This document shows, in pieces, positions 1 through 64,000 of a stretch of 64,000 bases of DNA. The stretch covers positions 34,086,250 to 34,150,249 of the forward strand of contig OX359249.1 in assembly GCA_947179485.1 (NCBI GenBank). The letters run 5' to 3'. This DNA comes from Allacma fusca (lineage: Eukaryota; Arthropoda; Collembola; Symphypleona; Sminthuridae). The notes under the pieces were generated by a model that saw only the letters and a list, made by a program, of their open reading frames with translations, was not told where the DNA came from and did no database searches. How positions within the stretch are numbered: position 1 is the first letter of the stretch; the number at the start of each line of letters is the position of its first letter. The position numbers were made by a program, and so were the translations under genes.

Positions 1-292
1 TAAGTTAAGACATCCAACTTGTACATTAGTTTTTAGATTAGTGCCTCAATGTGTCCGCTGTAGCAATGATTTTCCTTGAAAGGGTTCAATATTACCAATC
101 TGTTGTTCACATTGCCCCAAAATATTCCCTTACCATTAGATGCACTTCCTTTTGTTTCTTTACACATGACCTAATCAATTAGTTCGTCATATTTCTGTAA
201 GCTCGCCCAACTGGGTATGGGATGATTTCAATATATGTTGAGGATGACTCCCGAAATGTAAATCTTCACAGAATTTATGTTACTATGTTTAG
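1..292. other. Upstream intron of the ferritin gene, no exon seen
   Basis: No convincing coding exon is visible. The first ferritin exon in the window opens with an acceptor AG at 291-292 and begins inside a codon, so this stretch is most simply the end of an upstream intron. The exon with the start codon and signal peptide should lie left of the window. Confidence 0.6.
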
Positions 293-1257
293 GTACTACC
301 GGCCTTGGAGACAAAGATTTCGACCTTCTCAACATGGAAGACGCTTGCAGTGTCGAATTAAAGCTGCAGATTAAAAAAGAATTTCAAGCCTCGATTACTT
401 ACATGGCAATGGTATGCATAATTTTGTAAATACTGCACGAGGCTGCTATGGTATCATAAGCAGAGGCTTTGAAGAGTGCAGCACTCTGAGTGCTTAATTA
501 CTGCTGAACAGATGAGCTTTTGAATTTTGGTGCAGGAACGCTTCAGCGTGTCTAATTTTAAGACAACTAAAAATTATCTCTGGATGTGTTACACTTTCTA
601 TTTTTATTATTGATTTGTATAGGGTGCTCATTTTAGCAGTGAAGCACATTTCCGTCCTGGTTTGGCGAAATTTTTCATCCATAGTGCCACAGAGGAGCGA
701 ACACATGCCAAAAAAATCGTGCAATTTTTACTTTTGAGAGGAGTTCCCATTGGTGAAGCAGCACTTCCTCCTATAGTGAGTTTCCGTAAATATTTTTGAT
801 TACATTCAATCTTAATCCACAAAATTCATGACATGGCTAATGTTTTCTCAATCATCCCAAAAGCTTCTTCCAAATAACAACGGAGTTGCGCAAGTAACAT
901 GGGAGTCGGCAGAGGAAGCTTTAGAGCAAGCTTACCGTTTAGAGGAATCCGTTACAAAGAGCATTGAAAATATTGTCAAACAGTGTGAAAAAGGAAATGC
1001 GGAAAACGGAAAAAATGATTATCACGTAAGTGATAAAAATCGATATCTTATTCATTAAAACGATTCTAACACGACATACTCACTGATTACTTGATATTCT
1101 TTTTAATAAATAGGCAGTGGATTACCTAACTGGCGAATTCTTGGCTGAGCAACACGAGGGACTTCGTACTATTGCTGAATATATCACATCATTGAAGAGG
1201 ATGGGCAAGGGAGCCTTAGGCGAAGTCTTGTTTGACAAGACTTTGTTGAAAGACTAA
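293..1257 (+). CDS. Fer1HCH: Ferritin heavy-chain-like subunit (5' partial)
   Basis: Iron-storage ferritin subunit; insect ferritins of this kind enter the secretory pathway. Exons are 293-411, 623-775, 864-1025 and 1114-1257 (stop TAA at 1255-1257). They give 191 residues after a partial first codon, and all junctions are in phase. By alignment from memory with H-type ferritin, all seven ferroxidase ligands are present: the E and Y seven residues apart in helix A (KEFQASITY), both E and the H of EERTH, the E of RLEESV and the Q of AEQ. This points to the catalytic heavy chain rather than the insect light chain. The conserved C-terminal half includes DYHAVDYLTGEFLAEQ. The first exon with start and signal peptide is outside the window, so an iron-responsive element could not be examined. 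The gene converges on insulin-degrading enzyme. Confidence 0.92.
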
Positions 1258-1454
1258 TTTTCTCAATTACTTCACAATTACAGCTAAATTCATCGGTGAA
1301 ACTCTTCATTCGTCTTAAAACTGTGCCTTAAATAATTTTCCATCACCATAATTGTCATTGTTAGTATGTTATGTGTATCATTGAGTTTGCTGTTCATCTT
1401 ATTCTATAGTGGTCTGCAACGTAACTTTTTCCGGTTCATAATATTATTCATTTA

Positions 1455-1460
1455 AATAAA
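1455..1460 (+). terminator. Poly(A) signal AATAAA of ferritin
   Basis: A canonical AATAAA lies about 200 bases after the ferritin stop codon. It is the first such hexamer downstream, so it is the likely cleavage signal. Confidence 0.6.
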
Positions 1461-1651
1461 AACTGTACAACCTAAGATAGCATTAAACAAACCTATACCT
1501 ACATTTCTGAGCAGCAAAACGGCGATTCAAAATTAAATAATAAAATTAATTCTGATTGGCACTTGAGTACAAAATATGCAAACACATACTACACGTTTGT
1601 GGCTATGCTTGATCTAGTAGTTAACAACCAATACACGTTCAGAGATGTTTT

Positions 1652-1657
1652 TTTATT
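1652..1657 (-). terminator. Poly(A) signal AATAAA of IDE
   Basis: Minus-strand AATAAA (TTTATT on the plus strand), about 90 bases beyond the IDE stop codon at 1747-1749. This is a suitable position for 3' end formation. Confidence 0.5.
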
Positions 1658-1746
1658 CTTCCACCTGCATGTTAAAAAAACTAATACAGAATTCATTAGT
1701 CTGTGCAAACATGGAAATAAAATCGCTCGCAGTAACAAGTTTTGAA

Positions 1747-4700
1747 TTACAACTTCGATTTAGACGGTGCAAGAAAACTTGGAATTCGTAAGAAAGGTTT
1801 CGCTGTAGGGAAAAGGGGTAGGTGTGTCTTCCATTCAGTAGGATCTTCAATTGCAATTTGCTATATACACAAAAGGAAAAAATTACATTAGTATTTCACT
1901 TCAAAAGCGTATATGACCGCCAATTCAATAAAACCCGACTGAATTATTATTTTAAGTTTATATCTTACGTCCTCAGGATAATCCCCATCCCCTTTCTGAG
2001 CATCGACTTCATTGATATTCACACCGGCTCCACCTTCTATCATTGAAGTTACATGAACGGCAAGCCGCCGTCTTTGTGGTGCACTTGGACCAAACGTCTC
2101 CTGTAAAAGTGGAATATGAAATATCAGCCGTATAGCCAACTCATCTGAGTTTCCTCCAAAAGTTAGGTGTTAGATCAAAATAAGGAAAAAACTTACGTCA
2201 AAATATTGGATGATTTCTTGCAGAGTCAGTTGGTCCAAAGCAGCAATTTCAATATCCTGACGTTCAAAATTATATTGCTGACTTACAATTTCTGACCACA
2301 GGGTGCTTGCTCTATCCTTCAACTTCTTCGGTTTTTCGGCTTTTCGTATGCGCAAGGCAAACCGATGCTGCAAAAACTCCTCTTCAGTCAAAGCATGGAG
2401 CAAATCCTGGATTCAAAATTCAAAACATGAAGGTTTGAGGGTGATGATACTTCAGGAATGACCATGGTTTGATGATTGTCATAAAATTGATTTCATAAAT
2501 ATGGCAATTAACACCGGTGAAATTGTACTAATGAAAAACTTGGTCATACATGGAACGAATTAATGAAATTGTGAATCCGACTTTCCACGTAGGCTGGATG
2601 GCGATCGCTCTGAACAATATACTGAATCCCCTGGGTTCCGCTTGCTCTCCTCACACCAGTAAAGACAATGTACCCCAGCTGCTCTTGAGTACGTAACTGG
2701 TTAAAGCATGGTTCGTGGGCAATATGTTCCAACAACTCTACAATGACATTATTCTTAGTGTCCTGAAGGCCTGCTTGAAACAGCACAGCGACGCACGAGC
2801 TTAAATGAGAATGATGCTCCGACTTGAAGATACAGTTGGATCCTAAGGGTAACCATATTATAACTGTAACTCATATACTAACTGATGAACAATGCTGAAA
2901 CCACAATATGTTATACCTGTCGGGAGTTCAACTTCACGTAGGAGTACAGCTTGTGAGGCCAGTATCGGTTGTGATCCAATGGCCTCATAAAAGCTTTGGC
3001 ATTTGTTAACTAACTCCAACGACTCCTAATTTAGCATGATAAGTATTAATTTTTTGTTCAGAATAAAAATTAGCGTGTAGTAGATAGCAATACCAAATCG
3101 TCATTGAAGAGGCAAAATGGTTTTCATGCTATATTTTTGTACAGCATGTTGACAATTTTGCCTCTTTAGCGACGAAATGTTCTTTCTCTTACTTGGGTTG
3201 TGAGGTTTCCGAAAAGCAGCCATTCAAGCTTTAACTTCGACACGAATTCTTGCGCGTATGAAATAACCTTTTCAAGTGTAACATCTAAAATTTCACAAAG
3301 CAAACTACTCAAAACACAATAAAAATAGTAATAGAATAAATGACAAAGGGGTAGGTAGAAAAAATAGTCTTCTCTACACTATTGCAAATAAGATTATTGC
3401 CTTCAAAATTCTCACGTAAAACTTAAATCACCTTTCATTGCTTCAAGAAGTTCTTCGTTTGTCCATCGTTTTTCTCTCAATAGTGTAGTCATGTGGTACC
3501 TTATTACATGAATACAATCACAATTTTATTTTAAAAATTAACAAGACATATGTACAAACAATAGTTAAAACAAGACACAGAGTAATTTATAAATAAACCT
3601 ACGTTGCATGTGAGTACGGTTGATTGTCTTTCCAATTTCGGAGAGTTCTGGCAACAAAATTAAAATTATTACTGCAATCTTAATGTCATAATGGCGTAGA
3701 TTTACAAAATAGTTTTACCTAACCTGATTTGCTGTTCTTTAATGACATCAAAACGATCCTGCTTGAAAGAAAAGTTTACAAGCTTTTTGAGTACAGTTTC
3801 CAACAAGACTCCAAGTTTTTGATCATATCCACTTACAAGAACCTATGTAATTATAAACTATAAGTTGCTACATAGGAAGTGAAAAACACGTAGAAATTTT
3901 GTCCCGCTCATTTCGTTTATTGACACGAATGAATTTTGAATAAATATAATACCTCATGACCATAAATGGTTTCTGTAATCTGGTAATAAAGTCCAGCGAC
4001 ACTTGCAGAGTAAGAATATTCAGTTAATGCGTCCTTCACGGCTTCGACCATCATGTAATTTAGATTGGAGTTTAAAGGGTCGACTAGTGGAAGTGCGCTG
4101 TTTTCAGAATTATTTCTCAAATTATATGACCAAAATAAAATACACATCTGAAACAATAATTAACAAAAGTCACCTATGTGATTCCAATCGAACAACGGCT
4201 TTGGGTAACTTAAACTCATTGTCTTGCAAAAACCAAACACGACTAAAAGGTGTGTTTAAAAGAATCCTGGGTGTGATGCTAGTCTAAAATACACATTAAG
4301 TTAAATTGACTGAATTGATGTAAACTGAAATTTGAGATAGTAAAAATAGATTGAATTTTTAAATGTCATTACATTTTCGTCACGTGTCTTTAGATCAAAA
4401 ACAGTCGGTATAAATGCATTCGGCGACGGTAGTTTAAGGTCAGGATGAGGTTCACAATTTTCCCATCTCTAAATCAACACAAAATTAAATGGTGACTGAT
4501 TTAAACATGCCAAATGATATTTATTTATTTTACGTCAAATTGATATATGAGTCATCTTACTTGCAAGGCTTTGGAATCGATAGACTCTAGGTTGTACTTT
4601 ACACCATACCACGCTTCGGACAGACTGCACTGTGGTTCCATGTCTTTGGATGTTACAGTAATTCTACGAACGTTATAGTTTACATGAAACATAGTCAAAA

Positions 4701-7007
4701 TACCCTTATACCGACCATTGTACGAAATCACCCAGCGTCGCAGAATTATAAATCATTAGAAGATAAAGTGCATTTAATTTTTACCGGCAATTGCTTGGGA
4801 CTAAGTGACTTAAAACATTATTTATAAGCTGCTCGTTATAGTCACTTAAGATATATCCAGCGCTTAGTGCGTCTTCAAGTGGATAATCCTAACAACCAAT
4901 ATAAAAAATCAAAATTAAAATTTAGATTAACATCAAATACAAGGTGCCAATGAAACCTACTTTCCCAGAATATTACCTGCATTATCGATGTTAAATTCGA
5001 AACAAATGACTGTGGGCGTTGCTTATCTTTAAATCTGAAGATCACTGCGTTGACATCCCGCATTTCCTCCCATATCCATTTCTGAGGTCCTTTGGTTGTC
5101 AACATTTTTAAATACTAAAGCACATAAAGAAAAGTTAAATATTAAAAGAAGCATTACATAAAGAAACTCTTAAAATCAATGCTAGCCATTGTATTATTTA
5201 TTAATTCAGTAACCAACCTGGAAAACATGATCAACGATGTCGTCCACGTGCTTCAAACCTTTCAAGAGAACATATATTAAGCAAATAAGTTTATTAAGTA
5301 CACGTTAGTTCGAGTTAGAAATTAGTTACCTTCTGGTGTAAGATCAACTGCTAGTTTATACGTTCCAAATCCTCGGGCGGGAATACTGTTGGCTGTTTCC
5401 AAAGCATTTACCCAATTTCGGGCTTTCAGAAGGCTCAACAAACTTCCTTCGCCTTCATGGCCAAGCAAATGACTCACGTAGCCATCAGCCTAAAAACAAA
5501 TTGCATCTATTTGCTCATTCGAGATTTCCATGAAGATGTAGTCATGTTAGTGAGCGTAAAATGTACGGTTGATCATCTTAAAATGATAAAAAGGAAACAG
5601 CACTTACTGAAGATTTATAACTTTTGGTATAATCTGGCACAGGAAATAACATTGTGAGATACCTCACATCCTTTATAGGGACAACTGAGAGTCGTTTCTG
5701 CAACTGTTCCGATGTGTAAGGGCTTTCTTCCCAGCGCGGTAGAGGTATATCAAAATTTTTAACTTCACAAAACATTTTTTCTACCATTACTTGCAGATCG
5801 TCAAGGGTTTCCTTTCCAAGAACCGCCAAACTCATGATGTTAGATGAGTAGTACTGTCTGTGGTACTCTTTCAAAGACGAACATACATCTATCCCATTTT
5901 TTCTAGTATCGTCCCATAGAGTTTTCCGATTTCCTAGAATACGTATTTAAATTTAAGGAAATTTGTAGATACATAATTTGCCATCCCAGCCAGAATGAAC
6001 TCTACTCACGACCCAGCATATCTATCAGTAGAAAAAAATACTTTACCTGTTGCAAATCTAGAGTACGGGTGCTGTAATAAAATAAGAAAACAAAAATTAT
6101 TCATAAAGTTCAACATGGTCGGGCAATTTAAAATCATAGAAATAAAGCTACGTTTTTATTGGCTGTTGAGAGTTCCAGCTGATGACTTCTCCACGCATCC
6201 ACAGGAATGTTCTTTTCGTGCTCACTATGGACAGCATTAATTTCTCTTTCTGTGGCGGATTCCGTAAACAAGGGGCTTATGAAAAACTGCGCGAAACTAT
6301 ATTCACAATATCTCAAATTAGCCCAATAAATATTGTCATGCATGCTAAATCACTTCTGCCTACCGATCTAGTGTAGACTCCAATGCTTCCGGAGCAACAT
6401 CGAAGTAATAGTTCGTATGATCCCGAGCTGTGTACGCATTGGAGGATCCACCATTTTCAGCAAGGAATTTGGAATAATCGTTTTCAACCGGATATTTTTT
6501 TGTTCCAAGGAACAACATATGCTCACAAAAGTGAGCAAGACCCGGCACATTTTCCGGATCATTCATACTTCCTATCCAACAAATAATCAAACAAATATCA
6601 ATTTACTAAATTCAATACAGCCAACCCCCTACCATACAAACATATTTATACTAATAATTATTTATAGCATACCAGCTGCCACGGACAGCGACGCTGCAGA
6701 TTTATCTGTCGTGCTATCACTACAACATAGTACTTTGAGCTTATTACTAAGAAGTAAGGCCCGGTACTCCCTGGTGTCTAAAGGTGACTTTACAACCGGT
6801 GGCAGAACTTGTGACATTATTCCGGATGGATTTGTCTTCAAAGAAAATGAACTTGCAAGCCTGTTCGAAAAAAAAAACTATTACAATATACAACTTAGTC
6901 CACACGAAGGCTACTGCCTCAAAATTTGTCAGTCAACCTTACCTTGACACTACAAGCAAATGTGGAGCAGGCTTGAATCCTACAAGTTTTTTTAGAAATA
7001 TAGCCAT
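1747..7007 (-). CDS. Ide: Insulin-degrading enzyme (insulysin), complete
   Basis: M16A zinc metalloprotease that degrades insulin and other small peptides. Coding exons in transcript order: 7007-6943, 6860-6673, 6571-6364, 6296-6152, 6071-6047, 5933-5608, 5489-5330, 5258-5218, 5114-4977, 4888-4785, 4663-4561, 4468-4373, 4283-4174, 4097-3953, 3842-3724, 3647-3603, 3499-3432, 3284-3193, 3025-2917, 2842-2550, 2406-2197, 2100-1969, 1860-1747. All junctions are GT-AG and in phase. The total is 3036 bases, 1011 residues; human IDE is 1019. The inverted zinc motif HFCEH is at residues 98-102, and the third ligand lies in the [10 protein letters not shown] block. Met1 starts a basic, mitochondrial-type presequence. 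Met37 (MSQVL) matches the position of the cytosolic start in human IDE. The protein ends in SKL. Exon 5 is only 25 bases. An intronless read-through after 1969 would give a spurious C-terminus; the spliced last exon contains DPTEWK..LPLF, which matches the family. Confidence 0.97.
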
Positions 7008-10000
7008 TCAACGAGAAAGAAAAAGGGAAGTGTGCCGGTTATTATTCAACCAATTCAGCTTACGAAGAAATTCCAAGGAATTCTAGGTGAAATGATAACC
7101 CTGAATGAAATCCTCTGACTTACCTCTAATTGACTAATCAGCTACAAATGATCGGTGTCACCCAGTCACAGAATAAATTATGTCATAAATTACTTTCGAA
7201 ATACTACTTTCAAATCAGTGATCATTGGCGTATCCACTGACGAACATTAATTAAACCCACTAAACTAACAATAACTACACACGTTGAAGTAACTTCCAAC
7301 CAGTCTATTAATCCCGTGGTGTCAATCCCTTGAAAGAAGTCATAAACAAATTGACACCCGTCACAAACAAAATCAAAATTCACGAAATAAGAAATCAACT
7401 AACACTACATACATACTTAGTTGTACGATGACACGTGCCAACCCACACAAGTCTACAAAGTTCCACTGTCACTTTGTATTGTATAATTAAAATTTAGCCT
7501 AATACAAGCAAGACTACAATTTCAATACACAATCCTCATTGACAGTTTCGAAGAAACATTCTCTCTGGTTAATACTAATAGTCGTTAAGTCTCAAAGTGT
7601 CATAAAATGATATAAGAACAATGCAAAAATTCTAACCTTCAAAAGTACAATTCACTTCAAACAGTTCAAATACAATCCGGCAACAGAAATGGAATCACCG
7701 CAATATTTAATGGCACACGTCAGAAATAGACATTAATCTACTATCTAATTAATGACTTTCGATTTCCGAGTGCTCTCACAATTTAAGCACCTACACCAAA
7801 TTATACAACTGCCCTGCTGAGAAATACCTGATCAAAAGTAAAAAGTAATGCAGACACACGGAAGGTAATCAATGTAAATCCTCTTGTGGATTTTTCAGCA
7901 TACGACTTTTGGGAACATCATCTCTGCAGGCCTAACTTTACATGTACATACGCGGCACGGATCGTTCCAGGATGTTTATTTAAAGGAGAGCGCGTTCCTC
8001 GTCTACTCGCATGAAATAACACCACGTGCCTTCCAGTTACAGTGGCACGGGGGCAGTTCCAGTGGCATTGAAGGAGCGGCTCTCCCAACAGCCCTTTGGC
8101 TCTCCTTGTACTTAAAGTAAATTTTGTTGATTGTGTTGGAACTTGGAACATTTTTATTTTAACCCCTGGAGTCCTGCAGCGATAAAATTTCACTTTGCCC
8201 CAAATTTTTCATCCTTGTAATTCTAGAAGACAGTGCAGTTGCATACCCCCTCAAAGCGTCCACGGGCCAATCCCAAGCCCTCATTCGGGATTGAATCGAA
8301 TCCGGGAATTTTAAAATATGATGGTCAAAAATAAATAGTTTGATCGAAGAAGCTACTTTGCTCAATTACGTTTACACTCATACAGGTTCAGAATTTTTTA
8401 ATAGTGATTTTGTGCGTAAATTTTGGGTTTTTAATATGTAACCTGGGTTTGACTAGAAGTTAAATTCTCAAATATCAACAATTTGCCATTCTTGACGTGA
8501 ACGGTGTTGAAATTTTAAGGTAATTTATTTGATTATGAAAAAAAATTCAATGCTTTGATATGGTACTCTGACAATCATCTGAGTCTGTTTGTTTACTTTA
8601 AGTAAACTTTAATCTTAAAGTTTTGTTTGTAGTTTATTTGTTGTATTATTCGGTGTATTTAAATACGTAGTTGGCAATCATATGACGGGGAGCTCATGAA
8701 GAATTTGGTTGAAAGTGTACTAATTTGTAGTGTTTGTCGTGGTTTGTTCGGTTTTTATGAATGTTTGATGGTGTCAAGGTACATATTTGACAGGCATGGA
8801 CATCTCATGACTTGAGGGAGTGAGGCGGATCAAAATAATGTACTGCGTTCTTAAGAACTTTTCGGGTTGGTTGGATTATTGTATCCCTGTGATGGATAAG
8901 GGTTAAGAGGTCTCCCTGTCCCACTTTCCCGGAGATAAATGGAGCTTTAAGACCTAGATATTATTGGATGTTATTAAGCAAACAATTAAGATTTTGAAGG
9001 TTGAAGGTGGGGATAATTCTTTAGGGAGCGTTCCGGTAACCTCGTCGCCGAAGTTTCATGTGGTCTTGACATGGCTTAGTTTCAAAGGTTCTTGTGTTCA
9101 TTTCTGGAAGAATTCAACGGATCTTGGGGTGGCTTGGGCTGACTGATTCTGATTTAGTAGGCAGAACTAAGGGGAGTACTATCGCTGTGGATGTGGAGCA
9201 TTGTTACTGCTAGTTTTAGATTTTAATCACTTAGCAGTTGCCACCTTGAGCTGATTGAAAAGCTAATATGGTTAGTGGTAGTGAGGTATGCTTAAAAAGT
9301 AATAGTTAGAATATATATTATTTTGATGGGTAGGCTTTTAGCAAGTTGTTGCTAATTAGATGACAGTGGGATTTTATTAGGAGGAGAGAAATGCCATTTA
9401 GAAATTTGGGAGGGCGTCTTGAATCTTCCTTTGGACTGAAATGTGGGTTAGAAATGGAGGATGAAGGCAAAGTTAAAATGATTTAATGTTGACTGAATAA
9501 TGAACTGGTAATTTATAGGTACAAGTTTATTTTATTAACCTCAGATTACAACTTTTGTGTGATCATCAATGAATAAGCAACCCTTCAGTAACGTATTCAA
9601 ACTTTAACTGGCGATTCCCAGCTGAAACTCCCAAGATCTTAGCACATTTCTTGTGTGAAGCATTTATTATTAAATATATAAGCACTACTTGATTAGGTAT
9701 GGTTTGAAAGAGTGTTTAGGGCTGATCAAATGGTGGCATGTGATATCGCGTGAGAAGATGGGAGACAAGAAAGAACTACGAGTACTTGTTACTTTTAAAA
9801 GTGAAGCATGAAGTAGTAAATCTTTTTTTTTTATAGCGGGTCAAAAAGAATAATTTAAGTACATACTATTATTTATCGTGACACATACATTACATAGTTA
9901 GTGCTCAGTATCTGAGTAATTAATATGTAAGATATTAATATGTATCCGCACGTGGTGAGGAGATAAGTCTGTAGCTTGAGATTGAATGCGGGTACTGAAT

Positions 10001-11125
10001 TGTCCTTAAATGTTTGGATGAGTTTGTGTAATAAGTAGAAGGTGTAATCAGATTTTCGTAATATGTATGTATTTACAAAAACAGATCTAGGGCAAGCTTG
10101 CAGTGTTCCGTAGTACTACTTGTAAGTATTGAGAAAGCGCCTAATATAAGATGTGATATCTAGCTTTTTCCGAAGGATTGATGTTTTTATAATATGTTAG
10201 TATTAATATTAGTAGTATTAATCTCTAGAACCTACTTATAGAGTATCTTATTGTAGCTTTGAAAATTCTGAGAAATGACAATTTTGAAATTGATTATAAG
10301 AAGTCTTACAGTGTTGAGTAAAGTGATGTCCTGATACTTTTACATTCATTACTAGAAGACTTGCCTAGAGAACAAATCTTAGAATGAATTTCGAACTACG
10401 CCAATCATTATTAAATTAGTCTGGTCCAGTAAATTTTTAGTTGTCCTGCCAAAGTCGAAACTATATTTTCCGTTGAATCTGATAACGAGTCCAGTGTTTG
10501 ATACAGATCCTGCATGTGTAAACTTCTGTACACTCGTGTTCTTGTATGTGATCATGTGACGTCCAGAATTAGTATTTATAATTTAATTTCCGCTATCCAG
10601 ATTTTCTCTTATTTTGCATATTTCAGCAGCGTCTGAGATTCAAAAGATATAAGACATGTACTCATAAGTGGCATACAAAATGCAATGGTTTAAACACTTG
10701 GAAAGGTGTCATTATAGGTCGTGTTTGTACTAGTAGTGTTGGGAGATCTAACGTGTAGTTGGATTATGTGTATGATTGTGTTCGGATTGAGGAGTGTATT
10801 TAGTGAATGATTATGACGTAGCTCATGTAATTGTAGACTAATGATCTACAAGAACGAACTACCTTCCCGTCCACACAAAACTTATCAAACTTTTCTCAGA
10901 TCGCCTCAAATATTTTCTTCTGCAAGAAAATAAACTTTCTCTTATCCCATTCAATTGATCCATCCAATCAAATGATGAGTTTAAGTATCATAATAAATGG
11001 TTATTAAGTTACGAATCAATTTCTGGAAAAGCTTATTTCGCCAGTAAAATATCTTTAAACTGTAATATTAACATTAGAATTCCATGAAAATTAACTCTAA
11101 TGGGAGATCTCATTAAATCTTAAAA
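7008..11125. other. Intergenic region upstream of IDE, no gene recognised
   Basis: About 4.1 kb between the IDE start codon and the SPATA1 stop codon, both genes on the minus strand. It should contain the IDE promoter and 5' UTR and the SPATA1 3' UTR. It is mostly AT-rich with scattered stops. The exception is a GC-richer patch at about 7900-8120, open in both orientations but without family resemblance. A perfect small palindrome with GTTTACTT arms lies near 8597-8613. Confidence 0.5.
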
Positions 11126-14100
11126 TCAGTAAACTAAAGATTCATATCTTGGGTGGACGGTAGGCAGAGTTGATACTTGTGATCGTGCCAAAGACATTAC
11201 AACCTTCTTGTGTGCCAGATCGTTTCGGATCTCACGAACTTCTCGGTCTGCTTGCTCTTTTAACTGAAAACAAGTGCACACGCAAATTAGACTTTCAAAC
11301 ATCTGTACATAATAGTATTATTCATTATAATACAAGTAACTTGTATTATCGTACTTTAATTTCGGACTCCAGCTTCAATTTTGCTGCTTTAACTTTCTGT
11401 TGCAGTTCTTTTATTTCATGTTGCAATCTTGCTGCCATGATTTTATAGTTTGCCTGAAATTACAATTATAATATTTACATAAGAGTAATTCATGCCAACA
11501 TTAGTTGAGTAACTCATAAGTTGAATTGCTCAAAAGTTAGCATTACACATAAGATTAAACTCATTCATATATGTTATTTCATTGACTGTAAATACGTATT
11601 ATCAACTAGACCGCAGTAGTCTGTTGTTAATACCTTCTTGGAAGGACCATCTCGTAGTCTTAATGGCAAATCTCTTCCTTCAAGATGTGCTAGAAGCCTT
11701 CGGTGCACTGTATTAAGTTCTGCCCGGAGAGAACTACATGAGGCCTCCAGTGGCCGGGTGAGGGCCGACTCTTCAATGTATTTCTTGTGCCAAAATTCAT
11801 GTCGCTGCAAGATTCAGTTTAAGGAAATAACGTCAGTTTATTGCATTTAGAATTTGATTTGAAGATATCATTTCGTATGTTCTCTCATTGTCAGTCACCC
11901 GAACTTGGACATATTGGTGACTACTCTGTGTATTAAGAGTATTTCATAACGTTCTGTTACACTGCAGTGGTTTTAGGGATTTATAAAGTTTTTTTTTTCA
12001 ATTTTGTGGGATCCAGGTTAAAATCTTGGTCTGGACAATCAAAAGTAGGACTATTAATCCACCTTGATTTGGGGGCTGCTGTTTGCCCTCATTTCATGCC
12101 AATACCGAGGGTTACACTTTGCTTTCCTCCAATTAAATTGCCACCATAAACATTGTGGCAATTTATCTGCCAGATTTTGGAGCTAATCTGTAGTTTCCTT
12201 TGAACTATTGATACTTATACTGGTTACTATAGTTCATATTATTGATGTGCTCCGCATTCTCAAGCTCAGCTTGGCTTTTTTGCAATGTCATACAAGTAAT
12301 TAATTATACAATAGCCTTGAGGTTTGCACGATAGCGTGTTTTGTAGCTCTGGATTTCGAAATATAGAGGCTTAATACTCCTATTAATACGCTCCTATCGG
12401 CGGATTTAGTAATTCAGCACATTGGATTTCTCACTTGTCCATTCCCAGACAATTAGGGTCATGGCTTACTGAATTGTGTTGCCATGAAATTGCACAAACC
12501 ATATAAGAACGATAAATTTAAGTGCAGGTCTTTAGTCTCTTGTCTTCGTACAGGGTCTGTAACACTATAGTGTGAAACACTAATTAGTCTAAAAGCATCA
12601 GAGAACATATCCAGAGATGAAGCAAAAAAATGTATTCATTGGATTGCTAGGTCTTTGGTTTCATGCAGTTAGCTGATAGATTCTTGGACATCATGAAAAT
12701 AAACGTTTACACAAACTACTGTAACAATTTTGTCCAGTATATAACAAAACACATTAAATCAGATTTATGGCATTCCTGTAATTTTTATCTTGAAGCATTT
12801 AACGACTTTTTACAAAGAACAGTAATCTGAGCCTGAGTCAGTTCGGATTACGTTATTTTATCTCGCATTCGGAATCGGACAATACGTACGTGAGAATTGA
12901 ACACGACGCTATCAAAGTAAAAGTTTGATGACAGCATGATCTAGCAGGGTTCAAGAAGACCATAAAATATAACGAGAAAAGGATGTAAGAAGAAATGAAC
13001 ATGCTAAATGAAAATTTCAGCAATGTTGCTAGAAGTTATCTTTAGCATGTTGCGTGTCATTGACATTGAATGTGCAAAAACATGACGTATTTGTCTGGTT
13101 AGAAAATTTACCCGATTAATTTTGTCACGCTTCTCTTTGACCCTTGTCTGTAGATCATTTGCTCGCTGCACAAGGTCTGCTCGTCGGAGCTCAGCATCAT
13201 GACGAAGTTGGACGGTGTCAGTGATTTCTCTCAGGATTTTGTCCCCTGCAATTAAGAAGCTCATCAGAGTTAATATGACTTTCACAATGTATTGCACACT
13301 TGAGTACATTTTGCCGTCTATATAACTTACACACAAATGGGTTTCACAACGTTGAAAGCCTCTAATATGTGACGAATGTCAAATGTGATCGATTACTGCT
13401 AATTGTATGTGACATTGTGCAAGTCTAATATTGGCAGTGCTTCTAAAGAATATTGTTGACTGCTTTTAAACGTTTAGTACTTACTCTCGTCTATGATCTG
13501 AATATGAGCATTTGGAGGATTATTTCCAGCGGTTAGGGAATTAACAAGAGCATTACTGCTTATAACAAAAGAGCTATTGGAAGTACGAGTTTCAGAAAAG
13601 CTAAGAGTATAACTATGCGATTGTGGTGATTCTGAAGCAGCTCCTGTCTGTACGCCTTTGTCCATCATTTGCACTGGGCCACTCTGCCGAACTCGAAAGG
13701 AATAAAAATAACCATGGTGTTCAACACCTTTCCATGTTTTTTGAGTAGTGCCTACATTTACATTATTGGAAGGAATTGCAATAATAGTTTGTTTTAGAGT
13801 TTCAGATCCACTTTGAATCGATATTTCTGGCACTGCATTGCCTACATTCGGCAAACTTAAAGGCTGGAAAGATGCAAGAGGAGGCTTTAGTGGTGTTCGA
13901 CGGTGATGATTAGGGACACGGGCAACAGGAATGGCACTTAGATTTGTCGGAGGGTGTGGAAGCTTATTCAGGTAGTAATTGTTGGAATCAGGTATGAAGG
14001 GTAAAGTCTGCGGAGACCCCGTTTTTGAATGCAGATGAGATTGAAGCTCATTTAATTTTGGACTGCCTAGTTCTTGATGGACGGAGGTGGTGGAGGATGT

Positions 14101-17100
14101 CCTAACAGTGCTTGTAATTTCCTTTTGTTGTTCTTCAGTTTTTTTGGTTTTCTTCGCATTAGTCGCATTAGTTGTATTGGTGGTGTGTTGCTGATTCGTG
14201 ACTGTTTCTGTCAGACTGGGCATTTGGGGTAATGTTAGGGGAATGTTGTGTGCTTGAGCATTTTTAATATAATTTTGTATGCGTTCCTCAACATAAACAC
14301 GTCTTTTCTCTCGTGCGAGCGCTTGACGTGCTAGTGTCACTTTATTCGTCCTTTGTGGGTAATTAGAGGGTTTTCTATGAGTGGTGTAAACTGTGGGTTT
14401 AGTCTTTTTTACTGATTTTAACCTTTTCTTAGGTTTTGAAGCTGCATTGAAATTTTGATACTCATAAAGTATTTCATCTTCTAGATTCAGCTTTTCTTCG
14501 GAAATATTTTCCTCTTGTAGTGAAGTGTCTTGATTTTCAACTTCCGGTTCGGGTTCCGCCGGAGGGGTTTCTTCTACTGCAGGTGTCTCATCCTGGGTCA
14601 TAGTTTCGGATTCATTAATACTTAGCACGGATTCAGTTCTTTCTCCACTTGCTGAGGCTGGCGTTGTTATTATTGTCGGAGGGGTTAGTGACAAGGTGTT
14701 AATTGCTGATGTCAGGCTCTGTTCCATCGATTCTTCTTCTGTACGTTCTGCACTCGGACTGGGTGCTTGTTCCTGTGAGGGCGTTGGTGTTCCCTGGTTC
14801 GAATCCACGTTGCTCCTCATTGCTGTAAATGTGGACATGATGGTTTCCTCTATGATATCTTTAGTCTCTTCTTCTTCTTCTTGTAATATTGAAAATTGTC
14901 TCGCTAGTGCTGGCTTAGGAGTTCTAAAATGAAAATGAAAATAGTATTAAATCCTTGCACAGCTGTGTAAATTTGTACCAATGCGTACACTATGTATGTA
15001 CATGTACCATTTTTCAAATATTTTAATTAATCTTTGCAACTAATAGTGTTTGGGTACTTACTGCCTTGGCTCGCCATCAGGTTCATCAAGGATAGTTTGT
15101 GACACGGTGGATAAATTTGACATAGGTCGTTCGGTCCCGTCTGTGTTTTCATTCTCGGAATCATGATTTTCTGACTTGAGAACGTGAATAACCGTTTCTG
15201 GTGACGAGTTACTTTCTGTATTGGTACGGGCGTCCAATGATACCGTGTCGGAGTTTTCCGCGTTTAAGGAATCTTCAAGTTGATCAGCTGTCACTGAACC
15301 CGAGGAAATATCTGCATTCAACACACTATCCAAACTTGTCGGTTCCTGGAAATCTACTTGTTCTACGTTTTCTGAAGTTGTGGAAGAATTTTCAGTCGTT
15401 CGCATAGTCTCGTCCACGCTTACTTCCTCTTGATGCATTAGCGGTGCCAAGTTGGCATCCTCAGTATCAAGAGAATCCTCTGGTGGAAGTTCTGCGGTTT
15501 CACAAGACGGCTCTGGTTCAGGTACTTCAGCTTCAGGTGGAGGTGTAACACTTGCACTTAATGGAATAAATGTATCGTCTTCGTAATCTTCATAATCCTC
15601 ATCATTTAAGGAATTTTCTCTGGATAAACCGCTATAACCGTTCTCCTGGTTCGTTTCCGTCAGTTTGTGCATTGGATGAAGAGGGGAGTTTTGGTATGAC
15701 ATGCTTGCTGGGGTACATGAGCTCTTCAGTGATAAACTCGGGGTTGGGGTTGGTGAGGGTGATATGTTAATAGGTGGAAATGGTGTGGTAGGTTGTGGTG
15801 AGTCTACATTATGTTTACTTGGCAACTGTAATGCAGGAATGATAATCGTTATATTCATGGTACTCATGGATGAGCCTGATACCTATCTTCGGATCCGCTG
15901 ATAAAGATACTATTTACGTGAGGCCATTCCCGTCACTTTGTTGAAGTAGAAAATGTTGTCTTAAGGGAAGTCCTTGTCTGTTTCCTTCCACTAAAATTCT
16001 AGTGTTACGTTAAAGTGTTACGTTAGCACAGTCTTGTAAGCACATACTCACGAGCCCACCAAGATCTAACAATCAGATACTATTCAAAAAATTTTAAATT
16101 TGAATTGTGCCAACTGAGTAGGGTTGAGGGAACCTCCGACTATGAACTACTGTACTGGAACGATGGTTTTTAACTCACTTGGCAAACCATTTGTTTTCAC
16201 GAGGACCACCGATGACCTGCACAGGTACACGTTGACTGTGTAACGTTGGTCCAGAAAGGAATCCAACGCCGTGATTTCCTCTTGATGACTAAAACGCATG
16301 TCTCAAGATTTTACTCTGACCGACTTCTCCGAACCCTTATCAAATAAATCTTATGGGCAAATGGCGTGATCATTGGCTCAGTAGCGTTATACAACTTGAC
16401 AATTTATATTTATTGTGGGGAGAACACATTTTTTAGTGCAGGCCATTCTTAATGGTGAACCTACATACGTAGACGTCAGTCCATTTGTAAATTTTCTCCT
16501 GTGGTAGTTGTGGCCAACAGCGTAATGATTTAAGAATTGCTTAAGGTTCTGTCATTTCACCTGCATATGCGCTACATTAGTCATAAATAACGTTGAGTTT
16601 TACCCCTGAGTGAACTACCTGTACGTGGAGGCTGTCAAAGTCCCTGAGTGTAAAAGAAGGGAAAATCGGACTATTGCCCAGCTATTTCAGAGGTAGTTAC
16701 CAATAGCAAAATATATGTAGATGCTGTTTACTTAATGAAGGATTTCCTTTTGGTCAAGGATTCCTAGAAAAGCAAGGGAACCCTTAGATTCAGGACTTTA
16801 TATATGCACAACCACACATGCATACACATGCAAATTAACAAAAGTGCAGCTATATACTTTTTCGAGGGCACCTTTCTCATTCAGACTTTTCAACTTTTCA
16901 ACCCCTAGTTTTCCATTACTAACATGTGAAACGTTCGAATAGAACGATATGCCATTTCCCTTCAAATCTAGGGCAGCATGACTTAACCTCCATTCCTTGC
17001 ATCTTGCCACGCCAACTTCCAGTAAGATTTGTGAATGCCTGTAATTTAACATTTCCAAAGGTTTTTCTGACATGGAGGTTTCTGAAATACAGATTACTTG

Positions 17101-20100
17101 ATTACCTCTCTCACCTTCAGAAAAATTTATATATTGAAGGCTTTTCTCAAAATGGAAGGTCATGTTTGCAAAATAGGAACACAGGATTAGGCACAATTGT
17201 GATGTCCATTGTGATGTGTGATTCAATCATTTCCCATGCTAATTGTAAATTTGAAGAGTTGAAATAGAACTTACTGACTGCGGGTATACTGAAGCAGCAA
17301 GGTATGTATGCATTTAATTAATCTTATGTCTTACTTTTGCGAGCACGGCTGTGATGACATAGGTCGTGACATATATGAGGAGGTGTGTCCTCACGTAGAA
17401 GCATCGGTAATGGACTGATCATTCGGGAGTCTTCCTGAGGTAGAACTTCCAATATGTAGATTTCCGGTTCAGTTGAAAATGGTGGAATGAAGTTTTTCAC
17501 TTTCAATTCCATTTCTTGCTTGGGTTTCAACTATCATGAATACAATAAAGGGGGATGACTCAGGTAAAAGTTTAGTTACATGTTGTCAGTATTTTGGAGC
17601 GATGTTGAAAATGTACACTATATGCTTGCCTTACTTTCACTTTTCAAACAGTCACGTCTGATTTCATGCTTAAAATTCGGGGCAACATTTTTTTTTTGTG
17701 CGAGCTGAGAGATCATTGCCTACGAAAGTTATTATTGCTGAATCGTAACAGGGACACGCATTCGCTTTGTTTGAAACGTAAAAGTTACTGACATAGTTCA
17801 CTTTGTGGTTATTAAATCTGAATTTATCCAATGGAAATTTGAGTCACGATCTTATGTAGGGTGAATATTGAATGGCTACAGTCATTATTATACTAACCCT
17901 AGATTATCCCTATGGTTTTCTCCTTCTTGATATATTTGTAACTATTGTATGTATGTACTACCTGGGTAATTAATATGCTTCACAACTGACTATCTACATT
18001 TGCCCTAGCTTTAAGTATTTTATTTCAGGCATTTGATATTTTTCAAAATTATCTACAGGCTACACGTGTGTATCTACACTCGTAATAATATTCGTGTACA
18101 GTCATTACATGATGTAGTATTTTTCCAATTATTTGTCTACAAAATAGCCAGATATCCTCGTATCATTTTCCTTCCAATATTTTCATATTGATTAAAAGTG
18201 TGGTCAAAACATAATTATTTGAAATTCTAGAAAGATCTATTCAAAGACATGTGCATGCTGTGTAGATGTATGCATAGTTGAGGGCTCATAAGCGTCAACT
18301 CTCGACAACAACTGCTATCCGGTGTTCATAAACTGTAATATTCTGTATATCTACCAGAAGCTTGTCGTTTCTTTAACTGTGAATTATCGTTCAACATAAG
18401 GTTACTACCCCTTGTTCTTTCTATTTTGCCCACACACTTTACTTTTCTCGCGCTCTCAACAATTAAGAAATACTTGTGATTTCTGTGCTTACGTGTGGAT
18501 TTTTAAACAGAGAAAAATCAAATTACTGGTATATTCAAATAAACCGTCCCTAGATCATAATTCGTAGGATTTCGTGTTCATTAAGTGTAATTATTTCTGA
18601 GGGCGTCAATAATAATGATATTGTAAGAAGATTTAAAATACAAATGTAATGATGAACACTTACCTGTACAAAAATATTGCCAACGCTTCGGATAAAGGTG
18701 AAATCTCGGGGGATGAGGTCTGATCCGAGTTGCAGTTGCAATTCCCGGCGTAAATTGTGGACGCTCAGCTGGGGTAGGACTCTGGAAATAAAAGTTGTCA
18801 AGAAGTATACTACCGAGCTAGATTATAGCTTAAATTTCGCTTTCTGTTCCATTCTAAAATTGCTTAATGCAGGATGACTACTTAATTCTTATAAAGCTTA
18901 GCTGCCATCCTTGAAGACTCAACATCAATAAATAACCTAAATTTAAAATATATTAAATTAGGTAAATCTGAAATATCATTGGCAATTTTTCCCTGAAGTG
19001 ACAATCACAATTCAAATTATTCAAATGTGTAGAAATGTATGCTTTCTAACCTTTTCTACCTTCTCCATATGAATTGGAATATCAGTAAGCATTATCAGCC
19101 AACCCTGTCTGTCAAACATGAAAGGGGGATGATTTAGATACATAAGATTCTGAATAACCTGGCCAAATATCTGTCTAACTAAAGACTGTGTCGAGGGGAT
19201 TTACAAAATTATGCATTGCTGTTCATTGAAACGAATGTAAAGTGCTTAGAGGAAGCAACTGTACATGTGTAGTTACGTAACGCTAATTGTGCGTCTGGAT
19301 GGAGTCTAATGTCTAACCATGTAGTAAGGAGTGAGGTTCGGTAAATATGTTTACTTGAATTGAATTGCAGACTAGTAAACAATTCTAGACGACTTCTTAT
19401 TAAGTATAGCAAGTAAAATTTAACGCATTATAGCAAACTTATTGTCAGTATAGTTCATGACCTTCCTTTTGGTGTTGTTAAAGATACTACTACCATCATA
19501 TTACGATTGTTTAGATTAGATATGTAAATTTGTTGCAATGCACCTAAAAAACAGTTGCACTTTGTGGGGAAAGTGCGTACCTGCAGTCTTTCAGATTGTA
19601 TGTGATACATTATTCTGATGCTTATTGACAAGATGTATCCAATATTTTGAGGACAGAATGAACAAAGGGAACTCTAATCACAATAAAGAGGTATGTTTCG
19701 TTTGAGCTTGTGGAAGGACAAACCATGTTGTATATAAGGAATGTGATGATATGAGGGTTGCTGTAGAGCATGTGGGTCTAAAAACGTGTCGTTTCTACTG
19801 AAAAATTAGTAAGTCTAATGTATACTGCATCTAATATAACTAAAAAACAAATATCGTCTTGACTGAAGGCAAGGCGGTTTGAATGCGATATCCTTTGTCA
19901 ACACCGACACCTGAAATTCTTTCTCTTTGCTTTCTTCCATTTTATATTTTCCTTTGTGCATACCTCGTGTATTTTCTCCGTCTAATTTAGGCATGCTATT
20001 TTGAATTAATTGACTTGAAATTATCAAGATTTCTACTTTATCATTAACAACTATAAAGTAAGGCCTATTGAATGTATTTCCAAGCGAATCGAGCCGGTCA

Positions 20101-20708
20101 GAAATAGTTTGAATAGAAAATTAGCATAGGGAATTATTTACTATTGTAAAAATAATTTCAAATGAAATTTCAAAAATAAAGGGTTACCTGACGAATCCAA
20201 GGGATATTCCTTCTTCGACAATGTTGTGACGGTAAAGACGTCGGGACAAAACCCATTTTTCCCTGGGTACGACGTAAACTTGCAGGTCAACCATCTGAAA
20301 TAAATTTTGATGTAAATGTGTCCCACTACTCTCTAGTGAGGAACGCGATTTGTTGGAAGTGAAAGCAGTTGTGCACAAAAGTAAGTAATTACTTGTAATG
20401 AAAAAGTAAGTTAAAGTGCAAAGTATAAAAGAAGTAGAAGTAGTTAGAAAGGAAAGGAAAAAATAGTTGAAGTAAATTCGTACCTCGAATTACCTTGTGA
20501 TTTGAGTTTTAAGTGTTAAAAGATTTTTTACTACTGGGTGGATTGCTGGTGGAAGTGTGGGATATTTTTATGCAGACGAGAATATCACCGAGTTACTTAC
20601 CATGGTATTTGGATAAGCTGCAGGAATCTTACTCTTTCTACCACTCTGATCGTATTTGTCCGCTACACTTTTTCGTCCAGTGAGATCTTTATCCTTTTTT
20701 CCACCCAT
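11126..20708 (-). CDS. Spata1: SPATA1-like protein with very long disordered insert
   Basis: Homologue of spermatogenesis-associated protein 1, probably a cilium or sperm-tail protein; its biochemical role is unknown. Coding exons: 20708-20601, 20294-20188, 18781-18664, 17530-17335, 15875-15062, 14923-13485, 13245-13112, 11804-11634, 11453-11355, 11263-11126. All are in phase, total 3324 bases, 1107 residues. Residues about 37-176 match the SPATA1 N-terminal fold: VYVVPREKW, then LPQLSVHNLRREL, RSVGNIF, and IPPFSTEPEIYILEVLP. Residues about 928-1107 match the C-terminal coiled-coil domain (RHDAELRRADLVQRANDLQ, FWHKKYIEE). Between them lie about 750 residues of Pro/Ser/Thr/Glu-rich low complexity, encoded by two large exons. 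Vertebrate SPATA1 is roughly 450 residues. The acceptor of exon 5 (AG at 15877-15876) has a poor pyrimidine tract and is the weakest junction. Confidence 0.88.
15876..17334 (-). other. SPATA1 intron 4
   Basis: Long intron with no further exon recognised. Open frames of 142 residues (-) and 113 residues (+) overlap each other at 16798-17267. Neither has family resemblance nor splice support. Confidence 0.6.
18782..20187 (-). other. SPATA1 intron 2
   Basis: AT-rich intron with no recognisable feature. The neighbouring intron 1 carries a purine-rich tract at about 20400-20470. Confidence 0.6.
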
Positions 20709-22736
20709 GGTAAAATCGTCGTAAAACTTAAGATCAATCTTGAAAGTTTATACTGTTAACTTTTCTATTTTTGTTCACTCCCAACTAATCCACCCTCAAA
20801 ATTGTTCACTAGTGTGACAGGAATTTGAATACACTTTCTGGTGAAGTGCTCAAAGCCAACAACACTGCTCGAGTTCAGTTTTGAAAATACAACAATTGTT
20901 TTGAGTTGGTGCTGTATTTATGAAGTTCTTCAACACCTACTTGTCCCAACTTGAGGAGAATTAAGGTTTTTTTTAATAACTTTCCACTTTAAATTTTAAT
21001 TATTTTCACCGTCCACTCAAGTCAGAGCTCGGTGACCAACTGAAGTTTGTGATTGTCCGAATGTACCAGCAGATAAAAGAGGATCAGGGATCACAACAAC
21101 GTTCCATAAAGCGAGGAGAAACCCACTACTCGACTGAAGGATTGACGACTGGTCAGTGAGGGATGATAATGACAAGGAGAGTGAAATGTTTTTTGAAAGA
21201 TTGACCACCACCTGCGCCAGAATGTAAAGAAATGAAAGCGGGTGCATGTTTTGTGTTGGTGGAGGCGGTCAGATTGTGTGGCATTGTGGCCTGTAGTTCT
21301 ACTTAACACCGTCCTGACCCACATTCTCAATGAGTTCATCAGATCTTGAGATCTGAGTAAAAATTCTAATATACGGGGTTTAAGACATTACACGGAAAGC
21401 ATGTAGAGCACTTCTCAATACAACAATACACTCGTGCACACCGAACAACGTATAAATCCTTCTGGATTAAGTCTGATTTACTTTCTTCGGCAGAATTATT
21501 GTTTGCTACAACTGTTCTGATTTCGAGTATCCAACTTATGCAAGTCATTTGATTCTACTAACTGCCGACTTAGTGTTAAAAACAAAAGATAAGGGGGAAC
21601 TCAAGGACTCAACCAAGTTCCCCATATTTCTTATGGAAGGGCGGGTTGTTGAGGCATAACCGATTTCTACGTTCGAAATTTTACTTCGTAATTTTTATTA
21701 ATTTGAAGGCACCCTGGTGTTGCTAGTCCAACCTGAATTCCATGACAGAGCAAATCCTTTGACGGGATTGATATAAAGGAGAAAGTTGTAGGGAGTCCAG
21801 AGTCCCTAATTCAAGTGTGTGTATGTATGTCCGGGGTGTCCACTGAAATGACAGACAATCAAGAAGTAACTGGATCCTGAATGTGCTTATGATCTCAGCG
21901 TACAGGAATATGAACGTTGAGGTGAGGGGTATACATGTGTACAAAATTGATTCGAATTTCGAGGATCTATTCACATTGAGTGTGAGAAAGGCCTTGGAAG
22001 GTTGTCTCGTCAATTGCAATTTTCGTGGTGTGAATCAGCGAGATTGATTCGAACCGGAAGTTTGTTGAGTGGTGTATTGGGTCACATATTGATTTACTAT
22101 TCGTAATATCCTGAGCTGTTGTTGAATTCAGTAACTCCCATAGTGCATACGTTAATACGATCATAGTTTTTTGGTGTTGGAGGCCATGAGTGTCTTTTCA
22201 GAAGACCTTGGCAAATTATAATCTCCACGCGATCACCTCATTGAGACCATTCTTGACGGTGTACCCCTTTGACAAGAAAACCTCCAGGGCTACAAGTACG
22301 TACTGTGTGTTGGTGTGAAAGCAGTCCCACTCAATTGTGTCGTAGTGGCTGGTTTCTGGGTGATTATGATGAACCTATAGTCGGTCTCAGGTTTTACTGG
22401 AAGTACATATCTGCCGGGATTGGCTTTCTTTTATCTGACTCCACAGTGAAGTAAATTTTGCCTTCTTGTCAATGTACCTTTCACTGTATGTATGTACGAG
22501 GTTTCGTTTGTTCTGCTTCTGCCAGCAACCGATTTATAGCCTATGGCACTTAGGAAAGTTGTACATCAAGTTTGAAGACTTGTAATTACTAGTTAATAAT
22601 GTTTTTCTATTAATGTACCTGGAATTCCTGGCAGTAATAATATTAAATTTGGCCTATTTTACAGGAACGAGTGCCGGAGAAACGGTTCTGGTTTTGGGAG
22701 GAAGGATCACTGGAAGATTTATATCCTTAGAATATA
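20709..22736. other. Shared upstream region between SPATA1 (-) and Cfp1 (+)
   Basis: About 2 kb between two divergent start codons, so it should contain both promoters. No TATA box in a convincing position and no coding exon was recognised. A small perfect palindrome (TCAGATCT-TG-AGATCTGA) lies at about 21339-21356. Confidence 0.5.
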
Positions 22737-25700
22737 ATGGCGGACCATAGAGAGGCGTCGGTGAGTATACACCAATACCTATCTACCTATTTGTATTTAG
22801 AACGTTCCTATTATGTGAGCATTGCGTACGGAAAGCAATCGTTGATTTTTGACCTTGTTTATGGTTTTCACCAAAAAAGGCTACCGGTAGTGCTAGATAG
22901 CCATGGTCATGATATTTTAAACCACCCCTTTCATGTTGCGTTTAGTCGTGTATCTACATATGTTTATGTCATTAAAATTTGTGGTTTTAGAACAAGGATA
23001 TTGCCCGCCAATTTGACTTACCGGAAAGGCAATCAAAAATAGCGACGCTTTTAAAACAAAATGATGTTTACTGTATTTGTAGATCAACGGATTCTACCAG
23101 CTTTATGATGTATGTGGATTTTCAATTAATATTTGATTATTTGTGGTTAAGAGGCAAAACGAATTAAAGCCCTTACTTGTAGATGTCCAGGTGAACAGAA
23201 CTTGCTTACTATCACCTCGATTTACCATTAATTTTACATATTTCTGTTGCATTTCGTCTTATTTTTCAAAAATAGGACTCATTTTCGTTTTGCTCTCGCC
23301 TCTCATAATCTCGTCAGAAAGGACGTGTTTCATGATATTTGAATTTTTCTTTTCAAGTGCTTGCGATAATTGTGAGGAATGGTATCACGGAGATTGCATT
23401 GGCATAACCGAGCAGGACGCCAAGTACATAAAAAAATACTTTTGCGAAAGATGTCAGGAAGAAAACTCCAGCCTTAAAATAGCTTACAAAAGTAAAAAAC
23501 CACCTTTACAACCAACTAACAAGGAAAGAAGAAGTAAAGATAAAGAGAAGGTTGACAAACGGGGAAAAGTTGGGAGACCGAAGAAAAATGAATCTAAACC
23601 AAAGAGTATGCAAACGTTTTTCATTCTTATATTAAATATGCTGTATCATTTTCAAAGAAATTTACTTCTATTAGGTGAATCGAAACATAGAAAAGAAAGG
23701 CAGGAAGAAAAACAGATCAAAGCTATTCAGCAGACGACACCTGTTAAATTACCCAAACGGCGAGGGAAAAGAAATTGGGTACCTCCGAGCAGCAGCTCCG
23801 GTGAAGATGCAAGTGGTGACGATCTCGAAATTATTCAATGTTATGGTCCAGCGTGTACTCAGGTGGCTCGTCCTGGTTCTAAATACTGCAGCGATACATG
23901 CGGCATAAATCTGGCCTCCACAAGAGTTTACCGAGTAAGTGCAAATGATTTAAGTTGCAAGGAAGGGTGCACTTAAATGATTAATCTTGTTGCAATCAAC
24001 CTATCAATTTATTTCCTTGAATGAATGTTCCCGTTTGCTTAGTGTTTGGTTCTTGTTAACTATGTCAGAAGTTGATTGTAGTACGAAGTGTACTGTTTAT
24101 GGTGTTGTTACTTTCGGTGTTAACACCTACAAGGCTTTCCTTGATTCTTGCTGAAATGGATAGTTTGCATATGTATGTAACAGATTTTCATTGGGAGTTA
24201 TTCGCCTATGTGAGCGTGATTTTTTATTGATTAGGCACTGATTTATATTTAAATAGGTTACGGCTTGTGAAATAGTACTGGGTTGTTGGATTGGGCATTT
24301 GACAAGTGACATAAAATGGAGTCGTAACTAATATTACGATTGTGTATTCGGCCTTTTCAGTCTAAAGCTTTGCAACTTAAACACGCCGAAGGATCAAAAA
24401 TAAAATCTAAAGAAAACATTTTCCATGTAGATTGCCGTATCTGTCATAAATCAAGTAGTGTATGTTGTAACTGATCTGCGAATTTACATTGAATTTCTTT
24501 GATTATAATATGTTTCTGTAGTGCATCATTCTTGTTACCATACTGTAGGGCTGATTTATTTATTATCATTAAATATATTTTGGAGAAAATAAGTAATGCA
24601 CGCTCTTCGATACTACTCTGGTAATTTAGTAAACTTGGAAATATAGCATAAAACTGAATGTACCTCAGTACTGATTGCTAATGCAGTACTAACAATAATT
24701 ATTGCAGTTATGCTTGCAGTTAGTTTGGGTGGTTGCAGTGCTTAAATTTTGCGATCTATGTGTTTGAGTTGAAGAAGGATGGGTTATTACAAAACCATAA
24801 ATGAAATTTGAGCTTACAAGTAGTTCGTAAAGTTAGTAATTTTCTTTTGAACCTTTTAGGTTCTACCTTCCAGAATCCATGAGTGGAGCTTAACGCCGTC
24901 TATTGCTGAACAGAGAAATAGAGAAGAACTTGAGGATGTGCGTAAAAAGCAGTTTTTATGCCGTAAGGAACTTGAGGAGCTTGAAACGAAGCGAAAGGTA
25001 TGTTTTTTTCGTGACATTCATGATGAATTTAATCCATGAATTCTTCATTAAAAACCTACTGAATCTTTGATTCTGTTATTTTGCTGTATAAATATTAGAA
25101 ACTAGATGAGCATATCGCCCAGGTTCAAAATTTACGGATAGATCCTAACGATGAAGAAATGGAACCGGAAGAAGATGGTGTAATGTCTTGTATTACATGT
25201 GGTCATGAAATTTCAATGAAAACGTGTATTAAACATATGGAAAAATGTTACAATAAGGTAAGTTGTGACAATAATATTGTGTAATGCTATAATATTGATC
25301 ACTTTTGTTTTGTTAAATAAACCTGCTGTTTAACGCCTGACGATGACAGTCTGTTAGCTGTCGGCAAATAAATAAAGCTTGTCATATTATTTCCATGTAA
25401 TCCAAAGAAATGGAATCTAATATTGATAATCGGCGTCTGCAGCTAACAAGGTTTTGGTTTTGATCACTGATTGTGATCTCCAGGTTTCAACCTTTTTTGG
25501 AAACAGTTGTTTCTATAATTTTATCACATATTCAGTTTAATATTTAAATTATTATTGATAAATAAGTTTTTTCTATTACAGCACGAAAGTCAAACATCGT
25601 TTGCGTCGATAGCTAAAACCAATGTGGAAGGAATACCAATATTTTGTGATTATCATAATCCTTTAAACAATTCATATTGCAAAAGGCTGAAAGTTCTTTG

Positions 25701-26308
25701 CCCGGAACATTCCAGGGAACCGAAGATTAAGGATAATGAGGTAGGTTCAAAATTATTAACCACTTGTTGTGGTCAAATTTTACGAATTTATGGCAATAAA
25801 ATGTGATATTGAATAAAATCTGTCTAGTTGTGTGGATGCCCGTTGATCAGAAATGTTTTTGAAGTCACTGATGAAATTTGCCGAGTTGCTAAGAAGAAAT
25901 GTAATCGCCATTTTTGCTGGGAAAAGTTGTATCGAGCAGAGATTGATATGGAAAGGGTTAGACAGGTCAGTAGTATTTTTGGATATAATAATCATAGACT
26001 GCAGTAGTAAAAATATGGTATGGTACAGTTAAAATTTATTATGCACAGACATTTTATATTTCTCTTGGTGTATCAGAAGAAAAGTAAAGTGAGTGAAGCA
26101 AGTACCGTAGATTGGAATTACAATAACTTAGGAATTAAATAACTTGTATAATTGAATTCAATTTCAGTGGCTCAAGTATGATGAATTATTGGAAGCAGAG
26201 AAGACTCTTCGTCAAGCCCTCACTAATAGAGCTGGTGTATTGGGTTTACTCCTTCACTCTTCATTCGACTACGACGCTGCTGTACCCGGTGTTACTCAAC
26301 CCACTTAA
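22737..26308 (+). CDS. Cfp1: CXXC1/Cfp1-like subunit of the Set1 complex, lacking CXXC
   Basis: Homologue of CXXC finger protein 1, the PHD-containing subunit of the Set1/COMPASS histone H3K4 methyltransferase (nuclear). Exons: 22737-22760, 22991-23109, 23358-23605, 23675-23934, 24860-24997, 25099-25257, 25582-25740, 25828-25965, 26168-26308. All are in phase, 461 residues. The PHD finger is at residues 35-80, with ligands C36, C38, C50, C53, H58, C61, C77 and C80. It is followed by a basic linker containing an AT-hook-like GRPKK. The C-terminal CpG-binding-protein domain is present: KYCSDTCG, a coiled coil, CITCGHE..CIKHMEKCY, ESQTSF, YCKRL.VLCPEHS, CGCPL, and CNRHFCWEKL. The CXXC zinc finger that normally sits between PHD and KYCSD is absent. 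The only intron in that interval is 69 bases (23606-23674). The animal family is usually near 650 residues. Confidence 0.95.
26035..26040 (-). terminator. Candidate poly(A) signal for AKH
   Basis: The nearest minus-strand AATAAA I found after the AKH stop lies inside Cfp1 intron 8. If it is used, the AKH 3' UTR would be antisense to the last Cfp1 exon. Confidence 0.3.
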
Positions 26309-26334
26309 GCATTTCCAATCTCATGTATCTTTCC

Positions 26335-26726
26335 TCATTTTCTTCTCTGAACATCACCAGACAACGTTTCACAACGCATGAGCTTGTGGGCTTCCAGCTA
26401 GTCCCACAAATAAATATTCAAAAAATATTTAGAATTTTTAAAAAGTTGTATGCTTTTGAATACAACTCACTATTAAAAATTAAGATATTGTTAAAATCTC
26501 TACAATTTACCTGTATCAATTTTTGTATTCGGACAACGCTATCCAACGGAATTTTGCAGTTTTCTGGGAATTGGGAAAAATCTTCGGTTCCCCCTTGAGT
26601 CATTGTCACTGAAGCGCGTTTTCCCCAACTCGGAGAAAAGTTGACTTGAGCTTCCACGACAGTTACGGCCAGGACGGCGATTGCCATCACTAGAGCAATA
26701 TAAAATCCTGCTCGAAGTTGAGACAT
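26335..26726 (-). CDS. Akh: Adipokinetic hormone (AKH) precursor
   Basis: Precursor of the insect neuropeptide that mobilises lipid and carbohydrate from the fat body, made in the corpora cardiaca. Exons are 26726-26511 (72 codons) and 26397-26335 (20 codons plus TGA), in phase, 92 residues. Residues 1-26 form a typical signal peptide ending in VVEA. They are followed directly by QVNFSPSW (27-34), Gly35 as amide donor and the Lys36-Arg37 cleavage site. The mature peptide is therefore predicted as pGlu-VNFSPSW-amide. The C-terminal associated peptide has single cysteines in ENCK and MRCE, as in other AKH precursors. An acceptor lies directly before the ATG (AG at 26728-26727), so a non-coding first exon is expected upstream. 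The first open frame runs past the donor; exon 2 (LEAHKLMRCETL) is needed to complete the protein. Confidence 0.95.
26409..26414 (+). terminator. Poly(A) signal AATAAA of Cfp1
   Basis: First plus-strand AATAAA after the Cfp1 stop at 26308. It lies beyond AKH exon 2 (26335-26397), so the Cfp1 3' UTR would cover that exon in antisense. Confidence 0.5.
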
Positions 26727-27114
26727 CTGAAAAAATATATTATTTATTAAAATGAATACTTAGGCTGTCATTCAAGATCAGACCATCCTAATGTTCTTAA
26801 ATAGAGTTTAAATTTTAAAACACCTGTCATGCAAAATATTTGCGTTAAAAAAATTTTTTTCAACAATGATTTTTGTAAGATATATTTTGTACTGCTCGCT
26901 GATAAAAATTTACCAAAACCAAAACATATTCTCCAAATTTTTAGTTTATTACTTTGTATTAAGTTTTACGAAGTTCGGTTCGGCAGAATAAATGAAAACG
27001 TTTCCAGGTAGAAGATAAAAGCGTCAAAATCGTTTTCAGAGCTTCTTCTGTGCTTGAACTTCCCTCAGAGGTAACTATGAAGAAATTGATGCCGTCTCCA
27101 TAGGTGGTCCGGAG

Positions 27115-27122
27115 TTTTTATA
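27115..27122 (-). promoter_or_regulatory. Candidate TATA box of AKH
   Basis: TATAAAAA on the minus strand (context GGTATAAAAACTCC), about 390 bases upstream of the AKH start codon. Transcription would begin near 27085-27092 with a short 5' exon spliced to the acceptor before the ATG. Strong TATA boxes are common for neuropeptide genes; the start site is inferred. Confidence 0.5.
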
Positions 27123-29444
27123 CCGCGGAAAGTAATTTCGGGGATGGATATTTCAAGTGGGCAAATGTCAAGTCTGAAAAACAACAGCGTAGACAGGTAG
27201 ACAGATATAAAATAGATTACTTGCATTTAAAAGCACTGACCCATTCTTGATTTATAGACCATCAGACGCCTCTTCACTTTTAGACCTAGGTGTACGATCT
27301 GCTACAACTTCATCATCATCGTCATCTAGAGTAACTAGAATTCTTAAGCTACAAGTATACTCTTAACTTTTGATACTGTTTTTCTCAATTCAGTTTTAGC
27401 TCTTCATTCTTACACATTTCTGGCTTTAGATTATTTTTCCAATTTGAACCACTCAAATACCTTGATACCATGTATTTTCCATTTTATGATGCGTAGATAT
27501 TACATGCAACTCAAGTGCTTTCACCCCTATTACAGTATCGGGTGTAGATTGATGACTAACTAAGAAAAGTTACTTGTTACTGCTTCAAGTGTAAGCCTGA
27601 ATATCGTCCCATGTTCCGAGCATTTCCTAAACTACCTCTCGAAAATTGCTAGCTTCGAATGGCAAAGTAAACTTTGTTTTTGTGGTAAAGTTTTGAAAAA
27701 CGTTTCACATAGAAGGTACTTACGGAAATGAAAATGTACTTGATGTCAGCTTGCCATATAGTATGTATCATATAACACGTACATGACTGGTTGATCAATC
27801 AGTGTAAGCCTTGACGAAGTTGTAGCTACCGTAAACAATTTTCTCCCGGCTGCTACAAAAACGACATGATCCTAGTTTTTGAGTGTGAATGCAAACAATT
27901 CCAACCCTGATTTTTATACCATCACGTTTAGACTAGTTTAGAATTTATAGTATCGTGTTATACTGCATTACTATACTGAGCATCTGCCTTGTTAAAAGGA
28001 TACGTTCGAGTTGTGGCGATCGAATCAATTTGATTTGAGACAGAGCCATAAATACCAAATAAACGTTTCTCCAAGCGTGGCAATCCAACAGCCGTGGTGC
28101 TTATGTTCCGCCTAGACTTGCACGTTAGCATGTAAGCTTTTATATGTTGTCTGGCAAGATAAACACATTCGACAGTATGAATCAAAATACACATACAAAC
28201 TCTGCGAACACATATGTGTTTGTAAGATATAGAATGTGTAGTTCACTGTACAGCTTTTTAATATTCGAAAATACCACACAGAATTAGCTCTTGAGTTGGT
28301 AAAACATTCTCACAAATATGCATAGTTATGTGACCTTAACTTTTTGGTACGAAAATAACTTCTTTCCCACCCACATCCACTTATCCGGCCGTTGTATCCT
28401 TGGTGGGTCAGAAAATGTTAAGCGAAAAACCGTACAACATTTAGGTTATTTTAAGGGCGACTATAAAGTACCATTCTAAGTTAAGGAATTCAGGTTTACA
28501 GTGGTACAATATAAAATCAAGAGAACGCAAGGAACAAGGTCAAATTGTGTGGTAATGGGAGCAACATTTAATTCATATTAGAGGCTTTCTTCACGGCTTG
28601 TCACTTGGCGTTTCCCGTTTTCAAGAATTTCGGTTCACTTCTGTTTTGCTGCATGCTGCAGTAATGGCATGACAGAAAAAGTAACGTTTACAAGATGCAA
28701 GGACCCGCATGAATGAGAAATAGTGTCACAGAAACCTCACTTCTAGTTCAATCTACTTTCACTGGTGGAAATGAGTACAGTTTGCATTCAAACGGAAAGT
28801 TTATGTACATTTTTAAGGTTATGTAGTAATACATGGCGGGCTTCACAGATTTTTCACTCTTACCCGTTAGGAATAGACTCCCAATCAGTACAGTGATGGC
28901 GAGGTTATTATTACACTTCATAAAGCACCTGGTAGTTTTCTTCTGCTATGAGAAAAATCAAGTGTTAAAGCTTTTATTGAGGTATTTTATTTTGGTCATG
29001 AGTAAGTACTTGTACTACAAACAATCTCCTCAAAAGATTTCACGAGTCTCATTCATACTTGAAAGTCAAAGTAGTTCTACTTTTACGCAGCACCAAATTA
29101 TAACGCGTCTATTCGACTATTTCAAACATTTGTGAGAGTTTCGCATTTCTTATGACTCTCAGTCAGACTGCTTTAACTTTCCACGGTCAGACTATTTTGG
29201 TATTAAGTCATCCACGACACGTCGACACAACAACTATTGCTTTTTTTATGATAGGTGAGATACGTGGAAATGTAAGTACGTAGACTGTTGTAAAGTAAAG
29301 GGAGTGTTCCCGATTGATTTGATTTTAAATAAAATATAGGAAATAAAAATCCGGAGCTGTATTTATTTGATAGTTTGAACTGCCTCCAAAGGTCAATAAT
29401 TCCCATGACTTTAGTTAACATGAAATGTAACCTTTGGGTAATTA
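27123..29444. other. Intergenic region between AKH and RSPH3
   Basis: About 2.3 kb, AT-rich, with no coding exon recognised. It should contain AKH upstream control sequence and the RSPH3 3' UTR (minus-strand AATAAA at 29362-29367). A short CATCATCATCGTCATC run lies near 27310. Confidence 0.5.
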
Positions 29445-31288
29445 TTATTCATCTTCTCCAATTAAATTGTATTGGTAGCTGAATTCCCGAGCTGCATTCA
29501 ACTGCATTCTTGCAATTTGTTCCTGTTCACGCTTCCAGCTGGCAAATTCGAACTCAGCTTGTCGGTTTTGCACCGTGGCCAAGATTATCTCTGCATTCAG
29601 AAGGGAAAACGTGAGACATTGAGAATTTACGCCAAAATACACATTCATTATCATTACCCACCATCAAAAAGGTTCCTACAGAGCATTTGACCTTCCACTT
29701 CCACTTGAACATGCTTATTAACCCAAGGATTGAAAATACTGGCAATGAGATTATGAAGTTCCGCAAAACTATTGTTTCTACGCAAAGAATCCCGAACATC
29801 ATTAAGGGGTCTTCCAAGGTAGAAAGAGCTGAATGCCACAGCTTGAAGTCTTTGTGTAGCTTCTTCATGCGTTTTTCTGTACTCTGCTGCCCTTTCCATA
29901 ACAGCTATTCGCTCTGCTTCGAGGCGATCGTGCTGTTCTTTCATTTCTAGTAATTTCATTTGCTCAGTAGATCTTATATCCTCAAATTTGGCCTGTTGTG
30001 TTCTCAGTGATTCTAACTCTTCTTCTTCCAATAGTTCGAGCAAAGACTAAGGAGTTTAACTCAAAATTACTGGCAAGGCAAATAATCGCACTATAATGTC
30101 TCCCTGTACTGGCCATCAGGCAGCATATTTTTGCAAATGGTCTCATCTCATACGATTGTACATGTAATTCCTGTAGTAATAGCTTTCTCTGGGAGAAATA
30201 ACATATGGCCTCATAATTCATGATTTATACGAGTATTACAAAAACGGATGGAACCGGTTGGTAACCGTATTGGTTACACCAAAGTAATAAAATAATGCAT
30301 ATAGAACGGTGTTACAGGTTCTCATCTCGTCAGCTCCAATGAGCGGAATAATAGGAACGCCATCATACAATAGCAGTAATTTTTGTACATTTCTTACAAG
30401 CCGAGTGTTATTTTCTCTTAGAGACAAATGTGTTCATTCGGCCGGGTCAACCCTTTGACTCATACATATGACCAACAACTATGACCAACAGGGTATGATA
30501 ATACAATAAATTACCCTATGAATCACTTGACCGACCAATGCTTCACAAACAGGTATAACGAGATTGTCAAAATCGAATAAATCCCCAAGTAGGATCTCGG
30601 TTTCTACGTCGATTCCTTGAGGAGGGACATATCCACTTGGGTGAGTTGGAAGCTCTAGTGCTGATTCTAAATCCACAATGGCATTTTCATCCTCAACTAA
30701 GTGCGGATTAAGTTCCTCCATATGACTTGGAACTAACCCCTCATAATTATCCCTCCTCCAACGTGGCGGGGTAGGAGGTCTTTCATAGACAAATCTGGGT
30801 TTCCTTATTACCGTTCTGGGCTTACGAACGTTAAAACATTGGATGAAATTTTTCTATATATAGGAAGACATATTTAATATTTGAGTGGTTCATAATATGG
30901 AGCAATATTTTTGATTTCAATTAGTCAAAACTCTTGCTAGCCTATCGAAAAACCTCAGGTTGGTCGGGTTTCCCCCTCCGGACTCTGGGATCCCACATGA
31001 CATTATAAAAGTCTCCGATGTCTTTGGGTCTGTCAACCAATAACGCCACAATTTACTTTGATTGTACTCATCAAGTGTATGCATCTACATATTATCAATA
31101 CCATATGATCCTGGTAGGAAACACACTTACTTTGGAACATTATTTCTAAATTTTGGTCGTCCAAATATGGGTAATGGCTTCGGAGTGCTAGAGAATACAT
31201 AGAGGCACCTCCCTGAACAAGCTGAATCCGCTGTCTGCAAGCCATTCCAGCATGTCAGCCCTGCAAATTCTCTTTGAACTTGCTGCAT
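29445..31288 (-). CDS. Rsph3: Radial spoke head protein 3 homologue
   Basis: Structural protein of the radial spoke in motile cilia and sperm flagella; RSPH3 also anchors protein kinase A. Exons: 31288-31131, 31029-30954, 30853-30515, 30046-29662, 29590-29445, all in phase, 367 residues. The N-terminal stretch YVFSSTPKPLP..GRPKFR and FYNVMWDPRVRRG matches the YTYTS..YGNIMYDRRV..RG block of vertebrate RSPH3. Next come GIDVETEILLGDLFDFD and an amphipathic helix (CEALVGQVIH) that is the likely RII-binding site. The coiled coil SLLELLEEEELESLR follows, and the C-terminus is ..NLIGEDE. The ATG at 31288 is the first in frame and gives a plausible start, but an upstream non-coding or short coding exon is possible. 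The donor at 30953 (GAG|GTTTTT) is weak. Confidence 0.92.
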
Positions 31289-31522
31289 TTTTCTGGCAAT
31301 ATTGTGCTGATCTCACTCTTTTCACACTAGTTTACACGGACAGGTACTGGGGACTACGCTAATTGCAAGAAATAACAATCTGCATTACAGAAATTGACAA
31401 GCGCAAGTCTAAGTAAACAATCTTCTATCTTTGGGAATTCTGACATCCCGAGACCCGCTTTCTGATGACCCGGGAGAGATGATGTAAGAACGGAAGATGG
31501 ATGAGTATGATTTCCCCCTTAC

Positions 31523-31701
31523 AATTCGACTCAAAGCAATCTTGAGTAAAAGTTCATTATTTCCCAAAAACTTTAAACCATTAATAATTATTGAAATAGG
31601 CCTTCCTGGAGACAATAATTTTGTGTTTTGAATATTATGGAGATATGACTCCATCCTTCCGAGATCCATAGTAATTACATAAGCCCATGTAATTCCACTG
31701 C
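31523..31701 (-). other. Possible coding exon of an unassigned gene
   Basis: Minus-strand open stretch with an acceptor (AG at 31703-31702) and a good donor (GTAAGG at 31522). It reads continuously through ITWAYVITMDLGRMESYL and GRPISIIINGLKFLGNNE, which looks protein-like. I recognise no family. It could be an exon of an upstream gene, a 5' exon of RSPH3, or chance; unspliced, the frame stays open to 31409. Confidence 0.3.
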
Positions 31702-34365
31702 CTAAATATCAGGAGTAATATATTTCACGGATTTTTCAGTCCTTGACTGCGTTTGATGCACATGTATAAATTTTCACGATAATACAAATAGCGTAATTCT
31801 GGATGGAAGTATCTAAATATAATTATTCGAAAATACAGCAACAAAAATGTCTTTATTGCTTAAAATAAAATCTAAAAACCTTAAAGTAAACATCTCATCT
31901 TACTATAGAGGCATCATATTTGTTAAAGTTATCTCCCTATTATAGCTTGCAACGCAACGTAACAAGTAGGAATATCATTTCGTCTATGACCTATGACTCC
32001 AATCAAGTATTATCTGAATAATTCAGCGCTGACTTGGCCTAACTTTTCATAATTTACATGCTTAGTTATTTTATTGCACTTTTTTTATCAATGAGTTCCA
32101 TATGTATGTATATAATTCCACCCCCTTGAATGGCTTAACATTTAGGAAAAGGTTTGAGCAAATCCGAATCTATTGAGTTTATACAGGTAAGTATACAGTA
32201 ATCGAAAATTAAACTATTTTCTTAAATACCTCACAAGTTCAGGCCCCATGAGTCATATGAGTCTCATGAGTCATATCATAACAGACGCATGAGTCCTGGT
32301 AGTGAACTAATAACAGTAGTGTTCCAATGTGCCCCAATCCAAGTTAAGCCCCAAAAACACCTTTCCTCTGAAGTCTGAACTGAAGCAGAAGATAAAACTC
32401 TCTTCCTGCAAGTAAGTACAGAATTCAGTATGTATTATGTACTTATCTATATATGGGCTCATTAAAAAGAGGAGGGCTTAATTCCAAAAAATCAATCGAC
32501 ATGAACATCGACTTTTCAAGTCCAAGAAAAGAACAAAACAAGTTCCAAAGCCGGAGTACACATAATCATCAAAGCAATGTACATATTGGGACAATGGACC
32601 CTTTGTTTTTGAGCGTCTTAAACAAAAACAATAACATCTCAGACATATGTATATATCTACAACACTACTCGAAAGTAAACAAAAACTAAAACGGAATTTT
32701 ATACTTTCTATTGCCCGAGTGAAGTATTCATGGCCTCCAGTGAAACTCGTGCTATAGACTTTTAGTGGAATATTCCCCACTAACTCTCAATGTCAGCCCT
32801 TTAATTCCATAATAGCTTGTACTTTCCCTACAAGTTAAATGCAAAATTGCCACCGGTATTTTAAGATGATGATTCATCCATTTAAGGCTAGGAGTTTAAG
32901 GGCGAGCAGAAGGAGGGCCTTAAGCCAAACGGCTGTTTCCGTTCCTATAGGTATAGCATTCCAGCATTTATTTCATTTAGTTTATTACTATAGTCTTGTG
33001 AACTCCCTCACGATCTGCCTCGTTTAAACTAGAAAAAACAATATATCAGTCCATGAAGTGAACTTGTTAGCTTGCGTGACAACAAACCCTTGATGTAAAA
33101 TGTTCCCCGCCCCGATGGTGAGTGTGAGTAGTACTCTACCTCCCGTCGAGAAGAACTTTAGACGCCCGCAAGACAATGCATAAAAGGGATTAGCCTATTG
33201 TAGTAGTACATCCTCTGATCCTCACCTACTGCTCCAGGCTTTACGGTACTTCGTTTTGATGCTCATGTCCTTATTAATAAGGGAAAAATAACAAGGCATG
33301 TAAAGAGCATCCAACCCCCCTGGCTTCTACTACTACCGCTCCTATAGCATACGTCAATTGAGAGCATTAAGTCTGTGTAAGAATGAGCAGAGGGGTAAAG
33401 ATGCATTAGGCAATGTGAACCAAAATAGACAAACCCAAATTTGTTCCAGATTCATCCGGCCATGATAAAACTCGGCCCGGACAGTTGCAGCATACAATTA
33501 CCGTATTGGGAAATGGTACCCACCAAATCAGCTGATTAAGTTGCGGTGATATAATAAATGATACTAACCGGATTTTCTCATATAGGGGCAAAACTCCGTA
33601 CTGACTGTAACGCAGCTACAAATGGGGCAATATGTAATTGTTACAATAAATAATAATTGCTGTTTTGTAAAAAAAAGTGCCAAATATCACATCAGTATAG
33701 ATCAGCAATTATTACGATGTTCGGTAGAGAGAAATTAATTTACTTATCTCATGAATGTAGTTATTATCTGTAGAATAGATAATAAATATTATTTAAACTA
33801 CTAACTACTAATATGTTTATCAAATTTAGATTACATTGAAAAAATGTGAAACATGAACAGTCTACAGATTTTATAAGTACGAATAATGTGTGGAACGCCA
33901 TGGGCGAACCTTACCATTTATTAGCTCAAATATTTTTTTTAAATACACTTGACATAATCGTGTTGGAAGCCAACATCAAAAATTGTATTATGATGTATGA
34001 GGCATCTATACTTGTCTTGAGGATATGCGCAAGCAATACTATCGGTTAATGGTTCATCTTCCCATTTTTGGGACCGAGTCGAATGAATCGAAGTACCATA
34101 AACATAGTTCCCAATTCACTATAATCGGGTTCTTGAATCGGTCTTACAAACCCTGTATCCTTTACTATTGTGAAATTTTACTGTGGTAAAGCTTTCCTCC
34201 TGGTAGCGATATCATAACTCCGGCTTGATTAACCAGCGCTAAGTTCTGCAACAACAGCATATTATTGACTGCATGCCTATACATCCGCAGGTACGAGAGG
34301 CATAAGTCCTGTTTAACCCTTTCCGAGGCATATGCACGAGATTTTAGTTGTCACTGGTGATCACA
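31702..34365. other. Intergenic, no gene recognised
   Basis: About 2.7 kb of mostly AT-rich sequence without a convincing exon on either strand. A cluster of TGAGTC motifs at 32249-32296 is listed separately. Confidence 0.5.
32249..32296. repeat. Cluster of four TGAGTC motifs
   Basis: TGAGTCA at 32249-32255, TGAGTCT at 32258-32264, TGAGTCA at 32267-32273 and TGAGTCC at 32290-32296. The first three are spaced exactly 9 bases apart. TGAGTCA is the AP-1 (Fos/Jun) consensus. This may be a control element or a short tandem duplication. Confidence 0.45.
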
Positions 34366-35181
34366 TTAGGATTCAACTTGACAAAGCCCAAATAGAGCAG
34401 TAGAAGTGTGAGATTTTTCCAAATCCTTCGTCTTCAGAAGGGCACATTCTTTTCCCAACTCAGTTGAGAAGAAGTAAAATTGTCTTATGACAATTCCAGA
34501 GTTAATCATATGGATAACAGCGGCGGAGCTCATAACTACAGCGATGTTAACGTCCCAGAGGAACCGGTAAATCTGGTCAAGTTCAGTAGTTCCGTGCGGA
34601 GTATGTGAAAATAAAAATCCTAGGAAGATTGCAATTGCAGCGAGAATCCCAATCAAATTTCCTGTCAGCAAACTGACATATGCAAGCGAAGAGGCGGAGA
34701 ATACTTGAAAAGCGCGGGTAGAGATGTGATAGAGAATTTTGTTTTCCGAGAAAGCGCAAATCGTAGTCACAACCATGAATAAGAGTGGTAAGTGAGTGAA
34801 GCGGCTGTTGTTTGGGCAATAAGTGAGGAGAATAGAATAAACCAAGAGATGGCTCCCTTTCACAAGAATGAATGCTACTGTATGGCATATCTGAAGGAGT
34901 AAAAATATCCCTGGACCTCTGGTGTTTTGTTGGAAGGACTCCAAACGGTACATGAATTGCGCCAGTGAGTACGATCGTCTACTTCTTCTGGATTTTAGCA
35001 TTGTTTTTGGGAATTCAAAAATTGTCTCTGAATATACCACTGCCAGGGAAAACCAGACTATTTGAATAATTTTGCAAATTATCTTTTGAGGTGATTGAAA
35101 AACTCTCATCACTGTGTAAATGCTTGAGAGCAGAACGACAGAAATCAATGTTCGAATCAATAGCTCCTGTAAAGTCTTCAT
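34366..35181 (-). CDS. Unrecognised multi-pass membrane protein (single exon)
   Basis: Intronless open frame of 271 residues from an ATG at 35181-35179. The frame is open a little further upstream, but without another ATG. At least six hydrophobic segments are visible: around residues 7-25 (LIRTLISVVLLSSIYTV), 32-50, 91-115, 123-145, 155-190 (SLAYVSLLTGNLIGILAAIA) and 210-230. Between the second and third is a basic patch (KSRRSRRSY), and the C-terminus is hydrophilic. I do not recognise the family; it lacks the C-terminal motif of insect gustatory receptors. The composition and length support a real gene, but without introns or homology it could also be a retrocopy or a chance frame. Confidence 0.5.
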   Translation of the reverse strand: MKTLQELLIRTLISVVLLSSIYTVMRVFQSPQKIICKIIQIVWFSLAVVYSETIFEFPKTMLKSRRSRRSYSLAQFMYRLESFQQNTRGPGIFLLLQICHTVAFILVKGSHLLVYSILLTYCPNNSRFTHLPLLFMVVTTICAFSENKILYHISTRAFQVFSASSLAYVSLLTGNLIGILAAIAIFLGFLFSHTPHGTTELDQIYRFLWDVNIAVVMSSAAVIHMINSGIVIRQFYFFSTELGKECALLKTKDLEKSHTSTALFGLCQVES

Positions 35182-36256
35182 TTTCAACGTCGACGTAATT
35201 AACCCTTCGGTAAAAATAGCCCAGAATGTCGAATAGGTTTATTTGCACTCATAGACGTCTTTGTATTCCAGTGACAAGGTGACAACTGATGACCGCACAT
35301 TCCCAGAACAGTAGTGGCAAAACTATTTGGATACATTCCTATGTCCCACATATTCTAAAATGTTAACTTGTCCCTTTCCCTGTAGTTCGTTTAGTAGAAA
35401 GATACGTGTTTTAATATTGAAAATTTGATTATTCGTTTAGAGTAAAAATAATTATTGTTTGAAGTGGTTTAGAAAACCAAACTACTGTATTTTCAAAAAT
35501 TAATAAACAATTAATCTCGCAAACGATTTGCTAAATTCTGTTACTTATATTACGCTGAATCTGAGCTTCAATAATTTATTATATCGGACATTATATTATA
35601 TATTATATATCCCAAATAAAACGCCTTTACATGACAACATTAATGTCATTATACATAACGATAAAATATACATAACAATAAATAACGATAAAATGGAAGT
35701 TTCACAACATTCCATGATTAATACTGTAAAGTTTTATTAATTCGTAACAATTTGTCGTTTTTACGAAGAGGAAAAACAAAAATTAGTTCAGATGGCAGCA
35801 CAGTTCTAGTACCTTCTTCCAACGGATTGAGTACGAATGTTTCTTGGGTTTTTTGTTCGCGTTTCTCTGATTTAGTAAATAAATATTTGCGCAGCCAATG
35901 AAATTCTCAGCCTGGTCCTCTGGCCACTCCTCAGTGTTATCACAGATTATCAGAGATGACTGATTATTATGCGTTTGTAATTCGTTGTCAAAAATGGAGT
36001 CATTGGCAGATATTTTCCGTCGTTGAAAACTAATTAGTAGATTAAAAGTTTTGACAATTTAATGAGTCAAATAATATTAAAGGTGCACTCCTGCGATACA
36101 GGCATGAAGCAAAAAATCTTACGGATTTCCTCGTAAGAAATAGCATCCATATAGTTTTTTGTGGATGGGCAAAATTTCATAGCTGTAATAATTGTAAAAA
36201 TGGGTTTTTAAAATTAAGCCTTGTCAGAAGAATTGGGGATTATTTCGAATTGTGTT
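35182..36256. other. Intergenic, AT-rich
   Basis: About 1.1 kb of very AT-rich sequence with no recognised gene. It should contain the upstream region of the membrane-protein gene and the 3' end of the OTU-like gene. Confidence 0.5.
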
Positions 36257-36799
36257 TTACTGGGTTATACAAGGTCTCAAAAATTCCCAGTGCCTTTGAC
36301 GGTACTTGGTGTATAAGAAGAATTTTCTTGGTTTGTTTACATCAATAGCACAGTCATAAGAACGACAGCTCTTTACCACAAAAGTGTTTCTTTGAATTTC
36401 TCGAACAAAATCAAAGTGAAACTGGAATAAATCGGCTGCAGCTCGCAGTTCAAAAATGGTTCCAAACTCGTTTTTCTTCTTCATTCTGCTTTTATAAAAT
36501 ACTTTGATATAGTTCTCACTTTCTTGGACGGCTTTATGTCGACACTTTTCGAGTTGCATCTTGCCCCACCAATATCGACACAGACCTTCAATTTTAAACT
36601 TCTCCCATAATTTAGATGTCAAGTGCTTCACAACAGCTCTCCGAATTTTTAAATGTTCATTCTCCGGCGAGTTTATTGCTTTGCAAATGCTTCGAAAGAG
36701 ACATGAACCGTTGCCTTGATTTTGTAAGACTTCGAATATTCCTTGTTGGTCCAAAAATAATAACTTGTTCGGAAGTATTTTCTGGTGCGCTTGAGCCAT
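36257..36799 (-). CDS. OTU-type cysteine protease-like protein
   Basis: A 180-residue protein from the ATG at 36799-36797. The frame stays open upstream to 36868, but an acceptor-like TTTCAG suggests that part is intron or 5' UTR. Residues 27-37 (NQGNGSCLFRS) match the OTU deubiquitinase signature G-D-G-x-C-[LF]-[FY]-R, with Cys33 as candidate nucleophile. RHWEFL near the C-terminus supplies the candidate catalytic His170. The usual Asp of DGxC is Asn30 here, so activity is uncertain. Proteins of this fold cleave ubiquitin chains; stand-alone copies also occur in transposable elements. No splice junction is needed inside the domain. I saw no transposase or reverse transcriptase nearby. Confidence 0.72.
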   Translation of the reverse strand: MAQAHQKILPNKLLFLDQQGIFEVLQNQGNGSCLFRSICKAINSPENEHLKIRRAVVKHLTSKLWEKFKIEGLCRYWWGKMQLEKCRHKAVQESENYIKVFYKSRMKKKNEFGTIFELRAAADLFQFHFDFVREIQRNTFVVKSCRSYDCAIDVNKPRKFFLYTKYRQRHWEFLRPCITQ

Positions 36800-37338
36800 G
36801 TTAAAACTACATACTTTTAGACTGAACTGTTTGGGCTGAAATATATATATTATGTAAACAAAAATCATTCAGCAACGCTCAAAATAATTTATTATTCTCA
36901 TTCTTTATAGTTTTAAAAACTACTCTAAGAAGATAAACGTAGTGTCTAGTCATGTCAGTTGCTGAGGTAGCTTTATTTAACCAACTCGAAACGTCTATAT
37001 AATACATAAAATATTGGTCGGTAATATATTTCCTACATATAAATATATACACATATAATATGTGCTTTTCCGGTCAGGCAAATGAAGCTACCTCTGAAAA
37101 AGAAACAGTAATACTTTTATTTATGCGAAGCGACTAACTTTCCGATTAGAAATTGGCCCTGTGAAGCATCGCTATGCTCAAGTTCTTATGAACATTCATG
37201 ACCTGGAGATATTTTGTTATTGCTACATTTACCCATTATACACTAAGTGTTGAAGACGTACTTCTGAGTACCATGGTTTACTGCTGCAATTAAAGTGACA
37301 AAATATGGATACATATACACACATATTGAAAAATAACT
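36800..37338. other. Short intergenic stretch
   Basis: AT-rich, no feature recognised beyond upstream sequence of the OTU-like gene and the 3' end of the next minus-strand gene. Confidence 0.5.
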
Positions 37339-39058
37339 TTATTGATTTGCAGTTATTATGGGAGAATCGTCGTCAAACAGGCTTTTAAGATCACATACAT
37401 CAGGTTCGTCAGTGTTAACTTCTTCGGTGGGTTTGTATGAATAGCAATTTGTTGACATGAATTTGTTTCGTTTGGCATTCACACCTTCCAAGTTCGCCAC
37501 GGGACCTTTGAACCGTATAAATGCCTCGTGCTTCTTGAAATTCCTCAGCTGCTCATTTCTATTATACTCGGATTTCTAGTACAATTTGTCATACATTTAA
37601 GCAAACATAACAAAATAACTATAAAAACGAGAATACACTTACGGATAAATAAGTGGAAAGGATCACTTACAGCTCTTTTAATTCGCCGGTACAACTGACC
37701 ATTCGTTATAGCTTGGTCAATTAGCTTTCTCCTATCTCTCTCTGTCTCAAAAGGCATCTGCTTTGCCACCGATCCCTATTTATAATGGCAAAAGATGCTG
37801 AAAGTAAGTCTGTATATTAGTACACATTCTAGTCTGCAAGGAAATGCATTCTAGAGAGATAATTAATAGCCAATTACAATTATTTACAAAATTTAAAAAT
37901 TAGAGCAATTAATTATAATATTCTACTCAGGTTAATCAGTGAAATTCTAATGTCAGGTAAATCTGGGTAGGATAAAGTAAATATTTGCTTTTGCCTCCTT
38001 AGCCGACACTATCAGTATTACATAAATTCTTTGGAGAGGAGTTTCAGGTCGCTGAAGCCAAGCGGATGGTAGTCGCCGAAATGGAGCTTGGAAGAACTCA
38101 ATTTTATCAAAATTAGCTAATACAGGCTTAAGTGGTTTTTTGATGGGAGACGCTGAAATAAAAGGCCAGTCTGAGGATCGGAAGCTAGTCCCGGTTAATG
38201 TTGTCCCACTTGCTGAAGTTTGTAATGAATTGGGTTCTTTTTGGGCAGAATGATTTTTGGGACTACATAATTCTAAAGATCCCTCAGTTTTCTTTCGACG
38301 CGCAAATTTCCCAATGATGAGTGCTTGCAATTTTGCTTCCATTTCCCCATAACTTAACTGACCAGGCGGGACATGCTTCAGATTCCCTTTTGTTTTCTAG
38401 AAACCGTTTAAACACAACATCGATATTATTAGATATTCTACCAAACGAAACTACTTTTAACAAACTAATTGTACATTTCGGGGATCGGTAGTTTGGTAAA
38501 TTACTTTTCCTTGGAAATAGACAGCAGACTGAGTTGGGTAATTCTCATTATATACATATGCTTGTTCCTCATAAGGACTACCAGGACTTGTTAAAGATTC
38601 TGAAGTAATCTTTGCCGTGGCAGTGTCCCTTGGTCCGTTACTGTCCTCATTTTCCTTCGTATTCGTCTCACTTAAGGACTTCCCGTCACTTTCGCTAGTA
38701 CACCTCTCATACTCACAGTTAATATCATTGGTTTCTTCATCCCCTCTTCCGCTCAAATCTGAACATTTTTCTGCTGATAAGTAGCTCTTGCAAGTTAAGC
38801 AGTCTCCCTGAAAAACAATTACACCTAAATTATGTAAAATAATTAGCCAGCATGTTAGTATCTAAATATATGTAGTGTGATGAGTAATTAAAGGGAAACA
38901 TTTTTTTTTACACTAAGAGTCTTCGAATGGCTGAATGGAAGATGCTTTGGAGTGTTGTTCGTGGGGGTACACAAATTCTGAGAGACGTTTGGTATGAACG
39001 GATAGCGGGTCACGGAGAACGTTGATCGGGAACGGATTCTGTAAGGACGGTCCGTCAT
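37339..39058 (-). CDS. Unrecognised five-exon gene, 398 residues
   Basis: Model: 39058-38912, 38807-38475, 38396-38022, 37775-37671, 37575-37339 (stop TAA at 37341-37339). Every junction is phase 0, total 1197 bases. The first exon is too short to show as a long open frame, but starts with ATG and is rich in Arg/Ser (MTDRPYRIRSRS). Residues about 70-130 are acidic and Ser/Thr-rich, followed by an ordered-looking stretch (VYFQGKVIYQTTD) and GQLSYGEMEAKLQALIIGK. The C-terminal third is basic (ERDRRKLIDQAI, NFKKHEAFIRFKGP) and ends in an acidic tail (DLKSLFDDDSP). No signal peptide, membrane segment or known domain was seen. The donor after residue 160 (AAT|GTACAA) is weak. Five exons closing in one frame argue for a real protein; function unknown. 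Confidence 0.7.
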
Positions 39059-40433
39059 CTTCGTTTCAGGGGATACGTGTGAAACAATATTTTTGTGTAA
39101 AATGTTGTGTATAGGTACTTAGTTCAAACTCTACCAATTGTTAATTTCCACACTAATTTAAGTAATAATAATAATTGATTTGGTATATATTTATATTATA
39201 TATTTGATACGAAGAGATGACGTTGCTCGGACTTAGGACGTCCTTGGCTACGGAGTATTTGAGGTTCCTGATTCTATTGAGTTGTGAGATCTGAAATATC
39301 CTTACAGTTATTGTCAAAGATAAATTCTAGTTGCCCTCATGTAGACATTATGATCGTGGGATAGTCAATCAGCGAATGAATTGTGAGCGTATGAATCCGG
39401 CAATCGGGCCCAACATAAATCCGCAAAAGTCCTAATCGTTGAGGAAATATCTCTTGTAATGGCACATAGACACTGCGAAGGTAACATTTCTTCTAAATTG
39501 CAATTGTAATGATTACATAAGCACTTAACATACAATATTTATCTCTGTAAACAAAGAGGATAAAGTGAGGAAGGTGATTATCCTGTCGCACTTATGTACG
39601 TATCATGTTTAGGTATAGTCCTTTATAAATTATATTTTTGATGTAATTATATTAAAAAGCGGTAGTAAAAATATTTAAATAAAATAACACAGCTTTCCTT
39701 TATTTAATCCTGAAAAATCCTTATTACAAACAGTTCATCCAACCTACTTCCATGTCATCCCAAGTCGAAACAAGTAACTATGATCAGGAGTAAAAAAGCT
39801 GTACTTCCGAACCCTACAACGTTATATTGCAACAATGAGATTCGATAGAATGGGTACTTGAGGAGCCGTAAAGTTGGAACATTTCTGGCCGAAGTTACAT
39901 TGGCCGACGTCTTAGCAGGAACAAGGCTATTTCACATGTATGAGAGAGCAGACCGTTCCTCTGCTTTCGGGCTTTAGTGAACATGTTTTGTCTTTGTGTC
40001 TTTGCAGCTGCATGACGGCTGTGACTGGAGTAAAAACATGTGAGCCGTGAGTAAGGTATCTACTGCCTCTCCTTTTGCTGAAATCGTCTCCCAATACGGT
40101 CTGCGTTCGGTTCTGCATTAATGTTATTAGTATTTATTACCCTAGGAAAAATTCACACAAGGTACAGCACATGTGCTTACCTTCATTTTCATTTATCCGG
40201 AAATTGGATCAATTCAGAGAAAATGCTTCTAAAACTGTTCCCTACTTCTAAGCACTAAAAATGTTCCCTGCACATTTTCATTCTACTAATACTTTTCTTT
40301 GACGTGTCAATTTTCAAAAATCGTCAAAACATCTCATGGTTTGCGTTAATTAAAAAAATCTATGTATCGACTTTCAACAAACATACGTAACTTACTATCA
40401 GAATTTGCTCCTAAAATCACCTCACAAATACAA

Positions 40434-40454
40434 ACCCCCCTCCCCCCCCGTCCC
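40434..40454. repeat. Poly-C tract
   Basis: Runs of 6 and 8 C separated by one T, then CCC after a GT. The complementary strand is G-rich and could form a quadruplex-like structure. It stands out in AT-rich surroundings. Confidence 0.6.
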
Positions 40455-40737
40455 ATATATTTTTGAAATTAGTGCCTCATTGCTCGAGAACCACAGGTGC
40501 TACTACAAAAACCTAAAAACTAAATTATTTCATCTGACACTATTAGTTACCATGCCTTTACCAATTCCCATAAAATCCCAGAATGTACCACCGCGTCAGT
40601 TCTTAACGGAAGGGACGCTTCCTATAAACAAGCCCAGCCATTCTATTTCAGTCAGGTAATTATTCAGCTTTAATTAAATGGAAGTTTAATAAAGAATAAG
40701 TCAATTATTGAGGCTCCAAGAGCCCCAAAACCCCTTT

Positions 40738-40757
40738 ATTCTATTCTATTCTATTCT
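40738..40757. repeat. ATTCT microsatellite, four perfect copies
   Basis: Four perfect ATTCT units, directly next to the 37-base palindrome that follows. Confidence 0.8.
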
Positions 40758-40794
40758 AGCTGGGTGAAATTAATAATATTAATTTCACCCAGCT
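40758..40794. repeat. Perfect 37-base palindrome
   Basis: Two 18-base arms that are exact reverse complements around a single central base (40776). Left arm starts AGCTGGGTGAAATT. No transcription-terminator function is expected in a nuclear genome. It could be a hairpin or the remnant of a small inverted-repeat element. Confidence 0.85.
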
Positions 40795-43700
40795 CATATT
40801 CCCGTAATTGATTTCTTTCAAGCCCTGCATGAATCTGGATATGCTTTACATACTTTCCAGTCGCTATCTGTTCCGGAAACCTAAATCCATCCCTGGTTAT
40901 GAGCTACCCTACTGACTCACTGAGGTGCGATCCATGGCTATTATGGAACTATCCGCATATATACATGTAAACATAGAACTAGGATGCTTTAAAGCGGAGT
41001 CATTGTGAGTCCTGATCCCGAGTCCGTCTGAGTATGTATGTACTGTGAGTATGAATAACGGAAGGTGTATTTACTATAGGCCCGCTTCAGCATACACATC
41101 CAGTCATACAAAAAGACATGAACCCTAAAGACCCTAAATGGTGGGTATCGATATTCCATGCAGTAATATTCCTGCCTTTTGTTAAACACACATACCCCGA
41201 CGGAGACTTCCTCTCCTCCCTCACGAACAATAATAAAGCGCGTGAATTCTTGAATTATCTCAGTCTATACACATTGTTCATATGTACGAGTGAGTATATA
41301 TCCAGCATCTTTAGTTAAATGTGGTTGTGTTTTTGTGTTGTGGAGGTGGACTTTCCTATCAAAAAAATGATAGTTAAATAAATTTTGTAAATTTGACCCA
41401 TCACTAGTAACTTGTAGTTTGGGACATTTGCAAGGAAATGTATTCCAGTGCAAGTGGAAGAATCAGGAGGTGATTTCAGAATATATATATAAAAAAAAAG
41501 GTTACACTTCGCCGCTCCTAAAATATTGACATTATAATAATACACTGTGGAAGTCTGTAAGTAAGTTACTGTTACTAGTACTACCGGAGTTTGTTGAACT
41601 AATCTTAATAAAATATTATTGTTACAGGTGTGGATGTAAACTTGATAGAACTTGTGTGTCCTTTGTACGATACTATGTTGTGAGTGGGATTTTTATCAGG
41701 ATTATTATTTTTTTTGTGTTTAGTATAAGTAAGCATGGTTATATCATGTGATGATGAGTGCTGCAAAACAAATTAGGATGTTGGAATGTCACTTTAGTGT
41801 ATAAATATGACTCCAAAATCCAATACTAAGGTTTGAATGAGTTATCATCCATCAGTGGGATTCGTTCTGGCTATATGGTAATGCGGACAAAGTTATGGTC
41901 ATTAATTTCTGACTTTTAGTCATATATATGCTATACACTAATCAGGATAACTTTAGTATATGGGATTTTTTTTTGTCTGCAGTATAACACAAGTATGGCT
42001 TAAATAATTGAAGATGATAAGACAACTGAAGAACTGATTCCATCCTTCCTTGCGTTGAGCTGATATGACAGTATAGTGTGAGCCTTTTCGTCGTTGAGGA
42101 CATTGCCCATTATCTTCGAGTCATTCACTTCTATTTGTGTACTTAGGACGAACTGCTTGAGTTAATTAACAGTGGCCCTATTATTGTCATCATGAGAGAC
42201 AAGTAGTGTTGAAAGTGGAGGATATAGTTTATCATCGGAAGTTTCACTATCCGTGTCTTTATGTACATGTTGACTCTACTCATGTTTATATGAGTTTCCT
42301 CAAATGTTAATCGTCTTAAAGGACATGGAATGAAAAAGTAATGCTGGTGATGCGAAATAATTGTTAATGAGGCTGAAATAGTATTGGTACATGTGACGAC
42401 AAGTATTAGTGCAACCGTTGGTGCATGTCTTTATTGGTTGTTTTATTTGTTACCAGTTTGGACTCAAAAGGACAACATACTCATCTTCAATTACTTTGGT
42501 TTGTTTTTTTTTGTTGTTGTTAGTAAGGTCAATTTTCTGGAATTTATTTTTTTTAGTTACAATCTTCTGAAATTTGGGTGTTCCGGAGGAACTTGGTTTT
42601 GGAATAATAATTCATTAAATAGGGATTTAATTTTAAGTGACCGGGAGTTCATTTGAACACTTAAATGTTCTAGGGATGATATTAACTTTAATGGAACTAA
42701 TTTGGTGTGTTTTACAGATTCCTTTATCTATGGCTTCGACATATTTCCTGCCGAAATTAGCCAAGCTTTGGAAGTACTAACTGAGTTTTTGAAATTAATC
42801 CATATTACTTACCTGCAGGGGACAACTTGGAGCATTCGAAAACTGAATTCGAAGTAGGTAACTTTTCTTCCATTTCCTTGATTGGTTAATATTATTAGTA
42901 AATTATTGAGTTTGTTTATGATGTAGTTAGTTGAGTTGTTATTGTGTAAATTATAATTTGTACCTTAGATTAGCGTCACAACTTTTGTTTTTGTGTATTT
43001 CATAATTGTGTCGACAGCGCGAATCTTATTTAGTGTAACTCAGCTGAAAGTGTTAAGAAGTGCTATTATATTTCTATTAATTTTCGGAACACTAACTTAT
43101 TGCTATTGTTCGAATCATTGTTGTAGATTGCACAAGTAACCATTTATTGAAAGTAGTATCAATCGTTCGATTGATTGACTAGGTTACACACTTTTCCCAG
43201 TATTTACATTGCAGTCACTGATTCCTGCCAATACGTTATAATTTACGCAATTATTGTACCGTTTAGATGCTCGTGGATGATTTGAACGATGCTGTGTAAA
43301 TAAACATGAATGTGTTTTATTACGTGTTGGGAATGTTGGGACGGGACTCATGACACATGCTGGGGTTTTTGGAAAGCTTACTGATAGAAACTACGGATCC
43401 ACTTTAGTTTGAGACTTGTTTGCGTTATTGGAATGTCTTGCTGAATGTCTTCATATAATTGTAACTTATAACCTGTTGAAACTATTATTGATTAATGGTC
43501 GTTAAAATCTGAAGTTTGAGAAGTAATTAGATATGTTAAGCTATATGCTTCTCTTTTTTCAAAGTTTCCAACAAATAATGTAACTAGGGTAAACGGGTAA
43601 ACGCATCCAAATCAGAAAGACCATTCACAGTTTTACAATTGAATGATTAAATTCATTTCAACTATTAAACAATGCGAAGATAGGGTAGCAAATTGACATT

Positions 43701-44226
43701 TGGTATGCGTGCTTGTCGTGTATATATATTGTAACATGTGTGTTCTTTTAACGTCTTGTTAGGTGCTGTCGTTGTTCTAATTAAACCTTCAGTTCAACTT
43801 ATGGATGGCCTGACTTCCCTCCAATAGATAACCAAGGTCAGTGTTGCCGAGAAGCTGTGTATGCTCATTTAACGTTAAGTTCAACCGTCAAAATTTATTT
43901 TTAGTTTGTCAATGAGTGTTCCTTGTTGTTATGTGCAAGCTATGAGTCTATGAAGTATTTTGTCGTAATTCGCAATGTGTTCCATTCATCATAGGCATGG
44001 AGTATAACATTAATGTTTCAAATTCTTATAGAAACCTTTACCTCAGAAGATTACCATTATAAGTTGACGTTACCAGACTGAAATTATTAAAAGGAAAATG
44101 TAGAATAAATGCAACCTACCAAACGATCTCTAAAGAAAACGCATTCTGTATTTCAACCAAGGCTATTGCCAGAAGCGATAGTATACATAGATAATTATAT
44201 AGGAAGAAGCAAGTAAATCGCATTCA

Positions 44227-47219
44227 ATGTCATCTTCAGCAAGATACTCAGAAATTCCCCGGGAACCCTCCCACATCCCAACTCATGTAAGTGTCTTAAT
44301 GCTGCGGTAGTGAGTTGAACCAGTTTAAATTCTTGGTGTATATGTTGTATGTGTAATAGTCTAAGCTTAACGATGCATGTCTCGGTGAATCATTTCCTTG
44401 TATACGGTGAAGTACAAATATATTTTGAAAGAAAAGTCAGGTGACTAGATTCTAGCAGCCGAATCGTCATTTTTTTGGTGCAGGGATCCCTACGCCTCTC
44501 GTGTCACACGAAATTCAAAATAAACTCAGTTTCTGTTCCCTTCTTTATAGCTGAGCAAACTGATGTGTTTCATTCAGTTCTATTTTTTCCTTCCCTAGAG
44601 CAAAGTGATACGAAAAATGTCCTGCTTTGACGCTCGAGAGGATGATAAGCCACGCTACAGTCATAAGAATTTCAGCACCAAGTAAGTACATACATTTTGT
44701 GAAGATGAGCATTCCATTTAATTGACCTTTTATGTGTGGAATTAGTCATCGTATAAGATTATAAACCTTTTATGACGAAGCATCTTTTGACGTACTTGTA
44801 GAAGTCTTATAGGATTTATATTATCCTGAATTATATATTTTAATTACGTTGAATTTGTTGCAAATTGGAACTGAAACTCGGAGATTCTTTTTCTGTATTG
44901 TACTATTATTGTATTGTTTTAGGGTATCAGATTTTCTACACTAGTGTAAAATAAATCTGTTAATGTGGAAAAATCATAACTCAAGCAATTAATTTTTCTC
45001 ATAATGTTCAGTTCGCTACCAAGACCTGGGAAGAGCCCTTGTTCCGTCAATGAACTAACTCGAATAGCAGCAGAAGATGTTGCAGCTCAGTTAACCATTA
45101 TTGACTCAGAATTATTTACTAAAGTTGATTTAGAAGAATTAATTTCATGTGGTTGGATCAAGAAGAACAAGCAGCAGATAGCTCCTAATGTCGTTGCTTA
45201 CACACGACGCTTCAACCATGTAAGTAACTACTATGTATATTTATTCACCTTCTTGTATTACTTTACAAAAGTCTCAATATTCCCTATAATGCATAATTTT
45301 CTAATTTTTAAATCACTGAAACTCAAAGCTAAAAGCAGGTCTTCTGGAAATTATTGTAGTTGCTTGAAAGGTGTGTAATTGCAAAAATGTGATGTAAATA
45401 TGATAATCGAAAATACAGCAACAAAATCATTTTTATTTTAGGTAAGCTTTTGGGTTGTGGAAGAAATTCTGAGTCTAGAAACGGGAAAAAGCAGAGCCGA
45501 AGTTATTTCATATTTTACACGAGTTTCAAAGCGACTCTTCGATCTGAACAATTTGCATTCCCTGTTTGCCGTAGTTTCTGCATTACGAAGCGCTTCCATT
45601 TACAGGTATTTAGCCACAATTGTTCTAAAAAATTGCTTATTTTGTAATACATGTGGGGTAATTTTGTCTCTAGTATCAATGCAAACAGCGATCGATATTC
45701 GCACTAGTCTCAGTCAATGACAGAATGTTTCATGTACTTGTAATTTGGTGTATGTTATGTTTTCAAAACAGGCTGAACAATACTTGGTCGTATTTATCAA
45801 GAAAAGATAAACAAGCTATCGAAAAATATGCTGACTTATTTTCTGATAAGGATAATTGGGCAAAACTCAGGGAACACATGAATTTACTTAAACTTCCGTG
45901 TGTTCCATACATTGGTAAGCTATTTTTAAGTATTTTAAGGATATTTTGAGGAGCTATCTGTAATCAGTTGTAATTCAGTAAACCATGGTGTTAATTTCCT
46001 ACATTATTTACGCAGGTGTCTATTTAACTGATTTGGTGTACTTAAGTATGGCCAATCCTTCAACCAGTCTCAAGGAAAATGTAGCTGCAAATAACATTTT
46101 TCGAATCGTTACCACATACCAGTGCGAATCTAGCTATGCGCACATACCTAGCGATTATTTGTTACTAACCAAATTAAAATCAATAAGGTTTATTGATGAA
46201 CTGCTAAAATTTGTCGAAGACGATAACTACAAAAAATCCTTGCAACTGGAACCCCCGAATTCCGAGCAATCTATGCAAATACAACAGTCTCCGCTTAAGT
46301 TTATTCCTACTCACAAGAAAACAAACAGTTGGGGCAATAAGTAAGTCATTAATCTGGAAATAATAAGCCGAACAGAGGTTCTGATGTATTTCTTTGTAGT
46401 CGTAGTTGGAAATATTCATGCATGCTTTGTTTTCAAGGGACTCGTGTTCTTTTAGGTGGTTAGATCAAAGGGATTATGCCTTCTTTTACAAGTCTTTGTA
46501 TTATGTTTGCAGGTCCAAGTTAACTAATTGTGGAGAATCTTCAAGTGCAGAAAGTCTTCGAAATCTAATTGATGACTCAGTTTTAGAAAAAAGTGAAGAT
46601 TCTTCTGGTGAGTTGAATGTGGAAGTTGTAAGTGGTGACGACAAATTTGACATCATGTTGGATGGTTGCCTGCGAAGAAAGACACTATTGAAAAATGGCA
46701 AGAAACCGCCCATGGCTGCTTGGCAACGATACTGGGTTCAACTCTGGGGTCCAACTCTACTGTACTATTCTGCAAAATCATTAACGGGGTAATGACACCT
46801 TGTTGTGTTCGCCATTGTCAATAATAATACGCAGCCTTATTTCTCCTACTGTGAATGACACTTCTAATTGTAATAATTTTGTGGAATATTTTAGGTCGGA
46901 GAGGTCTGATTTTAAAGTGGAACCATGCAAAATGAAATCCATAGTGGGTTGGTTGGTCCAAATGGCAGATGATCCACTCCATCCAGACTCTTTTCACCTT
47001 GCGGATCCTACTACAGGTACTATTTATTCCTTAATTTTCCATGTAAGGCTTTTATTGTTTAGTTTTAAAATTCGGTTGATAATAGATAATTGAAATATTT
47101 TAGGAACAATGTATAAATTTCGTTCGGGAAGCACCGCCCGAGGATTAGTATGGTGTCGAAAACTACAGGAGTGCCAGAAGAAACCGACTAGACCCACAAA
47201 CTTAATTAAATTTGATTAA
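44227..47219 (+). CDS. Ralgps: RalGPS, Ras-like GEF for Ral with PH domain
   Basis: Guanine nucleotide exchange factor that activates Ral GTPases at membranes. Exons: 44227-44286, 44599-44681, 45012-45219, 45442-45605, 45772-45914, 46016-46340, 46513-46788, 46895-47016, 47104-47219, in phase throughout, 498 residues. The CDC25-type RasGEF domain spans residues about 70-306: [63 protein letters not shown], and [14 protein letters not shown] domain at about 375-495 reads [21 protein letters not shown], then [15 protein letters not shown]. The closing PTNLIKFD matches the vertebrate C-terminus. No PxxP motif is visible in the linker, although vertebrate RalGPS has one. The start codon in exon 1 is the first in frame; 5' UTR exons may exist upstream. 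Confidence 0.95.
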
Positions 47220-48952
47220 GATCTATTGACTTTAAAGCCAAAGTAATAATCGAATACTATAGATGTACGGGAACGAAAGGTCTATGCAAATTAGGAGCTA
47301 AACTTATGTAGGGTATAGAATGCACTAAGGACATGGAAGATTTTACCCTTCTGTACGGCACAACAAATTGTTGCTAGGTGTTTTCTACAACCTTGGAGAA
47401 ACAATACGAGTCTCCCTAGTCCTCTCTAATCATGCTGCTTATTAAAGTGTACAGTGTTATTGTCCCAATTTTTGGGCTGGTTTATGAGCCAAAAACTTTT
47501 GTGTTCAATGAGTGAAAAGTGTAATCTTGATGTTATTGATTCTATCATGCAAAGGATGTGTTTATTTTAATTTCAGCTTTAGTAATCTTGTGTACCGGAA
47601 CACATCAGTTATTTTAATATATTTTAGCCTTGATAAACTTTCAAGTATAAGTGTCGCATGCGTCTTCTACAAAGTGTGCGGATCAAGTACAACAACAATG
47701 TGTACACATTATTTTATGAAGTCACAATCTGTCAAATAGAGACACCTTACCAATTTAAGTCAAAGGTATGCATGTTTAATCTGTATTACTCTGCGTTGTT
47801 TCTTTAACAATAAGCTGCGTTGTCTTCGCTAAACTATATGTTCTTGAACAATTAGTACTACTGGTTTTGTAAAACTGAATGTGCAATTCAATGTTAGTGC
47901 GCCTTATGCGGTGAAAGTATTACATTGTTTATACATTTTGGAAATTTTTGCATCAATTTTACTATAAAGCCTTACGAGGACTGAATAAATAAAATATTAG
48001 AAATAGTGCAATGTTGTTGAAGGTGTTTGAATGGTCATGTTATGTTAAGTGGAAATGCAGAGTGAGTTAAATTTATGAGCATCTTGTTACGTAATGTAGT
48101 CACATTAACTTATATACGCAAACTGGAAAACTGATGATGCAAGTCAATGATACAAACTATACAAAATTTTGTTCAACGACGACATAAATCTCTCCAATAT
48201 TGTGTTGCTTCAAACTCTATAAGTGCTGCTCTCTTGGAACGTTTTTTCTTTTAGTTGCTTAACATGGTTAATTTTTAATAACCGCTGATAGCGACAACAC
48301 ACAATTTAAACGTATTACTTCAGAAGTTTCTTTTATTTCCTTCCCACAGTTGGATATTTTAAATAGATTTTGGGTACAATATTTACGATGAACTAGTTTA
48401 CAATATATAGTAATACGCTAACTATATTTATATTGTAAACCTGATAATAAAGAAAATTCATAAAAGTTGAATGCTGAATTCGAAAAGCTTATCATATAAT
48501 TAATTATCAAGTAGTCAGCCGACGCAAAACGAAGTTAGCTAGCTAATCCACGCTTCGTGCAACAACAACATAAAACTCAAACACATTGGCATACAGTAAA
48601 CATTTCATGTATGTCTATAATAATTCATTGAAGGAATACAGATTCATAATAAATTGACCTCCATTATTTGATCGATGGATAACAAAGAGAAAATTGGATC
48701 AACACAATCGTGACCAAAACCTCCGACTACTGCACATCTCCAGCAGAACCAGCCTAATGAGGCTGCAAACTGAATTATTAGAGCGGACTCGCCTGTATTT
48801 TTTATCCATGCTTTCGCTTCAATTTTGCTGCAGAAACGGAACCTAATTCAGAGGTGCGTGTGTGCATTTGAATGATGTGTCTGGGTATAATTATCACAAA
48901 AATTTCCAAAAAGGAAAAATATTATTCTGCAAAGTCAGCATTGCTTTATTAC
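47220..48952. other. Convergent 3' region, RalGPS (+) and EGF/RING-CH gene (-)
   Basis: About 1.7 kb of non-coding sequence between two stop codons, containing both 3' UTRs. No exon recognised. Confidence 0.55.
47983..47988 (+). terminator. Candidate poly(A) signal of RalGPS
   Basis: AATAAA within GAATAAATAAAAT, about 760 bases after the RalGPS stop codon. Use of this signal is inferred only from position. Confidence 0.35.
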
Positions 48953-51900
48953 TCAGATCTTTGTCTCTGCAGATCCTGCCGCGGCTGTCCTTGAAATTAT
49001 CTTCACTGACGAAACCTTTGCCTGCTGATAAGCAGAGAATGTATTTTGGCCTAGAAACCTACAGAAAATTAACCATTAACAGACGGTTATTAGCTTCATA
49101 GTTGCAGAATACGCAATACATACTTACATTTATAAAAGACATACATAAGTATGTCTATGAAAATTGTAACTTACTTTAAAATTATGTACGTTGCAATAAT
49201 GGCGAAGCCGACAACCAATATTTTGTAAGGTGGTGTGGGTAAAATGTGACATAGCGCCCATGTCGACATGAATATTCCTGATATTGCTGCTACCATTAGC
49301 GAAAATCGGAGCCAATGTGCAGCAGAAACATCGGAGCATGCTGACAGAGTTAACGGTTTCTCCCGTTCTAATTTGTACGGCGTTTTACATATAGAACAAC
49401 TTGCGCTGCCGATTTCACTGGCTCGCTAAAAATACATAAACTCATTGATCAGACGTTCACTCCTTTAATTATGGTGAGACCCGCATTACATTTGATATAG
49501 AACTTCGAACTTACTTGAAGTAGCCATCGTCGAAGACATTCATGATGAACGGTGGAAACATCACCACGACACTCGCATGGTTGTATTAATGGGCCTGCAT
49601 CCACTCTCTCTGGAATTTTAAAATGTATTGTAAAAATGCAACTAGTATATATGCCATTTATTTCGGAAGAATCAAACTGCCTTATTTACCTGGATCGTAG
49701 CAGAAGTAGCAACCCACATTCTCCGATAGACTGTATTTCTCTTCTGAAATAACATTCATACATTCAATGTATTATCGTATTATCAATTTAGACATAATAG
49801 AAAATTAAATATCGAAATGATGTCCCGACATAGAATCAGAATGGATTTCTCGATCTTTCGAGCAAAACTGTTTTATTTCCAGTTGAACTAAGCAATTATG
49901 AAAGCTGAAAATCCCTTTCCCTCTAATATAAAAATAAATAATTTATAATATAAATACTCATTACTTCGTTAGTAAAAAAACACAATACAGATTATATGTC
50001 ATTATTATCATTCCACAATTCTCGGCAAAACTTGGCGCAACAACCAGTCCTTATAAGTAGAATGTCTAGTCAACACAGCTTGCCAAAAAACATTTTTCTT
50101 TACAATAGTTACAATCCAACGAAGACACTATATTTCCGATTCTATAATACATTATTTTCTGAATAACGGCCAGGATATTACATATTAAAGTAGTAGATAA
50201 AAGAAGCCAGGCAACTGACAAATATAAACACAAACCGGCACACATGAAGTATTAGAAGAGTCTGCCAGCAGGAAGTAGTATACGTCTAATTATATACGAA
50301 TTGACAACAACTCAAAACCAGAGAAAGTTTTACAGATTCGGGCAGCCTACATAGTCCAATAAAATGCTTGGTAGAAATACGTGGTTTGGTAAGTGAGTGT
50401 GAACAATAGTGAATAATAAACATTTTAAAAACAGCATCCTGCCCACATGCGGTAACCCCTTAAGCCTGTATTAATTAGATGGAAGATTCATATGAAATAT
50501 CTTGACACCTAATGTTTTTGTAGGTAAAGTTCCTCTTTCTCCGTGCCGAATAAGGCCTGGAGATGCTATTTGTAAACTCTTTAAACAAATATATCCTTCG
50601 TATCAACGACCCCAGCTTATTAGATTGTATAGTACAGGGTGACCATAATCGTTTGTCAAACCCCCTAGTCCACATAAAGACGTGACTCATAAAATTTGAT
50701 TCTTTTCCACATTTTCTAAAATTTATTTCATTGAACTGGGTCAATATATAAGATTATACCGTTCGGAAATGTGTAACTAGGTCGTTTTTTAAATGTCAAT
50801 TGCTTAATTACTTTTTCTCGTACAATTTTTTTCAAAAAATGTTTAGGCGGCAGGCGCTTACTTGTAAGAAATTTTGTGGACAATCCAGGGAGATATTCGG
50901 TAAGTTTCTACGTTAAGAACTTAATGACCAAAAAAAACAGGGAGTTGGAAAATTCTGCCTGAGGAATGCAATTATTTAAGAAAATGCAGAGAATGAGAAA
51001 TTTCTGTTATTGTCATTTCATAATGGAGGACCTGGCCGTTATAAAAATATTTCAAAGCACTGGGCCTGTAACAAATATCGTTGGGATTCATTTTCATTTT
51101 ATATCATTAGCTCATACAGAAAATTCGAAATTTGCAACAAACTGGGAGCATCGAATATTTTATGGGTCACTTATTGGCTTTCAAGTGGAATATTAAAACT
51201 TGTTAATTTAATTATTACTACCGATTAAAATCCGACTTGGGAAACTGTCCAACTAGCAGTAATTAATGCATGTAACATCACTTGTATCAAAAGCAGTAGT
51301 ATGATCCTTAGTAAAATGACATTACGATTACGAGCCACTCTTTTCTTTAAAATGAATACAAAATGAAACTCATTCCGCAGGAGAAATGTAGGAACGAAAA
51401 AAAATGGATTACAAAAATATATAATACTTATAAGTATATGTACGTTTGTATTTAATTAGGAAAAAAGACACGGAAAATGTATGACTTGCTAGGTTATGCA
51501 AAACAGGTAGACAGACAAGTTGTTAAGGGAAATAATAATTGGACTAGCTGATAACCATCTTAGGACTAAGTAAGCCTCCGTTTTGATCCCTGTTTGCAGT
51601 CTGTGATGCAATCTGCTGATGGAAATTTTAGAACATGACAACAAGTAAAACGTAATTGCTTTAATAATAAATGTGCAATAATAATACTCTAATATTTAAA
51701 GGTGCGTTATGCGATTACCGTAATAACACAACAGCACAAGATACTGCAGGAAAGCACATTACATAAATATCCGAAAAAATGTACTTAAACACCTAAAACC
51801 ATTCAAAAACAGCTTACAGTGGACCTACTCTGTGCAGAAGTGAGAATGGTAATGCTACTATGACCAGAGGGGCATTCCACTGATACAGTCCGTTCATCTC

Positions 51901-54900
51901 CACTCATAATTAGAGCTACCTCTATAGGCCCGAGAACAGGAGGACACAAAGAATCAAAAGCAGCAAACACTAAATCCAAATTTACTGTAAGAAGGCTGCT
52001 ACGACAATGAACACTAAATATTTTGATTTTAAGTTGGTACACATGTATATTCTGGATAAATCACCACATTTCCCTGTCAACATTACTGATGTCGTGGAGC
52101 CAATAGTGTACACCATAAGGATGTCCACACAGTGTAACTAATAACTAACAGAAGCACTTTTCAGGATGCTAAAATTGAGCCTAAAACGTCGGTAAATATC
52201 ACCACCGTTCAAACTAATCCAGAATACACGACAACAATAATAATTGCAGGGAAAATAAACTACAAGTGTAAAGTCAGGAGAGAGACACGGTAAGAGATGT
52301 TCATGACAAACGTCTCTTCCTGCATCTGCGACCAACACACTGTCAGCACAGTAATGCAGTGTTCAAGCAGAAACAATCGCTTCATATATATACATATATT
52401 CAAGTACTAACGACTTCATTGAGATAAATTCAAGGGGAACTGGTTTCTTTATACTACATTCGATATCCGTGGCTTTTCAATACAAGCTTCATGTTCTTCA
52501 ATGCGATTCAGGAAACTAGTAAAATCAACAACACTGCACATATCACAACTTCCTAATAAACATAGGAGGAGGAATAGTATAGGAGATTTGAATTATGTTT
52601 TTATTTATTCTCTAAACAAACACTTATTTTAAACAAAACAAATGTTTACTCACTGCTTGGAAGGCACACATCAAATGAAAGAATGAGAATGCATCATGTA
52701 TGGTCTACAGGCGCCGTACAATAGATGTGATTTTATCGTACTAAACGCTATAAACAATGCTCCTAATCAGCTGAGGATTTATTGACTCAAACATCTAGGC
52801 ACTTAAATTATTGTAAAATAGAGTACTACCAGTATCAACATCATTTCCCAATCCTTGGAAATACTACCGCTAAAACTTTCACCACTTTTACAAACTGATG
52901 AATGCTATGTTATAGCTACTTTTGATTTCTAGCGTATTACTGAATATAGTACAACAGAGCGCAGAGGCTGCTATTTTTTTTAGTAAAAGCTCTATATTCC
53001 TAAACTTGACAGCTTATATTTTTGATCCACATTTCACTACGGTATATTTTACACATATATTTGTAATTTCACTGCATAAAGAAATAATGACACTGCATAA
53101 ATAAAAGAATTATAGCGGTGACACTTACCTTGGTTTTCGACTACAGTTTTAGCCGCAGTTTTGAGAATTTTTTTCGGATTGAGAATCCAAAGCTGTTCCG
53201 GACGATTAACATTCCACAATACGCATGGGAACCATAGGGCTACACCAACTTCCACGATTCGGAACAAAATGTCGTGATAATTGCGACTTTCAACTGGTAC
53301 CCTGAGTTGAAAATTCATCATTGATAAAAGAAATTGTTCGTATTAATTTGTATAATTACATAGCCAGGCAAGATAACTAAGCTTTTCAGAATTTAAAGTA
53401 AATAAATACTCTTGCTGTCAATTTTTAATTAAATAATAATTACTATTATTGTAGAAATAAAATATAATTACATAGTTTATATATTGCAGTCCAATTTAAA
53501 AAAAAAAACAACCTAAATTTAGTAGCTTTTAAGGAAATAAACATTCTTTTACTTACTTGCTTTTCCAGAATTCTCCTAGAATGTCGGAGAGTATGAAAAG
53601 TACTGTAACGAGTAGCATAGAAGCTTGTGAAATCAACCCTACTCTGGACTGATTCAACTGTGAGACGTCCACTGGCTGTGAAGATCCGTTTACCTAATTA
53701 AATTAAAAAATTAATTTCATAGAGACACTGCTTCTTTAAATTAGTACACTACGCTTCATAAATTCATTTTCATAATACAAGTAAATCCAGAAAATTACTT
53801 CATTTAAACGAGTTAAATTTAAAAAAAAAGTAACAAACGTATACTAATGCAAATCAACGATTTTGTTATTTAAGTAATTATTTGTAGGTAATTGTTAAAG
53901 TCCAAAGATAACAATAACAAGCCATGCCTGTTGTCCACTGACAAGTGCCAAAGTGTCAGATTTGCTTTGGGAATCCCCGTGTGACCGACTAGGACTCAGC
54001 AGCAAGAATCCACCTCGGATCTAAGATACAAATGAAGCACAAAAATTTGCAAAGGTGAAGCTCACACAGAGGTAAAGAATTAACATATTTTTGCAAAAAC
54101 TGAAAATTCTACATGCTGTGACTGTGACGCTCGGTTGAATTAATTAGAATAGGTCTGGTAATTGAAGGAATTATAAATTTTATTAGGTGGCTATGGACTA
54201 TAAAGTCAGGAAAACTTCTGTCATTCACTTTTATGACAGTATAGACATATACACTGATAAATCAGCATATGGAGGTTATTTGTAAACAGTACATTAGTAG
54301 TGATCATATACATATGTTGGATGTGTTTGTTTTCACTGGGTAAATCTCCAATACTAATAATAATTGTTTAAATGAATGTTCATTAATTAGGGATCTGAAG
54401 TGTTGATAAATTAATATGAAGCTAACAAATATTTGCAGTACAAAAAATGTGTGATTGGCAAATAAATGCCCCAAAATGTGTGCCTGTGACATAACTGTGC
54501 AAATTGTGAGCAAGTTCGAGAACAATCAAGTAATTTTCTAGATAAATTTTCAGCATAAATAAAATATAAAAAACAAAATTCGATCATAGTATGAAAACTC
54601 TTTCACAGCAGTAGTAGTTATGTGTATGAACAGGATTAATTTCGTTAAATTGAGCTCTGTACAAAATTTAGTGTGACCAGCCATTGTCAAAAAACTCGAA
54701 AGGGTATAGAAATGCAAAATATAATGAATTAAGTACATATCTCTCAAGATAAGTTATGTCAGGCCATCATTCCTAATCCATATATCCACTCAAGGAAGAG
54801 TTGAAGCATCACAAAAATTAATAAAATACTTCTTTCCTTTGTAAATAAATTTACCTTAAAATACACTTCCACTCCATAAATGAGAAAGAAAACCACGACG

Positions 54901-57900
54901 ATGAAAAGGAGTACAGCGTAGCATCCGTTAAACACGTTCAGATAGTAGCTCTGTAAAATCATCACACCATATCATCAGTTTTTTAAGTATAACTCAGCAC
55001 ATATGAACATGTACACATGCATACATATAAACAGATGAGTACAATCATCCATATCTGAGAAATTTGAGTTCGAAAGTTACAACTTACAACTATCTTGAAA
55101 CTAGCAAAAACTTACTCTCTCTTTTTCGTCGGTATTTGCCAAAACTAGGAGGAGCTGAGTCAAAAGCAATGAGTATGTGATGACGTTGAATGAGACAAAC
55201 CCCAGGAAGGATTTGGAAAGAAAACGATGCGATTCGAAACAAACGTTACGTAAATGAAATATCTGCAAAAATAAACCCCAAATAAATGTCATTTAACCTC
55301 AAACTTGCAAAATATTTACAATATTAATCGATTCCTTAGTTATATTTGCCAAAAGATTAATACTCTTTCAAACCCTTACAACTGAATTTATACCATATAC
55401 ATTATATTATAAAAATATTCCCCCAGAACTGGTCAAATAAACATAACAAAAGGTAAAAGTTGCACAGAATTCCCTTAATCTTATTTTAGAATGTGAGAGG
55501 CCAAGGGCAAATCCAATTCTTTTCAATGCCTCCCTTTATCTTCCAAATGATCACAAAAATACTTTACCTCAGCCCAAAAGCAGACTATTAGTGAGGATCC
55601 AGTCAGGACAAGAGGGTAATATGCGCTCAGAAGACTTAGGAGCCAATCTGCAGCCCAAGTTGACTAAAATATAGAAAAACCACAACATAGCATCACAATT
55701 GAGTAAAACTTCGCGGTGCTTAATCTAACATGTTTCCGCCACATCCAAACTTTTCATCGTTTTAACTTTTCTATTCCTACAACTGTGACTGCACTGTACT
55801 GATAATAATGATAATTGTATGCTAGTAACTACAAATCCAAATGTAAAAAACATAGCATATTAAAATTTCAAGTTAAACATAGGTCGGATAAGTCGTAGAA
55901 AAAATTGGTAAACATGCTGCGACGTAATCTCTTCGTTCATTGAACGAAAGTAATTTCTTTTGACTCCGAACTGGCAATGTGTAAGCCATAACGTATAAAA
56001 GTAAATATCAACGCCTCAAAGTAACAATAGAATATTCAATTGGAACTGGGTGTCGTGCGAAACGGCTAACACAAAACTCTTTGATTTAATTCCGTAATTG
56101 TGTGAGCATGAAGACGAACTCTATAATACTACACACATCTATTATATTACATATATATGTACTTAGCACCAGCATGTATTTATAAATGTATTTAAATATA
56201 GACTACATAGATACATGTGTACATATCTTCATGTTCACAGATAAAGCTGCTTTTGAACCCGGCTTTCACCAGTGCACATGAGACTGGTAGAGAGAGCTTT
56301 TAGTAGCAAGTAGACTGTTTTATAGTCGTGAAAATACACAAGAAAACATTTACTATTTCTTGCTTGGTCACATCATCAGACAAATGTGTCTGTATCTGCG
56401 GTGTTCACTACTTTCTTATGCGTATGCATATTGACAGTCAAGGAAGACAAGCTGCGATACATTTTTTTGCATACCATAATATCATCATATGTAGATACGT
56501 GCACATAATATTTACGTGACCTTCACTACCAGTACTAGGAAAAGTAACGGAACTTATACTATGCAATTCCGCCACTGAATACACACATATGTAACCAGAG
56601 TCTACCTACATTTCTAACTATGTATCAAAATCGAAGCTTCCAATTCCTGGTACAATAATGTATAATTGATTGTTCAATGAAAATCCAGTCATTGTTCCAA
56701 TTTCCTAAAGGTTCCTTTTCCTTGCTATAAAGTGAAAGATGTAATTATGCTATTGCTATGCCACTAAAAAATAACGCATGAAACAGATGGGTGCAGTTTT
56801 CAGTTTGATGTAATTACCAAATGTTGAATTTAAACTTTTCATTCCTCCCAATGCAAAAGGCATTTATTCTTGCACACAGCTCCCCTTAATCTTATAGATA
56901 TAAAATAACCTCAAATCCCCTATAATATATAAACAAATACTACAAAAAGTGCATCTTTTCAATTATCTGTTCAATTCCCACTAACATATTCAACGCAATA
57001 CCTAATCTTTGATCAACGTGGCATTGTAAATGCTTGACATTCTGTAATACATATTTAATTACATATACTACAATACTGGCAAAGTAAATGCACGCATACA
57101 ACGCCGATCCAGCATATGTGAATAAACAAAAATAGTTCTGATTTCATTATGGAAGTATTCTAGATCTCACTCAGTCAGTCTATTAAGCAAGAAGTCATCA
57201 CTTATAAGTACATTAAATATGATCAAGATCAAGCTCCCAAGCAATCACCCTGGCGGCTTCGGTGTGTACACATAGATACATATGTCCATATGGCATATGC
57301 ATAGGACCACTGACATTGGGTTTTTAGAGATCCTGTTTTCAAAGCACGTAGGCTGCTAGGAATCTTTAATATGCAACGAATAACGAATACACACTACAAA
57401 GATACTTCCGTGAATTTTTTTCTAGTCAGACAGCAAGCTGAAGTTATTTTGTAAACCTTAGTTCAAGATAATATCTATAATTTAGATAGATATTTGTATT
57501 CGTACGTATACACAATGCACTGATTAGCACTCAGAAAGAACAGAGTAGCTATCCATGTCTTGTTGTTAATTACTACCAATCTGCGATAAATTCAGACATT
57601 TTTCGGAATATACCGTTACACGCAACATGAATTAGCGGACGGTGATTACCTCGAAAGAATGTAACACCAAGTACGGTGAACTCTAGATACGAAGGATGGT
57701 TAAGGGATAATATGAGAATCACCATGTCTGAATTTCGACATGTATCTATAATAAATGGAAGACACTAAAAAGTAAACTTACGGAAACAGCGAAGTACGCC
57801 GCTCGTAACGAAGCAGCTAGGAATACAATTGCGTATATAGCTTTAGGTGTTGTAGGACTAAACGCCTCACGAACACGATTGCCTTTTCCAACTTGACGAC

Positions 57901-60900
57901 ATGACATAGCTACAGAAATTAAAAGTTGACCGAGAGATACAAGTGCCACGAACAGATACACACAGGCAAGACTGACATGATAGTTTACGTTGAGTCCTCC
58001 ACATTCGACTCCGGAAAATTTTATCTGAAAGAAAGGCAAACAGACATCGTTAAATATTTCTAATTACTTATTTACACAATAATCACACTTGATTACACGT
58101 TGGTTAAATTTGTAATTATTCATATATCTACTTATTATACTACATACAACATAAGTGAAGACAATGTACACATACGTACAAGTTAAATACATTAAATTGT
58201 TGCATTTAAGTTACACGAAAATACATATGCACAGACATAATTGTACAACCACTGCTACAATCTTTCCTCTTCTATTTATAATAATACTTTTCAGGTAAAA
58301 TTGAAGGCTCATATGCTCCATAAATAATATTATTAGGATCTCTTGTGAACCAAGCAAAACCAAGAACATTTTAAAGAATGCAGGGCATGCTCCAATTTTA
58401 AAGAGAATCCGAGAAATCCCATGGCTGGTGGAAGCATGTGAGTCACCTCCATTGATTTAAATTGTCGGACTTGACATTTTAAGTAGGATTTCTGAAGTAA
58501 CGCTCGTATATATATATACCTATGTGAAGGCCCCTTTGGCACTAATTTGAGATATTTGGCTGCAAGTTTACACGGACATGATGCAGATGCTCAACTTACT
58601 CTTCGTTGACGCATAACTAGATCCCGGCTGCTGCAAGCATGCAAAGCAAATGGGAAGATGCTTCCCTTTGCGTGTTTTTCTCGTTCATTTTAGTAATAAA
58701 GGTCTTTCATTGGAGTCAGATAGATCTACGATTTTGCTCATTCATCACATTGTGATGACAAACAAATGTGATGGCCTGAGCTGAGCATGATATTCCAATC
58801 CAATGTAATAACAATTAAACTGAGGTTTGATTTTTCCGGTGACTCAAGTATTCTCAAGGCCCGCGATTTTGGAACCTCATCGTGCAACTGCTTGGAAGTG
58901 CTTATACACATTACACATGTAATAGATATGCAATTATGTATATGTAAAAAAACGTCAAAATCAGCAAAATTTCTTGGCAAAATTGAATGGCTGTGGTGAG
59001 ATGAGAAGTGTGAAAATACATGTATTATTATTAGATTAGTATAAAAACCAATGGATAGTCCAAAATGGACTTACAAAGATGCCTCTATTACACAGATAAT
59101 TTAATCCTAATAGGAAATAAGTGCTTTTATTAATTCCAGTGTTAAAATAACATAGGAGTTCTTCGTGTGCGTGTGGAGTGAAATAAAGAGCTTCTTTAAA
59201 ATTTGGCTATCACCTTCTAAAAAATAAAAATGTAAATTAATTAGATGACCGCAAAGAAAAAAGAACTTGTGTAGCTACTTCATACCATATGAATTTACGT
59301 GTATCCTTAGGGCACAAATTTCAATGTCTATATCAAAATGTTCTCATGACCTTTCCGAGTCTCCAATAGATAAATGATGCCTCAGGAAATATTCAGGCAT
59401 ATATATAATTATAACTATAGTAAACCCTTCAGCTTCCTATCGACTTCTTTCGGTATGTATTCAGTCATAATAGAATACAGACGCAGGGTTCTACAGTCTT
59501 GGACTCAGGGGAAAGACTGAGTGGGTAGATCATAGGACTGACTGAAGACTGTGACTGACTGGGACTGATACAGAGTCCTATTTTTTAAGACTGAGACTGA
59601 CTGAGACTGATGAATTTCATAGCCAAAACTGACTGGGACTGATATGAGCACGGCTAACTGTTTGAATTTGCTACAAAGAGAGCCAAATTATTTTTTTGAA
59701 GGTTTATTATATTATAAGTAATTCTATCATTTCATTTTTCCAAATAACCACCATCACTTGTCCCTTTCATGACCTCTATATTGAATTCTTGTACCGAACG
59801 GTTATTTTTCCAAATTACTAAACCTACACCAATTTAACTGCAATGGATAGGTTGGAAAATTATAAACTAATTTCAATTAGTGGGGATTTTCTTTCTGGGT
59901 GTATAGGAACATAGTTGTCGAAATTGAACGTTTTCAATGCGTTTTCAACGTTATGCGAACTCAAGCAGTCTTAAATACATTAATATACATTTGTGGACTG
60001 ACTGAGACTTTTGGCAAGGACTTTTAGCAGGACTGAGACTGATAGGGACTGATAGATCTGGGATACAAAACTGACTGGGACTGATTGGCAGAATGAGACG
60101 TGGGACTGATGGAGGACTCGGACTGATCAAACCAAAGACTGTAGAACCCTGACAGACAGTTCGCACATCATAGATACATACGAGTAATATGGATACACGC
60201 CTGAAGCTAACAATAAGCAATCCTCCTGTCGAAAACGGAGCCACAAACATTTTTTCACTGTGTTTATTACTTAATAGCCTTGCTTAATACCTGCTTTTGA
60301 AATATGTAATTTGATAGATACAGAGGGAGAACTGAATCCCAATGACGAAAAAGTAACGATAATCACAAAATGACTACAGCGACGTTTCCGTTGTGTATAA
60401 TTATATATGCATTACTTGGAGCTCCAAATAGGTGACTGTGAGAGGAGTTAGAGTTAAAAATTCATTGCATGTCAATTAAGTATATTTTGCAACTTGTATC
60501 TTATATTTGCACACCTGGTCGAATGGGTCTATCTAAGCCCCAATAAAATTACTACGGATTTATAATAATTATTAGTTCTTTAAATGGTCACGAAGAGGAT
60601 CAGAAGATGGTTAGTGATACTGTATGTAATTATTATGCATCGAACAAATAAAACCACTAGATACATCGAATTCAAACCTAGTAATAATTTCATTTGCAAT
60701 ATGTAACCCATATATAAATAATTACAAAAATACTACATAGACGCAACCACTTCTGTTTGTACAGAATACGTGCATTTGGTAAAGTTTTCTATAAATTCCC
60801 CCCTGACTTCGAAATAAAAAACACTATTTACTTACGTGGTTTTACACTCAAAATAAATCAATAAAATTATTAAATACATTTTTTTATTGTCAGCTTGGTT

Positions 60901-62280
60901 TAGTGCAGTCAAATTCCTACATCCCCAACTTCACCCCACCCTACAAGTCTCCTGCCCACCCAAAATACTCACGAGTAAAATTTTACATCTCCCCTTACTT
61001 AAATAGTATTAAGTATTGATACAATAAAAACACATGCCTATATGCTTAAATACAATGTCAATAAAGAGCCGTTTTAGCTATTTCTGGATTACCACTCATG
61101 ACGTCTGAATGTGCAACTATGAGCAGTACAAAGAAGTATGTCAGTAATTGATGGTTAGACTGTCATCTCATCACGTGCAAGATAAATGGGAGAGAAAACA
61201 GAACATGGATGAGGAAGATTTGTCCTTCTTACTGTCACACAAGAGAATCTAATTCCTTCCTACTTCCAAAATTACAAGTGTAGACAGACACAGTAGATTC
61301 GTGCAGAATTACTATAATATCCCTAAAGATAAGAGTAGAAAATTTACGAAAACGAAGAATACATTGCATATGCACGTAAAATTGTAAGATTATGAATTTG
61401 ATTGAACCCACAGGCCATAAATCGCCATACCTGCAGGTATGCGGATGTCCAAGAAACTAAATTATGGACTATAATATGAAAAACAGCCCGAAACAATAAT
61501 TTATAGTGTCCATCCTCCATAGACATAATTCTACACATGTGTACCAGAGGAAAAATAATAATTGCGTCAAATAATGCTCGAGACAATTGTCAAATTCTAC
61601 GACAAAAACGACTCCGATGCCCCAACACGAAGAATAGGAATAATGATGGGACAAATGCGAAAATTTAAAATGAAATCAAATAAAGGCAAAAATCAGGTCA
61701 GACAGATATCGAATAGTCACGTATTATACTTTGCAAGTTACTTACTGTATTTATATGCATGGACTATTCTATAAAACTATGTGGTTGCAGACTTGACATT
61801 ACTATTGCAAGCCATGACCTTTAAATATCACGTGCAAGATTACGTATGTAGATGCAAATTTACTCACAATTCGACCTCAAGATTGCAACCAAGAATTTCT
61901 TGCCCACCTAAAACGATGGGTTGCATTTAATTTTATTATCATACGTGTATGTAGTATGTAGATACGTGTAGGTAGATATAGGCAATTACAGGGAAAGGAG
62001 AGAAAACTCCTCACCTCATATGCCTTCGCGTGTGAGAAAGAATTTCAAGGAAATCGTATACTACATCCAGACGAGACATAAAACTAAGAGTAAGCCAAAA
62101 CTTTTCGGATATTTTGTAAGCAATAACATAAGGAAGACATTAGAGTTCTGATGTGTGCTACAGAGACAAGAGTGTAAGTATGATAAGAAAGAAGACTTGT
62201 GCTTACCTCACAAAAACAGGTGCCATTTAGGCAATCCCCATGACCGGAACAGTTTGCTTCGCACATACCCCGAATCAGAT
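48953..62280 (-). CDS. EGF-like / seven-helix / RING-CH membrane ubiquitin ligase (5' partial)
   Basis: Predicted membrane-anchored E3 ubiquitin ligase. Exons: 62280-62207, 58024-57782, 55663-55568, 55262-55116, 54950-54855, 54020-53943, 53693-53557, 53301-53129, 49743-49690, 49609-49515, 49425-49175, 49058-48953. All are in phase, 515 residues after a partial codon. Order: an EGF-like motif (CEANCSGHGDCLNGTCFCE); seven hydrophobic helices, loosely resembling the THH1/TOM1/TOM3 or GPR137 type (ACVYLFVALVSL, AIVFLAASLRAAYF, YYPLVLTGSSLIVCFWAE, SFLGFVSFNVITYSLLL, YAVLLFIVVVFFLIYG); a complete C4HC3 RING-CH domain (CYFC, PCECRG, HHECLRRWL, CSIC), as in MARCH ligases; then two more helices (RFSLMVAAISGIFMSTWAL, ILVVGFAIIATYIIL). 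The first exon starts in phase 1, so a signal-peptide exon probably lies right of the window. An in-frame ATG at 62314 exists but gives no signal peptide. Confidence 0.85.
49744..53128 (-). other. Intron between seven-helix and RING-CH exons
   Basis: About 3.4 kb intron, AT-rich, with no further exon or mobile element recognised. Confidence 0.6.
55664..57781 (-). other. Intron between second and third helix exons
   Basis: About 2.1 kb intron, AT-rich, nothing recognised. Confidence 0.6.
58025..62206 (-). other. Large intron between EGF-like and first helix exon
   Basis: About 4.2 kb intron. It contains one inserted element (59484-60151, listed separately). Otherwise it is AT-rich with no exon recognised. 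Confidence 0.6.
59484..60151. mobile_element. Candidate hAT-like MITE with GACTGA arrays
   Basis: A 668-base element bounded by inverted terminal repeats: CAGGGTTCTACAGTCTT at the left end and its exact reverse complement at the right end (17 perfect bases). Both ends carry many degenerate copies of GACTGA/GACTGG in the same orientation (about 59510-59650 and 59995-60125). The CAGGG..CCCTG termini fit the hAT superfamily. The hexamer ACAGAC flanks both ends (59477-59482 and 60152-60157), but a clean 8-base target duplication is not seen. No transposase frame is present, so it is non-autonomous. Confidence 0.8.
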
Positions 62281-64000
62281 CTGAATAAAAGAATCCGTGG
62301 ACATATTTCGCCATTTGACAAGTAGGCTAGGACGTTTTGCTATTTGCTAGCATTCGCTCCAGCTTCAGCATACAAATACAATTCAGACCACAAAGAGGAA
62401 CAATTGGTACTTTCGCCGATTTAGCTATAAATATAAAGAAAAAAAACATATAAATATTACAACATAAATGCTATAACAGGACTTTTCCAACTATTCATTG
62501 CTCACCATGATTCTTTTTATGTACCATTAAGAAAATATTAACTATTCTAATCTGCTAAGAATAGGTATGAGTCATGAGGCTGTAGGTGCACACCTATGTA
62601 ACCCTTGGGCTTAAAGTCACCATTTGACTTATGACTTTTGTACATTATATGTATGTATGTAAGTAACTTCCTTTTGATGCCCGGTGTGCTTATTTCTAGC
62701 CTTTATTTTCCGAAATGGGAGGCATTAAAGCTAGAAATCCATAACTTTCAAGTTTAGATATACACATAATTACCTAATACCTATACGTCGATGTGTACTT
62801 TTAAGAACCTTCAGTACACCTCAATCCATGACACAATCATCAACCTTATTTTTAACGTGACACATTCACAAAAGGGAAACTTAAACCCCGTCAGTACCAC
62901 AAGGGTAAACAGCGCTTCACTTTTGTACTCATTGTCAGTTAGTTAATGTTTCATGAGGCTTTCAGTGATAGTCACTTGTTGAAAAGTAAATATAACCTCG
63001 TTGCAACAATCCGGATCCATACCAAGCATTTTTTTAAATGGGTAGTAAGCAAGTTTTAATAGTAACATTACTTAATATTAACTACCAAGACCGTGATTAG
63101 TACTGACGTACTCGGGTAAGTATGTATCTAAAACGGTTCATACTTCTTGCATGTGTGAATTTAGAATTTGAATACTTTCGCACCCATGAAAAAATCCAAT
63201 ATGTCAACACTGTGTCTAAACAGCTATGTAATAGATTAATAGATATTGACATAACATGGGTATACTTTTTGGGTATGTCTATTTCTGCTCTGTACGACAA
63301 CTTTCCCAGTTTTGTTTAATCGGTCTTTTAGATCAAAACGTGTAGCCATATATTATTCCTATTATTACATGCGAGTATATCCAAGAAAATGTTTAATCTT
63401 ACTTCAAAAATAGTCCACTTACTTACTGATAGTTGGGTAAGGTTAGGTAGCTCACCCAGTATGCGCAAAACGGCATGCATTCAATGGACAATCTGTTTTT
63501 AAACAGATCCAGAGTAACGAAATATATGTATCTCTACAAAGTTCCCTGTCTGTCTTTTAGCAGAATATAAAATTTTTCCCAACGACTAATTATTACTCTG
63601 TTTTGAAGTGACATACAACAGGGGAAAGATTTGATATTGATGCAAACATTAAATCTGCATTTCCAAGGCCCTGAAAAAATGAATCAACTACAAGAATGAT
63701 AAATACAAACATATTTTTATGCAGATACGGTGCACAGAGTCACAACTTTTTTGTAATTTTTCCCACAAAAACCAGTTCCTCTACTAATACTAATTATGTA
63801 CGTCAGCATCTAACAGAAGCCGGTGGTAGTTCCCGTATTTTAAATTCTTCACATGCCACATTATCTTACATTAGACAAAAAAATTAGAAACAAAACTAAA
63901 TGTAGCTATTTGTAAAAGGTCAAACGAAGAAATAAGGTAAGTAAACTTTGCTGTCCTGCTTGCAAGGTATGACTTATGAGTGGCATACTGTAATAATAAT
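62281..64000. other. Probable upstream intron of the EGF/RING-CH gene
   Basis: No exon recognised on either strand. Because the first visible exon of the minus-strand gene starts inside a codon, this stretch is most likely intron or 5' region of that gene. Confidence 0.45.

What the first reader, a model, noticed from the sequence alone, without database searches (positions are those of the whole stretch)
22737..26308. Cfp1/CXXC1 without its CXXC zinc finger
The PHD exon ends in a basic AT-hook-like stretch (GRPKK) and joins, across a 69-base intron, an exon that leads directly to the KYCSDTCG block. There is no room for the CXXC finger that gives the family its name and binds unmethylated CpG. 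The PHD finger and C-terminal domain are otherwise complete. Yeast Spp1 also lacks CXXC, so Set1 targeting by PHD alone is possible. Loss in an insect would suggest CpG-independent targeting, possibly tied to the state of DNA methylation in this lineage.
Basis: partly seen in the sequence, partly recalled or inferred. Interest (0 to 1): 0.75.

Follow-up and report, generated by a model that had tools for sequence, protein, structure and literature searches.

The report
Springtail Cfp1 without CXXC finger
In this springtail genome the only gene found for Cfp1, a protein that helps place an activating mark at gene starts, has completely lost the zinc finger that reads unmethylated CpG DNA; similar loss is already reported for flies, and it fits a lineage that appears to have given up DNA methylation.

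Summary
Window 22737-26308 carries a Cfp1/CXXC1 gene (461 aa without one doubtful exon) with intact PHD finger, SID cysteine motif and full CpG_bind_C domain, but no zf-CXXC. The 101-residue PHD-to-SID linker has no cysteine, the window has no gaps, and no CXXC-like frame was seen at 20500-28500. Genome searches found one Cfp1 gene, and zf-CXXC above cut-off only in KDM2 and a TET-type (type-3) gene. 'Insect' is wrong: assembly size, chromosome lengths and mitochondrial size match Allacma fusca, a springtail; the gene is on X1. Loss fits the methylation state: only Dnmt2 was found among DNA-methylase genes, and a published springtail genome lacks Dnmt1 and Dnmt3. Further, KDM2's CXXC keeps eight cysteines but has lost KFGG and the CpG-contacting KQ/RQ. 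So no canonical type-1 CpG-reading CXXC was found; a type-3 finger remains. Most likely Set1 is guided by PHD binding of H3K4me3 and by complex and transcription contacts, as for yeast Spp1. A review already states that Drosophila Cfp1 lacks a functional CXXC, so this is a further instance of a known kind. Not settled: transcripts, other springtails, absence of Dnmt1.

The parts
22737..22760 (+). Cfp1 exon 1 (start codon)
22991..23109 (+). Cfp1 exon 2, first part of PHD finger (PHD = 23072-23454 across the intron)
23358..23605 (+). Cfp1 exon 3, rest of PHD finger and basic linker with GRPKK at 23572-23586
23458..23829 (+). Place where CXXC would lie: linker residues 82-182, no cysteine, interrupted by the 69-base intron
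23606..23674 (+). 69-base intron, 77% A+T, open in frame, no cysteine codon in that frame
23675..23934 (+). Cfp1 exon 4: end of linker, CYGPAC...KYCSDTCG motif (23839-23904)
24361..24459 (+). Doubtful in-frame 33-codon piece; no Pfam match and no more than chance expects
24860..24997 (+). Cfp1 exon, CpG_bind_C
25099..25257 (+). Cfp1 exon, CpG_bind_C
25582..25740 (+). Cfp1 exon, CpG_bind_C
25828..25965 (+). Cfp1 exon with RID zinc motif II CRVAKKKCNRHFCW (25879-25920)
26168..26308 (+). Cfp1 last exon with stop

Best explanation
This is the single Cfp1/CXXC1 orthologue found in the springtail Allacma fusca, from which the CXXC finger has been completely removed while PHD, Set1-interaction and RbBP5-interaction parts are kept. 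It most likely still works as the Set1/COMPASS subunit, placed by PHD binding to H3K4me3 and by contacts through Set1, RbBP5 and transcription, as yeast Spp1 is. The CXXC was probably lost because the distinction it reads, unmethylated versus methylated CpG, disappeared when the lineage lost Dnmt1/Dnmt3 methylation. Shown here: absence of the domain, single locus found, intact other domains, an N-SET exon (Set1) in the genome, a degenerate KDM2 CXXC. Inferred: protein function, targeting route, cause and order of loss.
For: Complete PHD and CpG_bind_C, no CXXC; PHD aligns over 60 residues with the solved PHD of a CXXC-type zinc finger protein 1 (9c0o, 2.6e-24) and keeps Trp56; RID zinc motif II of PMC7145517 matched; open reading over 9 exons, 8 GT-AG introns; one locus; zf-CXXC above cut-off only at 2 other genes; N-SET exon, 51.6 bits; only Dnmt2 among DNA-methylase genes; springtail Holacanthella: Dnmt2 and Tet1 found, Dnmt1 and Dnmt3 not, unimodal CpG o/e; KDM2 CXXC lost KFGG and KQ; Drosophila precedent.
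Against: No RNA data, so a distant exon is not formally excluded. Dnmt1 absence rests on searches of limited power: Tet_JBP found nothing although a TET-type CXXC exon is present, and the SRA and DNMT1-RFD searches rang in no control. PMC7343188 found DNMT1 in all its arthropod species apart from five Diptera. The remaining type-3 finger (with HQ) is of a type reported to bind non-methylated cytosine, CpG included, so CpG reading is not wholly gone. C. elegans CFP-1 is reported to keep CXXC and lack PHD; that worm lacks classical 5mC (recalled), so methylation loss need not cost the finger. In mouse cells CXXC mutation abolished CFP1 binding at non-methylated islands, so PHD alone would need help.
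Confidence: 0.8

Rival explanations
1. The CXXC is not lost but encoded by an exon missed in the genome reading (small, far or intron-split) or by a second Cfp1 gene.
For: No transcript data; the family search works exon by exon and could miss a domain split by an intron (note).
Against: No N in the window; only the 69-base intron lies between PHD and SID, the 248-base one lies inside the PHD coding stretch; no CXXC pattern in 20500-28500; the genome search recovered even the degenerate KDM2 and the type-3 finger but no third real one; a single CpG_bind_C gene.
Confidence: 0.05
2. The basic linker with the AT-hook-like GRPKK has taken over DNA binding, so that Set1 is now steered by AT-rich minor groove instead of CpG.
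For: GRPKK with basic neighbours; pattern [KR]xGRP[KR][KR] arises in 0.045% of 20,000 shuffles of the linker; 30 K/R in 101 residues.
Against: No Pfam AT-hook match for the linker; the one match at E up to 10 was an unrelated family at E 5.3. The motif was chosen after it was seen, so the shuffle figure is too flattering; lysine-rich linkers are ordinary; no relative was available to test conservation.
Confidence: 0.12
3. The gene is decaying after loss of the CXXC and no longer serves Set1.
For: A defining domain is gone.
Against: Other domains complete, no stop or frameshift over 9 exons, GT-AG introns. Selection was not measured.
Confidence: 0.03

Closest known systems
Mammalian CFP1/CXXC1
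   Same: PHD, SID and C-terminal region in the same order (layout)
   Different: CXXC finger absent; protein 461 aa instead of about 656 (recalled)
Drosophila Cfp1 (CG17446)
   Same: Described in a review as not encoding a functional ZF-CxxC, in a lineage without CpG methylation
   Different: The passage gives no sequence; from memory the fly keeps a degenerate cysteine-bearing stretch, whereas here the linker has no cysteine. Not tested
Yeast Spp1/Cps40
   Same: PHD plus RID zinc motif, no CXXC
   Different: Fungal, with no animal-type CpG methylation history (recalled); PHD match weaker, E 8.6e-10 to 9.1e-8 over the three Spp1 sequences listed
C. elegans CFP-1
   Same: One reader domain lost
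   Different: Opposite loss: lacks PHD, keeps CXXC
KDM2B/KDM2A CXXC-PHD (for the genome's KDM2)
   Same: Eight cysteines and the following PHD kept
   Different: KFGG aligns with KSKD and KQ with LK, so it resembles the type-2 fingers of PMC3685328, which lost the CpG-contact pair

Membership tests
Cfp1/CXXC1 | N-terminal H3K4me-reading PHD finger | tested here: met
   Pfam PHD 36-80, E 1.1e-10; C4HC3 pattern and Trp56; peptide binding not tested
Cfp1/CXXC1 | CpG_bind_C domain | tested here: met
   310.6 bits, profile positions 1-236 of 236
Cfp1/CXXC1 | zf-CXXC finger | tested here: not met
   No match at E<=1 in protein, no cysteine in linker, none in frames of 20500-28500
Cfp1/CXXC1 | Binding to Set1 complex | not testable with these tools
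   An N-SET exon is present in the genome; binding itself needs experiment
CXXC-less Spp1-like COMPASS subunit | PHD plus RID zinc motif CXXX[KR]XXCXXHXXW without CXXC | tested here: met
   CRVAKKKCNRHFCW at 387-400; motif from PMC7145517
Type-1 ZF-CxxC (KDM2 of this genome) | Eight cysteines | tested here: met
   Pattern match; alignment with 4o64
Type-1 ZF-CxxC (KDM2 of this genome) | KFGG motif and CpG-contacting KQ or RQ | tested here: not met
   KFGG aligns with KSKD, KQ with LK; neither motif present; definition
AT-hook | Pfam-detectable GRP core with basic flanks | tested here: inconclusive
   GRPKK at 120-124 but no Pfam AT-hook match; short motifs are easily missed by HMMER filters

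The most novel reading that the evidence does not exclude
Springtails have dismantled their whole type-1 unmethylated-CpG reading toolkit (Cfp1 finger deleted, KDM2 finger blunted at the CpG contacts, Dnmt1 gone) and Set1 has been re-aimed through an AT-hook-like linker in Cfp1, so promoters are found by H3K4me3 plus AT-rich DNA.
Probability: 0.1. Interest if true: 0.65.

Novelty: new member of a known kind. Interest (0 to 1): 0.38.

Why it matters
It gives a natural case, outside insects and outside Diptera, where the CpG reader of Set1/COMPASS has been fully deleted while its H3K4me3 reader stays. Together with the blunted KDM2 finger it suggests that type-1 CpG-reading fingers decay together once CpG methylation is lost, which can be tested across springtails and their methylating relatives.

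Tried and rejected
Second Cfp1 gene: rejected, the four CpG_bind_C matches all lie in this gene. Hidden CXXC exon: rejected by pattern scan and genome family search. The third weak zf-CXXC match (L024) reads as a 43-aa chance frame. The 33-codon piece 24361-24459: it is in all four enumerated models only because I asked for it; it would break a stretch that CpG_bind_C covers without it, has no Pfam match, and intron 23935-24859 holds 10 such open AG..GT pieces of 60-150 bases against a mean of 8.31 in 300 shuffles; treated as doubtful. Diptera as host: rejected by TTAGG arrays near the end of C1 (that Diptera lack TTAGG is recalled). Heteropteran or other insect host, suggested by the AKH octapeptide: rejected once assembly figures matched Allacma fusca. 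Dnmt1 absence could not be proved: DNMT1-RFD and SRA found nothing but rang in no control, and Tet_JBP also found nothing in this genome although a TET-type CXXC exon is present. The control genomes of these searches give no help for animal domains. Comparison with other springtail genomes was not possible: G000 has no relatives here and I ran no search of another sequence collection. Two Drosophila COMPASS papers were not held. Structure prediction was not tried, since the spliced protein is not a single frame of the window.

Full report
What is there. The region encodes Cfp1/CXXC1. Enumerating splice sites around the exons gave four open solutions that differ only at exon 2's acceptor and exon 4's donor and share the same exon 3 to exon 4 join. 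All four include a doubtful 33-codon piece; I left it out and the rest still reads open as 461 aa. Pfam finds PHD at 36-80 and CpG_bind_C at 211-443 over its whole length, and no zf-CXXC at E up to 1. The linker after the PHD, residues 82-182, is 101 residues, contains 30 K/R and no cysteine. The 69-base intron (23606-23674) is 77% A+T and in frame; read through, it adds no cysteine.

Could the finger be elsewhere? The window has no N. The first five CXXC cysteines, or [KR][FY]GG, occur in no frame of 20500-28500. In the assembly zf-CXXC matches above the family cut-off occur at 2 places; a third, at E 0.92, is a short frame that looks like chance. One of the two is KDM2: beside a JmjC-like exon (below Pfam cut-offs) and a PHD_4 exon (4.7e-15), and aligned with KDM2B, FBXL19 and KDM2A over CXXC plus PHD. 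The other aligns best with TET, CXXC4 and CXXC5 type-3 fingers; I take it for TET, by inference, since the catalytic domain search found nothing. CpG_bind_C has 4 matches and all fall in this gene.

Which organism. The assembly held has 392,743,791 bases in 91 contigs, C1 of 81,893,619, C5 of 55,591,601 and a 14,936-base mitochondrial contig. The genome note for Allacma fusca (PMC10427803; abstract and passages seen) gives 392,786,974 bases in 95 scaffolds, longest 81,897,997, X1 of 55.59 Mb and a 14.94-kb mitochondrion. The small differences suggest another version of the same assembly. TTAGG arrays near the end of C1 fit a non-dipteran. The host is therefore a globular springtail, class Collembola, and the window lies on X1.

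Methylation state. The DNA-methylase family gave 2 matches, adjacent parts of one gene; the larger part aligns best with Dnmt2 tRNA methyltransferases. DNMT1-RFD and SRA gave nothing, but no control rang either, so Dnmt1 absence is likely, not proved. The Holacanthella duospinosa springtail genome paper (PMC5644144; abstract and passages seen) reports three Dnmt2 orthologues and Tet1, no Dnmt1 or Dnmt3, and unimodal CpG o/e with genome mean 0.79; this window has 0.77. Against an easy generalisation, PMC7343188 (passages seen) found DNMT1 in all its arthropods apart from five Diptera.

A further finding: KDM2. The KDM2 finger keeps eight cysteines, but KDM2B's KFGG aligns with KSKD and its KQ with LK. 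In the scheme of PMC3685328 (passages seen), KFGG and KQ/RQ mark type-1 CpG-binding fingers and their loss marks type 2. Thus no canonical type-1 CpG-binding CXXC was found in this assembly. The type-3 finger with HQ remains, and type-3 fingers are reported to bind non-methylated cytosine, CpG included. Whether other arthropod KDM2 proteins share the change was not tested; one paper on dKDM2 (passage seen, PMC6131532) lists a CXXC finger for the fly without detail.

Function. Cfp1's remaining parts are those that PMC7145517 (passages seen) ties to COMPASS: SID, and the RID zinc motif II, which is matched here. That paper also states that the budding and fission yeast homologues lack CXXC. An N-SET exon, taken as Set1, was found. 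In mouse cells CXXC mutation abolished CFP1 binding to non-methylated islands and PHD mutation reduced it strongly (PMC5603731, passages seen). The simplest reading is a Spp1-like mode: PHD plus complex and transcription contacts. This is inference. The AT-hook-like GRPKK is a possible aid: its extended pattern occurs in 0.045% of 20,000 linker shuffles, but it was chosen after being seen and no Pfam AT-hook match supports it.

Known or new. [quoted passage not shown] C. elegans CFP-1 instead keeps CXXC and lacks PHD (PMC6868398, passages seen). Paper searches for Cfp1 with CXXC, insect, invertebrate or KDM2 terms, of which I saw only the best-ranked listings (15-25 rows) apart from the papers named, showed no title or abstract on Cfp1 in springtails. 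A search for papers holding both Cfp1 and Collembola found 0; one with CXXC1, Cfp1, Collembola and springtail listed 10 of 1,293, none with Cfp1 or CXXC1. This covers only the held open-access library. The finding is real and coherent but a further instance of a known trend, with the full deletion and the KDM2 change as its newer parts.

Noticed in passing
L001:1501-1638 (G000:C5:18601775-18601912, minus strand): KDM2 CXXC finger keeps eight cysteines but has lost KFGG and the KQ/RQ CpG contact.
   Followed up: partly
window 26418-26759, minus strand: Frame reading like an adipokinetic hormone precursor with QVNFSPSWGKR; the octapeptide matches Anaim-AKH, pEVNFSPSW amide, of PMC10926376. It lies just downstream of Cfp1 on the other strand.
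   Followed up: partly
window 24361-24459: In-frame 33-codon piece with AG/GT borders inside a conserved stretch of Cfp1; a possible alternative exon, but chance explains it.
   Followed up: partly
G000 C5, C8, C12 (COX1 matches): 13 COX1 matches in all, one on the 14.9-kb mitochondrial contig C91 and 12 on C5, C8 and C12; four of the 12 span nearly the whole family profile, so mitochondrial copies seem to lie in the nucleus.
   Followed up: no
G000:C5:31261317-31261652 and C5:31354060-31355342: The N-SET exon (Set1) and Dnmt2 lie about 92 kb apart on the same X1 chromosome that carries Cfp1.
   Followed up: no
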